From positions 1 through 37,646 of the forward strand of contig CAJUFS010000023.1 in assembly GCA_910585575.1 (NCBI GenBank): a stretch of 37,646 nt of DNA, read 5' to 3'. This DNA comes from an uncultured Adlercreutzia sp. (lineage in GTDB: Bacteria; Actinomycetota; Coriobacteriia; Coriobacteriales; Eggerthellaceae). The notes beneath the pieces are model-generated. The model searched no databases, had not been told where the DNA came from, and worked only from the letters and a program-made list of their open reading frames with translations. Made by a program: the position numbers and the translations under genes. Positions 1 to 37,646 of the stretch are shown piece after piece. Within the stretch, counting starts at the first letter, position 1. Each line of letters begins with the position of its first letter.

Positions 1-23
1 TGATCACGGGTGATCTTCGGCAT
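1..23 (-). CDS. 5' end of a gene leaving the window (partial)
   Basis: An ATG at 23-21 on the minus strand is preceded by a textbook ribosome binding site (AAGGAGG, 7 bases before the ATG). It opens a frame reading MPKITRD before the window ends. Seven residues are too few to name a product. A TACAAT hexamer at 67-62 could be its -10 box. The 180-bp gap to the stop of the three-domain flavin protein upstream is otherwise empty apart from a weak GC-rich hairpin near 130-150, which might terminate that gene. Confidence 0.55.
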
Positions 24-205
24 GGGTATCCTCCTTGATTCGCAAATAAACAACGTTGTCCATTGTACCGAATCGCCCCAGGCACGCCCAGCCTTTCACA
101 AAGAAAGCGGCGAGGAGGAAAGAGGCGCCCCGAAGGGCCCCAGAAGATGCCGAGGGATGCGCCCCCAGCGCCCTGGCAAACGTCGAGCAGGGGCGTCTCG
201 GCAGA

Positions 206-2026
206 TCAGGGAAGATCGGGGGCGTCGACCTCATCGGCCGAATCGTCAACGTCCGACTCTGCCAGCCCCTCGGGAGCTTCGGGCAGCGAGGGCTGCTCGG
301 CATCCGTCGAAGACCCTGGCTCGGTAGACTCCGAAGAATCGCCTGGCTCGACCGGCGCCACGGGCTCGCTCGGCCCCTCGGGCTCAACCGGCGCCACAGG
401 CTCGGCAGGCTGAGCGGCGGACGCCGCGTTCTTCGCTGCGTCGATGGCGGCCTGCACGGCCTTCACATAGGCCTCGATAATGGACAGGGACGACCAGGTA
501 GCACCGGACACCGTATCAATGCCCTCAATGGGCTCCCCCGCATCGAGCTTCTCTTGGATCTGCGTTCTCACACCCTTCGTGAAGAGACCCGATCCTTTAA
601 TGGCCTTGTTCAAATACGAGGCGTTCTCGTGGGAATCATAGCGATAAGCAGGATCGATGCGGCCTTCTTCGTCACCGTACACTTCGCCGATTCGCTTGAC
701 CTTGCCGTCGACCACCTCAATCTCAACCACCAAATAATAGGGCGCGTAAGCCGATGGCGCGTCTTCATCGCGGCACAAGGCAGAGCCCTCGTAGATGCCG
801 TCGGGAATCACCAGGGGCTCTTCGCCCTCGTCCGCAGACGGCAACGACGGAACCGTCGGCGTCGTTGGTGTCGTCGGCGCGTCGGGCTCGGCCGGCTTCG
901 TCGTGGTCGGGGCCTTCGGCTTCTCGGCCTTCGAGCCGGCCGCCTCGGCCGACTTGCCCAGCGCCTCGTAGTAGGCACCCAAAATGGCGTCGGAAGAATA
1001 GGTGGCGCCCGAGACGGCATCGACGCTCGTCGGGTTCTTTCCCTTCGCGATGGCACTTTCAATCTGAGCCTTCACGCCGGTATAGGTTTTGCCACTACGC
1101 GTGCGACCGTCGATGGCCCAGTCCAAGTACACCTGGTTCTCGGCCGCGTCCCAGGACAGCTTCTTCTGTCCCTTGTCGCCCGTCGACGCACCCACGATTT
1201 TGGACACGGCCGTCACCTTGCCGCCCTCCACCTTCACATCCACCGCTACGTAATAGGGCTTCCAGGCATCCGGGTTGCCCTCACCGCAGGCCACGTAGCC
1301 GGTCCAGGTGCCGTCGGCCAGGGCATCGATCTCCTTCGAGGCGGCTGGTGCCTTAGTTTTCTTGGGAGCCTTCGGGGCGTCCTCGGAGGCCTTCGGTGCT
1401 GCCTGAGTGGCGACGGCGCTCTTCCCGCCGCTCGCCTTGTTCACTGCATCGGCGTAGGCGTTGTACACCGACACCGACGAATAGGTGGCGCCGGACACCG
1501 CGTCGATGCTGGCCGTGGTCGACCCGGCCGCCAACGCCGCCTCGATCTGAGCCTTGACGCCACGTGATCCCTGAACCGCCTCATCGAGGTAGCGCTGGTT
1601 CTCAGCCGCGTCCCAGTTGAGCCGGGCATCCCCGGCATTGCCCGTCGAGGTGCCGGCAATCTTCGAAAGAGACGCCACCTTGCCGTCAACCACCTGAATG
1701 GTCACAGCCACGTAGTAGGGCTTCCAGCCATCGGGGTTGCCCTCGCCACAGGAAGCGTAGCCCGTCCACGAGCCGTCGGTCAGCGTCAGCGCATCGTCCA
1801 CCGACGCCAGGGGCTCCGTTTCCACCGGCTGCGCGTTCTCGGCCTCGATGGCCGCCGCGTCCACGGTTCCCAGCTCAACCGCTTGGGCCGTTTCGATATC
1901 GTACAAACCGGCATCGAAGACGAGCGGCTCGTAACCCGACACGGCAAAAGCCGTCACACCCACGAACATGAGCAGAGGCAACAGCAGCCACAGCGGGGTT
2001 GTCTTCAACATGCTTACCAGCTTCAT
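206..2026 (-). CDS. Membrane-anchored protein with three FMN-bind domains (three flavinylation sites)
   Basis: The 606-residue product has an N-terminal hydrophobic anchor (about 10-30), so the rest should lie outside the membrane. Three FMN-bind domains follow (about 83-195, 236-357, 406-525). Each ends in the D-x-x-S-G-A-T motif to which ApbE enzymes attach FMN by a phosphoester bond; the acceptor residues would be T181, T342 and T510. Each domain also has a Cys near its start (C93, C247, C418). Pro/Ala/Lys-rich linkers separate the domains and the tail is acidic and proline-rich, as in wall-spanning proteins. The frame opens further upstream, but the ATG at 2026 is preceded by GGAAGGAT and begins the signal segment, while a longer start would run into the 4Fe-4S gene. 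It is the last gene of its unit and probably carries electrons outward from that 4Fe-4S protein. The role is inferred from domains. Confidence 0.88.
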   Translation of the reverse strand: MKLVSMLKTTPLWLLLPLLMFVGVTAFAVSGYEPLVFDAGLYDIETAQAVELGTVDAAAIEAENAQPVETEPLASVDDALTLTDGSWTGYASCGEGNPDGWKPYYVAVTIQVVDGKVASLSKIAGTSTGNAGDARLNWDAAENQRYLDEAVQGSRGVKAQIEAALAAGSTTASIDAVSGATYSSVSVYNAYADAVNKASGGKSAVATQAAPKASEDAPKAPKKTKAPAASKEIDALADGTWTGYVACGEGNPDAWKPYYVAVDVKVEGGKVTAVSKIVGASTGDKGQKKLSWDAAENQVYLDWAIDGRTRSGKTYTGVKAQIESAIAKGKNPTSVDAVSGATYSSDAILGAYYEALGKSAEAAGSKAEKPKAPTTTKPAEPDAPTTPTTPTVPSLPSADEGEEPLVIPDGIYEGSALCRDEDAPSAYAPYYLVVEIEVVDGKVKRIGEVYGDEEGRIDPAYRYDSHENASYLNKAIKGSGLFTKGVRTQIQEKLDAGEPIEGIDTVSGATWSSLSIIEAYVKAVQAAIDAAKNAASAAQPAEPVAPVEPEGPSEPVAPVEPGDSSESTEPGSSTDAEQPSLPEAPEGLAESDVDDSADEVDAPDLP

Positions 2027-2064
2027 GACACCGGATCCTTCCGTATCTTCGTCAGCTCTCTCGT

Positions 2065-3384
2065 CTAAAACGGCCACGGTATTTGGCTCATCACCTCGTT
2101 GAACGAAGGCAGATAGCGCGTCACACCCACCGCCCAGCACAGCGCCAGCAGCGCCGCCGCCTTCACCAGCGTCAGGGCCACACTCGAACCGTGCAGCAGA
2201 TGCCAGGTTTTGCGCGTCTTCCGTACGGGCTTGCCCTTGGCAAGCACCTCTTGCAGCGCGGTTTTACGCGCCACGGCTTCGTCGACTGCCGACGGACGCA
2301 CCTCGGAAGGGACATCGGAAGCCAACAAGGCGACTGCCTGCGCCTGGGTCTGGGCGGCGGCTTCCACAGCGGCGGTGGCCAAAGTCACCTGCGCGTTCTT
2401 CTCGGCCGTGGCATTCGCCTTCTCGAGCGCCGCCTCCAGCTCGGCCTTGCCAGCCGGCTTGGCCACCGCCACCAGGTTCACGTTGGACAGCGGGCACACG
2501 TCGGCGCAGCGTCCGCAGGCAATGCACTCGCCATGGGAAAGCGTGTCGGCATCGGGCCACAGGCCCACGGGGCACACCTCGCGGCACTGGCCGCATTTAT
2601 GGGCGCAGTGGCTGCGCGTGCGCGTGAAGGACGAAACGCCAAGCACAGGCATGAGCGCGAACACCGCCCCCATGGGGCAGAGCACGCGGCAAAAAAACCG
2701 CTCCGAAAGCATCATACCCACCAGGCACAAACCTAAAAGCACGAAAGCCCCTTTGCGAATGCCGTCGAGGGAGCCCGACGTGAACCCCGCAAAGGCCACC
2801 CAGGGGCTGTACCCGGACAGGTCCGCCCACACCCCCACCACACAGGCAACGCCAATGGCGGCCGCAACAGCGTATTTCACCAGGGAAAGCACTTTCATCG
2901 CCGGCTCGGGAATACGGACGTTGCGCAGCGGCGTCTTAGAAAGCACGCCATGCACCACCGTGTAAATCCAATCGCCAAGAGCGCCAAACGCGCAGGCATA
3001 GCCGCAGAAGAACCGACCGAACACCATGGTGAAGGCAAGAAGAGCCACAAGGACAATGACAAAGGAGGTGGGTTCAAAGGCCTGCAAGGCGCCGATCTGC
3101 GTGAAGAGGTATTTCACGCCATTGAAGGCCGCCGCGAACAAGCCGGGGGCCAAAACGAAGAACATAACCTGAATGCCTATGCGCAGCACGCGATGCAAGC
3201 GCGCCACCCACACGCGTTTTTGAGTCGCAGAAAGCCCCTTGGCTTTAGCCTGCTTCTTTCCTGCCGCAACGGCAGCCGAAGCGGGACGATCGGCCGCGGG
3301 CGTCTTGCGCGCGGTGCGCTCACGGGCCGCGCCGCCATCGAGAACGAAATCGTCGCCGTCAAGCGTCAACTCTCCCGCGCTCAT
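2065..3384 (-). CDS. NapH/NosR-type polytopic membrane 4Fe-4S protein
   Basis: The 439-residue product has a basic cytoplasmic N-terminus and about five or six membrane segments. It carries the two membrane Cys motifs of the NapH/NosR/YccM group: C127/C131 (FFCGYACAFGA) and C232/C236 (FFCRVLCPMGA). Two ferredoxin clusters follow: C260-x3-C264-x2-C267-x3-C271 and C287-x2-C290-x2-C293-x3-C297. The N-terminal flavin domain of full NosR is absent here, but the genes on both sides encode separate flavin domains, so the function appears split over three polypeptides. In this family the protein takes electrons from quinol or a cytoplasmic donor and hands them across the membrane. An Ala/Gln-rich stretch (about 310-370) separates the clusters from a last membrane helix. 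The start overlaps the upstream stop as ATGA, so translation is probably coupled. Confidence 0.87.
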   Translation of the reverse strand: MSAGELTLDGDDFVLDGGAARERTARKTPAADRPASAAVAAGKKQAKAKGLSATQKRVWVARLHRVLRIGIQVMFFVLAPGLFAAAFNGVKYLFTQIGALQAFEPTSFVIVLVALLAFTMVFGRFFCGYACAFGALGDWIYTVVHGVLSKTPLRNVRIPEPAMKVLSLVKYAVAAAIGVACVVGVWADLSGYSPWVAFAGFTSGSLDGIRKGAFVLLGLCLVGMMLSERFFCRVLCPMGAVFALMPVLGVSSFTRTRSHCAHKCGQCREVCPVGLWPDADTLSHGECIACGRCADVCPLSNVNLVAVAKPAGKAELEAALEKANATAEKNAQVTLATAAVEAAAQTQAQAVALLASDVPSEVRPSAVDEAVARKTALQEVLAKGKPVRKTRKTWHLLHGSSVALTLVKAAALLALCWAVGVTRYLPSFNEVMSQIPWPF

Positions 3385-3833
3385 GCGGCCGCTCCTTCCA
3401 TCGACTGGCGCAGAGCCTCAGCCGTTCCGTTCAAAATGCCCGCCGAGGTATAGGTGGCGCCAGACACCACGTCCAAGTTCGTCGTCTGCTCCTTCTCAAT
3501 CTGATCGAGCAAAACGATAGCCATGTCGAGCCATGCGTCATCCTCGTGGCTCGCATCGAGGATGTCGACCGAGGTGATGTAGCCGTCCTCGATGGTGGCC
3601 TGCATCTCAACCAAGCCGCCAAACCCTTCGGCCGCACCCGAGAAAACGCCGTCCGTAGGATAGGGCCCGCGATGGGCAGCACGCTCAGCGGCAATAATCT
3701 GCTCCTCCACCGCGGCATCATGGGCCTGGGCCTCGGTAGCCCAAGCGCTAAAAGCGAACAGCACTGCGAGAACGGCCGCCAGATTGACCACCTTCATCAC
3801 ACCGTAGCCGTGTCGTTTGACATCGCTTGTCAT
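3381..3833 (-). CDS. Small exported FMN-bind domain protein
   Basis: The product has about 150 residues: a signal or anchor segment (about 13-36) and a single FMN-bind domain with D111-V-V-S-G-A-T117, T117 being the expected FMN acceptor. The open frame extends to 3899, but that start lies upstream of the operator-like dyad at 3870-3885, inside the promoter, so it is unlikely. The ATG at 3833 has an upstream AGAGGAAGG, slightly far away; an ATG at 3797 right before the hydrophobic segment is the alternative. It is the first gene of a three-gene unit with the 4Fe-4S protein (ATGA overlap) and the three-domain flavin protein. A one-domain flavoprotein beside the membrane 4Fe-4S subunit could be the first acceptor, loading the larger relay. 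That order is inference. Confidence 0.8.
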   Translation of the reverse strand: MTSDVKRHGYGVMKVVNLAAVLAVLFAFSAWATEAQAHDAAVEEQIIAAERAAHRGPYPTDGVFSGAAEGFGGLVEMQATIEDGYITSVDILDASHEDDAWLDMAIVLLDQIEKEQTTNLDVVSGATYTSAGILNGTAEALRQSMEGAAA

Positions 3834-3869
3834 GCTCTTCGCTCGCCGCCTTCCTCTGGAATCAGGCAA

Positions 3870-3917
3870 ATTAGCCTTAGTAAACTCTTTGAAAACCAAA
3901 TGTTAGCATTAGTTAAC
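3870..3917 (-). promoter_or_regulatory. Paired 16-bp GTTA-N8-TAAC-type dyads upstream of the 4Fe-4S/flavin unit
   Basis: ATTAGCCTTAGTAAAC lies at 3870-3885 and GTTAGCATTAGTTAAC at 3902-3917; they share 13 of 16 positions and begin 32 bp apart, about three helical turns. They belong to the same motif family as sites upstream of the large secreted protein and of apbE. I see no convincing -35/-10 pair here. The spacing suggests two dimers on one DNA face. The regulator is unknown. Confidence 0.6.
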
Positions 3918-3968
3918 ATGAATATGCACTCATCTTTTTTCTTTTCGAGCGAAAAACCTGCTGAATGC

Positions 3969-3998
3969 AAAAAAAAGCGACCTCCCGAAGGAGGTCGC
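3969..3998 (-). terminator. Rho-independent terminator of the large secreted flavin protein gene
   Basis: GCGACCTCC (3977-3985) and GGAGGTCGC (3990-3998) form a perfect 9-bp stem with a tetraloop (CGAA on plus, TTCG on minus). On the minus strand it is followed by a run of eight T (3976-3969). It lies about 40 bp past the stop at 4038 and separates that gene from the 4Fe-4S unit. Confidence 0.9.
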
Positions 3999-4037
3999 TC
4001 TCGGCGTGAAACCGAGCTCGTTATGCGACAGCTCGCG

Positions 4038-6599
4038 CTATTTCACCTTGATGGTGAACGTCTTGGTGGCGGAGGCGGCCACGTACTTCTTGGCCACGGC
4101 CTTCGCGTTCACCTTGACGGTCACCTTGTAGGTGCCCTTGGCCAGCTTCTTGGGCACGGTCACCTTGATCTTCTTGTTGCCGGACTTGGCCACCTTGAAG
4201 CCCTTGACGGCCTTGCCCTTGGCGTTGACGGCCTTGGTCACCTTGACGGTGCCGAGCTTGCCGGAGGACGAGGACACCTTGGCGGTGAAGGAGCCGGCCT
4301 TCTTCTTGAGCGAGGCCGCCTTGAAGGAGGAGGCAGAGGCGGAGCCCACCTTCACGGTCTGGGCGCCCACCACCACGGTGACGGTCTTCGTTTCGGATTT
4401 GGCAGGATAGGTGGTGTTGCCCGATGTGGCCTTGGCGGCGCTCACCTTCACCTTCATGGTATAGGTGCCGACCGGCGTGCTCTTCTTCACCGTTACCTTG
4501 CCAGCAGAGGAAAGGGACAGGTACTTCTTGGCATTCTTGCCGTAGGAAGACACCTTGTAGGTTACCTTGCCCTTAGCGCCGGTGGTTTTCAAGCTGAACG
4601 ACTTCGCCGCCTTCAGCTTGCCGCTCTTCACATAGGAGATGCTGTAGGACTTGGACAGACCCGACACCGTCAGCTTCTGGGCAACCGTCTTGACCGTTGT
4701 CGTCGTCGGCTTAGTGGCGGTTGAAGTCGCCGGCTTCGCCGGGTTAGCCGCATTCAGCTTGGCCACCTCGGTGCGGCCCACAAAGGTGCGCGCATCGGGG
4801 CTAAGCGCGTTGTAGGCCGTGCGAGCCGCGGTCACCGCATTATAGTCGGTAGAGCTCATAGCCTTGATCTGGTTGGTCACCGCCGTAGCCGCGGCCATTT
4901 CCTCCAGGCTGTAGGGCAAGCAGAAAATGCCCGTCTGGCCCTTCAAGGGAGCTACTTCTTTCGTATCTCGATCCTGGGTGAGCTTTCCAACACCCAGGCC
5001 AACCACCACGTAGTTGATGCCCGAGCTCTTCTTGATAGTAAGCGTGTTGGTTTTGCTATCCCACTTCACATCATTGCTCTGTACCTCGTCGTCGCCGAGA
5101 GACGAGAGCACACTATGCGCACCAGTGTTCGAAGTGACATATTCGCCTACCTTGCCCGTTTCGCTCTTGGAAAGCCCCCACATCTGCTCAATGTTCAGCT
5201 TTGAAGAGCTCTTGTAGAACGCAAGCGCACTGAGCGGAATATCCTCAGAGAGCTTGTAGGACAGAACATAGTCGCCATTCGCATTGGTGGTTACAGAGGT
5301 TTGATCCCAAACGCTTGCAGCCGAAGATTTGCCAGCATCCATAGTAACAACCAGGTCGTCTGCTACGGATGTAAACAACTGGCCCCAAGAAGCCTTAGAC
5401 AATTCGGCATCAGCGCGGTTAGACAGGGGGAGACTGTAGCCGAAGAGCGCATAGATGGCCTCTTTGATAGTATCGCTCGACTTCGTTGCCGCACTTACCG
5501 TATCAATATCAGTCTTCGCGCCTGCGCCGACTGCCTGCCAAGACATCAGCTCGCGCTGCATCATGATGGCATAGGCAGCTGCCGTGTAAACATCGCGGTT
5601 CTTGGCACCGATGCCCGTGGCCGCCGCATTCAAATCAGTAGCTTGAATTTTGTACTTCGCACCTTCTCCGTCTTCGCCATCCAGCGCAATGTACTGATCA
5701 AACACAAAATAATCGCCGATCTTGTAGGTCACCCTTGCCAGATTGTAGGCGCTTGGATCAGTGAGCGTAAAAGACTTTTCCGCGCAATTCCAGTCCACCA
5801 CTGAAGTGTCGACGGAATTGCTGTTGGCCAGAGTGGGGCCTGCAGGCTTACCGTAACCGCCCCCTCCAGCGCGAGATGCAGCGTTTGCGCTTGCCGTATC
5901 GCTCTCCTCATCGGTCGTTTGAGCCGTAAGCGATTTGGAGACATCGTACCCGATAGGCTTGATAACCGTGTCGTAATGTTGATCCTCTTCATCCCATTCT
6001 TCGACTTCTTCTTCCTTCAGAACACCATCTTCCGCTTTGCAGAGCGTGATAGCGGTTATCTCATAGGGAGCAGTCTCCGAGTCACCATACTTCTCCGCGC
6101 CAGCCAGGCCTACCTTCACTTTATTGCTGTCAGCAGCATTCTGAACGTCGCCGCCTTCAACGCTCACACCTGCGGGCAAGTAGCCCGTAATGTTCGTGGA
6201 CTTCGGCGTGATGGTGCCCCACTGACCGCCGAAGGTGGTGCCCTGGGACGTCAAGTCGACGGCAGTCAGCACGCCGTTCTTCACCGTGAAGGTGAAGAGG
6301 GCATCGTAGTGACCGTAGTGGGCGCCATCGCCCTTGATGGTGGTTTTCCACTGGTAGACGCCATTCGTCACCGTCTTCGGATCCTTCACCCAAGCGCCAT
6401 CGGCCCACATGACGGTCTCGTGCGCCGGGTCATTGGCCGTGGAGGCCAAGAGCTTGTCCGTTGTCTGCGCATTGCCGCCCTCCGCCACCGTCGCGGCCAA
6501 GGCCGTAGCGGGCACCAAGGACATAGCCAGGGCGCCGGCGATCATGAGCGCGGCTGCCTTTTGCGACCACGCCTTCATTCCCAAACTGCTCTCTTTCAT
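4038..6599 (-). CDS. Large secreted protein with one variant flavin-attachment motif and lysine-rich C-terminal repeats
   Basis: The 853-residue product starts with a signal peptide (cleavage probably after ATALA, residue 35). Residues about 66-190 form a domain with a GVYQWKT...FTVKNGVLTAVDL pattern like the opening strands of FMN-bind domains. Around 366-372 it reads D-T-V-S-A-A-T, where the canonical site has S-G-A-T; T372 would be the acceptor. Residues 642-853 are about two Ig-like repeats of some 105 residues, very rich in Lys, Ser, Val and Ala, which would suit binding to anionic wall polymers. The ATG at 6599 follows AAAGGAGATCC, a strong site, so the longer frame to 6701 is rejected; it would also cross the promoter dyad. 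The gene stands alone between operator-like sites and a terminator. I infer an extracellular redox or wall protein of the flavin chain. Confidence 0.8.
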   Translation of the reverse strand: MKESSLGMKAWSQKAAALMIAGALAMSLVPATALAATVAEGGNAQTTDKLLASTANDPAHETVMWADGAWVKDPKTVTNGVYQWKTTIKGDGAHYGHYDALFTFTVKNGVLTAVDLTSQGTTFGGQWGTITPKSTNITGYLPAGVSVEGGDVQNAADSNKVKVGLAGAEKYGDSETAPYEITAITLCKAEDGVLKEEEVEEWDEEDQHYDTVIKPIGYDVSKSLTAQTTDEESDTASANAASRAGGGGYGKPAGPTLANSNSVDTSVVDWNCAEKSFTLTDPSAYNLARVTYKIGDYFVFDQYIALDGEDGEGAKYKIQATDLNAAATGIGAKNRDVYTAAAYAIMMQRELMSWQAVGAGAKTDIDTVSAATKSSDTIKEAIYALFGYSLPLSNRADAELSKASWGQLFTSVADDLVVTMDAGKSSAASVWDQTSVTTNANGDYVLSYKLSEDIPLSALAFYKSSSKLNIEQMWGLSKSETGKVGEYVTSNTGAHSVLSSLGDDEVQSNDVKWDSKTNTLTIKKSSGINYVVVGLGVGKLTQDRDTKEVAPLKGQTGIFCLPYSLEEMAAATAVTNQIKAMSSTDYNAVTAARTAYNALSPDARTFVGRTEVAKLNAANPAKPATSTATKPTTTTVKTVAQKLTVSGLSKSYSISYVKSGKLKAAKSFSLKTTGAKGKVTYKVSSYGKNAKKYLSLSSAGKVTVKKSTPVGTYTMKVKVSAAKATSGNTTYPAKSETKTVTVVVGAQTVKVGSASASSFKAASLKKKAGSFTAKVSSSSGKLGTVKVTKAVNAKGKAVKGFKVAKSGNKKIKVTVPKKLAKGTYKVTVKVNAKAVAKKYVAASATKTFTIKVK

Positions 6600-6683
6600 G
6601 GATCTCCTTTCGTTGACCCCGCTCGCGCCATCTCCCCCTACGCACCAGGACTTCACCCACAAACTTACGCACCTGAGCATGAT

Positions 6684-6791
6684 GTTAGAGATAGCTAACA
6701 CTAATGAACGAGGTCAAGTTACCATAAGATAACTTTTTTGCAAGAGCAGAATTTTGTTAGAGGAAGAAAACTTTTGTTATCTGGAGTTAAC
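6684..6791 (-). promoter_or_regulatory. Promoter region with four GTTA-N8-TAAC dyads before the large secreted flavin protein
   Basis: Four 16-bp dyads are visible: GTTAGAGATAGCTAAC (6684-6699), GTTACCATAAGATAAC (6718-6733), GTTAGAGGAAGAAAAC (6756-6771) and GTTATCTGGAGTTAAC (6776-6791). The last overlaps the stop codon of the EcfT-like gene. A minus-strand TTGACC (6717-6712) touches the second dyad and is followed after 18 bp by TATCTC (6693-6688), which lies within the first dyad. Starts of the first two sites are 34 bp apart. Confidence 0.65.
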
Positions 6792-7575
6792 TCAACTGTT
6801 TGGCGAGAAGAACAACAGCTACCAGGAGAAACGCTAAAAGTACGAGCGCTGCGTCCCGTACGCCCGCCTTCAGCCGCACCAGCGATGTGTGCTTGACCGG
6901 CGCGAAAAACGCTCGACTTGCCACTGCGTAAGCCACATTGTCGCAACGCCGCAAGGCCCCCACAAAAAGCGGTGTAATGACCGGAGCCCACTGCTGCACG
7001 CGGGCGATGAGGCCTCCGCAGTCAAACGACGCCCCGCGACTGGTTTGGGCGGCCTTGATACGCACGGCCTCCTCCCCCAGCAGCGGTACGAACCGCAGAA
7101 CCATAGTGAGCGAAAAGGCCGCTTCGTCCACCTTTACGCCGAACCGCGCCAGAGGACCCATGAACCAGCGGAAAGCCACCGTCAGCCTCACCGGCGCCGT
7201 AGTGATCATCACCGTGGCTGCGCCCAACAGCGCATCGACCAACTTCAGAACGACGAGCAGGGCGCCCCCGACTGCCGACACCAGCGCTGCCGGCGCCCCT
7301 AAGACCTCAGCAAGGGCCACATAGGTACAGATGCCGTTCACGAGAAATATGAATGCCACAAGCGGCATCAGGGGCTTAAGCAGAGCGAGCGCTTGCCGCG
7401 GGCCCTGGCCACTTCCCCACCACAGCAGCAGCGCCGCACCCGTCACCAGGGCAACCGCCCCGCCACCGGAAGCGAGCACCACGGCTCCAAGGAAGAGCAC
7501 GGCCGCGACCAGCTTCGCTCGCGGGTCGCATCGTTGCAGCCACCCGTCTTGCTGACGGAACACGCCAATAGCCAT
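6787..7575 (-). CDS. EcfT/CbiQ-like transmembrane protein
   Basis: The 262-residue product resembles energy-coupling factor T subunits. It begins FRQQDGWLQRCDPRAKL, the typical opening before the first membrane helix, has about six hydrophobic segments, and carries the two coupling-helix signatures A-x-x-S-R-G (AQTSRGASF) and a weaker ASRAFF. In ECF transporters these helices dock on the EcfA ATPases. No ATPase gene and no ordinary substrate-binding S gene lies next to it. The neighbour upstream is a Gx-family protein, a fold related to S components, so the two may pair. The start is the ATG at 7575, which overlaps the preceding TGA by one base (TGATG); the frame opens to 7611 but that would run further into the neighbour. 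Given the ApbE two genes upstream, flavin supply to the outer membrane face is an attractive guess, not shown. Confidence 0.78.
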   Translation of the reverse strand: MAIGVFRQQDGWLQRCDPRAKLVAAVLFLGAVVLASGGGAVALVTGAALLLWWGSGQGPRQALALLKPLMPLVAFIFLVNGICTYVALAEVLGAPAALVSAVGGALLVVLKLVDALLGAATVMITTAPVRLTVAFRWFMGPLARFGVKVDEAAFSLTMVLRFVPLLGEEAVRIKAAQTSRGASFDCGGLIARVQQWAPVITPLFVGALRRCDNVAYAVASRAFFAPVKHTSLVRLKAGVRDAALVLLAFLLVAVVLLAKQLS

Positions 7576-8189
7576 CAGGCATACTCCCACTCGCCATCGG
7601 ACCAGTCGCAACCACTTCGCGTCGAAGCAGCGCCCTCTGCAGGAGCGCTTTGCGCATTGCCGTCAGCGGTTGCGCCGTAGGAGCGATCAGGCAGCGCGTC
7701 GATAACCCGCTGGGCTACCAAACCCGTCGCAGCGCCTGTCACACAAGCGGCCGCCAGCAAAAACGGTGCGGACAAAAGTACTGCCCAGGTGCCCAAGAAC
7801 CAAGCTGCCACCAGCAGCTGTCCCAGATTGTGAGCCACCGCAGCCACCAGCGACACCGCGACCACCGACACACCGATACGCTTGAGCCCCACCATGGTCC
7901 CCAGCGCGAGCATTGTGCCCGCCGCGCTGTAGGCAATCATGAGCGGGCTGCCGAACAGAAAACCCGTGGCCAGCACTTTGAATGCCGCCACCTTCGCCGC
8001 CGTTCTTCCGCCCATCAGAAAAAGCGCGATAACCACTGCGATGTTCGAGAGCCCGAGCTTCATGCCGGGCAACGCCCCGGGCAGCGGAATCATGGTCTCC
8101 AGGAAGCCCAGGACGAGCGCACAGGCAGCCAACAGCGCCGTCCGGGTCAGACGCTGCGCCCGCTCAATTTCCGAGAACGTTGCCGCCAT
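7575..8189 (-). CDS. Gx transporter family membrane protein (Hpre_diP_synt_I type)
   Basis: The 204-residue product has about five membrane segments and the family signature KLGLSNIAVVIALFLMG near residues 40-58. Old annotations call this family heptaprenyl diphosphate synthase component I, but the fold is related to ECF substrate-binding subunits and its members accompany Rnf and ApbE-dependent flavin loci in Firmicutes (EetA/EetB-type pairs in flavin-based extracellular electron transfer). The chosen ATG at 8189 lies one base after the TGA of the NusG-like gene (TGACATG); the frame extends to 8333 but the extra part reads as low-quality sequence antisense to nothing and overlaps that gene. 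The C-terminal 40 residues are polar and cytoplasmic. A role in flavin or quinone handling is inference. Confidence 0.8.
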   Translation of the reverse strand: MAATFSEIERAQRLTRTALLAACALVLGFLETMIPLPGALPGMKLGLSNIAVVIALFLMGGRTAAKVAAFKVLATGFLFGSPLMIAYSAAGTMLALGTMVGLKRIGVSVVAVSLVAAVAHNLGQLLVAAWFLGTWAVLLSAPFLLAAACVTGAATGLVAQRVIDALPDRSYGATADGNAQSAPAEGAASTRSGCDWSDGEWEYA

Positions 8190-8190
8190 G

Positions 8191-8604
8191 TCAGCTTCCC
8201 ACCGTGTCGAAGACGCCCGATGCATCGGCGCCGTCGGCGCCCTCGTCCGCCACGATCTCGATCCACAGCTCGTGGGGCAAGCACACAATTTGCTGCCCTG
8301 CTCGGCTGATCCACCCCTGATCGACGCAGTCATGATTGGGGCAATCGGCGTCCAGCACGCGCACCTGACCGCCCTTTACTTCAACCTCATTCGTTCCCTT
8401 GTCAGTTGTCACCGTCACGGTGGCGTCCTGGCTCAAGGGCAGCTCGCGCACCGTGCCGTCGCTGGCATGGACCACGGCCTTGTCGGCGCTCGTCTGCGCC
8501 CCGAACACCGAGATGGCCGCCACCGAAGCAGCCACGACCACCACCACTACCACGATGATGATCAAACTCAGCCGATTGTTTTTCCCGCTGCCCTGAGTCG
8601 CCAT
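8191..8604 (-). CDS. NusG domain II membrane-anchored protein
   Basis: The 137-residue product has one membrane helix (about 12-35) and an outer NusG_II domain. The hallmark segment is clear: VRVLDADCPNHDC, then GWISRAGQQIVCLPHELWIEI. Cys residues in the CPNHDC and VCLP segments are the usual conserved set. This domain type occurs next to Gx proteins and ApbE in Rnf and extracellular electron transfer loci; its molecular task is not settled. The gene follows apbE by 11 bases, and its Shine-Dalgarno GGGAGG overlaps the apbE stop codon, so the two are probably translated as a coupled pair. Confidence 0.85.
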   Translation of the reverse strand: MATQGSGKNNRLSLIIIVVVVVVVAASVAAISVFGAQTSADKAVVHASDGTVRELPLSQDATVTVTTDKGTNEVEVKGGQVRVLDADCPNHDCVDQGWISRAGQQIVCLPHELWIEIVADEGADGADASGVFDTVGS

Positions 8605-8615
8605 AGCCGCCCTCC

Positions 8616-9680
8616 CTAGAACAGCTCGAACGGCGCTTGGGCGGACAGGGTAATTTCACCGGCGTTGTCCACGACGAGGCCCTCGAATCGGTCGTCTTCG
8701 TTCACGAGCGCCAGGGCTTCATCGCGGCCCATCAGGAACAGCATGGTGGCGTAGGCGTCCCCGTCGGTCGAAGAGTCGGTGAGCAGCGACGAACTGACGA
8801 CATCGGTGACCACGGGATAGCCCGTACGCGGATCGAGAATGTGGTAGTACAGCACGCCCTCTTCGGTGAACTGCCGCTCGTACAACCCGCTCGTCACCAC
8901 CGAGCCGTTCGTGCAGGGCACGGCGGCGATAACGTCCTGGGCCGAACCGTTCGGATCTTGAATGCCCACATTCCACGGGCTGCCGTCGGGCTTCGTGCCC
9001 AGCACGGCCACGTTGCCGCCCAAATTGAGGCAGGCGCTTTCCACGCCCTGCTCGGCCAAAAGCTGCTTCAGGTCATCGGCGATGTAGCCCTTGGCAATGC
9101 CGCCCAAATCAATTTTCGCCTGGGGATCGGACAACTGCACGGTGGTTCCCTCCACCGACACGCCTCGGTAGTCGATATGGGTGATGGCTTCCGCAATGGC
9201 CTCATCAGCGGGGCGCACGCCTTCCTTGAAATCCCAAAGAGAGGACACCGAGCCGATAGTGATGTCGAACAGGCCCTCCGAGGCCTCGCAATAGGCAAGC
9301 GCCTGCGTGATAATGTCGGCCGTTTCACGGGCCACCTCGACCGGCTGCCCCGCGGCCTCGTTGATGCGCCACACATCCGAGCCCTCCACCGTGCGCGAGA
9401 AGGTGTTCTCGAAGAAGCGGCAACGTTCAATGGCGGCGTCAAGCGCCTCCTGAGTACCGTAGATCGTCAAGGTGATGACAGTATCGAAGAGGAATTCCGT
9501 GGCCGTCAGCGGCTCGGTACCCTCAGCCCCGCCGTCGTTCGCGCCCGTAGCGGGCAGCGACGCCTGTTCCGTTGCGGCGTCGGCCGCCGTCGAGCAAGCG
9601 CTCAAGAGCGATGAAGTGGTCAGCGATGCCGCCGCCAGCATCATTCCTCGCGCGAAAACGCGCCGCGTCATCAGGGCCAA
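8616..9680 (-). CDS. apbE: ApbE-type FAD:protein FMN transferase (lipoprotein)
   Basis: The enzyme splits FAD and links FMN to the Thr of D-x-x-S/T-G-A-T motifs in exported proteins, using Mg. Signatures include KIDLGGIAKGYIADDL, NLGGNVAVLG, the HILDPRTGYPV segment, and DGDAYATMLFLMG near the C-terminus (metal-binding D and T). Length, 354 residues, is normal for the family. The N-terminus combines TRRVF, a twin-arginine-like pair, with a lipobox LLSAC (C29), so the protein should be a lipid-anchored enzyme on the outer membrane face. The start appears to be TTG at 9680: AAAAAGGAG lies 9 bases upstream of it but 18 bases upstream of the ATG at 9671. It leads a four-gene unit with the NusG II, Gx and EcfT-like genes. 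Likely substrates are the three flavin-domain proteins encoded just downstream. Confidence 0.93.
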   Translation of the reverse strand: MALMTRRVFARGMMLAAASLTTSSLLSACSTAADAATEQASLPATGANDGGAEGTEPLTATEFLFDTVITLTIYGTQEALDAAIERCRFFENTFSRTVEGSDVWRINEAAGQPVEVARETADIITQALAYCEASEGLFDITIGSVSSLWDFKEGVRPADEAIAEAITHIDYRGVSVEGTTVQLSDPQAKIDLGGIAKGYIADDLKQLLAEQGVESACLNLGGNVAVLGTKPDGSPWNVGIQDPNGSAQDVIAAVPCTNGSVVTSGLYERQFTEEGVLYYHILDPRTGYPVVTDVVSSSLLTDSSTDGDAYATMLFLMGRDEALALVNEDDRFEGLVVDNAGEITLSAQAPFELF

Positions 9681-9698
9681 AGCGGGAAACTCCTTTTT

Positions 9699-9750
9699 GT
9701 TTACTATACCTAACTTATGGCAGTATAGCGAAGTTACCCAGAGGTAACAA
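9699..9750 (-). promoter_or_regulatory. apbE promoter with two GTTA-N8-TAAC dyads
   Basis: GTTACCCAGAGGTAAC (9733-9748, arms GTTACC/GGTAAC perfect) and GTTAGGTATAGTAAAC read on the minus strand (9714-9699) begin 34 bp apart, the same spacing as at the large secreted protein gene. Two promoter readings are possible: TTGTTA (9750-9745), 17 bp, TATACT (9727-9722), in which one dyad covers the -35 box; or a TATAGT (9708-9703) inside the lower dyad with a weak -35 abutting the upper dyad, which would match the geometry at 6684-6733. Confidence 0.65.
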
Positions 9751-9794
9751 GCGCCGCTTCCCGCGACGGTGCTCCAACCAAAGGCCAGCGGCAG

Positions 9795-10556
9795 TTACTT
9801 TTTCTTGGTGATGCGGCTGTAGACAATAAGGGCCACGATGGCCACGAGGGCGGTGACCGCGAAGATGATAACCGACTGCACAATGTCGCCGCTTACCAAA
9901 CCGGCGGCCGCATAGGTGGACAGCACAATGCCCGGAATGCGCGCCACATTCGAAATGATGACGAAGTTGCGGAACGACATGTGCGTAAGCGGCGTGAGGT
10001 AGGTGAACACATCCTTGGGAAGCCCGGGGATGAGGAACAGCACGAACACGATGACGTTGAATTTCTCGGAAGTTTCCCACTCGCGGAACTTCCCCATGTA
10101 CTTCTCCGGCACCATGGCCTGCACAAAGGGAGCGCCCAGCTTATGCACCAGCAGGAAGATGAACGAGCTGGAGATAATGCAACCGAGCCAGATGATGAGG
10201 GCGCCCACCCAGGGGCCGTAGATCATGCCAGCGGCCACCTGCACCACTTCGCCGGGGATGAAGGCCACCACAATTTGCAGGAACTGAATAGCCAGCAGAA
10301 TGAGGAAGCCCCAGGGGCCGGCGTTGCGCACCTCGGTGGTGACGCGCTCGATGCCGCCGGGCTCGAAAATTTCGTGGATCATGGGCCAGATGGCCACCAC
10401 GATGATGACCATGATGGCGAAAAACGCGATGAGGCCGACGAACTTGAAGATGTCGGCGGCGGGCATGGGATGCCCGGCCACGGTCTTCTCTTCGTGGGCC
10501 TTGGCCTCCAGCTTCTGGAGGCGCTCCGAGGGGTGCTTGTTATCTGTTTTGCTCAT
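9795..10556 (-). CDS. TVP38/TMEM64 (VTT, DedA-like) membrane protein
   Basis: The 253-residue product has a polar cytoplasmic N-terminus rich in Lys and Glu (1-35), then about six membrane segments. The family core is visible: FIPGEVVQVAAGMIYGPWVGALIIWLG with the conserved F-x-P-x-E and G-x-x-x-G-x-x-x-G pattern, and FLIPGLPKDVFTYLTPLT matching the R/K-x-x-P-x-x-P-x-D region. Members act in lipid scrambling or small-solute transport; the substrate here is unknown. The ATG at 10556 was preferred over a non-ATG start at 10583 because it begins the conserved polar segment, although the Shine-Dalgarno (CTGGAA) is weak. It lies upstream of apbE but is separated by 115 bp containing the apbE promoter, so it is probably a separate gene. 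Confidence 0.83.
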   Translation of the reverse strand: MSKTDNKHPSERLQKLEAKAHEEKTVAGHPMPAADIFKFVGLIAFFAIMVIIVVAIWPMIHEIFEPGGIERVTTEVRNAGPWGFLILLAIQFLQIVVAFIPGEVVQVAAGMIYGPWVGALIIWLGCIISSSFIFLLVHKLGAPFVQAMVPEKYMGKFREWETSEKFNVIVFVLFLIPGLPKDVFTYLTPLTHMSFRNFVIISNVARIPGIVLSTYAAAGLVSGDIVQSVIIFAVTALVAIVALIVYSRITKKK

Positions 10557-10570
10557 GGTTCCAGCATAGC

Positions 10571-10597
10571 AGAGGGCCGACAATACGCCGGCCCTCT
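10571..10597. other. 9-bp perfect stem-loop before the TVP38-like gene
   Basis: AGAGGGCCG (10571-10579) and CGGCCCTCT (10589-10597) pair perfectly around a 9-base loop. It lies 15 bases upstream of the TVP38-like start and about 100 bases after the PRC-barrel gene. No clear T-run follows on the minus strand, so it may be a weak terminator for the PRC gene or a leader hairpin. Confidence 0.5.
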
Positions 10598-10694
10598 TCA
10601 GACATTCTTAACGGAGATGACGATTTCGTAAGCCGCACTGAAGCTGACCAGGCATTTTGCGAACCCTGAAATTTGCTTCGACGGCGCGAACCGC

Positions 10695-11510
10695 CTATTC
10701 GTCGTCGTGGCGTGCCTTGTCGTACTCTTCCTTGAAGGCCGAGAACATGCCGCTGGCGCGCTTGATCTGGCGGCCCGTGGCGTAAGCCCCCTTGTTAACC
10801 GCCTTGCCCGCGGCCTTCGTAGCCGTAGAGACAGCGGGTTTTACCGCATCCACGGTCTCTCGGGCGCGATCGGCCACCACGGCGGTGGCCTCACCGGCCT
10901 TGGCGGCCAGGCCGCCCTCGGCATCAAGCTGGGCTACCTCATCGTCGACCAGGATGGCGCCGAGCACCGGCTCTTCGCCAGTTTCGCCGTTGACGGACAG
11001 CGCCGTGCCGATGCCGCGCTTGAAACCGCGAATGAGCGAGGCGGGAATCTCCCGCACGCCCAGCAGCGCATTGGCCGTGGCGCCCTGCGTCACCGTGAGC
11101 GAACGCACCTCTCCGGTTTTCGGATCGAAGGAGACGTCGCCCACCGTGCCGTAGTTGGTGCCGTCCTCGCCCATAACGGGGAGCCCGGCCCACAGCACAC
11201 AGTCGTCGAAATTGACACCCAACGCTTTGCAGGCACCCTTGTCGGTAGCACCTGGCTTGTTCAGCACCACCATACGCCCATCGATGATGTCGTACCCGTC
11301 GTAGGCCACGAATACATCTTTGCGGCGAAACATCCACAGCAGGTCAGGACGCTTCACAATGAAGCCGACGAAGCGGCGCTGCGTGGGATGGAAAACACAA
11401 GAGCGCACCTTGCCCAACCGCTTCACTGCCTCGGGCTTTTTAGGCGTGCTCTTGTCGAGCATCACGCGCTTTCCCGTAATTTCACCGATGGTGCCGTAGC
11501 GCTTGGCCAT
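10695..11510 (-). CDS. PRC-barrel domain protein
   Basis: The 271-residue product shows two PRC-barrel-like halves. The first (about 5-85) includes GKVRSCVFHPTQRRFVGFIVKRPD and the second (about 103-190) GTVGDVSFDPKTGEVRSLTVTQG. A long Ala/Lys-rich helical tail follows (about 195-271) resembling the tail of its neighbour. There is no signal peptide or membrane helix, so it should be cytoplasmic or peripheral. PRC barrels occur in RimM and in envelope or stress proteins and bind partners rather than catalyse. The gene starts three bases after the stop of the YtxH-like gene (TAGACTATG) with no good Shine-Dalgarno of its own, so translation is likely coupled. The pair probably acts together; the exact role is unknown. 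Confidence 0.75.
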   Translation of the reverse strand: MAKRYGTIGEITGKRVMLDKSTPKKPEAVKRLGKVRSCVFHPTQRRFVGFIVKRPDLLWMFRRKDVFVAYDGYDIIDGRMVVLNKPGATDKGACKALGVNFDDCVLWAGLPVMGEDGTNYGTVGDVSFDPKTGEVRSLTVTQGATANALLGVREIPASLIRGFKRGIGTALSVNGETGEEPVLGAILVDDEVAQLDAEGGLAAKAGEATAVVADRARETVDAVKPAVSTATKAAGKAVNKGAYATGRQIKRASGMFSAFKEEYDKARHDDE

Positions 11511-11513
11511 AGT

Positions 11514-12116
11514 CTACTTGTCGTCCTTTTTCTCATCGGCCTTCTTGTCATGCTGCGGCTCATGAGCGGCCTTCTCGGCGGCTTCCTTGGCCTGGCCAGC
11601 TGCTTCGCCGGCCTTCTCGGCCACATCCTGAGCCTTGTCGGCAGCTGCGCTGACGGCTTCCTTGGCCTTGTCAGCCGCGGCGTCCACAGCGTCGCCCAGC
11701 GAGTCGGAATCGTCGCCGGCGTTCTTGGCTACCTGGTCGGCAATGCGCTGACGGGCAGCCTCGATCTTATCGCGCAGCTCGTCGCCCTTCTCGTTGATGG
11801 TGGGGGCGGCGTTCGTGGCAGCCTCCTGCACGGCGGCGGCCACATCGGCGCCCTTGGCAGCGGCCTCGGACGCAATTTCCTGGCCCTTGGCGGCCACGTT
11901 GTTCACCACGGCAGCACCCTTGGCGGCCGCTTCCTGGTACACGTGCTGGGCGTTAGCGGCGGCATCGCTGCCCCACTGCTGAGCATCGCCCATGAACTGA
12001 TTGGCCTTGTCGGCAACCATGGCGCGGGTTTCCACGCCCGTTCGCGGCGCAGCCAGCAGGGCTGCAACGGCACCGACAACGCCACCGATGATGAAAACTC
12101 CGAATTTGTTGGCCAT
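11514..12116 (-). CDS. YtxH-like membrane-anchored helical protein
   Basis: The 200-residue product starts MANKFGVFIIGGVVGAVAALLAAPRTG, the classic YtxH opening: one short helix with glycine motifs ending in a APRTG turn. The rest is a long Ala/Lys/Glu/Gln-rich amphipathic helix with 11-residue-like periodicity, as in late-embryogenesis and apolipoprotein-type stress proteins, and a charged His/Lys/Asp tail. The ATG at 12116 has a perfect AAAGGAGG seven bases upstream, so the longer frame to 12155 is rejected. It leads a two-gene unit with the PRC-barrel protein. YtxH-family proteins are associated with general stress; membrane or envelope protection is a guess. Confidence 0.8.
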   Translation of the reverse strand: MANKFGVFIIGGVVGAVAALLAAPRTGVETRAMVADKANQFMGDAQQWGSDAAANAQHVYQEAAAKGAAVVNNVAAKGQEIASEAAAKGADVAAAVQEAATNAAPTINEKGDELRDKIEAARQRIADQVAKNAGDDSDSLGDAVDAAADKAKEAVSAAADKAQDVAEKAGEAAGQAKEAAEKAAHEPQHDKKADEKKDDK

Positions 12117-12153
12117 AACTGCCTCCTTTATCGACGGAATATCAAGTGGGCTC

Positions 12154-12182
12154 ATTATAGGTTGAGGATACGCTGCCCAAGA
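12154..12182 (-). promoter_or_regulatory. Likely promoter of the YtxH/PRC pair
   Basis: A perfect TATAAT lies on the minus strand at 12159-12154. TCTTGG is 17 bp upstream (12182-12177) as a poor -35 box. The start codon is 38 bases downstream of the -10 box. The weak -35 suggests an activator or an alternative sigma factor. Confidence 0.45.
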
Positions 12183-12278
12183 GCCTTGCAGCTATCTCCT
12201 CACCTTACGGTAATCAAGCTGTAATTCATCATCGATGAGCAAAACTCGCATAAAAAACTTGAGCGTCTGTGGCGCATC

Positions 12279-13280
12279 CTAGAACCGTGGACCGCGGGCG
12301 TAGGCCTCGTTCACCAGGGTGTCGAGCACCTTGGGCAGCGAGAGGCCGGCGGCCCCGCAGGCGGCGGGGAACAGCGAGCGCTCCGTCATGCCCGGGCACA
12401 CGTCCAGCTCGAAGCAACGGGCGCTGCCGCCGTCCCACATGAGGTCGACGCGGCCCAGGTCGCGGGCGCCATAGGCGCGGTACACTTCCAGCGCGGCGCG
12501 CTCGATCTCCTGGCGGATGGCATGGGCCGTGCCCTCGTCGGGCGAGAGCGATTCGGGGCGCAGGGGGCAGAAGAACTCGACGGCGTCCTCGTGCATGCGG
12601 GCCTCGGCGTCGAAGAAGCCCTCACGGGCCACAATCTCCACCGGGGGCAGCGCGTAGGCGTCCCAGCCCGTGCCCAGAATGGCCACGGACACTTCCACGC
12701 CGTCGACCCACTGCTCGATGTTGACGGCCTCGTCGTAGGAAAGGGCATCGAGCACGGCTTCGCCGAGCTCTTCCTGGGAATTCACCTTGTGCACACCCAG
12801 AGCGCTGCCGCCGTGGGCCGGCTTCACGCACACGGGATAGCCGCCGATGACGCGATCGGCCACCATGTCGAGGGCCGTGGCTGCGCCCATGTCCTTGAAG
12901 GCGTCCTTCGTAATGTATACGCCCTGGGGCCAGGAGGCGATGCCCTCCTCCCCCGTGATGTCGCGGTACTTCTCCAGCGACGAGTGCAGCGCGTCCTTAT
13001 TCCAGGCGCGATGGCACACGCTGGCCGGCGAGCCCACGAAGGGCAGGCCCAGGAATTCCAGCAGGCTTTGAATGGTGCCGTCCTCGCCGTGCTTGCCGTG
13101 CAGGGCGTTGTACACCACGTCGGGACGCTCGCTGCGCAGCGTGGGGACCAAGTCGGCGTTCGTGTCCAGCGGCACCACCTTATGACCCGCCTCTTCCAAA
13201 GCAGCGCACACCACCTTGCCCGAAGCCAGCGAAACCTCACGCTCGAAGGACTTGCCTCCCATGAGCACAGCTACTTTCAT
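12279..13280 (-). CDS. ddl: D-alanine--D-alanine ligase-like ATP-grasp enzyme
   Basis: The 333-residue protein fits Ddl, which joins two D-Ala with ATP to make the dipeptide for peptidoglycan. The N-domain begins VAVLMGGKSFEREVSLASG, and the HGKHGEDGTIQSLLEFLGLPFVGS signature is near 60-83. The ATP-grasp core has the VKPAHGGSALGV lysine segment and RVDLMWDGG. The C-terminal metal segment reads E291-L-D-V-C-P-G-M-T, where most Ddl enzymes have E-x-N-x-x-P-G: the metal-binding Asn is replaced by Asp293. AAGGAG lies 6 bases before the ATG. The gene stands alone between the YtxH promoter region and a repeat-rich gap. It could be the main Ddl or a divergent D-Ala-X ligase; the sequence does not decide. 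Confidence 0.82.
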   Translation of the reverse strand: MKVAVLMGGKSFEREVSLASGKVVCAALEEAGHKVVPLDTNADLVPTLRSERPDVVYNALHGKHGEDGTIQSLLEFLGLPFVGSPASVCHRAWNKDALHSSLEKYRDITGEEGIASWPQGVYITKDAFKDMGAATALDMVADRVIGGYPVCVKPAHGGSALGVHKVNSQEELGEAVLDALSYDEAVNIEQWVDGVEVSVAILGTGWDAYALPPVEIVAREGFFDAEARMHEDAVEFFCPLRPESLSPDEGTAHAIRQEIERAALEVYRAYGARDLGRVDLMWDGGSARCFELDVCPGMTERSLFPAACGAAGLSLPKVLDTLVNEAYARGPRF

Positions 13281-13339
13281 ACCTTCTCCTTAGTGTTGTT
13301 GAAACTCTCCGCCCGTCGGGGCCGCTAGACAGCCGAGGG

Positions 13340-13531
13340 CTAGGTTCCCAAATCGCCTGCTTTGGTTCCCTCGTTTACCTTAGCGCAAAAAACTGACCTG
13401 GGGTTTTGCCTGCAGAGGGAACCGAAGCGGTCCTTCTTGGCAGCGCAGAAGGTACCAAATGAGCCGATCTTGGAACCAAAGTCCTCCTGCAACCAAAGTC
13501 CTCTTGCGACCAAAGTCCGCCGCGCCTTCAC
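13340..13531. repeat. Repeat-rich intergenic segment with nested inverted repeats
   Basis: The gap between the ddl-like gene and the aminotransferase (13281-13585) has no credible gene apart from the ddl start signals. CTTTGGTTCCCTCG (13360-13373) is an imperfect inverted copy (12 of 14) of AGAGGGAACCGAAG (13414-13427), enclosing GCAAAA/TTTTGC arms, so a long hairpin can form. GGAACCAAAG (13473-13482) is another inverted copy. The minus strand is open for 63 codons (13531-13340) and contains two related nonapeptides, GSKIGSFGT and GTKAGDLGT, but has no Shine-Dalgarno. It may be a dispersed intergenic repeat of the genome. Confidence 0.5.
13476..13526. repeat. Three tandem 17-bp units
   Basis: Three head-to-tail units begin with ACCAAAGTCC: 13476-13492, 13493-13509 and 13510-13526. 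Units 1 and 2 differ at two positions (ACCAAAGTCCTCCTGCA and ACCAAAGTCCTCTTGCG); unit 3 has diverged after the first ten bases. The 17-base period is not a multiple of three. Confidence 0.7.
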
Positions 13532-13585
13532 TCAGCCGAGGAAACGCCAAGCGGGCTGCCGGACTCTTTTCTTGCCGAGACGGCG

Positions 13586-15046
13586 TTATTCGCCGGTGGC
13601 CTCCTCGGCGGGGGCGGCAGCTTCCTGGGCGTCCGCTACTTTGTCCTCGGCGATGTCGATCTGCTCGGCGTCGCCTTCGCGGGCCTGCATGACAGCTTCC
13701 TCGTTCTGCTCGGAATCGGCGATAATCTCCGACCAGGGCGTTGCGGTTTTCTCTTCGGCCATGACGGCCTCCTTTCCATAGCCCGGCAGTGCGCCGGCAT
13801 TAATGAACACGCGGTAAAGCTCCAGGCGGTCCTCGATAACCCCGGCCAAACGGCGGATGGCCTCGGTGATGGACTCCGGCGTCTCGAAGCTGAAGTTCAC
13901 GCGCATGGAGTTGCGACCGGTAACGCCATCGGGGAAGAAGGAATTGCCTGGTACATAGGTTACGCCCGCTTCGAGCGCCTCGGCAAGCATCGAATCGGTA
14001 TCCATATAGTCGGGAAGCGTGATCCACAGAAACATGCCGCCCTCGGGATGGGTCCACGTGGCCTCGGGCGGGAAGAATTCTTCAAGCGCGGCCAGCATGG
14101 TGTCGCGGCGCTCCTTATACACCTGAATGAACTTCTGCAGGGTGCGGGCCCAGAGGGCGTCTTGGAAGTAGTGCTGCACCACCAGCTGGTCGAAGGAGCT
14201 GCCGCACAAGTCGGCGCCCTGCTTCACCAGGTTGATGCGGGCCAGCACGCTTTCAGGCGCGGCCACCCAGCCGGTGCGCAAGCCCGGGCCGAGCATCTTC
14301 GAGATGGTGCCCAGGTACACCACGTTCTCGTCCATGGCCTTGAGCGGCACCTGGTGACCGCCGTCGTAGCGCAGGCGGCCGTAGGGGTCGTCCTCCACCA
14401 CCATGAGATCGTACTCGTGGGCCAGCTCCAGCAGGCGCTTGCGGCGTTCGGCCGTCATGGTGACGCCGCCGGGGTTCTGGAAGTTCGGGATGACGTAGCA
14501 GAACTTCAGGCGCGGATTGCCCTTGCCGATGCGCTTCAGCTCTTCCTCGAGCAAGTCCATGCGCATGCCCTGCTCGTCGAAGGGAATGGGGCGCACATCG
14601 GGTTCGTAGGCCGAGAAGGCCTGAAGCGCGCCCAGGTAGGTGGGACCTTCGGTGATGATAATGTCGCCGGGGTCGATGAAGGTCTTGGCGATGAGGTCGA
14701 GGGCCTCTTGGGCGCCGGTGGTGACGAGAATTTGGTCGGCCTTCACGCGAATGCCCAGGTCGCGCATCATGTCAGCCAGCACCTGCCGCAAACCAGGGGC
14801 ACCGTTGGTGGGGCCGTACTGCAGCGAGACGGCGCGGGCCTCGGGGCTTTCCACGGCCGCCAGGGCCGCGCGGCGCACGTCCTCTTCGGGCAGCAGCGAC
14901 ACCGCCGGCATGCCGCCGGAAAGGGAGATAACGTCGGCGCGCGTGGCAGCCGAGAACAGATCGCGCACGGCCGACGAGCGCATCTTCTTCACGCGACCGG
15001 CAATGCGGTCGCCCGTTTGGTCGAACGTGATGTGGGCAGACGTCAT
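13586..15046 (-). CDS. PLP-dependent aminotransferase (2-aminoadipate/MocR-core type)
   Basis: The 486-residue enzyme is a fold-type I class I/II aminotransferase. It shows ISLSGGMPAVSLLPEE near the start, QYGPTNGAPGLRQVLA, TTGAQEALDL for the phosphate cup, NFQNPGG, VVEDDPYGRLRY with the PLP-stacking Asp and Tyr, and TISKMLGPGLRTGW with the Schiff-base Lys. A DNA-binding GntR domain, present in MocR relatives, is absent. About 65 residues beyond the usual end form an acidic Glu/Ala-rich tail. Family members transaminate aminoadipate, aromatic or branched amino acids; the substrate here is open. The start overlaps the stop of the small upstream gene as ATGA, so it is the last gene of the serS operon. 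Confidence 0.88.
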   Translation of the reverse strand: MTSAHITFDQTGDRIAGRVKKMRSSAVRDLFSAATRADVISLSGGMPAVSLLPEEDVRRAALAAVESPEARAVSLQYGPTNGAPGLRQVLADMMRDLGIRVKADQILVTTGAQEALDLIAKTFIDPGDIIITEGPTYLGALQAFSAYEPDVRPIPFDEQGMRMDLLEEELKRIGKGNPRLKFCYVIPNFQNPGGVTMTAERRKRLLELAHEYDLMVVEDDPYGRLRYDGGHQVPLKAMDENVVYLGTISKMLGPGLRTGWVAAPESVLARINLVKQGADLCGSSFDQLVVQHYFQDALWARTLQKFIQVYKERRDTMLAALEEFFPPEATWTHPEGGMFLWITLPDYMDTDSMLAEALEAGVTYVPGNSFFPDGVTGRNSMRVNFSFETPESITEAIRRLAGVIEDRLELYRVFINAGALPGYGKEAVMAEEKTATPWSEIIADSEQNEEAVMQAREGDAEQIDIAEDKVADAQEAAAPAEEATGE

Positions 15047-15474
15047 GGCTCCTGCACCATCCCTTCATCCAAAAGCGCCCGGGCGCGCTTGAGCGCCTCT
15101 AAAGCGATGAGATCATCGGTCAAGTTTACTTCAATGCGCGCCAGCCCCGCCCCCTCGTCGAGCCATTCCGTCGTTCCTACAAACGTGAGCGGTCGGCCCG
15201 TTGCCGACCTGTTGCCCGCGTCCTGGGACAACGCACCTTGGAAGTCGACGATAAGATGCTCGAGCACATGGGGCAGCGAGGTGGTTTCCAGGATGGCGTC
15301 GAAGGGAAGGCCCTGGGCGTTCAGACAGGCATGGCGCGTCAGGGTCGGTCGCGCCGCCCGCAGGTAATTGGCCTGATTTGGCGAAAGGTGGACCGCCGCT
15401 CCGCCTTCCACGCGCGCGAGCAGCACCAGCCGATCGCGACGCACCAGCACGCGCTCGACGGCAAGCGGGCTCAC
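15043..15474 (-). CDS. Small protein resembling the N-terminal domain of cyanophycin synthetase
   Basis: The 143-residue product has no signal or membrane helix. Its middle and end (GLPFDAILETTSLPHVLEHL, IVDFQG, FVGTTEWLDE, GLARIEVNLTDDLIALEALK) resemble the N-terminal domain of CphA, with the H-V-x-E-H-L and F-V-G-x-T-x-W type blocks followed by an Ala/Leu helix. No ATP-grasp or Mur-ligase domain is attached. The start is GTG at 15474 overlapping the previous stop (GTGA), and its end overlaps the aminotransferase start (ATGA), so it is embedded in a tightly coupled operon. The resemblance is judged by eye and should be treated as a hypothesis; otherwise it is a conserved-looking protein of unknown function. 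Confidence 0.6.
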   Translation of the reverse strand: MSPLAVERVLVRRDRLVLLARVEGGAAVHLSPNQANYLRAARPTLTRHACLNAQGLPFDAILETTSLPHVLEHLIVDFQGALSQDAGNRSATGRPLTFVGTTEWLDEGAGLARIEVNLTDDLIALEALKRARALLDEGMVQEP

Positions 15475-16223
15475 AGCGACGCGTCCTCGGTCGCCGTATC
15501 GGCCTGCGAAGCCGCTGCTTTCCCCGACGAGGGCGTGCGCGACAGTAGCGTCAGCCCCTTCCCCGCAGCCTCGGCCGGCGCGAGCGTCGACCCCTGCAGG
15601 TGCGCAATTACCGCCTGGGGCAGCCAGCCAATGTCACGTCCGAGCGTGTCGCCGCCCGTGAAAGAGCCGTCCTCGATGGCCAGCTGCTGGCGATCGAGCG
15701 AGAAGCGATAGCATCCCGCGCCGGCCAAGTTCGAGAACGAGAAGGCAATGGTCTTGTCGCCCGTATTCAGCGTATAGGGGTAGGACACGTCGTCGGTCAG
15801 ATGAATGCGATCGGCTGTAATCTCGATGGGGGTGTCGGTACCGGCCAGATACCAGGTGCCCTGGATGTCGGCGACATCGTCGTGGGCGAACCAGCGCACA
15901 TAGGAAAAGCCGCCCACTACCAGGCCGACCACCAGCACCACAACGAGCGCCACGACTATCAGCGCCACTGGCCATCGGCGGCGCGGCGCTGACGAGGCAG
16001 CGGCCTTGCCCGCAGGACGGCGCGCCGGGACGGCCTTCGTCGAAGCCCCCGACGATGCTGCGGGCGGCTCCTCTGCCATCGCGGCACCGCCCGTCGCGGC
16101 CGTTGAACGCCGCCGCGGGGCCGAGGCGGCAACCCTGGCTTGGGGATCCTCGGATGGCACGCGGGCCGCTTGCGCGGCCCGGCGGGGATTGCGACGCCCG
16201 GAAGCGGGCGATGGGGAAGCCAT
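15471..16223 (-). CDS. Single-pass membrane protein with disordered cytoplasmic head and exported domain
   Basis: The 250-residue product has an Arg/Ala/Pro/Ser-rich, probably disordered cytoplasmic part (1-84), one membrane helix (about 85-107), and an exported domain (about 115-215) that opens DIQGTWYLAGTDTPIEITADRIHLT and reads like a small beta-barrel of the kind used in lipocalin-like or DUF domains. A short Ala/Ser-rich tail follows. I do not recognise the family. It starts seven bases after the serS stop with AGAGG as Shine-Dalgarno, and its stop overlaps the next start as GTGA. Function is unknown; position suggests co-expression with serS and the aminotransferase. Confidence 0.75.
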   Translation of the reverse strand: MASPSPASGRRNPRRAAQAARVPSEDPQARVAASAPRRRSTAATGGAAMAEEPPAASSGASTKAVPARRPAGKAAASSAPRRRWPVALIVVALVVVLVVGLVVGGFSYVRWFAHDDVADIQGTWYLAGTDTPIEITADRIHLTDDVSYPYTLNTGDKTIAFSFSNLAGAGCYRFSLDRQQLAIEDGSFTGGDTLGRDIGWLPQAVIAHLQGSTLAPAEAAGKGLTLLSRTPSSGKAAASQADTATEDASL

Positions 16224-16230
16224 GGTGCCT

Positions 16231-17526
16231 CTAGAGCTCTTCCGGTCCGATCACCGTGACGCCGCCCATGTAGGGCACGAGCACCTTCGGCACCGTGATG
16301 GTACCGTCGGGGTTCTGGTAGTTCTCGATGACGGCGGCCATGGTACGGCCCACGGCCAAGCCGGAGCCGTTCAGGGTGTACACGAAGCGGCTGCCCTTGA
16401 AGTTGGCCGGATCGCGGTACTTGATGCCGGCGCGACGGGCCTGGAAATCGGTGCAGCAGCTGCAGGAGGAAATCTCCTTATAGGCGCCGTAGCTGGGCAG
16501 CCACACCTCCAGGTCGTAGGTTTTCGCGGAAGAGAAGCCGATGTCGCCGGTGCACAGGGAAATGACGCGGTAGGGCAGCTCCAGCTGTTGCAGGATGTTC
16601 TCGGCGTCCTCCACCATGGATTCCAGCTCGTCGAAGCCGGTTTCCGGCGTAGCGAACTTCACCATCTCCACCTTCGAGAACTGGTGCACGCGGATGATGC
16701 CGCGGGTGTCGCGACCGGCGCTGCCGGCCTCCTCGCGAAAGCAGGGGGTAAAGGCGCAGTAGTGCAGCGGCAGCTTGTCGGCGTCGAGCACCTCGCCCGC
16801 GTGGAGGTTCGTGAGCTGCACCTCGGCCGTGGGGATGAGGTAGAGCCCCTCGGTGGTGTGGAACAGGTCCTCCTCGAACTTCGGCAGCTGGCCCGTGCCC
16901 GTGAGCGTGGCGGCGTTGGCCATGGCCGGCACCCACCACTCTTTGTAGCCGCGAGAGGTGTGCTGATCGAGCATGAAGGAGATGAGGGCGCGCTCAAGAC
17001 GGGCGCCCATGCCGCCCAGCACGTAGAAGCGGCTCTCGGCCAGCTTCACGCCGCGCTCGAAATCGATGATGCCCAGGGCCGGCCCCAGATCCCAGTGAGC
17101 CTGGGCCTCGAAGCCCTCGGCGGCGAAATCGCGCGGAGTGCCCCAGCGGCGCACCTCGGGGTTGTCGTCCTCGTCCTCGCCCACGGGGGTGGAGGCATCC
17201 ACCAGGTTGGGAATGGACAGCATGAGGGCGTCCACGGCCGCTTCAGCCTCGGCGCGCGCGTCGGCGGCAGCCGAGAGCTTCTCGTTGATGGCGCGCACTT
17301 CTTCCTTGATGGCGTTGGCCTCGTCGGCCTTGCCCTGACCCATGAGCTTGCCAATTTCCTTGGAGAGCTTGTTGCGCTCGGCCTGCAGGGCCTCTTCCTC
17401 GACGATGACCTGGCGCCGCTGCTCATCAAGCTTGGTGAACAGCTCGGGGTCGAACGAGGCATGACGGTTCTTCATGGTCTCGGCCACCTCATCGAGGTTC
17501 TCGCGAACAAACTTGATGTCTAGCAT
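16231..17526 (-). CDS. serS: Seryl-tRNA synthetase
   Basis: The 431-residue enzyme charges tRNA-Ser, and tRNA-Sec where present. The N-terminal long helical arm that grips the tRNA variable loop spans about 25-105 ([20 protein letters not shown]). Class II motif 2 is [20 protein letters not shown] with the tail HQFSKVEM, and motif 3 is [20 protein letters not shown]. The length is standard. TAGGAG lies six bases before the ATG at 17526. It leads an operon that continues with an anchored exported protein, a CphA-N-like protein and an aminotransferase. On the far side a small membrane protein is transcribed divergently from a 200-bp gap. Confidence 0.97.
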
Positions 17527-17729
17527 AGGACGCTCCTATCTTGGTGCCGACGAGGCGCTTTGGCCAAGCGCTGCGCCGCGCAACGGTGATTTAACCGCCC
17601 TAGTATAGCGCACCAACCGCAGATGGAGATTGCGTTTGCGGTGAAGTTGCATAGTATACTGGTGCCCATCACACCGCAAAGCGCAGCGGCGCGGCCCGAA
17701 GCAGCGCCTGACCCTAGAACGGAAGCACC

Positions 17730-17924
17730 ATGAACATCGAAGAGCTCTATCACTTTTTGTTCGAGACCATGCCGGGCATTGGCATCCTCGTGGGCGCCGG
17801 CTTGCTGGTCAGCATCATCGTGTGCATTATTCTGGAGCACAAGACGCGCAAGCAGTACAAGAACCACGAGAAGACCGAGGACGACTGGTCCTTGTTCGAC
17901 GACGACGAGGACAGCGAGTCCTAG
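17730..17924 (+). CDS. Small single-pass membrane protein
   Basis: The 64-residue product has a short amphipathic start (MNIEELYHFLFETM), one membrane helix (about 17-36), a basic stretch (HKTRKQYKN) and a very acidic tail (DDDEDSES). Codons are GC-rich at position three and ACGGAAG lies 7 bases upstream of the ATG. A TTGCGT (17630-17635), 16 bp, TAGTAT (17652-17657) pair may be its promoter. It is convergent with the kinase gene: the stop codons of both lie in one CTAG palindrome (17921-17924). No family is recognised. Confidence 0.72.
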   Translation: MNIEELYHFLFETMPGIGILVGAGLLVSIIVCIILEHKTRKQYKNHEKTEDDWSLFDDDEDSES

Positions 17925-20209
17925 GCCTCCGGTTCTGCCTCTCCCACGAAATCCCATTCCTCCTCGGCCCAGCGGGCACGGTCGGGTATGTTCATAACCG
18001 CGGCGACGATGCCCAGCACACCCGGCACCAGCGCGCCCAGCAACGCCGCCGGCGCCGGCAGCCACGAGCCGCCGAAGTTCCCTAAGTGAGCGGCGGCGCA
18101 TACGCCGAAAAGCAGCACGACGGCCGCCGCCACGGCGCCGGCAAGGTCGAACGCCTTCGTGCCGCGCACACAGCAAAGGCTGTACACCGCAGCAGCGCCC
18201 ACCCACGAAAGGCCCAGGGCCCAGGTGCTGGCCTGAGACAACAGCGCCACGCAAGCGGCCTGCGGGTTCGCCCCGAAGCTGAAGCACCACAGCGCATCCC
18301 AGTTCATCACGTCCATCGAACCGCAGCTGGCCATAATAACGGCCAGCGCGAAGGCGAAGGCCGCGCAGAGCGCCGAGGCCACCACGGGCAAAAACACGCC
18401 CGCCGTCACCGGAGCCACGGCCGCGAAGCCGAAGGAACCGAATAGCGGCTGCAACAGCACCACCACTGAGGGCGCCATGCCGCGCCGCCCCATGAGATAC
18501 CACCAGCCGCCCACAATAAGGACCGTGACCAGGGCCAACAGCCACGCTTGCGAGGCAGCGAGCCCCACCACGAAAGCAGCGTAGCCGAAGAGCAGCCCCC
18601 AAGAGGGGCGGAAGGCGGCCAGAGCCGCCCCAAGGGCCACAACCACCCAGAACACGAGGGGCGCATTGCCCAGAAGCCCTAGGGGCTCCCCGCCGAACCC
18701 GTGCAGGTTGGCCAGCCCCAGGGCGGTAAGCAGCCCCACGGCAATGGCCGCAACACCGCGCCCGATCCAGGAAGCCCCGCGCGGCCCCAAGCGGTCGGCC
18801 AGGGGCGTTCCCGGCTCGCACGCAGGCGCGGGCGCCTCTTCTTCCTCGTCCTCACCCACGCCGTTCACGATGTCGGCCAGGGCCTTCTTTCCCTTCCGCG
18901 TGCTGCCCAGCAGCGGCAGCAGCGCCTCCGAGAACGCCGCCACCGACTCGTAGCGCTCGTCCTTTTCCGGATCGAGGGCGGTGAACATGATGTCGTCAGC
19001 CTCTTCGGCCAGCTCGTCCCAGCACAGCGACGGCAGCACGAGCTCGGCGTCCTCGATGGCTTCCTCTGCCGCATCCAAATCGGGAGCGAAAAACGGGTTC
19101 GATCCCGTGAGCATCTCGTAGGTCAGGCTGGCCAGGCCCCATTCGTCGGTGCGCACGTCCAGGGGCTCTTGGCGCATTTGCTCGAGGGGCATGTAGCCGA
19201 TGGTGCCGCCGCCGGTAGTGCCCGAGCCGCTGGCATCCATCAGGGCGGCCAGGCCGAAGTCGGTTACCTTGACGACGCCCTTGGAGTTCACGATGACGTT
19301 TTCCGGCTTGATGTCCAAGTGCAGCATGGACTCGCCGTGGGCCGCCTCCAAAGCATGGGCCACCGAGGAGAACACCGAGGCCACCATGTCGAGGGTAATG
19401 CCGTCGTCGATCTCGTCGATGATCTGGGCCAAGGTCTTGCCCTCGATGTACTCCATGATCACATAGGCTGTGGAGCCCTCCATGGCGAAGTCGTAGACCG
19501 TGACGATGTTGGCGTCGTTCAGGTGGGCGACGGACCGCGCCTCCTGGAGGCCGGGGATGTGCTCGAACACATCGTCGGGGTCGAGCTCGTCGGCTGGATC
19601 GATGGTGCGCGAGGCGCGAATGCCCTGCAAGTGGTCGACCCGCACCGAGCGCGCGTCGGCCGCCGTACCCTCCCAGGGCGCATCCTCGACAATCACCGAG
19701 GCCTCGTAGGGCAGCTCCTCGGAAGTCGGCGTCGCCGAGCGCTGCGAACGAGGGGGCTCCTGGAAGTTCTCGGTGCTCGCTCCCCAGGGAGCCAGGTACT
19801 CCTGCCAGGCCGCCTCATCTTCCCAGGGCGGCACCTCATCGGACGTGGCTGTCGATCGCGCACGGGTGGCGCGGCGCGCATCGCGCACCTGCAGGAACAG
19901 AGGATCGGCGGGAAAGTCGCCCGGAGCCGCCGAAGCGGAAGCGGGGGACGATTCCGACGCCGAAACGGCCGCGCCCGATGCCGTCGAGCCGGCAGCCCCG
20001 TCCTGCTCGTCTTCCAAAGCCGCCGCCATGCGCGCTTCGAGGGCAACAAGGCGCGCCCGGGCTACCTCGTCTTCCGAGAGCGTGATGCACTTAATGGCCA
20101 CATCGCGTTTGAGGTGGGTGTCGAAGGCATGCTGCACGGTGCCGTAGCCGCCGGCGCCGGCCTGGCCGATAACGCGATAGCGATCGAGAATGAGCTGGGA
20201 TGATGCCAT
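17921..20209 (-). CDS. Membrane Ser/Thr protein kinase with a large N-lobe insert
   Basis: The 762-residue product has a eukaryotic-like kinase domain: glycine loop GAGGYGTV (17-24 approx.), VAIK with K40, alpha-C Glu near E223, hinge IMEYIEG, catalytic loop H297-L-D299-I-K-P-E-N, and D317-F-G. The activation segment ends in YMPLEQ in place of APE. Between beta-3 Lys and alpha-C lie about 180 residues, where 15-20 are normal; the insert (about 46-213) is acidic, Ser/Ala/Pro-rich and probably disordered. The HRD Arg is Leu, a non-RD loop. After a linker, about 490-745 holds eight or more hydrophobic segments, so the C-terminal half is a polytopic membrane domain without PASTA repeats. AGGAG precedes the ATG at 20209. 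It probably senses a membrane state; targets are unknown. Confidence 0.87.
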   Translation of the reverse strand: MASSQLILDRYRVIGQAGAGGYGTVQHAFDTHLKRDVAIKCITLSEDEVARARLVALEARMAAALEDEQDGAAGSTASGAAVSASESSPASASAAPGDFPADPLFLQVRDARRATRARSTATSDEVPPWEDEAAWQEYLAPWGASTENFQEPPRSQRSATPTSEELPYEASVIVEDAPWEGTAADARSVRVDHLQGIRASRTIDPADELDPDDVFEHIPGLQEARSVAHLNDANIVTVYDFAMEGSTAYVIMEYIEGKTLAQIIDEIDDGITLDMVASVFSSVAHALEAAHGESMLHLDIKPENVIVNSKGVVKVTDFGLAALMDASGSGTTGGGTIGYMPLEQMRQEPLDVRTDEWGLASLTYEMLTGSNPFFAPDLDAAEEAIEDAELVLPSLCWDELAEEADDIMFTALDPEKDERYESVAAFSEALLPLLGSTRKGKKALADIVNGVGEDEEEEAPAPACEPGTPLADRLGPRGASWIGRGVAAIAVGLLTALGLANLHGFGGEPLGLLGNAPLVFWVVVALGAALAAFRPSWGLLFGYAAFVVGLAASQAWLLALVTVLIVGGWWYLMGRRGMAPSVVVLLQPLFGSFGFAAVAPVTAGVFLPVVASALCAAFAFALAVIMASCGSMDVMNWDALWCFSFGANPQAACVALLSQASTWALGLSWVGAAAVYSLCCVRGTKAFDLAGAVAAAVVLLFGVCAAAHLGNFGGSWLPAPAALLGALVPGVLGIVAAVMNIPDRARWAEEEWDFVGEAEPEA

Positions 20210-20521
20210 GGGGCGTTACTCTCCTGGGTAGGTTTTGGGTGCATTGGGAGACCTTCGTATTGTACGGCACGGCGGCGCCTTTGCGCCAGCTTTCGTACCG
20301 CTTTTCGGCGCCCTGCGGCAAAAGTACGCAGAGGCGCCCTCGCAGGAGCGCATCCCGCCGCGCCCGCTCCGTCAAGCGGCCGAAACGCCTCGATAACGGC
20401 TTTCGAACCTTTGCGCGGCAAACGGCGCCACGCTCTCGTCCCGCGCTATGATCCAGAGACGGAACGTCCCGCCCCGGCGGCTCTTCCCCACCATTCGCAC
20501 TCTTTCAGAAGGAAGGCTCTC
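20210..20521. other. Divergent intergenic region, no gene seen
   Basis: The 312 bp separate the kinase (minus) from the endonuclease IV-like gene (plus). I see the two Shine-Dalgarno sites, a TACAAT at 20264-20259 on the minus strand (possible kinase -10 box), a TATGAT at 20447-20452 on the plus strand, and several short GGCGCC-type palindromes. No credible open frame or RNA gene is visible. Confidence 0.5.
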
Positions 20522-21361
20522 ATGCTTACCATCGGTTGTCATCTTTCAAAGCGCCGCGGCTATCTGGAAATGGCCAAGGAAGCCGTCTCCATCAACGCCA
20601 ACACATTCCAGTACTTCACGCGCAGCCCTCGCGGCGGCGCCCAGGCCAAGTTGGACATGAAGGACGTGGAAGCCTATAAGGCCTACGCCTCCGAGCACGG
20701 CCTTCACGACGTTTTAGGCTATGCTCCCTACGACACCGACCCCGCCACGGACAAAATGAACGAGCGCGACTTCGCCCTCATGGTGTACTCCGAGGATATG
20801 GCCCGCCTGGCCGAGGTGGACGGCGGTTTGTACCTGGTGCGCCCCGGCAGCCGCCTGGACATTAGCGTCGACGAGGGCATCAAGGACGTGGCCGACGCGC
20901 TGAACAAGGTGCTTACCCCCAGCCAGAAGGTCACCGTGCTGCTGGACACCATGGCCGGCGAGGGCACCCAGGTGGGCTGCAACTTCCAGCAGCTGGCCGC
21001 CATTATCAAGCAGGTTAATCTTTCCGACCACGTGGGCGTCTGCTTCGACGCGGCCGCCGTGTGGGCCGAGGGCTACGATATCGTGAACGACCTGAACGGC
21101 GTCTTGGAAGAGTTCGATCGCACCATCGGCCTTGACAAGCTGCGCGCGGTTCACCTGAACGATGCCACCCACGAGCGCGGAAGCCACGTCGACCGCCATG
21201 CGCGCATCGGCGAGGGCAAGATCGGCTTCGACGCCCTGGCCGCCCTGGTCAATCACCCGAAGCTGGCTGGCGTCCCCTTCTATCTGGAAGAGCCCGAAAG
21301 CACGCTGGTCATCTACGAGCGCGACATCGCCCGCTTCCAAGAGGCCTACCAAGGCAAATAG
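20522..21361 (+). CDS. Endonuclease IV-like TIM-barrel protein with altered zinc site
   Basis: The 279-residue product aligns along its length with Nfo (AP endonuclease IV): IGCHLSKRRGY, TFQYFTRSPRG, HLNDATHERGSHVDRHARIG and FYLEEPES are all in place. Against the E. coli enzyme, ligands are altered: H69 is Y67, H109 is R107, E145 is D142 and H182 is A179. D179, H216, D229, H231 and E261 are kept as D176, H211, D224, H226 and E256. Thus the Zn1 site is essentially gone and Zn3 is damaged. AAGGAAGG precedes the ATG at 20522; the frame opens earlier but lacks start signals. A perfect terminator follows. It may be a repurposed sugar-phosphate isomerase-like barrel rather than a DNA repair nuclease; the altered residues are seen, the new activity is inference. 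Confidence 0.85.
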   Translation: MLTIGCHLSKRRGYLEMAKEAVSINANTFQYFTRSPRGGAQAKLDMKDVEAYKAYASEHGLHDVLGYAPYDTDPATDKMNERDFALMVYSEDMARLAEVDGGLYLVRPGSRLDISVDEGIKDVADALNKVLTPSQKVTVLLDTMAGEGTQVGCNFQQLAAIIKQVNLSDHVGVCFDAAAVWAEGYDIVNDLNGVLEEFDRTIGLDKLRAVHLNDATHERGSHVDRHARIGEGKIGFDALAALVNHPKLAGVPFYLEEPESTLVIYERDIARFQEAYQGK

Positions 21362-21382
21362 CTTTTTCAGCCACAGCAGACA

Positions 21383-21417
21383 AAAAGGCCTCCCCGTCCA
21401 TGACGGGGAGGCCTTTT
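21383..21417. terminator. Bidirectional Rho-independent terminator
   Basis: AAAAGGCCTCCCCGTC (21383-21398) and GACGGGGAGGCCTTTT (21402-21417) form a perfect 16-bp stem with a three-base loop. A and T runs flank both sides, so it can end both the plus-strand endonuclease IV-like gene and the minus-strand Pro/Ala-rich gene. Confidence 0.95.
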
Positions 21418-21432
21418 CAGTGGGCAGAAGTG

Positions 21433-22278
21433 CTAGCGGGCGTGGCGGCCGCGGCCGGGAGCCACGGCGGCTGCGGGATTCGTGGGAACCGCCGTGGCCG
21501 GAGCCGTGCGGGGCACCGCCGTACCGCGCATCGGTCGCACGGTGGCGCCCATGGGGCGCTGGCCGGCGGGCACCCCCGCGGCCGAGCGCATTCCCGGCTG
21601 GGCAGCAGCGCGCTGCACAGCGGCCGCTTCCTGGGCACGACGGGCAGCACGCGCCTCTAGCTCGGCAGCGGCGCGCGCGGCAAAGGCGCGCTCGGCCTCG
21701 CGCCGCGCCTTGCGCGACATCTTCCTATCGGGAATCACGATGGGCTGCTGGCCCAGGGCCGAGCCCTGCACCCAAGCGTCCACGTCTTCGCGGGCCGGAA
21801 CGCCAGGAGCCGTGGCAGGGCGCGGAGCCGGGGCCCCATAGGCCCCGCGAGGACCCGCAGTCCCCTGCGGTTGGCGCGGATTGGCGGCGTTCGGCGACGG
21901 AGCGGGGGCGGGACCCGAAGCGGGGGCCGGAGCAGGACCCGGCTGGGCCACTCCCGCCGGAGCTGCCGCGGGGCGAGCAGCCGCCGGACGCTGAGGCGCA
22001 GACCCAGCAGCTGGAGCCGCCGCGGGGCGGGGCGCCTCGCCTGCCGGGGCCGCGGGCCGAGGACGGCCTCCCCCGTAGCTGCGCGCCGCGTTGTTGCGGC
22101 GCCCCATGACCATTTGCATTTCCGCCACTTTGCGACGCTCGGCCTCCAGGCCATCGGCCATGCCGCGCATACGGCGATCGAGGGTGGTAATCCAGAAGCA
22201 CAGGGCCAACACGGCGACGGCAAGCACACCGAGACCAACGGCTACCAGGCCAAAAGGCGAAGAGAGGAATTCAAACAC
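21433..22278 (-). CDS. Pro/Ala-rich membrane-anchored protein
   Basis: The 281-residue product has one N-terminal membrane helix (about 8-30), a short coiled-coil-like stretch (LDRRMRGMADGLEAERRKVAEMQ), and then a low-complexity Pro/Ala/Gly-rich region (about 65-165). An Ala/Arg/Glu helix follows (KARREAERAFAARAAAELEARAA reads as a single long helix) and a basic Ala/Pro tail. The start is GTG at 22278 with CAGGAG ten bases upstream. It probably stays on the cytoplasmic side. I recognise no family. The gene lies downstream of the LytS-type kinase but has its own promoter. Confidence 0.7.
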   Translation of the reverse strand: MFEFLSSPFGLVAVGLGVLAVAVLALCFWITTLDRRMRGMADGLEAERRKVAEMQMVMGRRNNAARSYGGGRPRPAAPAGEAPRPAAAPAAGSAPQRPAAARPAAAPAGVAQPGPAPAPASGPAPAPSPNAANPRQPQGTAGPRGAYGAPAPRPATAPGVPAREDVDAWVQGSALGQQPIVIPDRKMSRKARREAERAFAARAAAELEARAARRAQEAAAVQRAAAQPGMRSAAGVPAGQRPMGATVRPMRGTAVPRTAPATAVPTNPAAAVAPGRGRHAR

Positions 22279-22320
22279 GGGACGACCACTCCTGAACGGG
22301 AACTTCGATAGTTATAAGCG

Positions 22321-22349
22321 ATGATACACGGCGCCTGACCGGTTGTCGA
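22321..22349 (-). promoter_or_regulatory. Sigma-70-type promoter of the Pro/Ala-rich protein gene
   Basis: TCGACA (22349-22344), a 17-bp spacer and TATCAT (22326-22321) on the minus strand match five of six bases in each box. The GTG start is 42 bases downstream of the -10 box. Confidence 0.6.
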
Positions 22350-22371
22350 TACAAAAACAGCCCAGATTCGC

Positions 22372-23859
22372 CTAGCCAGCGGCCGGTGCGGGCTCGTCCG
22401 AACCGCCGCCCGCCCCTTCCAAAGACACCTGGGCAACCAGCTCGGTGAGCTCGGCCATGGTCTCCTCGTTGCGCGCCGTCTCCGCCGCCAAGTCGGCTTC
22501 CACCACCGCCGTATCCGCGACAGCCACTTCGGCCGCCTCGCAGTGTGCGCAGCCGGGGCAGCGCAGCGTCACCTGCGTGCCCACGCCCAGCTCGCTGGTG
22601 TACACCATCTGCGCGTCCGGGCCGAAGAAGCCGATCATGCGGTCGTGCACGTTCTTCACCGCAATGCCCAGCCCCGTGGACGATTCCACCTGGGTGATGT
22701 TGGCGCAGGTTTCCTCGGTCATGCCCACGCCGTTGTCGCCGACCACGATAATGACGTCGTCGCCGTCCACCGAGGCGTCGATGGTGATGACCAGCTGGCG
22801 CTCGGGAGCCATGGCGTGCTTGATGGCGTTCTCCACCAAGGGCTGCACCAAAAACGGCGGTACCATCATGTCCTGGATCTCGGGAGCGGCGTTCACCTCG
22901 AGCGCCAAGCGCTCATCGCCAAAGCGCGCCAGCTCGAAACCGAAGTAGCGCTGCACCTGATCCAGCTCGCGCCCAAGGGAAATGCGCTCGGTGGAATCCT
23001 CGAGCGTGCGGCGGTAGAAGACAGCGAACTCGCGCAGCAAGGTGCGCGCCTTCATAGGATCGGTGCGGATGAACGAGGCGATGGTGTTGATGGTATTGAA
23101 CAAGAAATGGGGGTTGATCTGAGTTTGGAGCATCTTCAGCTCCATGGAGGTAGCCAACTTGCGCTGGGTTTCCATTTCCACGGCGGCCATCTGCGTGGCC
23201 AGCAGCTGGGCGAAGCCCTGGGCAATGGAGCGCTGGGTCTCCGTGATCTTGTTCGCGTTGCGGTAGTAGAACTTCAGCGTGCCCTCGACGCGGTCGCCCA
23301 CCCACAGAGGCACGACGATGGCCGCCTTGATGCGGCTCGTCTCGGCGGGAACGGGCAGGCCGATTTCCTGCGGCGTCATCAGCACCAAGGTCTCGCCGCC
23401 GCGGATGGCCGCATGGGTGGCCTGGGTGCGAATGGGAATACCGGCCGGATTGTGGGCTTCCTGATAGCCCGCATAGCCGAGCACGATGTCGCGGTTCGTC
23501 AGCGCCACGGCAATGGCCGAGGTATTGGGCAGCAGCAGCTCGCACACTTCCTGCGAGGCTTTCTCAGTCAGGCCCTCGCCCATGGCATCGATCATGGAGC
23601 TGGCCATTTGCAGCATGGCGTCCGATTGCAGGGCGCGCACGGAATCGGGATCCATCATCAGGCGAATGACCACGACGATGGCCACCGTGAACACCGTGCC
23701 CGCCGCCCCCAGCACAATGGCCGGCGCCTCGGGCAGCATGAAGGCCCACACCAAGGTGATAGCCGCCAGGGCCGCAATGGTGACGGCAAGCATTTCCTGG
23801 TTGAATTTGGGAATGCCGATGCCTCGCGTCCACGTGCTCTCAGTTTCGCGCGCTCCCAT
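22372..23859 (-). CDS. LytS-type sensor histidine kinase with GAF domain
   Basis: The 495-residue product has two membrane helices (about 20-70), a GAF-like domain (about 85-220) and a His_kinase/HATPase_c pair of the LytS/YehU class. The phosphorylated His lies in LQTQINPHFLFNTIN (H251), the N box is PFLVQPLVENAIKHA, and G boxes are GDNGVGM and STGLGIAVKNV. After the ATPase domain is CPGCAHC (C434, C437, C440), a possible metal or redox site, and then an acidic Ala/Glu tail. The ATG at 23859 is preferred: AGGAGG is eight bases upstream of it but only one or two bases from the ATG at 23865. A TATACT at 23899-23894 may be its -10 box. No LytTR-type response regulator is adjacent, so its partner must be elsewhere. 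Confidence 0.87.
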   Translation of the reverse strand: MGARETESTWTRGIGIPKFNQEMLAVTIAALAAITLVWAFMLPEAPAIVLGAAGTVFTVAIVVVIRLMMDPDSVRALQSDAMLQMASSMIDAMGEGLTEKASQEVCELLLPNTSAIAVALTNRDIVLGYAGYQEAHNPAGIPIRTQATHAAIRGGETLVLMTPQEIGLPVPAETSRIKAAIVVPLWVGDRVEGTLKFYYRNANKITETQRSIAQGFAQLLATQMAAVEMETQRKLATSMELKMLQTQINPHFLFNTINTIASFIRTDPMKARTLLREFAVFYRRTLEDSTERISLGRELDQVQRYFGFELARFGDERLALEVNAAPEIQDMMVPPFLVQPLVENAIKHAMAPERQLVITIDASVDGDDVIIVVGDNGVGMTEETCANITQVESSTGLGIAVKNVHDRMIGFFGPDAQMVYTSELGVGTQVTLRCPGCAHCEAAEVAVADTAVVEADLAAETARNEETMAELTELVAQVSLEGAGGGSDEPAPAAG

Positions 23860-23952
23860 GGGCATCCCTCCTGCTCATCATTGATATTGCGTCAGTATAG
23901 CCAACTTTCGCCCAAGATGCATCCGCCATGGCCGTCGGAAGCCCCGGTCCCG

Positions 23953-24840
23953 CTAGCCCCAAAGGCCCAGCTGGTTCACGACGAGGAGCACCGCGGCCAG
24001 AACGAGAAAGCCGCTGAACAGGAACCGCAAGGTGCGCTCGGGTACCCGGGGAATGAGGCGGGCGCCGAGGGTTGCTCCGGGAATGGAGCCACAGGCCACC
24101 GCAATGCCGGCAATCCAATTGATGTTGCCGAGCATGGCCTGGGTGATGACCCCGGGCACCGCCAAAATCATGACTGCAATGAGCGACGTGCCCGAGGTGA
24201 GCTTCATGGGCACGTGAATGAGCGACATCATCAGCGGCACCATGATGAAGCCGCCGCCGACGCCCACATAGCCCGAGGCCAAGCCGGCCGCCAGGCCGAT
24301 AGCGAAGCCCATGCCCATCTCGCGCCACCCGATGGCCGGGGCCGCCGCCTGTGCGGCCGCGATCTCGGCCGCCCGCGCCTCGGCCTTCGCCGTCTCGGCG
24401 GCCGCCAGCTCCTCGGCGCTGAGGGCCGTCGCTTCCCGCGAGGCGCCCTTGACCGGCTTCGGCGCGGCGAGCGCCTTGCGGAACATGGTGACGGACGAGT
24501 AGGCGATGATGAGCGCCGCCGCCCCCATCACGCACCAGTCGGGCGACACGGCCGCCAACCCGACGCCCACCGGCGACATGCAGGCGCCGCCCAAGCCGGC
24601 GGCAACGCCCAACTTGGGAAGACATGTTTTATGGCGGATATGGGAAAACGCCCCCGAAAGCGAGGTGGGGATAATAGTGAACAGCGAGGTGGCCGTGCAC
24701 ATGAGCGAGTCCATGGCGTAGCCCAGCTTGAACGCCGGCACCAGCAGCATGCCGCCGCCAATGCCCAGAAGCCCGGCCAGCACGCCTACGACCAGGCCAA
24801 CCGCCAGCGAAACGACGAACATAACGAAGAGGGATTCCAC
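23953..24840 (-). CDS. TauE/SafE-family sulfite exporter-type permease
   Basis: The 295-residue product has about eight membrane segments in two halves, each with the family signature: GLLGIGGGMLLVPAF (about 23-37) and YVGVGGGFIMVPLMM (about 185-200). A cytoplasmic Ala/Glu-rich loop (about 125-170) joins the halves and is longer than usual. Family members export sulfite, sulfoacetate or other organosulfur anions. It starts at GTG 24840 with the nearest Shine-Dalgarno (GAGGAG) 12 bases upstream in the end of the glycosyltransferase gene; an ATG at 24822 is an alternative. It likely forms a two-gene unit with that gene, though no functional link is evident. Confidence 0.87.
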   Translation of the reverse strand: MESLFVMFVVSLAVGLVVGVLAGLLGIGGGMLLVPAFKLGYAMDSLMCTATSLFTIIPTSLSGAFSHIRHKTCLPKLGVAAGLGGACMSPVGVGLAAVSPDWCVMGAAALIIAYSSVTMFRKALAAPKPVKGASREATALSAEELAAAETAKAEARAAEIAAAQAAAPAIGWREMGMGFAIGLAAGLASGYVGVGGGFIMVPLMMSLIHVPMKLTSGTSLIAVMILAVPGVITQAMLGNINWIAGIAVACGSIPGATLGARLIPRVPERTLRFLFSGFLVLAAVLLVVNQLGLWG

Positions 24841-24849
24841 GGCGCTGCG

Positions 24850-26211
24850 CTACTCCTCGATGTTGAGACGGATTTCAGTGGTCATGCCGGCGTCGATGGA
24901 GGGGCGCGGCACGGCGTTGTAGGCCGCCGCGTCCTGAGCCGTCGGAGCCGGGGCGACGGGGGCCGCCACCGCGGCAGGCGCCACCGGCGCTTCTTCGGCC
25001 GCTTCGGCTTGCTGCACGCGCAGCATGCTGGAGCGCACGAGCGCCGAGGAGAGCAGCTGGTCGGACTCGAGGCGGCTCATGGCCTCGGGCCACACGTACT
25101 GGAACTCGAAGTACTTCGCACAGTGAGACTCGGCATAGGCCGAGGCCTCGCCGGCGGCCGCCCGGGCGGCGCGGCGATAGGCCTTCTTGTCGGGGCGCCC
25201 GAAGCTGCGCAGCCACGCGGTAATGCGAATGCGATTGCGCAGGCCCGGCTCCAGGAAGGGCCCGGGATAAGGTTCGAGGGACGCGGGCTTCACCTGCTGC
25301 AAGTCGATGAGCGCGCGGCTGTACTCCAGCTTGCGGTACTCGTAGAGCCAGCGGAAGATGTCCTGGCGGAAACGATCGCCCTCGCTGGTGGAGGAGGGCG
25401 GCAAATGACGCAGCACCCATTGGTTGTCGAACCAGATGTCCGACCCGTACATGCGCAGGTTGAGCATGTAATCCAAGTCTTCGCCGCGGGCAATCCACGG
25501 ATCGAAGGCCAAGCGTCGGTAGGCCTCTTTGTGAATGGCCAGGCAACCGCCGCACACGTGGTTCGAGCGCGAAAGGCGCGGCCCGCGCATAGCCCCGGTG
25601 ATCCACTGGTTGAAGGCGCGGCCCTGCTGCCAGAAGCGGTTGTACCATTTATCTTCCCACTTCGACAAATACGAGCCCTTGTCGTTCAGGTAGTAGCCCG
25701 TCTTCGCCAAAATGGGAATGCCCTTGCGCGTAAGCTTGCCCAGGCCGTACATGGCCTTGCGCAAGAACTGGGGGTCGTCGACTACCTCGTCGTCGTCGAG
25801 GAACACCACGGCATCGAAGCCCAAGGTGTTGGCCACCACCAGGCCCAGGTTACGGATGGCACCGTAGCCCTGCAGGCCAATTTCCTTGGAGAGGCGCTCG
25901 ATGTTCAGCTGGGCCATGCGCTGCTCGACCAGAGCCAGTTCGGGGGCGCCAATGACCAAGGTGGTGACGTCGGGGTATTGGTCGGCCACCGCTTGCACCT
26001 TCTCGGCCGCCTGGGCCTCAAGCGACACATCGGCCGAAACCAGAATAATGACCAGCCCGAGCCCTTCGACTTTGCGCAGGGAGTCCAGGCAGCGGCCCAG
26101 CTCGCCCGGCTGATTGGGGGCGGTGGTGTGGTCGTAGGCCGTTACCACGTCGGCTCCGCCCCGATGACGGCGCGGATAGATGAACGTGGGGATGATGACG
26201 ACGGGGTTCAT
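24850..26211 (-). CDS. Family 2-like glycosyltransferase (GT-A fold)
   Basis: The 453-residue soluble enzyme starts with VVIIPTFIYPR, the beta-1 strand of GT2 enzymes. It carries AVVFLDDDEVVDDPQF with the metal-binding DDD (139-141) and, later, WIARGEDLDYMLNLRMYGSDIWFDNQ, the acidic acceptor/catalytic ED region. About 150 residues beyond the catalytic core end in an Ala/Pro-rich linker and a short conserved-looking tail. No membrane helix is visible. The RBS AAAGGAC is 6 bases upstream of the ATG, and a TACAAT at 26253-26248 may be the -10 box. No other sugar or polymer genes surround it, so the acceptor is unknown; a wall glycan or glycoprotein is possible. Confidence 0.83.
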   Translation of the reverse strand: MNPVVIIPTFIYPRRHRGGADVVTAYDHTTAPNQPGELGRCLDSLRKVEGLGLVIILVSADVSLEAQAAEKVQAVADQYPDVTTLVIGAPELALVEQRMAQLNIERLSKEIGLQGYGAIRNLGLVVANTLGFDAVVFLDDDEVVDDPQFLRKAMYGLGKLTRKGIPILAKTGYYLNDKGSYLSKWEDKWYNRFWQQGRAFNQWITGAMRGPRLSRSNHVCGGCLAIHKEAYRRLAFDPWIARGEDLDYMLNLRMYGSDIWFDNQWVLRHLPPSSTSEGDRFRQDIFRWLYEYRKLEYSRALIDLQQVKPASLEPYPGPFLEPGLRNRIRITAWLRSFGRPDKKAYRRAARAAAGEASAYAESHCAKYFEFQYVWPEAMSRLESDQLLSSALVRSSMLRVQQAEAAEEAPVAPAAVAAPVAPAPTAQDAAAYNAVPRPSIDAGMTTEIRLNIEE

Positions 26212-26304
26212 GAATGTCCTTTCGAGATACCGTGCTCGAACGTTCTTATTGTAGCGGTTAGGGCGTTACTGCACGGAATTTGCAGGAAGCCCGTCACCGT
26301 GCCC

Positions 26305-27321
26305 TCAGCGAGAGCGCTTGCGCGCAGCGGCCCCCTTCCGTCCGCGCTTGCTGGCCGGCGGCTGCTCCTTGCTCATGCGGCGCGCCTGTTCGCGGCGCTC
26401 TTTCACCGTGGCCATTTCCTGCTTCAAAGCCAGATAGGATGCCAGGCGCTCCTCCGAAAGATCCCCCGCTTCCACGGCAGCGCGCACGGCGCATCCCGGC
26501 TCGCCGCCATGCTGGCAGTCGCGAAAGCGGCACTGTTCGGCCAGAGCGGCAATGTCGGGGAACGCGGCCTCGATGCCGGCATCGGCGTCCCACAGACCCA
26601 GGCCGCGAACGCCGGGCATGTCCACAATGCGCCCCGCGCCGGGCACGGTCACAATTTCGCGGCTCACCGTGGTGTGGCGCCCCTTGCCGTCGGCCTCGCG
26701 CACCGCGCCCACATCGAGCACCTCGGAGCCCACGAGCATGTTGATGAGGCTCGACTTCCCCACCCCCGAACGCCCGATGAGCACCGTGGTGGTGCCAGGC
26801 GTCAGAAGGGCGCGCACCGCCTCGATGGAAGCCGGATCTTGCTCGGACACCACGAGCACTGCGGTGTCGGGGCCCGCCAAGGCCCGCACCCGCTCCAGCA
26901 ACTGCTCGGTGGCGGCATCGTCCTCGGCCAAGTCGGCCTTGGTCAGCACCACCGTGACCGCCGCCCCGGTTTCGAAGGCGAGCACCAACTCGCGCTCGAG
27001 GCGACGCAGGTTCACCTCGGAAAGCGGCTGGGCCACAATGACGCGCTCGAAGTTAGCGGCCAGCACCTGGGGCACTGCGCGCTCGGTGGGGTCTTTGCGC
27101 ACGAACTCGCGCGTGCGCGGGGCAATGGCCTCGATGACCCCCTTGTCATGGGCATCGGGCACCGACACCTCCACGCAATCGCCGATAACCGCGCGCACGT
27201 TCTCGCCCTTCACCAGCGCAGTGGCATGCTCGCACCGCAGCGTCTCGCCGTCGGCGAACCGCACGAGCGGATAGCCGCGATCAAGCTTGATGACCTCTCC
27301 GGAACGCCAGGTGTCGGCCAT
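26305..27321 (-). CDS. rsgA: Ribosome small subunit-dependent GTPase A
   Basis: The 338-residue protein is a circularly permuted GTPase that helps mature the 30S subunit. The OB-fold N-domain comes first (about 1-65), then G4 TKAD (127-130), G1 GRSGVGKSS (183-191) and G3 DMPG (234-237). The zinc knuckle is C264-x4-C269-x-H271-x5-C277. The tail is basic. The ATG at 27321 shares its first base with the TAA of the upstream secreted-protein gene (TAATG), and GAGGGGC lies just before it; the open frame to 27498 would run into that gene. Coupling to the membrane operon upstream is by position only. Confidence 0.95.
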   Translation of the reverse strand: MADTWRSGEVIKLDRGYPLVRFADGETLRCEHATALVKGENVRAVIGDCVEVSVPDAHDKGVIEAIAPRTREFVRKDPTERAVPQVLAANFERVIVAQPLSEVNLRRLERELVLAFETGAAVTVVLTKADLAEDDAATEQLLERVRALAGPDTAVLVVSEQDPASIEAVRALLTPGTTTVLIGRSGVGKSSLINMLVGSEVLDVGAVREADGKGRHTTVSREIVTVPGAGRIVDMPGVRGLGLWDADAGIEAAFPDIAALAEQCRFRDCQHGGEPGCAVRAAVEAGDLSEERLASYLALKQEMATVKERREQARRMSKEQPPASKRGRKGAAARKRSR

Positions 27322-28205
27322 TAGCGCTGCCCCTCCCTCATGCGATGGAATACAAGCACCATAACGCCGCCGATGAGCACCAAGATGCCGCCGGGAATGA
27401 ACGACTTGGGGTCGAGCACCTGCTGGGTGATAGAGCCCTTCTCCACCACGCTCACGGTGTCGGCGTGGAGGTCGGTCAGGCCCTCGTGCTCGGGACACGC
27501 CAGGTGAAAGGTGCCGCGCACTTGCAGGGTGGTGCCCTTGCGCCCGTAGGAGCCATAGGTGTCGATGAGCTCGGTGAACTCTTGCGTGAGGAACACCGGG
27601 ATCTCGGCGTAGTTCTCTTCGTTGGACTGCAGGACGATCCAGCAGTAGCCCGGATCGAGCTCGGCCTTCAGACGGTCGCCTACCACTTCGGCCGACACCT
27701 GCACCGTCTGCTCGTTCAAGTAAGAGTCGGCCTCTTGCAGCGCCGAAATAGAGGTGTCGTAGATAAACGAGCTGTCGGGCTTTTGCTGCGGGTTCACCAG
27801 GTTGTCCGGGTTGCGCTCGGTGCCAAAGACCGGATCGGCCACCAGGCCCGGGGCCTGGGCGGCCGCTTCCGCCGCCTCCTCGCCGTCGTCGGAGTTCTCG
27901 CCATCAACCGCCTCGCCTTCGCCCTCCCCGGCCGTCGACGCATCCTGGTCGGCGTCGGCGGGCGCCTCCGCTTCCGTCGCGGCATCGCCCTGATCGCCAG
28001 CCGCTTCATCCTCGCCAGCATCCTGGTCTTCCGCCGGAGTCACCACGCCGGTGTCGTCGGTGGGAACGTCGGGATTGTTCAAGTTCGCCGCCCAGGCGCT
28101 TGCCCCCGGCATGCCCGTGCCCAGCGTCAGAGCAAGGACCACCAACGCCGCCAGCAGGGCGCGCGACGCACGACCCTTCCCGCCCGTACCAGCAAACGCC
28201 CTCAT
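27321..28205 (-). CDS. Secreted acidic protein with OB-fold-like domain and C-terminal membrane anchor
   Basis: The 294-residue product has a signal peptide (about 1-38, ASAWA/A cleavage), a long Asp/Glu/Ala-rich spacer (about 45-115), and then a folded part (about 150-255): YLNEQTVQVSAEVVGDRL, CWIVLQSNEENYAEIPVFL and RKGTTLQVRGTFHLACPEH give the strand pattern of an OB-fold. A final helix (about 268-285) with a basic end would anchor it in the membrane. The start overlaps the trkH stop as ATGA. I do not know the family. With TrkH it may be a membrane-associated partner, but nothing shows that directly. Confidence 0.75.
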   Translation of the reverse strand: MRAFAGTGGKGRASRALLAALVVLALTLGTGMPGASAWAANLNNPDVPTDDTGVVTPAEDQDAGEDEAAGDQGDAATEAEAPADADQDASTAGEGEGEAVDGENSDDGEEAAEAAAQAPGLVADPVFGTERNPDNLVNPQQKPDSSFIYDTSISALQEADSYLNEQTVQVSAEVVGDRLKAELDPGYCWIVLQSNEENYAEIPVFLTQEFTELIDTYGSYGRKGTTLQVRGTFHLACPEHEGLTDLHADTVSVVEKGSITQQVLDPKSFIPGGILVLIGGVMVLVFHRMREGQR

Positions 28206-29740
28206 GAGCGCCTCTTATCCGACACGGATGTGCGACGGGGGATGAGCGACGCGCCCACTTCCACGATAAGCGCCAGCAGCGTGACGAACTCCAGACGGCC
28301 GGCCCACATCTGCAGGATGTAGAAGAGCTCCAGGGTCGGGGCCATGCCCGGCGTGGCCAGCCCCGTGATGATGCCGCCGTTGGAGGTCATGGCCACCGAC
28401 TCGAAGATAGCCTCGGTGGCCTCGAAGCCGTGGGCAATGCCCACAAGCGTGCCGATAACGTAGGTGAGCACGAAGAGGATGAACACCGTCATGGCCTCTT
28501 TCACCACTTCAGGCGTGAGCGTGCGACGTCCCAGATGATTGTAGGCCACCACCACGCGCGCCGAATCGGGGGCGAGGGCCTCCTTCACCGTGGACACGAT
28601 GGACTTGAAAATAATGCCCACGCGCGAGAACTTGATACCGCCGGCGGTGGAGCCAGCGGCACCGCCGACGGCCATAATGAACGCCAAGGTGAGGAAGGCG
28701 CCCGTGGTGAAGGCCGTGGCCGTGGTGAGCTGGTTCACAGTGACCACTTGGAAGCCCGTGGTGGTGAAGGCGGAGATGACCATGAACAGGCCGCGGCGCA
28801 GCAGCGCCAGCATGTCCGAGAACAGCGTGCTGGACGCCATGGAGGCGGTGAACACCAAGGTCATAACCGCAATCCAGAAGATCATGGTCTTCGTTTCGAA
28901 GTCGCGGAAGAACGCGGACGGGCGCCCCTTCCATACCTCGGCGTGCACCACGAAGCTGATGGAGCCCAAAATCATGAGCACCATGAGGATGAACTCCAAG
29001 GGGAAGGAATGGTAGTACATGATAGACAGCTGCATGGGGGTAAAACCGCCCGTCACAAAGCCCGAGATGGACACCCATAGGGCGTTGAGGAAGGCGCGCG
29101 CCGGCTCCATACCCAGCACCAGGCAGATGCCCGTGATGACGATGGTGGCCAAAGCCACCACGATGACGGTAATGCGGGCGATGAACTGGGTGGTTTGCAC
29201 CACATTGGGCACCACGTGCTCGCTGCGCCCCTCGGAGGTGAACAGCGACGCGCCACCGCCTTTGCCGAACAGGCCAAAAGACAGGGCCACCACGATCAAG
29301 CCCAAGCCGCCCAAAAAGTGCATGGTGAAGCGGAACATGTTGTCGGCATAGGACAGATGGTCGAGGTCGACCACTAGGCTGGCACCGGTGGTGGTAAGAC
29401 CCGATACGCCATCGAAAAGCGCATCGAGATAAGTGACGTAATGCCCCGAGAAGTACAGGGGGATGGAGGCGAACAAGGCCAGCACCACCCAGGCGAAGCC
29501 CGTTACCGCCAGGGCCTGACGACGGCTGAGGCGCCCGGGCTCGATGCGCAAAAAGCGCAGGCTGCAGCCGGCCACCATGGTAATGCCAATGGCCAGCAAA
29601 TAGCGGGCCGCGGGCTCCCACTCTTGGAAGATGAGCGCCGTGGCCAACGGCACCGCCATGAGCACGGCGAAGAACAGAATGAGGGTTCCCAGGTAATGAC
29701 CGATGACCCGCAGGTCATAGAGCGTGAATCGCTGCCACAT
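28202..29740 (-). CDS. trkH: TrkH/KtrB-type potassium transporter
   Basis: The 512-residue protein has four pore-loop repeats with filter segments DGVSGLTTTGAS (110-121), SISGFVTGGFTP, ISAFTTTGFQVV and SVAMTSNGGIITG, and about ten membrane helices. In this family K+ enters with help of the gating ring TrkA or KtrA. No trkA-type gene lies in the window. The third and fourth filters keep the central Gly. It follows a 43-residue membrane protein by 12 bases and overlaps the secreted-protein gene downstream by four, so all form one unit with rsgA, read from the promoter at 29960-29932. Confidence 0.93.
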   Translation of the reverse strand: MWQRFTLYDLRVIGHYLGTLILFFAVLMAVPLATALIFQEWEPAARYLLAIGITMVAGCSLRFLRIEPGRLSRRQALAVTGFAWVVLALFASIPLYFSGHYVTYLDALFDGVSGLTTTGASLVVDLDHLSYADNMFRFTMHFLGGLGLIVVALSFGLFGKGGGASLFTSEGRSEHVVPNVVQTTQFIARITVIVVALATIVITGICLVLGMEPARAFLNALWVSISGFVTGGFTPMQLSIMYYHSFPLEFILMVLMILGSISFVVHAEVWKGRPSAFFRDFETKTMIFWIAVMTLVFTASMASSTLFSDMLALLRRGLFMVISAFTTTGFQVVTVNQLTTATAFTTGAFLTLAFIMAVGGAAGSTAGGIKFSRVGIIFKSIVSTVKEALAPDSARVVVAYNHLGRRTLTPEVVKEAMTVFILFVLTYVIGTLVGIAHGFEATEAIFESVAMTSNGGIITGLATPGMAPTLELFYILQMWAGRLEFVTLLALIVEVGASLIPRRTSVSDKRRS

Positions 29741-29752
29741 ACGCCGCGCCGC

Positions 29753-29884
29753 CTACCCGAACACAATGCGCACGAGACCCATGATGATCCACAGCGCAAT
29801 AAGGAAGCTGACGATGGCCAGCAGCATGAGGACGATAGAAGCCAACGGCGAGATGGGCCGCAAATCGGGCTGGAGGCGCGCCAT
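29753..29884 (-). CDS. 43-residue single-pass membrane protein upstream of trkH
   Basis: The frame from ATG 29884 to TAG 29753 encodes a 43-residue protein: a polar start (MARLQPDLRPISP), one hydrophobic helix (about 14-38), and an Arg near the end (LVRIVFG). Third codon positions are GC-rich, as in real genes nearby. No in-frame upstream start exists, and the Shine-Dalgarno is poor (GGGGCGG). It lies 12 bases before trkH and 48 bases after a good -10 box, so the trk transcript includes it. It could be a small accessory subunit for TrkH, like KdpF for the Kdp pump; this is a guess. Confidence 0.55.
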   Translation of the reverse strand: MARLQPDLRPISPLASIVLMLLAIVSFLIALWIIMGLVRIVFG

Positions 29885-29931
29885 GGCTACCGCCGCCCCG
29901 TGGCATATGTGAGCAAAAAAGTCATGGGGGT

Positions 29932-29960
29932 ATTCTAGTACATCCCCCGTTCCAGGTCAT
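29932..29960 (-). promoter_or_regulatory. Promoter of the trkH unit
   Basis: ATGACC (29960-29955), 17 bp, and TAGAAT (29937-29932) on the minus strand match the -35 box at four and the -10 box at five of six positions. It faces the small membrane protein gene and trkH. The murB gene diverges from the same 130-bp gap. Confidence 0.55.
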
Positions 29961-30014
29961 CAACGGTTACCCTCTTGGTATGCTGAAGGGCATTCACCGC
30001 CGGAAAGGACTTCC

Positions 30015-30929
30015 ATGATTGACGCCACTGCCTTCACCGCCCAGCTGCAGGCCCTCGTTGGAGAGAGCGCCGTGCGGCCCAACGAGCCGCTGGCCGCCCA
30101 CACCACCTTCCGCATCGGCGGCCCGGCCCAGTGGCTCGTGCTGCCCCGCACCGAAGACGAGGTGGCCGCCGTGGTGGCCGCCTGCCGCGAAGCCGAGGTG
30201 TCCCTGCGCATTTTGGGGGCGGGCTCCAACGTGCTGGCCCCCGACGAGGGGCTGCCCGGCGTTACCATGAAGCTGGCCGAGAACTTCGCCGCGGTGGAAG
30301 TGCTGCCAGGCGGCCTGGTGCGCGCCCAGGCCGGTGCCACCAACGAGGCCGTAGCTGCCGTCGCCCGCGACGCAGGCCTGGCCGGCTATGAGTTCGCCTG
30401 CGGTATTCCCGGCACCATCGGCGGCGCGGCCATCATGAACGCCGGTGCCTACGAGGGGCAGTTCTCCGACGTGGCCGTAGAGGTACACTGCCTGACGGCC
30501 GAGGGCGAGCCCGTTACCCTGGCGGCCCCCGAAGCAGCCTGGGGCTATCGCACCAGCCGCATGATGCACGAGGGCATGGTGGTGCTGTCCGCCACGCTGC
30601 AGCTGCGCGCCGACGCTTCCGAGGCCGTCGCCGCGCGCATGGCCGATCTCACCCAGCGCCGCGAAGAGAAGCAGCCCCTGGACATGCCCAGCGCCGGCTC
30701 CACCTTCAAGCGCCCCGAGGGCCACTTCGCCGGGAAACTTATCCAAGATGCGGGGCTGCAGGGGCTGTCCGTGGGCGGCGCCCAGGTGTCCACCAAACAC
30801 GCCGGTTTCGTAGTGAATACCGGTAACGCCACCGCCGCTGACGTCCTCAGCCTCATCGCCGAAGTCCAGGCCCGCGTCCTCGCCAACAGCGGCGTGCCGT
30901 TGGAGCCCGAAGTGCGACTGTGGTCGTAG
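30015..30929 (+). CDS. murB: UDP-N-acetylenolpyruvoylglucosamine reductase
   Basis: The 304-residue flavoenzyme reduces UDP-GlcNAc-enolpyruvate to UDP-MurNAc with NADPH in peptidoglycan synthesis. It shows HTTFRIGGPAQW, ILGAGSNVL (FAD binding), GIPGTIGGAAIMNAGAYEG, the AGSTFKRPEG segment with the catalytic Ser (S229), and EPEVRLW with the catalytic Glu (E299). The length and lack of the extra loop fit type II MurB. AAAGGAC is 4-5 bases before the ATG. It stands alone on the plus strand; its stop is four bases from the convergent stop of the sensor kinase gene, with no visible terminator between them. Confidence 0.95.
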   Translation: MIDATAFTAQLQALVGESAVRPNEPLAAHTTFRIGGPAQWLVLPRTEDEVAAVVAACREAEVSLRILGAGSNVLAPDEGLPGVTMKLAENFAAVEVLPGGLVRAQAGATNEAVAAVARDAGLAGYEFACGIPGTIGGAAIMNAGAYEGQFSDVAVEVHCLTAEGEPVTLAAPEAAWGYRTSRMMHEGMVVLSATLQLRADASEAVAARMADLTQRREEKQPLDMPSAGSTFKRPEGHFAGKLIQDAGLQGLSVGGAQVSTKHAGFVVNTGNATAADVLSLIAEVQARVLANSGVPLEPEVRLWS

Positions 30930-30933
30930 AAGC

Positions 30934-32133
30934 CTACACCGCGCCCTCCAGCGGCAAAATCATCGCCACTTCCGTCCCGTTTTCACAGGGATGGCCCTCG
31001 ATAGTGCCGCCATGCAGCCGCACATAGCCCGCCGCCACCGCCAAGCCGATGCCCGTCTGGCCGCCAGGGCCCGTCGCGAAACGCTCGAACATGACCCGTG
31101 CCTGCTCAGCCGATATCGGCACGCCGTCGTTGAATACGGAAACCACCGCCACGCGATAACGGGAACGCGCCTTCCGCTCGACCCTCAGCCCTACCGCTAC
31201 CCGCGACTGCGCATAGCGCAGCGCGTTTGTCAGCACGTTGCCCAGGGCTACCGTCAACATATCCTCGTCGAAGCTGCCCACCACTGGGTCGGGCGCCTCC
31301 ACTTCCACCGCAACGTCACGCAACGCGGCCATGGGCTCCAACGCCACTGCGCAGTCGTACATAACTTCGCGCAGGTCGATACGGCGAACCTCAGGGCGCA
31401 CGGCCCGAGCGTCCAATCGGCTCAGATCCAGAACCGACTCCACCGTATGTGCCATGCGCTCGGCTTCGCGCGCCACCACTTCGCAGCTGTCGCGCGGGTC
31501 GATAACTCCCTGCTGAGCCCCCTCGGCATAGGCCATAATCGAAGTCAGAGGCGTCTTTAACTCATGGGAGGCATTCGCGAAGAAATCATCAAGTGCTTGA
31601 TCTTTGGCGTCTAGGGCACGTAGGGCACGACGGCGCAAGCCTGCCATCAGCAGCACAACCACGGCAGCGGCGCCCATCAGCACCACGGTAGCCATCACTA
31701 CCGTACGTACCTCGAATGTGACGTTCGAGAACAGCACCACCTCACCCAACTCGCTATCTTCGTAACCGGAATCGGGAACAATACAGTAGAATACCACCGC
31801 GTTCGAGCGAACCAGCAGATACACCGTTCGTTGCGAGAGCTCGTTGCGGTGCTCCTCGCAGTAATCGAGAAGCGCCTGCTCTGCAGGAAGGAGGAACTCT
31901 TCGCCACTTTCCTCGGGCAGAAGATAAAATCCCTCTGGCACCGGACTTTCCGTCGCCGACTCATCGAGATGCATGAGCCGATTCAAAGACTCTTGGGCCC
32001 CATCACCAATGCGCCACAGCTGCACCGTGCAGAAGAGCAGTGGAAGCACCAGCACGGCAACGAGAGCCGCCAGAAACAGCCCCCGTACCGCCGAAACGTT
32101 TGCCCGATGCTTGTCATTGCCGTGGTTGCGCAT
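30934..32133 (-). CDS. Two-component sensor histidine kinase
   Basis: The 399-residue product has helix 1 (about 16-38), an outer sensor domain of about 100 residues (about 40-142), helix 2 (about 143-165), then HisKA with FFANASHELKTPLTS (H190) and HATPase_c with NVLTNALRYA and GQTGIGLAVAAGYVRLHGG. No HAMP domain is obvious. The sensor domain is rich in Glu and Leu and resembles nothing I know. The start shares one base with the stop of the response regulator (TGATG). It probably phosphorylates that regulator, and the target may be the exported-protein genes on the other side of the intergenic region. Confidence 0.9.
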   Translation of the reverse strand: MRNHGNDKHRANVSAVRGLFLAALVAVLVLPLLFCTVQLWRIGDGAQESLNRLMHLDESATESPVPEGFYLLPEESGEEFLLPAEQALLDYCEEHRNELSQRTVYLLVRSNAVVFYCIVPDSGYEDSELGEVVLFSNVTFEVRTVVMATVVLMGAAAVVVLLMAGLRRRALRALDAKDQALDDFFANASHELKTPLTSIMAYAEGAQQGVIDPRDSCEVVAREAERMAHTVESVLDLSRLDARAVRPEVRRIDLREVMYDCAVALEPMAALRDVAVEVEAPDPVVGSFDEDMLTVALGNVLTNALRYAQSRVAVGLRVERKARSRYRVAVVSVFNDGVPISAEQARVMFERFATGPGGQTGIGLAVAAGYVRLHGGTIEGHPCENGTEVAMILPLEGAV

Positions 32134-32846
32134 CAGGCATCCTGCGTTTCCGACTCAAGCGTCGTAAGCTTGAAGCCATAACCCCATACCGTCTGGATGT
32201 AGACGTCTGCCCCCGCCGCAGAGAGCTTGCGACGCAGCCGGCGATTCGTTTCCTCCACGGCACGCGTCTCGATACCGTCGTCGATGCCCCACACGGCGCG
32301 CAGCACCTCGTCTTTGGCAACCGCCTCGCCATAGCGGGCCATCAAGAACCCCAGAAATTGAAACTCAAGGGGCGAGAGCCTGATCGTCTCCCCGTTGACG
32401 ACGACCGACCGCGTTTCCGCTTCGAGCCGAACATTCCCGCAGACTGTCGGACCCTCCTCGCCGTCGGCGGAAGCAAGCGTATCCAGCTGAACCCGACGCA
32501 GTAAGGCATGAATCTTCGCCGACACTACTAACGGACTAAAGGGCTTGGCAATATAATCGTCGGCCCCGAGCGACAGACCGTTAAAGTAGTCTACCTGTGA
32601 TTTTTTGGCTGTGAGCACGATAACGGGCACTGCCGAGGTTTGCCGCAGACGCCGCAGCACCGTCAGGCCGTCCGTCCCCGGCATCATCAAGTCGAGCAAA
32701 ACCAGATCGCATTCCGCATCCGCAAAAGCGTCCAGCAGCTCATCCCCCGTCGTAAAGGCGCTCACCTCATGACCGTCGCAGCGCAGAAACGCCGCCACCG
32801 ATTCTCGAATATCCCGCTCATCTTCGGCGTAAAAAATACGAGCCAT
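32133..32846 (-). CDS. OmpR/PhoB-family response regulator
   Basis: The 237-residue regulator has a receiver domain with acidic E8-D9-E10 residues, D52 (LLDLMMPGTDG) as the phosphorylated Asp, T in VLTAKKS and K in AKPFSP. A winged-helix output domain follows (about 140-232) with SPLEFQFLGFLMARYG, ETRAVEETNRRLRRKL and VWGYGFKL. The ATG at 32846 is preferred over the GTG at 32852 because GAGG lies eight bases before it. It leads the two-gene unit with the kinase. A perfect TATAAT is 34 bases upstream. OmpR-type regulators bind direct repeats, and such repeats lie in the divergent gap. Confidence 0.92.
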   Translation of the reverse strand: MARIFYAEDERDIRESVAAFLRCDGHEVSAFTTGDELLDAFADAECDLVLLDLMMPGTDGLTVLRRLRQTSAVPVIVLTAKKSQVDYFNGLSLGADDYIAKPFSPLVVSAKIHALLRRVQLDTLASADGEEGPTVCGNVRLEAETRSVVVNGETIRLSPLEFQFLGFLMARYGEAVAKDEVLRAVWGIDDGIETRAVEETNRRLRRKLSAAGADVYIQTVWGYGFKLTTLESETQDA

Positions 32847-32879
32847 ACTCACCGCCTCACCAGCCAGAACCCTGGGGTC

Positions 32880-32908
32880 ATTATAGGGGAAGGCCCCGGA
32901 GCGTGGAA
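32880..32908 (-). promoter_or_regulatory. Promoter of the two-component genes
   Basis: A perfect TATAAT is at 32885-32880 on the minus strand. TTCCAC is 17 bp upstream (32908-32903) as a poor -35 box, as might be expected of an activated or autoregulated gene. Confidence 0.5.
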
Positions 32909-32999
32909 GACACTAGCAATATCGGCAAAGAGGTAGCGAACCAACGTCCCATCCCCTCTATCATCCAGTGGAAGGCGTGAGCGCCCCAAGCGCGACGAG

Positions 33000-33033
33000 C
33001 AAATGCCACAATTTGCGCTTCAAATGCCACAAT
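33000..33033. promoter_or_regulatory. Two 13-bp direct repeats 21 bp apart, candidate regulator binding site
   Basis: CAAATGCCACAAT occurs at 33000-33012 and again, without a mismatch, at 33021-33033. The start-to-start distance of 21 bp is two helical turns, the arrangement used by tandem OmpR/PhoB-type dimers. The repeats lie in the 317-bp gap between the regulator and the exported-protein genes. Further on, ATCGATGCATCGAT (33083-33096) is a perfect 14-bp palindrome. A plausible -10 box for the plus-strand genes is TACTGT (33070-33075), but no good -35 is visible. Nothing else is recognised in the gap. Confidence 0.6.
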
Positions 33034-33163
33034 GTGTTGCACCACCACCTTAACTCTGCATTTTCCCTGTACTGTAAGCGCTATCGATGCATCGATCGCA
33101 ATCTAATAGCTTTCTGCAGGTAGCTCCTTAGGGCGCCCCAGAGAACGCGTGAAAGGAAATGCA

Positions 33164-33877
33164 ATGATGCACCAAACTCATTCGATGAGCCGCCGCGAAC
33201 TCATTGGTCTTGTCGGAATCGGCGCTTCATCCCTTTTAATTCCAGAGTTCGCATTCGCGAGCGATGGATCGGGGTCTTTAGACGAAAAGACGATCGAGCG
33301 CATCGCCCTAACTTCTCCTGACTCAATACTGGATCTATCCTCCCTCCCAGACGCTGACCAGGACAAAATTCTCCTTCAACGGACCGAAGCTGAGGCAGCT
33401 TGGATTATTTCGCTCCTAGAAAACGAGCACGGAGAAGCGCCGAGCACCCTCAGCGCAAAAAGTCGCTCGAATAAATACACCACCGTTTACGGAAAAGCCG
33501 CCTATAAAAACTCCGGCTATCGACTTGTCCCCGGACAAAAAGAAAAGGGGGTGAGTTTCAGTACTGGGGGTACCATTTATTTTGCACTTTCAGGTGGAAG
33601 TAAAATAACAATCAGCTTCGGCTTTCCGGCACCGTGGGGAACCATAAGCATGGGTGTCTCGTTTGGAAAATTCCTTGGCGGAAGCCCAGCTGTCGGAGGA
33701 TACGAAGTCGATATTCCAGGAGACAAAAAACGCTATAAGGTTTGGCTCAACAACGAATACAAGTCAATTCCTTACACTATCTATTACACCGATACAAAAG
33801 GCAAGAGGAAAGTGTACGCCCGAAAATGCGGCACTCCTGTTATTGTCGGCCATGATTTCGATGCTCGTCGCGTATAG
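33164..33877 (+). CDS. Exported twin-arginine protein of unknown family
   Basis: The 237-residue product starts with SMSRRELIGLVGIGASSLL, a Tat-type signal ending near AFA (about residue 32). The mature part has a helical, acidic first half (LDEKTIERIAL, EAEAAWIISLLENEHGEAP) and then a strand-rich, Gly/Lys/Tyr-rich half (GGTIYFALSGGSKITISFGF, GYEVDIPGDKKRYKVWLNNE). A single Cys lies near the end (RKCGTPVIVG). AAAGGA is 8 bases before the ATG at 33164; a GTG at 33149 in the same frame lacks a site. Codons ending in A or T are much more common than in neighbours, which suggests transfer. I recognise no family. It is the first of three plus-strand exported-protein genes facing a two-component system. 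Confidence 0.75.
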   Translation: MMHQTHSMSRRELIGLVGIGASSLLIPEFAFASDGSGSLDEKTIERIALTSPDSILDLSSLPDADQDKILLQRTEAEAAWIISLLENEHGEAPSTLSAKSRSNKYTTVYGKAAYKNSGYRLVPGQKEKGVSFSTGGTIYFALSGGSKITISFGFPAPWGTISMGVSFGKFLGGSPAVGGYEVDIPGDKKRYKVWLNNEYKSIPYTIYYTDTKGKRKVYARKCGTPVIVGHDFDARRV

Positions 33878-33888
33878 AAAGGCATCAA

Positions 33889-34347
33889 ATGGCTATTGCG
33901 AAAAGGGCAGCCGGCAGAGTCGCCGTCGGTCTTCTTCTTCTCGTCGTGACATGCACTGCACTCATTGGTGCGCGATCGGCAATCGAGATACACAACATTG
34001 CCGAAGGTGCCCGACACGGATTCCCCTTGACGGGCACTTACCATCTCAAAATGCCAGACAGCTCTTATGATCTGTCCTTCTGGGAGGAGGAAGATGGGAG
34101 CACCATTAACTGGGGAGTCAGGAGAGCGCCCGCGATAGGAGGGGAGGTCCTCTGCCATGGGGCCGCATTGCCAACACCCGACCCCAACGTGTACATCCTC
34201 TGCGACGATGCTGGCAGCAAAGTCGGTATCGCCCACCTGGCCTATGTCGACGACGAATCTCGTGGCTCCCTTTTTATCGGAAGCATCGAAGATTCCTTCA
34301 TTGAATTCCAGCGCCAAGGGAGTGTGCCCATTCGAATGATCACCTAG
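33889..34347 (+). CDS. Small membrane-anchored or secreted protein, unknown family
   Basis: The 152-residue product has an N-terminal hydrophobic segment (about 10-29), then a compact domain of about 115 residues: GFPLTGTYHLKMPDSSYDLSF opens like a small beta-sandwich, and GIAHLAYVDDESRGSLFIGS gives a further strand pair. Two Cys residues (in EVLCHG and YILCDD) could form a disulfide. AAAGG precedes the ATG, which is 11 bases after the previous stop, so the two are co-transcribed. Composition is mildly AT-richer than the flanking chromosome. Function is unknown. Confidence 0.7.
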   Translation: MAIAKRAAGRVAVGLLLLVVTCTALIGARSAIEIHNIAEGARHGFPLTGTYHLKMPDSSYDLSFWEEEDGSTINWGVRRAPAIGGEVLCHGAALPTPDPNVYILCDDAGSKVGIAHLAYVDDESRGSLFIGSIEDSFIEFQRQGSVPIRMIT

Positions 34348-34407
34348 GAGGGCAACGGAGGCGCAAACGAGATCGCTGGATTGGGAAGGCACAGAGGAAG
34401 CTTCTCG

Positions 34408-34437
34408 AGGTCTCGAGACGTAGCGACCTCGAGACCT
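34408..34437. other. Perfect 10-bp stem-loop between two exported-protein genes
   Basis: AGGTCTCGAG (34408-34417) and CTCGAGACCT (34428-34437) pair perfectly around a ten-base loop. It lies 60 bases after the stop of the small exported-protein gene and 50 bases before the lipoprotein gene. No T-run follows, so it is not a classical terminator; it could stabilise an mRNA end or bind a protein. Confidence 0.6.
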
Positions 34438-34487
34438 TGGAGTGCTGCTTACATGTCGAAACGTTAACCGCAAACAAAGGGGATCAG

Positions 34488-35687
34488 ATGGGCAAATTAG
34501 CCGGAACCGCGCCTTCGGTAAAGACCGAATCAGCCGCATCGAGCGAACATGCTTTGCGCGCGACCTCTCGGGGAATCGTTCTTTTCGCAGCTGTGCTGGC
34601 GCTGACAGGGGTCGTAGCCCTAGCCGGCTGCGTCGCCACCGCTCCCGCTATCGACCCCTCTGCTTTGAAATCAGCCGCGATAAGCGTCGCGGAAACCAAG
34701 AGCAACATGGCGCAGAGCCGCATGATTTTCTACGATGATGGCCTGAATGAGATCGGCTCGCTGCCCTTTCAAGAAGCGCAGATGGAGCAGGTGTGGGGCA
34801 ACGTTTCCCAAGTAGGCGATGCCGTTTACCTGGCTCCCTTCGGCGACTTCAAAACAGGAGCGGGTCACGAGGTTCTTGAAATCTCCCTGGCAAACGGCAC
34901 AACCACTCGCCACGATGTCGGCGAATCCGTTCTTGCCGGCTGCGCTGCCACCGATCGCTTTGCCTTCGCCTACAACAACCTCAACGGTGCAGCGTCCCTC
35001 ATTCGCTGCGATAAGCAGACGGGCGAGACAAAGAAGATCGAGATACCCGAAGATATCATCACCAACGTCACTTGCACAGAAGGAAAGGTGTGGGCCTTCG
35101 CAGACCGCGAGGTTTCCAGCGCCTCCCCCGACCCTTCCAGCACGAACGTCGAAGAGCAGGGGATGCTGTACTGCTATGACAACGACCTCAACCTGCTTGA
35201 CACGTTCGACCTCAGCACCTTCGGATCGGGCATCTACCGCACGCTTGTGAAGGACAACCGCATCTTCTTTACCCGTGTGGGCGGTTCGGAAGGAAAAACC
35301 ACCAGTACCTTGGGCGTATTCGATACCGCAACAGGCAAGCTAGCCACCGTTTCCCTAGACCACGCCTACGCCAACGGCCTTGCCCTCGATGGCAACAAGC
35401 TGTATATCTCCTACTGCGACGTTATCGCCGACCGCAGCAGCGCCTATGCCATTTCTGTCTACGACCTGAACGACGGCTCCCTCAACACCCATGAAGTGCC
35501 CCTCGCTCCCGTTGAAATTGCTGTCTCCCGAGGAAAGCTCTACGTTCTCGACAGCTTCAACCGCCAGCTGGCCGTCCTCGACCCCGCAACCTGCGAGGTA
35601 CTGCACACCGTCGAAGTTAGCTCCATGGACAATGACTACAGTTACCTGGGCAATCTCATTCCGATGCCCGAGAAAGGGGCGGAATAG
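34488..35687 (+). CDS. Propeller-like lipoprotein
   Basis: The 399-residue product has a long polar N-terminus, a hydrophobic segment (about 29-47) and a lipobox LAGC with C48 as the lipidated residue. The mature part shows repeating strands of the beta-propeller type: DAVYLAPFG, GKVWAFAD, GMLYCYDNDLNLLDTFDL, DNRIFFTRVG, NKLYISYCD, AYAISVYDLNDGSL and GKLYVLDSFNRQLAVLDPATCEV, roughly seven blades. AAAGGGGATCAG precedes the ATG at 34488, so the longer frame (34437) is rejected. Codon use returns to the GC-rich norm of the chromosome. It could bind a ligand for the two-component system or act with the two exported proteins upstream; the function is not known. Confidence 0.78.
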   Translation: MGKLAGTAPSVKTESAASSEHALRATSRGIVLFAAVLALTGVVALAGCVATAPAIDPSALKSAAISVAETKSNMAQSRMIFYDDGLNEIGSLPFQEAQMEQVWGNVSQVGDAVYLAPFGDFKTGAGHEVLEISLANGTTTRHDVGESVLAGCAATDRFAFAYNNLNGAASLIRCDKQTGETKKIEIPEDIITNVTCTEGKVWAFADREVSSASPDPSSTNVEEQGMLYCYDNDLNLLDTFDLSTFGSGIYRTLVKDNRIFFTRVGGSEGKTTSTLGVFDTATGKLATVSLDHAYANGLALDGNKLYISYCDVIADRSSAYAISVYDLNDGSLNTHEVPLAPVEIAVSRGKLYVLDSFNRQLAVLDPATCEVLHTVEVSSMDNDYSYLGNLIPMPEKGAE

Positions 35688-35749
35688 AAGCAGCTGATCG
35701 AAGGCAGTTTGCGTTTTCTGGCAAAAGCATGGACGAGTTTGCCCTGAAT

Positions 35750-35788
35750 GAAACGTGGCCCGCAGGAGCTGCCTGCGGGCCACGTTTC
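35750..35788. terminator. Strong hairpin between the lipoprotein gene and purL
   Basis: GAAACGTGGCCCGCAGG (35750-35766) and CCTGCGGGCCACGTTTC (35772-35788) form a perfect 17-bp stem with a five-base loop. The gene ends at 35687 and 35823 converge on it. The T-runs are short and lie in the stem, so it is probably a terminator for both genes. Confidence 0.8.
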
Positions 35789-35822
35789 GCTTGGTGCCCT
35801 TTTCGCCGTCGGGCTTTAGCCG

Positions 35823-37646
35823 TTACTTCGTGGAGAAGTAGTCGACGCCGCCTTCGAAGAGGGGCTGCATGCGGTTGCCGAAGGCGTTCTTGTACAGGCC
35901 GTTGCCGCTGCGCTCGGTGTGGCCCATCTTGCCCAGGACGCGACCGTCGGGACTGGTGATGCCCTCGATGGCCAGCACGGAGCCGTTGGGGTTCACTGAC
36001 AAATCCAGGGAAGGCTGGCCCTCGGCATCCACGTACTGGGTGGCCACCTGGCCGTTCGCCACCATGGTATCCAGCAGCGGCTGCGGCGCCACGAAGCGGC
36101 CCTCGCCGTGGCTGATGGCCACGGTGTGGATGTCTCCCACGGCCATCTTGCCCATCCAGGGGCTCATGGTGCTGGCCACACGGGTGCGCACCAAGGTGGA
36201 CTGATGGCGGCCGATGTGGTTGAAGGTAAGCGTGGCGCAATCGGCATCCATGGGGCGGATGTCGCCGAAGGGCACAAGACCCAGCTTCACCAGGGCCTGG
36301 AAACCGTTGCAGATGCCCAGCATGAGGCCGTCGCGGGCCTGCAGCAAGTCGCGCACCGCCTCGGTGACCTCGGGGGCGCGGAAGAACGCGGTGATGAACT
36401 TGGCCGAGCCGTCGGGCTCGTCGCCGCCGGAGAAGCCGCCGGGGATCATGACCATCTGCGACTCGCGGATGAGACGCGCCAGCTCATGGGTGCTTTCCGC
36501 TACGGCCTCGGGGCTGAGGTTGTTCACCACGTACACCGTCGGCACGGCACCGGCGCGCTTGAAGGCCGCGGCGGAGTCGTACTCGCAGTTGTTGCCCGGG
36601 AACACGGGGATGACCACGCGGGGCTTGCCGGCATCGACGCCCAGCAGGGCCGGACCATGATAGGCCGGCGCCGGGGCGCCCAGGTAGTCGAGGGCCGGCA
36701 CCTGCTCGGCCGTGGCACGCTCTTCGGCGCTGGTGCGATAGGGGAAGACGCCCTCCATGGCGTGCTCCCACACTTCCTGCAGGCTGCGCAGGTCTACCTG
36801 GTCATCGGCGGTCGTCCACACGTACTCCGCCGTGACGGTGCCCACCGAGGCCACGGTCACGCCCACGGGCGCCTGGGGCAGCGCGTTTTCCGCCGGCACC
36901 TCCAGAAGGAAGCTGCCGTAGGCGGGGGTGAACAGGCCGTCCACGTCGTAGGTTTCATCGAAGTCGATGCCCAGGCCGTTGCCGACGCCCATCTTGAACA
37001 GCGCCTCGGCCGCACAGCCGTAGCCCGGGGTGGCCGCCGCACGCACAGAGCCCGCACCGATCAGCGACTCGACCAGATCCATGGCTGCGGCAAGCGCCTC
37101 AGGCTCGGGGGTGATGCCGTCGGCCTTGAGCGCGGGGGCGATGGCAATAACGCGGCTGCCCGCCTCCTTCAGCTCCGGCGAGATGATGCGGTCCATCTTG
37201 CCTACGGCCGTGGCGAAGCTGACCAGCGTGGGCGGCACATCCAGCTCTTCGAAGGAACCGGACATGGAGTCCTTGCCGCCGATGGCGCCGACGCCCAGAT
37301 CCACCTGGGCCATAAGCGCGCCAAGCACCGCCGCCATGGGCTTGGCCCAGCGCTCCGGGTCTTGGCGCAGCTTCTCGAAGTACTCCTGGAACGTGAGGTA
37401 CATATCCGTACGGTGGAAGCCCGTGGCCACCAGCTTCGCCACCGACTCCACCACGGCCAGATAGGCCCCGGTGAACTGGTTGGCGCTGCTGAGGTAGGGG
37501 TTGAAGCCCCAGGCCATGCCCGATACCGTGGTAGTCTCGCCGAACACGGGCAGCTTCGCCACCATGGCCTGGGCCGGGGTCAGCTGGCGCGCGCCGCCGA
37601 AGGGCATGAGCACCGTGGCCGCGCCGATGGTGGAGTCGAAGCGCTC
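35823..37646 (-). CDS. purL: Phosphoribosylformylglycinamidine synthase, C-terminal part (partial)
   Basis: The frame is open to the window edge, so the N-terminal part is outside; about 607 residues are seen. The enzyme makes FGAM from FGAR, Gln and ATP in purine synthesis. The synthetase half shows GVGAIGGKDSMSGSFEEL and VGNGLGIDFDE. The glutaminase domain begins about residue 340 with VVIPVFPGNNCEYDSAAAFK and carries the catalytic Cys in GICNGFQALVKLGL, with SHGEGRF and the LGKMGHTERSGNGLY end. Both halves are fused, as in the large PurL type, so separate PurQ and PurS are not expected. The stop at 35823 is just past the hairpin shared with the lipoprotein gene. No other purine gene lies in the window. 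Confidence 0.93.
   Translation of the reverse strand, partial: ERFDSTIGAATVLMPFGGARQLTPAQAMVAKLPVFGETTTVSGMAWGFNPYLSSANQFTGAYLAVVESVAKLVATGFHRTDMYLTFQEYFEKLRQDPERWAKPMAAVLGALMAQVDLGVGAIGGKDSMSGSFEELDVPPTLVSFATAVGKMDRIISPELKEAGSRVIAIAPALKADGITPEPEALAAAMDLVESLIGAGSVRAAATPGYGCAAEALFKMGVGNGLGIDFDETYDVDGLFTPAYGSFLLEVPAENALPQAPVGVTVASVGTVTAEYVWTTADDQVDLRSLQEVWEHAMEGVFPYRTSAEERATAEQVPALDYLGAPAPAYHGPALLGVDAGKPRVVIPVFPGNNCEYDSAAAFKRAGAVPTVYVVNNLSPEAVAESTHELARLIRESQMVMIPGGFSGGDEPDGSAKFITAFFRAPEVTEAVRDLLQARDGLMLGICNGFQALVKLGLVPFGDIRPMDADCATLTFNHIGRHQSTLVRTRVASTMSPWMGKMAVGDIHTVAISHGEGRFVAPQPLLDTMVANGQVATQYVDAEGQPSLDLSVNPNGSVLAIEGITSPDGRVLGKMGHTERSGNGLYKNAFGNRMQPLFEGGVDYFSTK

Follow-up and report, generated by a model that had tools for sequence, protein, structure and literature searches.

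A NapH-like flavinylation island in Adlercreutzia shares a predicted operator with feoAB and may serve ferric iron reduction

Electron transfer through covalently bound flavins is found in gene clusters of several types. Meheust et al. 2021 (PMC8238504) cover NapH-like systems, in which a flavinylation gene cluster includes the gene of a PF12801 protein, as well as multi-flavin proteins accompanied by large unannotated surface proteins, and they define Listeria-type extracellular electron transfer (EET) by a cluster that encodes a membrane NADH dehydrogenase (K03885). According to these authors, what most NapH-like systems catalyse is unknown, and so is what most multi-flavin clusters do. In the sections of that work drawn on here, iron is linked with MsrQ-like, PepSY-like, DUF3570, NQR/RNF-like and P19 clusters and not with NapH-like ones, and repression of PepSY-type clusters by Fur is cited for Shewanella and Caulobacter. 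Multi-FMN proteins of the beads-on-a-string and permuted kinds appear in a 2024 survey (PMC11334425), and Tong et al. 2023 (PMC10339131) reported a Streptomyces protein whose three covalently bound FMNs show one potential only, at -184 mV. Statements on these papers refer to the parts of them used here. A search of the open-access literature returned no NapH-like system tied to an iron box, nothing joining flavinylation with DtxR or Eggerthella with flavinylation and FMN-binding, and nothing on an iron/DtxR regulon of Coriobacteria or on DtxR with feoB in Eggerthella. The machinery described below is known; it is its iron-linked control and purpose that we did not find in print in that literature.

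The window, that is, the whole stretch of DNA that was analysed, comprises 37,646 nucleotides of an uncultured Adlercreutzia sp. Eight genes on its minus strand constitute an island of three transcription units, at 9680-6787 (apbE unit), 6599-4038 (large protein) and 3833-206 (FMN_bind/NapH/triple-FMN unit):

8616..9680, minus strand: apbE, secreted FAD:protein FMN transferase (Pfam ApbE, 279 bits)
8191..8604, minus strand: NusG II domain protein, EetA-like (Pfam NusG_II, 107 bits)
7575..8189, minus strand: Gx-type membrane protein, EetB-like (Pfam Hpre_diP_synt_I, 118 bits; ECF_trnsprt, 24 bits, below cut-off)
6787..7575, minus strand: EcfT-like transmembrane component (Pfam CbiQ, 88 bits)
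4038..6599, minus strand: large secreted protein of 853 aa from ATG 6599, with one D-x-x-S-A-A-T site (T372, invariant in 7/7 aligned) and a repeat-rich C-terminus
3381..3833, minus strand: small FMN_bind protein with leader/anchor (Pfam FMN_bind, 45 bits; flavin site DVVSGAT)
2065..3384, minus strand: NapH-like membrane 4Fe-4S protein (Fer4_5, 47.8 bits, cut-off 22; two 4Fe-4S motifs)
206..2026, minus strand: triple FMN_bind protein with N-terminal membrane segment and Pro/Glu-rich linkers (three Pfam FMN_bind stretches, 65 bits over a 644-aa ORF)

The start of the triple FMN_bind protein was set by alignment with G002, the nearest island-bearing relative; that of apbE is uncertain (TTG 9680, or possibly ATG 9671). 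A sequence-only reading of this DNA had listed apbE, NusG II, Gx, EcfT-like and NapH-type 4Fe-4S genes, and the positions, the minus strand and the Pfam matches bear out this gene content. With Fer4_5 over its cut-off and the ApbE and FMN_bind genes adjacent, the NapH-like protein falls under the definition of a PF12801 protein in a flavinylation cluster, and FMN_bind occurs in two further island genes, which supplies the second-gene FMN-binding domain of such a system. On the NCBIfam NapH/MauN model the same protein scores 56 bits, under the cut-off of 213. A PF07456 S-like protein and an EcfT-like protein beside apbE are the mark of a predicted FAD export pair of the EetB/FmnA type. By homology, the Gx-type protein would be the S component for FAD export and the EcfT-like protein an FmnA-like partner, with the roles of EetB and FmnA taken from PMC9973259. 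In Listeria, the FAD for flavinylation of the ApbE type is exported by EetB, a member of the Gx family, and FmnA, which is related to EcfT (PMC9973259), so the apbE unit probably provisions flavin. No membrane NADH dehydrogenase was matched among the eight island proteins (Pfam, NCBIfam), and the triple FMN protein reached 48.3 bits on the NCBIfam PplA model against a cut-off of 325.

The motif D-x-x-S-[GA]-A-T is present three times in the triple protein, once in the small and once in the large one, and is absent from the other five island proteins. Residue shuffles predict 0.010, 0.001 and 0.013 sites, respectively, so that the five sites in three proteins announced by the sequence-only reading stand far above expectation. 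Its residue numbers were right for T181, T342 and T510, counted from Met39 of the ORF; T117 of the small protein agrees with none of the starts that we see, the residue being T127 from ATG 3833 or T115 from ATG 3797. We infer from these motifs that ApbE attaches FMN to the predicted flavin proteins. Gene counts in Adlercreutzia agree with an electron-transfer island of the flavinylation type that brings an ApbE of its own: both island-bearing genomes have two ApbE genes and five island-free genomes one each. Outside Adlercreutzia, a single ApbE match was observed in each of the island genomes G012, G078 and G127.

The large secreted protein is more difficult to place. Pfam FMN_bind gave no match in the protein of the window; two of six relatives exceed the cut-off of 22 (23.1 and 23.4 bits), in the C-terminal half of the profile only, and one further relative lies just under it (20.7 bits). 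An N-terminal alignment of seven sequences, including that of the window, shows no variation at D366, A371 and T372 of the site, nor at D91, H94, Y98, W127, N334 and R335. Profile comparison with FMN_bind aligned 22 columns at the site only (probability 15.8). AlphaFold2 with seven sequences yielded a poor model of residues 36-620 (mean pLDDT 59.5), for which Foldseek retrieved nothing from the PDB at E 0.001 or better, the top rows looking spurious; a shorter model was poorer (47.9). The first model has its elements in the order strand, strand, strand, helix, site, helix, as an FMN_bind fold with an interruption might have, but this proves nothing. On the simplest reading, this protein may have an FMN_bind-like domain with a long insertion. 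Anti-phage models gave no match for it.

A NapH ortholog, called at E below 1e-80 (next best match 3.1e-18), is present in nine of 138 genomes of the family, the one of the window included. At the other eight loci, tblastn (1e-3) detected the small FMN_bind protein and NapH in 8/8, ApbE and the triple-FMN protein each in 7/8, NusG II and Gx in 6/8 and EcfT in 5/8. Parts are missing in G117 and G127 because the contigs break off there (at 4,248 bases in G117 and inside apbE in G127); EcfT was also not found at the G059 locus at this threshold. A large protein of the same type as in the window adjoins island genes in G002, G117, G078, G127 and G059 and lies about 7 kb away in G012, which has an additional protein with Tp47 domains only. 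In G014 and G097 its place is taken by a protein with FMN_bind, Tp47 a and c, Shr-like and FIVAR domains. The Shr-like hemoglobin-interacting domain is just over its cut-off there (23.9 and 26.6 bits vs 22.3), which hints at host-protein iron as a source in these two genomes only. The parts of the island are co-inherited. The sequence-only reading would have yielded to a cluster disrupted in most relatives without co-inheritance; the island is indeed missing from most relatives, yet its parts stand together where it is present. No relatives of the NapH protein were found at E 1e-20 in 72,556 plasmid records.

Within Adlercreutzia, two of nine genomes carry the island (that of the window and G002). 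Six of the seven island-free genomes have a VTT-domain gene followed in the same direction by an aldolase-like gene, with a gap of about 140-360 bp; in the seventh (G006) the two genes are about 0.5 kb apart in opposite directions. In G002 these two genes flank the island; the island of the window has the VTT gene on one side and, on the other, the first 23 bases of the aldolase-like gene, at which the window stops. Between the two island-bearing genomes, VTT, Ddl, FeoB and DtxR are 96-99% identical, one flanking protein 75% and the island proteins 55-89%. An island identity below that of VTT, Ddl, FeoB and DtxR is what one would expect if the island was acquired separately, exchanged alleles or evolved fast. 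The GC content of the island is unremarkable (0.61 against 0.64 here; 0.64 against 0.63 in G002).

The palindrome GTTA-N8-TAAC precedes all three island transcription units, and its five exact copies in the window (0.04 expected from shuffles) all lie in the island. The predicted control elements are the following, the palindromes being given without strand:

9733..9748: exact operator of the apbE unit
9699..9714: second, imperfect operator of the apbE unit (matrix score 12.1)
6776..6791: exact operator before the large protein
6718..6733: exact operator before the large protein
6684..6699: exact operator before the large protein
3902..3917: exact operator of the FMN_bind/NapH/triple-FMN unit
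3870..3885: weak candidate for a second operator of the same unit as 3902..3917 (matrix scores 9.7 and 10.7)
9722..9750, minus strand: promoter-like TTGTTA-17-TATACT (3 such sites found, 2.1 in shuffles)
3973..4002, minus strand: terminator-like hairpin of 13 pairs with T run, 3' of the large protein (such sites overall 11 vs 9.7 in shuffles)

The operator at 9733 overlaps the first hexamer and the spacer of the promoter-like sequence, a kind of sequence not clearly more frequent than in shuffles. The signal lies in the clustering of exact sites and not in their total, since the whole genome contains ten against eight for the reversed control. Seven of the nine island genomes have 18 exact sites between them, all of which, judged by position, lie upstream of island units, and several island sites are paired 30-34 bp apart, some of the partners being weak. 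The G127 island has one imperfect site only (12.4, before apbE), and in that of G097 no site scores 9 or more.

This palindrome is shared with feoAB. To avoid selection on the site, the comparison used the 30 feoB loci that scored best in the family; that of the window's genome was left out because its contig begins inside feoB, and 29 remain, three of them from island genomes. With a matrix built from the 18 island sites only, 25 of these 29 have a match of at least 12 within 1 kb upstream of feoB, where dinucleotide shuffles (20 rounds) give 0.05, and 15/29 have one of at least 16, where shuffles give 0. At a score of at least 12, no match was found in 40 other family loci (132,871 bases). 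Island and feo sites have the same preferences (A/G, C, T/C, A/T) at the inner half-site positions, which were not used in picking the sites. The refined palindrome GTTARCYNNRGYTAAC occurs 32 times in 25 of the 138 family genomes, compared with 14 for the reversed control; by position, 15 of these sites are upstream of feoA or feoB (12 genomes), two are in the G012 island and the remaining 15, of which 13 were inspected, are neither at feo nor in an island. In a class sample of 396 genomes, a NapH ortholog (E 1e-40 or better) was found in nine, four of them in two other families. Two of these four loci have the full set, with a Tp47-type protein first and a site upstream of it (14.1 and 11.1); the other two have the small FMN_bind, NapH and ApbE only and no site near.

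In the genome of the window, contig C40 ends with feoA, the site GTTAGTTTGAACTAAC and the first part of feoB, which overlaps with the beginning of contig C21. Farther along C21, past feoB, is encoded a 126-aa protein with both DtxR domains. DtxR-family genes are present in 9/9 island genomes, in five of them no more than about 4 kb from feoB on one contig, and this repressor near feoB is our candidate for the box-binding protein. Fur-family genes were found in 4/9 island genomes; Fur as the regulator was set aside, with no match in the other five, all draft genomes and that of the window among them. The IdeR/DtxR box of other Actinobacteria has a different spacing from the island box, so that ours is called DtxR-type from its genomic context only. 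Having the operator of feoAB, the island most likely belongs to the Feo (DtxR-type) regulon of the family, and it would then respond to metal.

The sequence-only reading had left the acceptor open. Its statement that the island has no terminal reductase still stands, and the operator common to feoAB now points to iron. We give a probability of roughly 0.55 to a DtxR-controlled NapH-like flavinylation system, induced at low iron, whose surface flavins reduce ferric iron for FeoAB. This reading starts from gene content, motif conservation, co-inheritance and the operator in common with feoB, as read from the sequences, and proposes from there the electron path, iron as the substrate and the reductase function. 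As long as metal is ample, the DtxR-family repressor whose gene lies near feoB would bind boxes of the type GTTARCY-NN-RGYTAAC at feoAB and at the three island promoters, and these would clear when iron is low. The apbE unit would then export FAD via the Gx/EcfT pair, and ApbE would attach FMN to the small and the triple FMN_bind protein and probably also to the large one at the surface. Electrons, probably from menaquinol, would enter at the NapH-like protein and pass through its 4Fe-4S clusters to the small FMN_bind protein, to the membrane-tethered triple-flavin protein, which would reach into the wall, and to the surface protein. The latter would reduce Fe(III), and FeoAB would import the Fe(II). 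Surface ferric reduction for Feo seems the most economical function. A more elaborate form, which we propose tentatively and consider rather doubtful as a whole, is a wall-spanning reductive iron uptake of Gram-positive type, in which covalent flavins would form a chain that starts at a NapH-like quinol oxidase and ends at surface proteins able to replace one another, either of an undescribed interrupted FMN_bind-like family or with Tp47/Shr domains. Ferric or heme-protein iron would be stripped and reduced outside the wall for FeoAB under the DtxR-family repressor, the triple-flavin protein acting as a wire and the surface protein as its substrate-specific, exchangeable tip.

Several observations count against iron as the substrate: regulation tells when a system is made and not what it does, the island has no iron transporter gene, G097 is without a site and G127 has a single imperfect one, 15 of the 32 refined sites are elsewhere, and two of the four NapH loci of other families lack a nearby site. 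The clustering of sites in the window and the sites upstream of feoB would equally suit the best-ranked rival, an iron-sparing respiration in which an outward flavin route to a respiratory acceptor is switched on in low iron and replaces heme-rich reductases, iron being the signal and not the substrate. Meheust et al. regard flavinylation as perhaps advantageous where iron is poor (PMC8238504), and three flavinylation-type FAD reductases (FAD_binding_2 with FMN_bind) are encoded elsewhere in the genome, on contigs C63, C90 and C38, with a further FMN_bind protein on C10. However, the exact operator is absent from all four contigs (the C90 gene has about 50 bases upstream in the assembly), and the two 4Fe-4S motifs of the NapH-like protein itself limit the saving of iron, which makes this respiration unlikely in our view.

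Ordinary respiratory EET to soluble or mineral acceptors, the frame of the sequence-only reading, with the metal box minor or incidental, would account for the resemblance of the parts to the Listeria set (ApbE, EetA/EetB/FmnA-like and multi-FMN proteins), and NapH-like proteins often serve respiratory oxidoreductases (PMC8238504). It is less probable again, as the box stands at every island unit, often paired, and is the Feo box, and as Pfam searches of the island proteins found no oxidoreductase gene. A different doubt concerns the metal, since the likely metal residues of the repressor are mixed (Asp10, Glu13, His80, Cys103, Glu106, His107). Its solved relatives by sequence include several MntR proteins, and Asp10 aligns with an Asp of MntR that we take to be a metal ligand; the repressor might then sense manganese and the island answer to manganese status. 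But Cys103, invariant in four aligned repressor sequences, belongs to a C-x-x-E-H motif that is presumably of the DtxR/IdeR type, and the family-wide targets are feoA and feoB, so that manganese is the most improbable of these explanations. Ferric iron reduction for FeoAB, if true, would mean that some gut Actinomycetota win ferric iron with protein-bound flavins where host and microbes compete for it. The feoAB-type operator gives the island a concrete, testable purpose without a terminal reductase, and the iron box may help to tell which flavinylation clusters of Coriobacteriia are assimilatory and which respiratory.

Compared with the described systems, the island resembles the NapH-like ones most directly, with a PF12801 Fe-S membrane protein, an FMN_bind protein and ApbE in one cluster, and multi-FMN and large unannotated surface proteins are also described for those clusters (PMC8238504); it differs from them in having an operator common to feoAB. 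With the Listeria EET locus it shares an ApbE-type transferase, EetA, EetB and FmnA homologs and a multi-FMN protein, whereas it has a NapH-like protein and no NADH dehydrogenase, and its triple FMN protein is far under the PplA cut-off (PMC9973259). Like the PepSY clusters of Shewanella and Caulobacter, it would place flavinylated electron transfer under an iron regulator, here a predicted one; however, those clusters are Gram-negative, with a PepSY carrier and Fur, in contrast to the NapH-like carrier and the DtxR-family candidate of the island (PMC8238504). Finally, SaFMN3 and CbFMN4 also have three or four covalent FMN domains per protein, but they were studied as purified proteins, and the parts of that paper used here mention neither a wall nor an iron context for them (PMC10339131).

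The core proteins of the window's genome and of a close Adlercreutzia relative are 96-99% identical, and the proteins of the flavin electron-transfer island (window 206-9680, minus strand, compared with the relative's island locus L079) share only 55-89% identity and lie at the same locus in both genomes. Elsewhere in the window's own genome, 20 kb of contig C10 (22000-41800, L094) hold another apbE gene, genes for an FMN_bind protein and a NapH paralog, and an ORF in which the CxxCH motif occurs four times; this region is probably an electron-transfer locus separate from the island.

The candidate operator of the island units, the exact palindrome GTTA-N8-TAAC, occurs at four further places in this genome:
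L087:3017, exact site on contig C5
L088:3013, exact site on contig C12
L089:3005, exact site on contig C29
L091:3023, exact site on contig C46
An iron role is not evident for the ORFs near these four sites, which may be chance occurrences. In G033 and G034, which are related genomes, the refined palindrome also stands upstream of ORFs of 185 aa that resemble each other (L103, L104).

In two island-bearing relatives, G059 and G078, apbE and the gene of the EetB-like membrane protein Gx lie on opposite strands (L083:4314 and 11465; L081); in G059, an exact site of its own lies upstream of the gene for Gx.

Three Tp47-domain proteins of relatives (L084:11388-15437, L085:6222-10097, L086:9429-11354) carry D-x-V-[ST]-R-A-T in their Tp47 'a' domains, and the two longer ones also contain D-V-[VF]-T-S-A-T. 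Both motifs closely resemble the flavinylation motif D-x-x-S-[GA]-A-T, and these proteins may constitute an unrecognised class of ApbE substrates.
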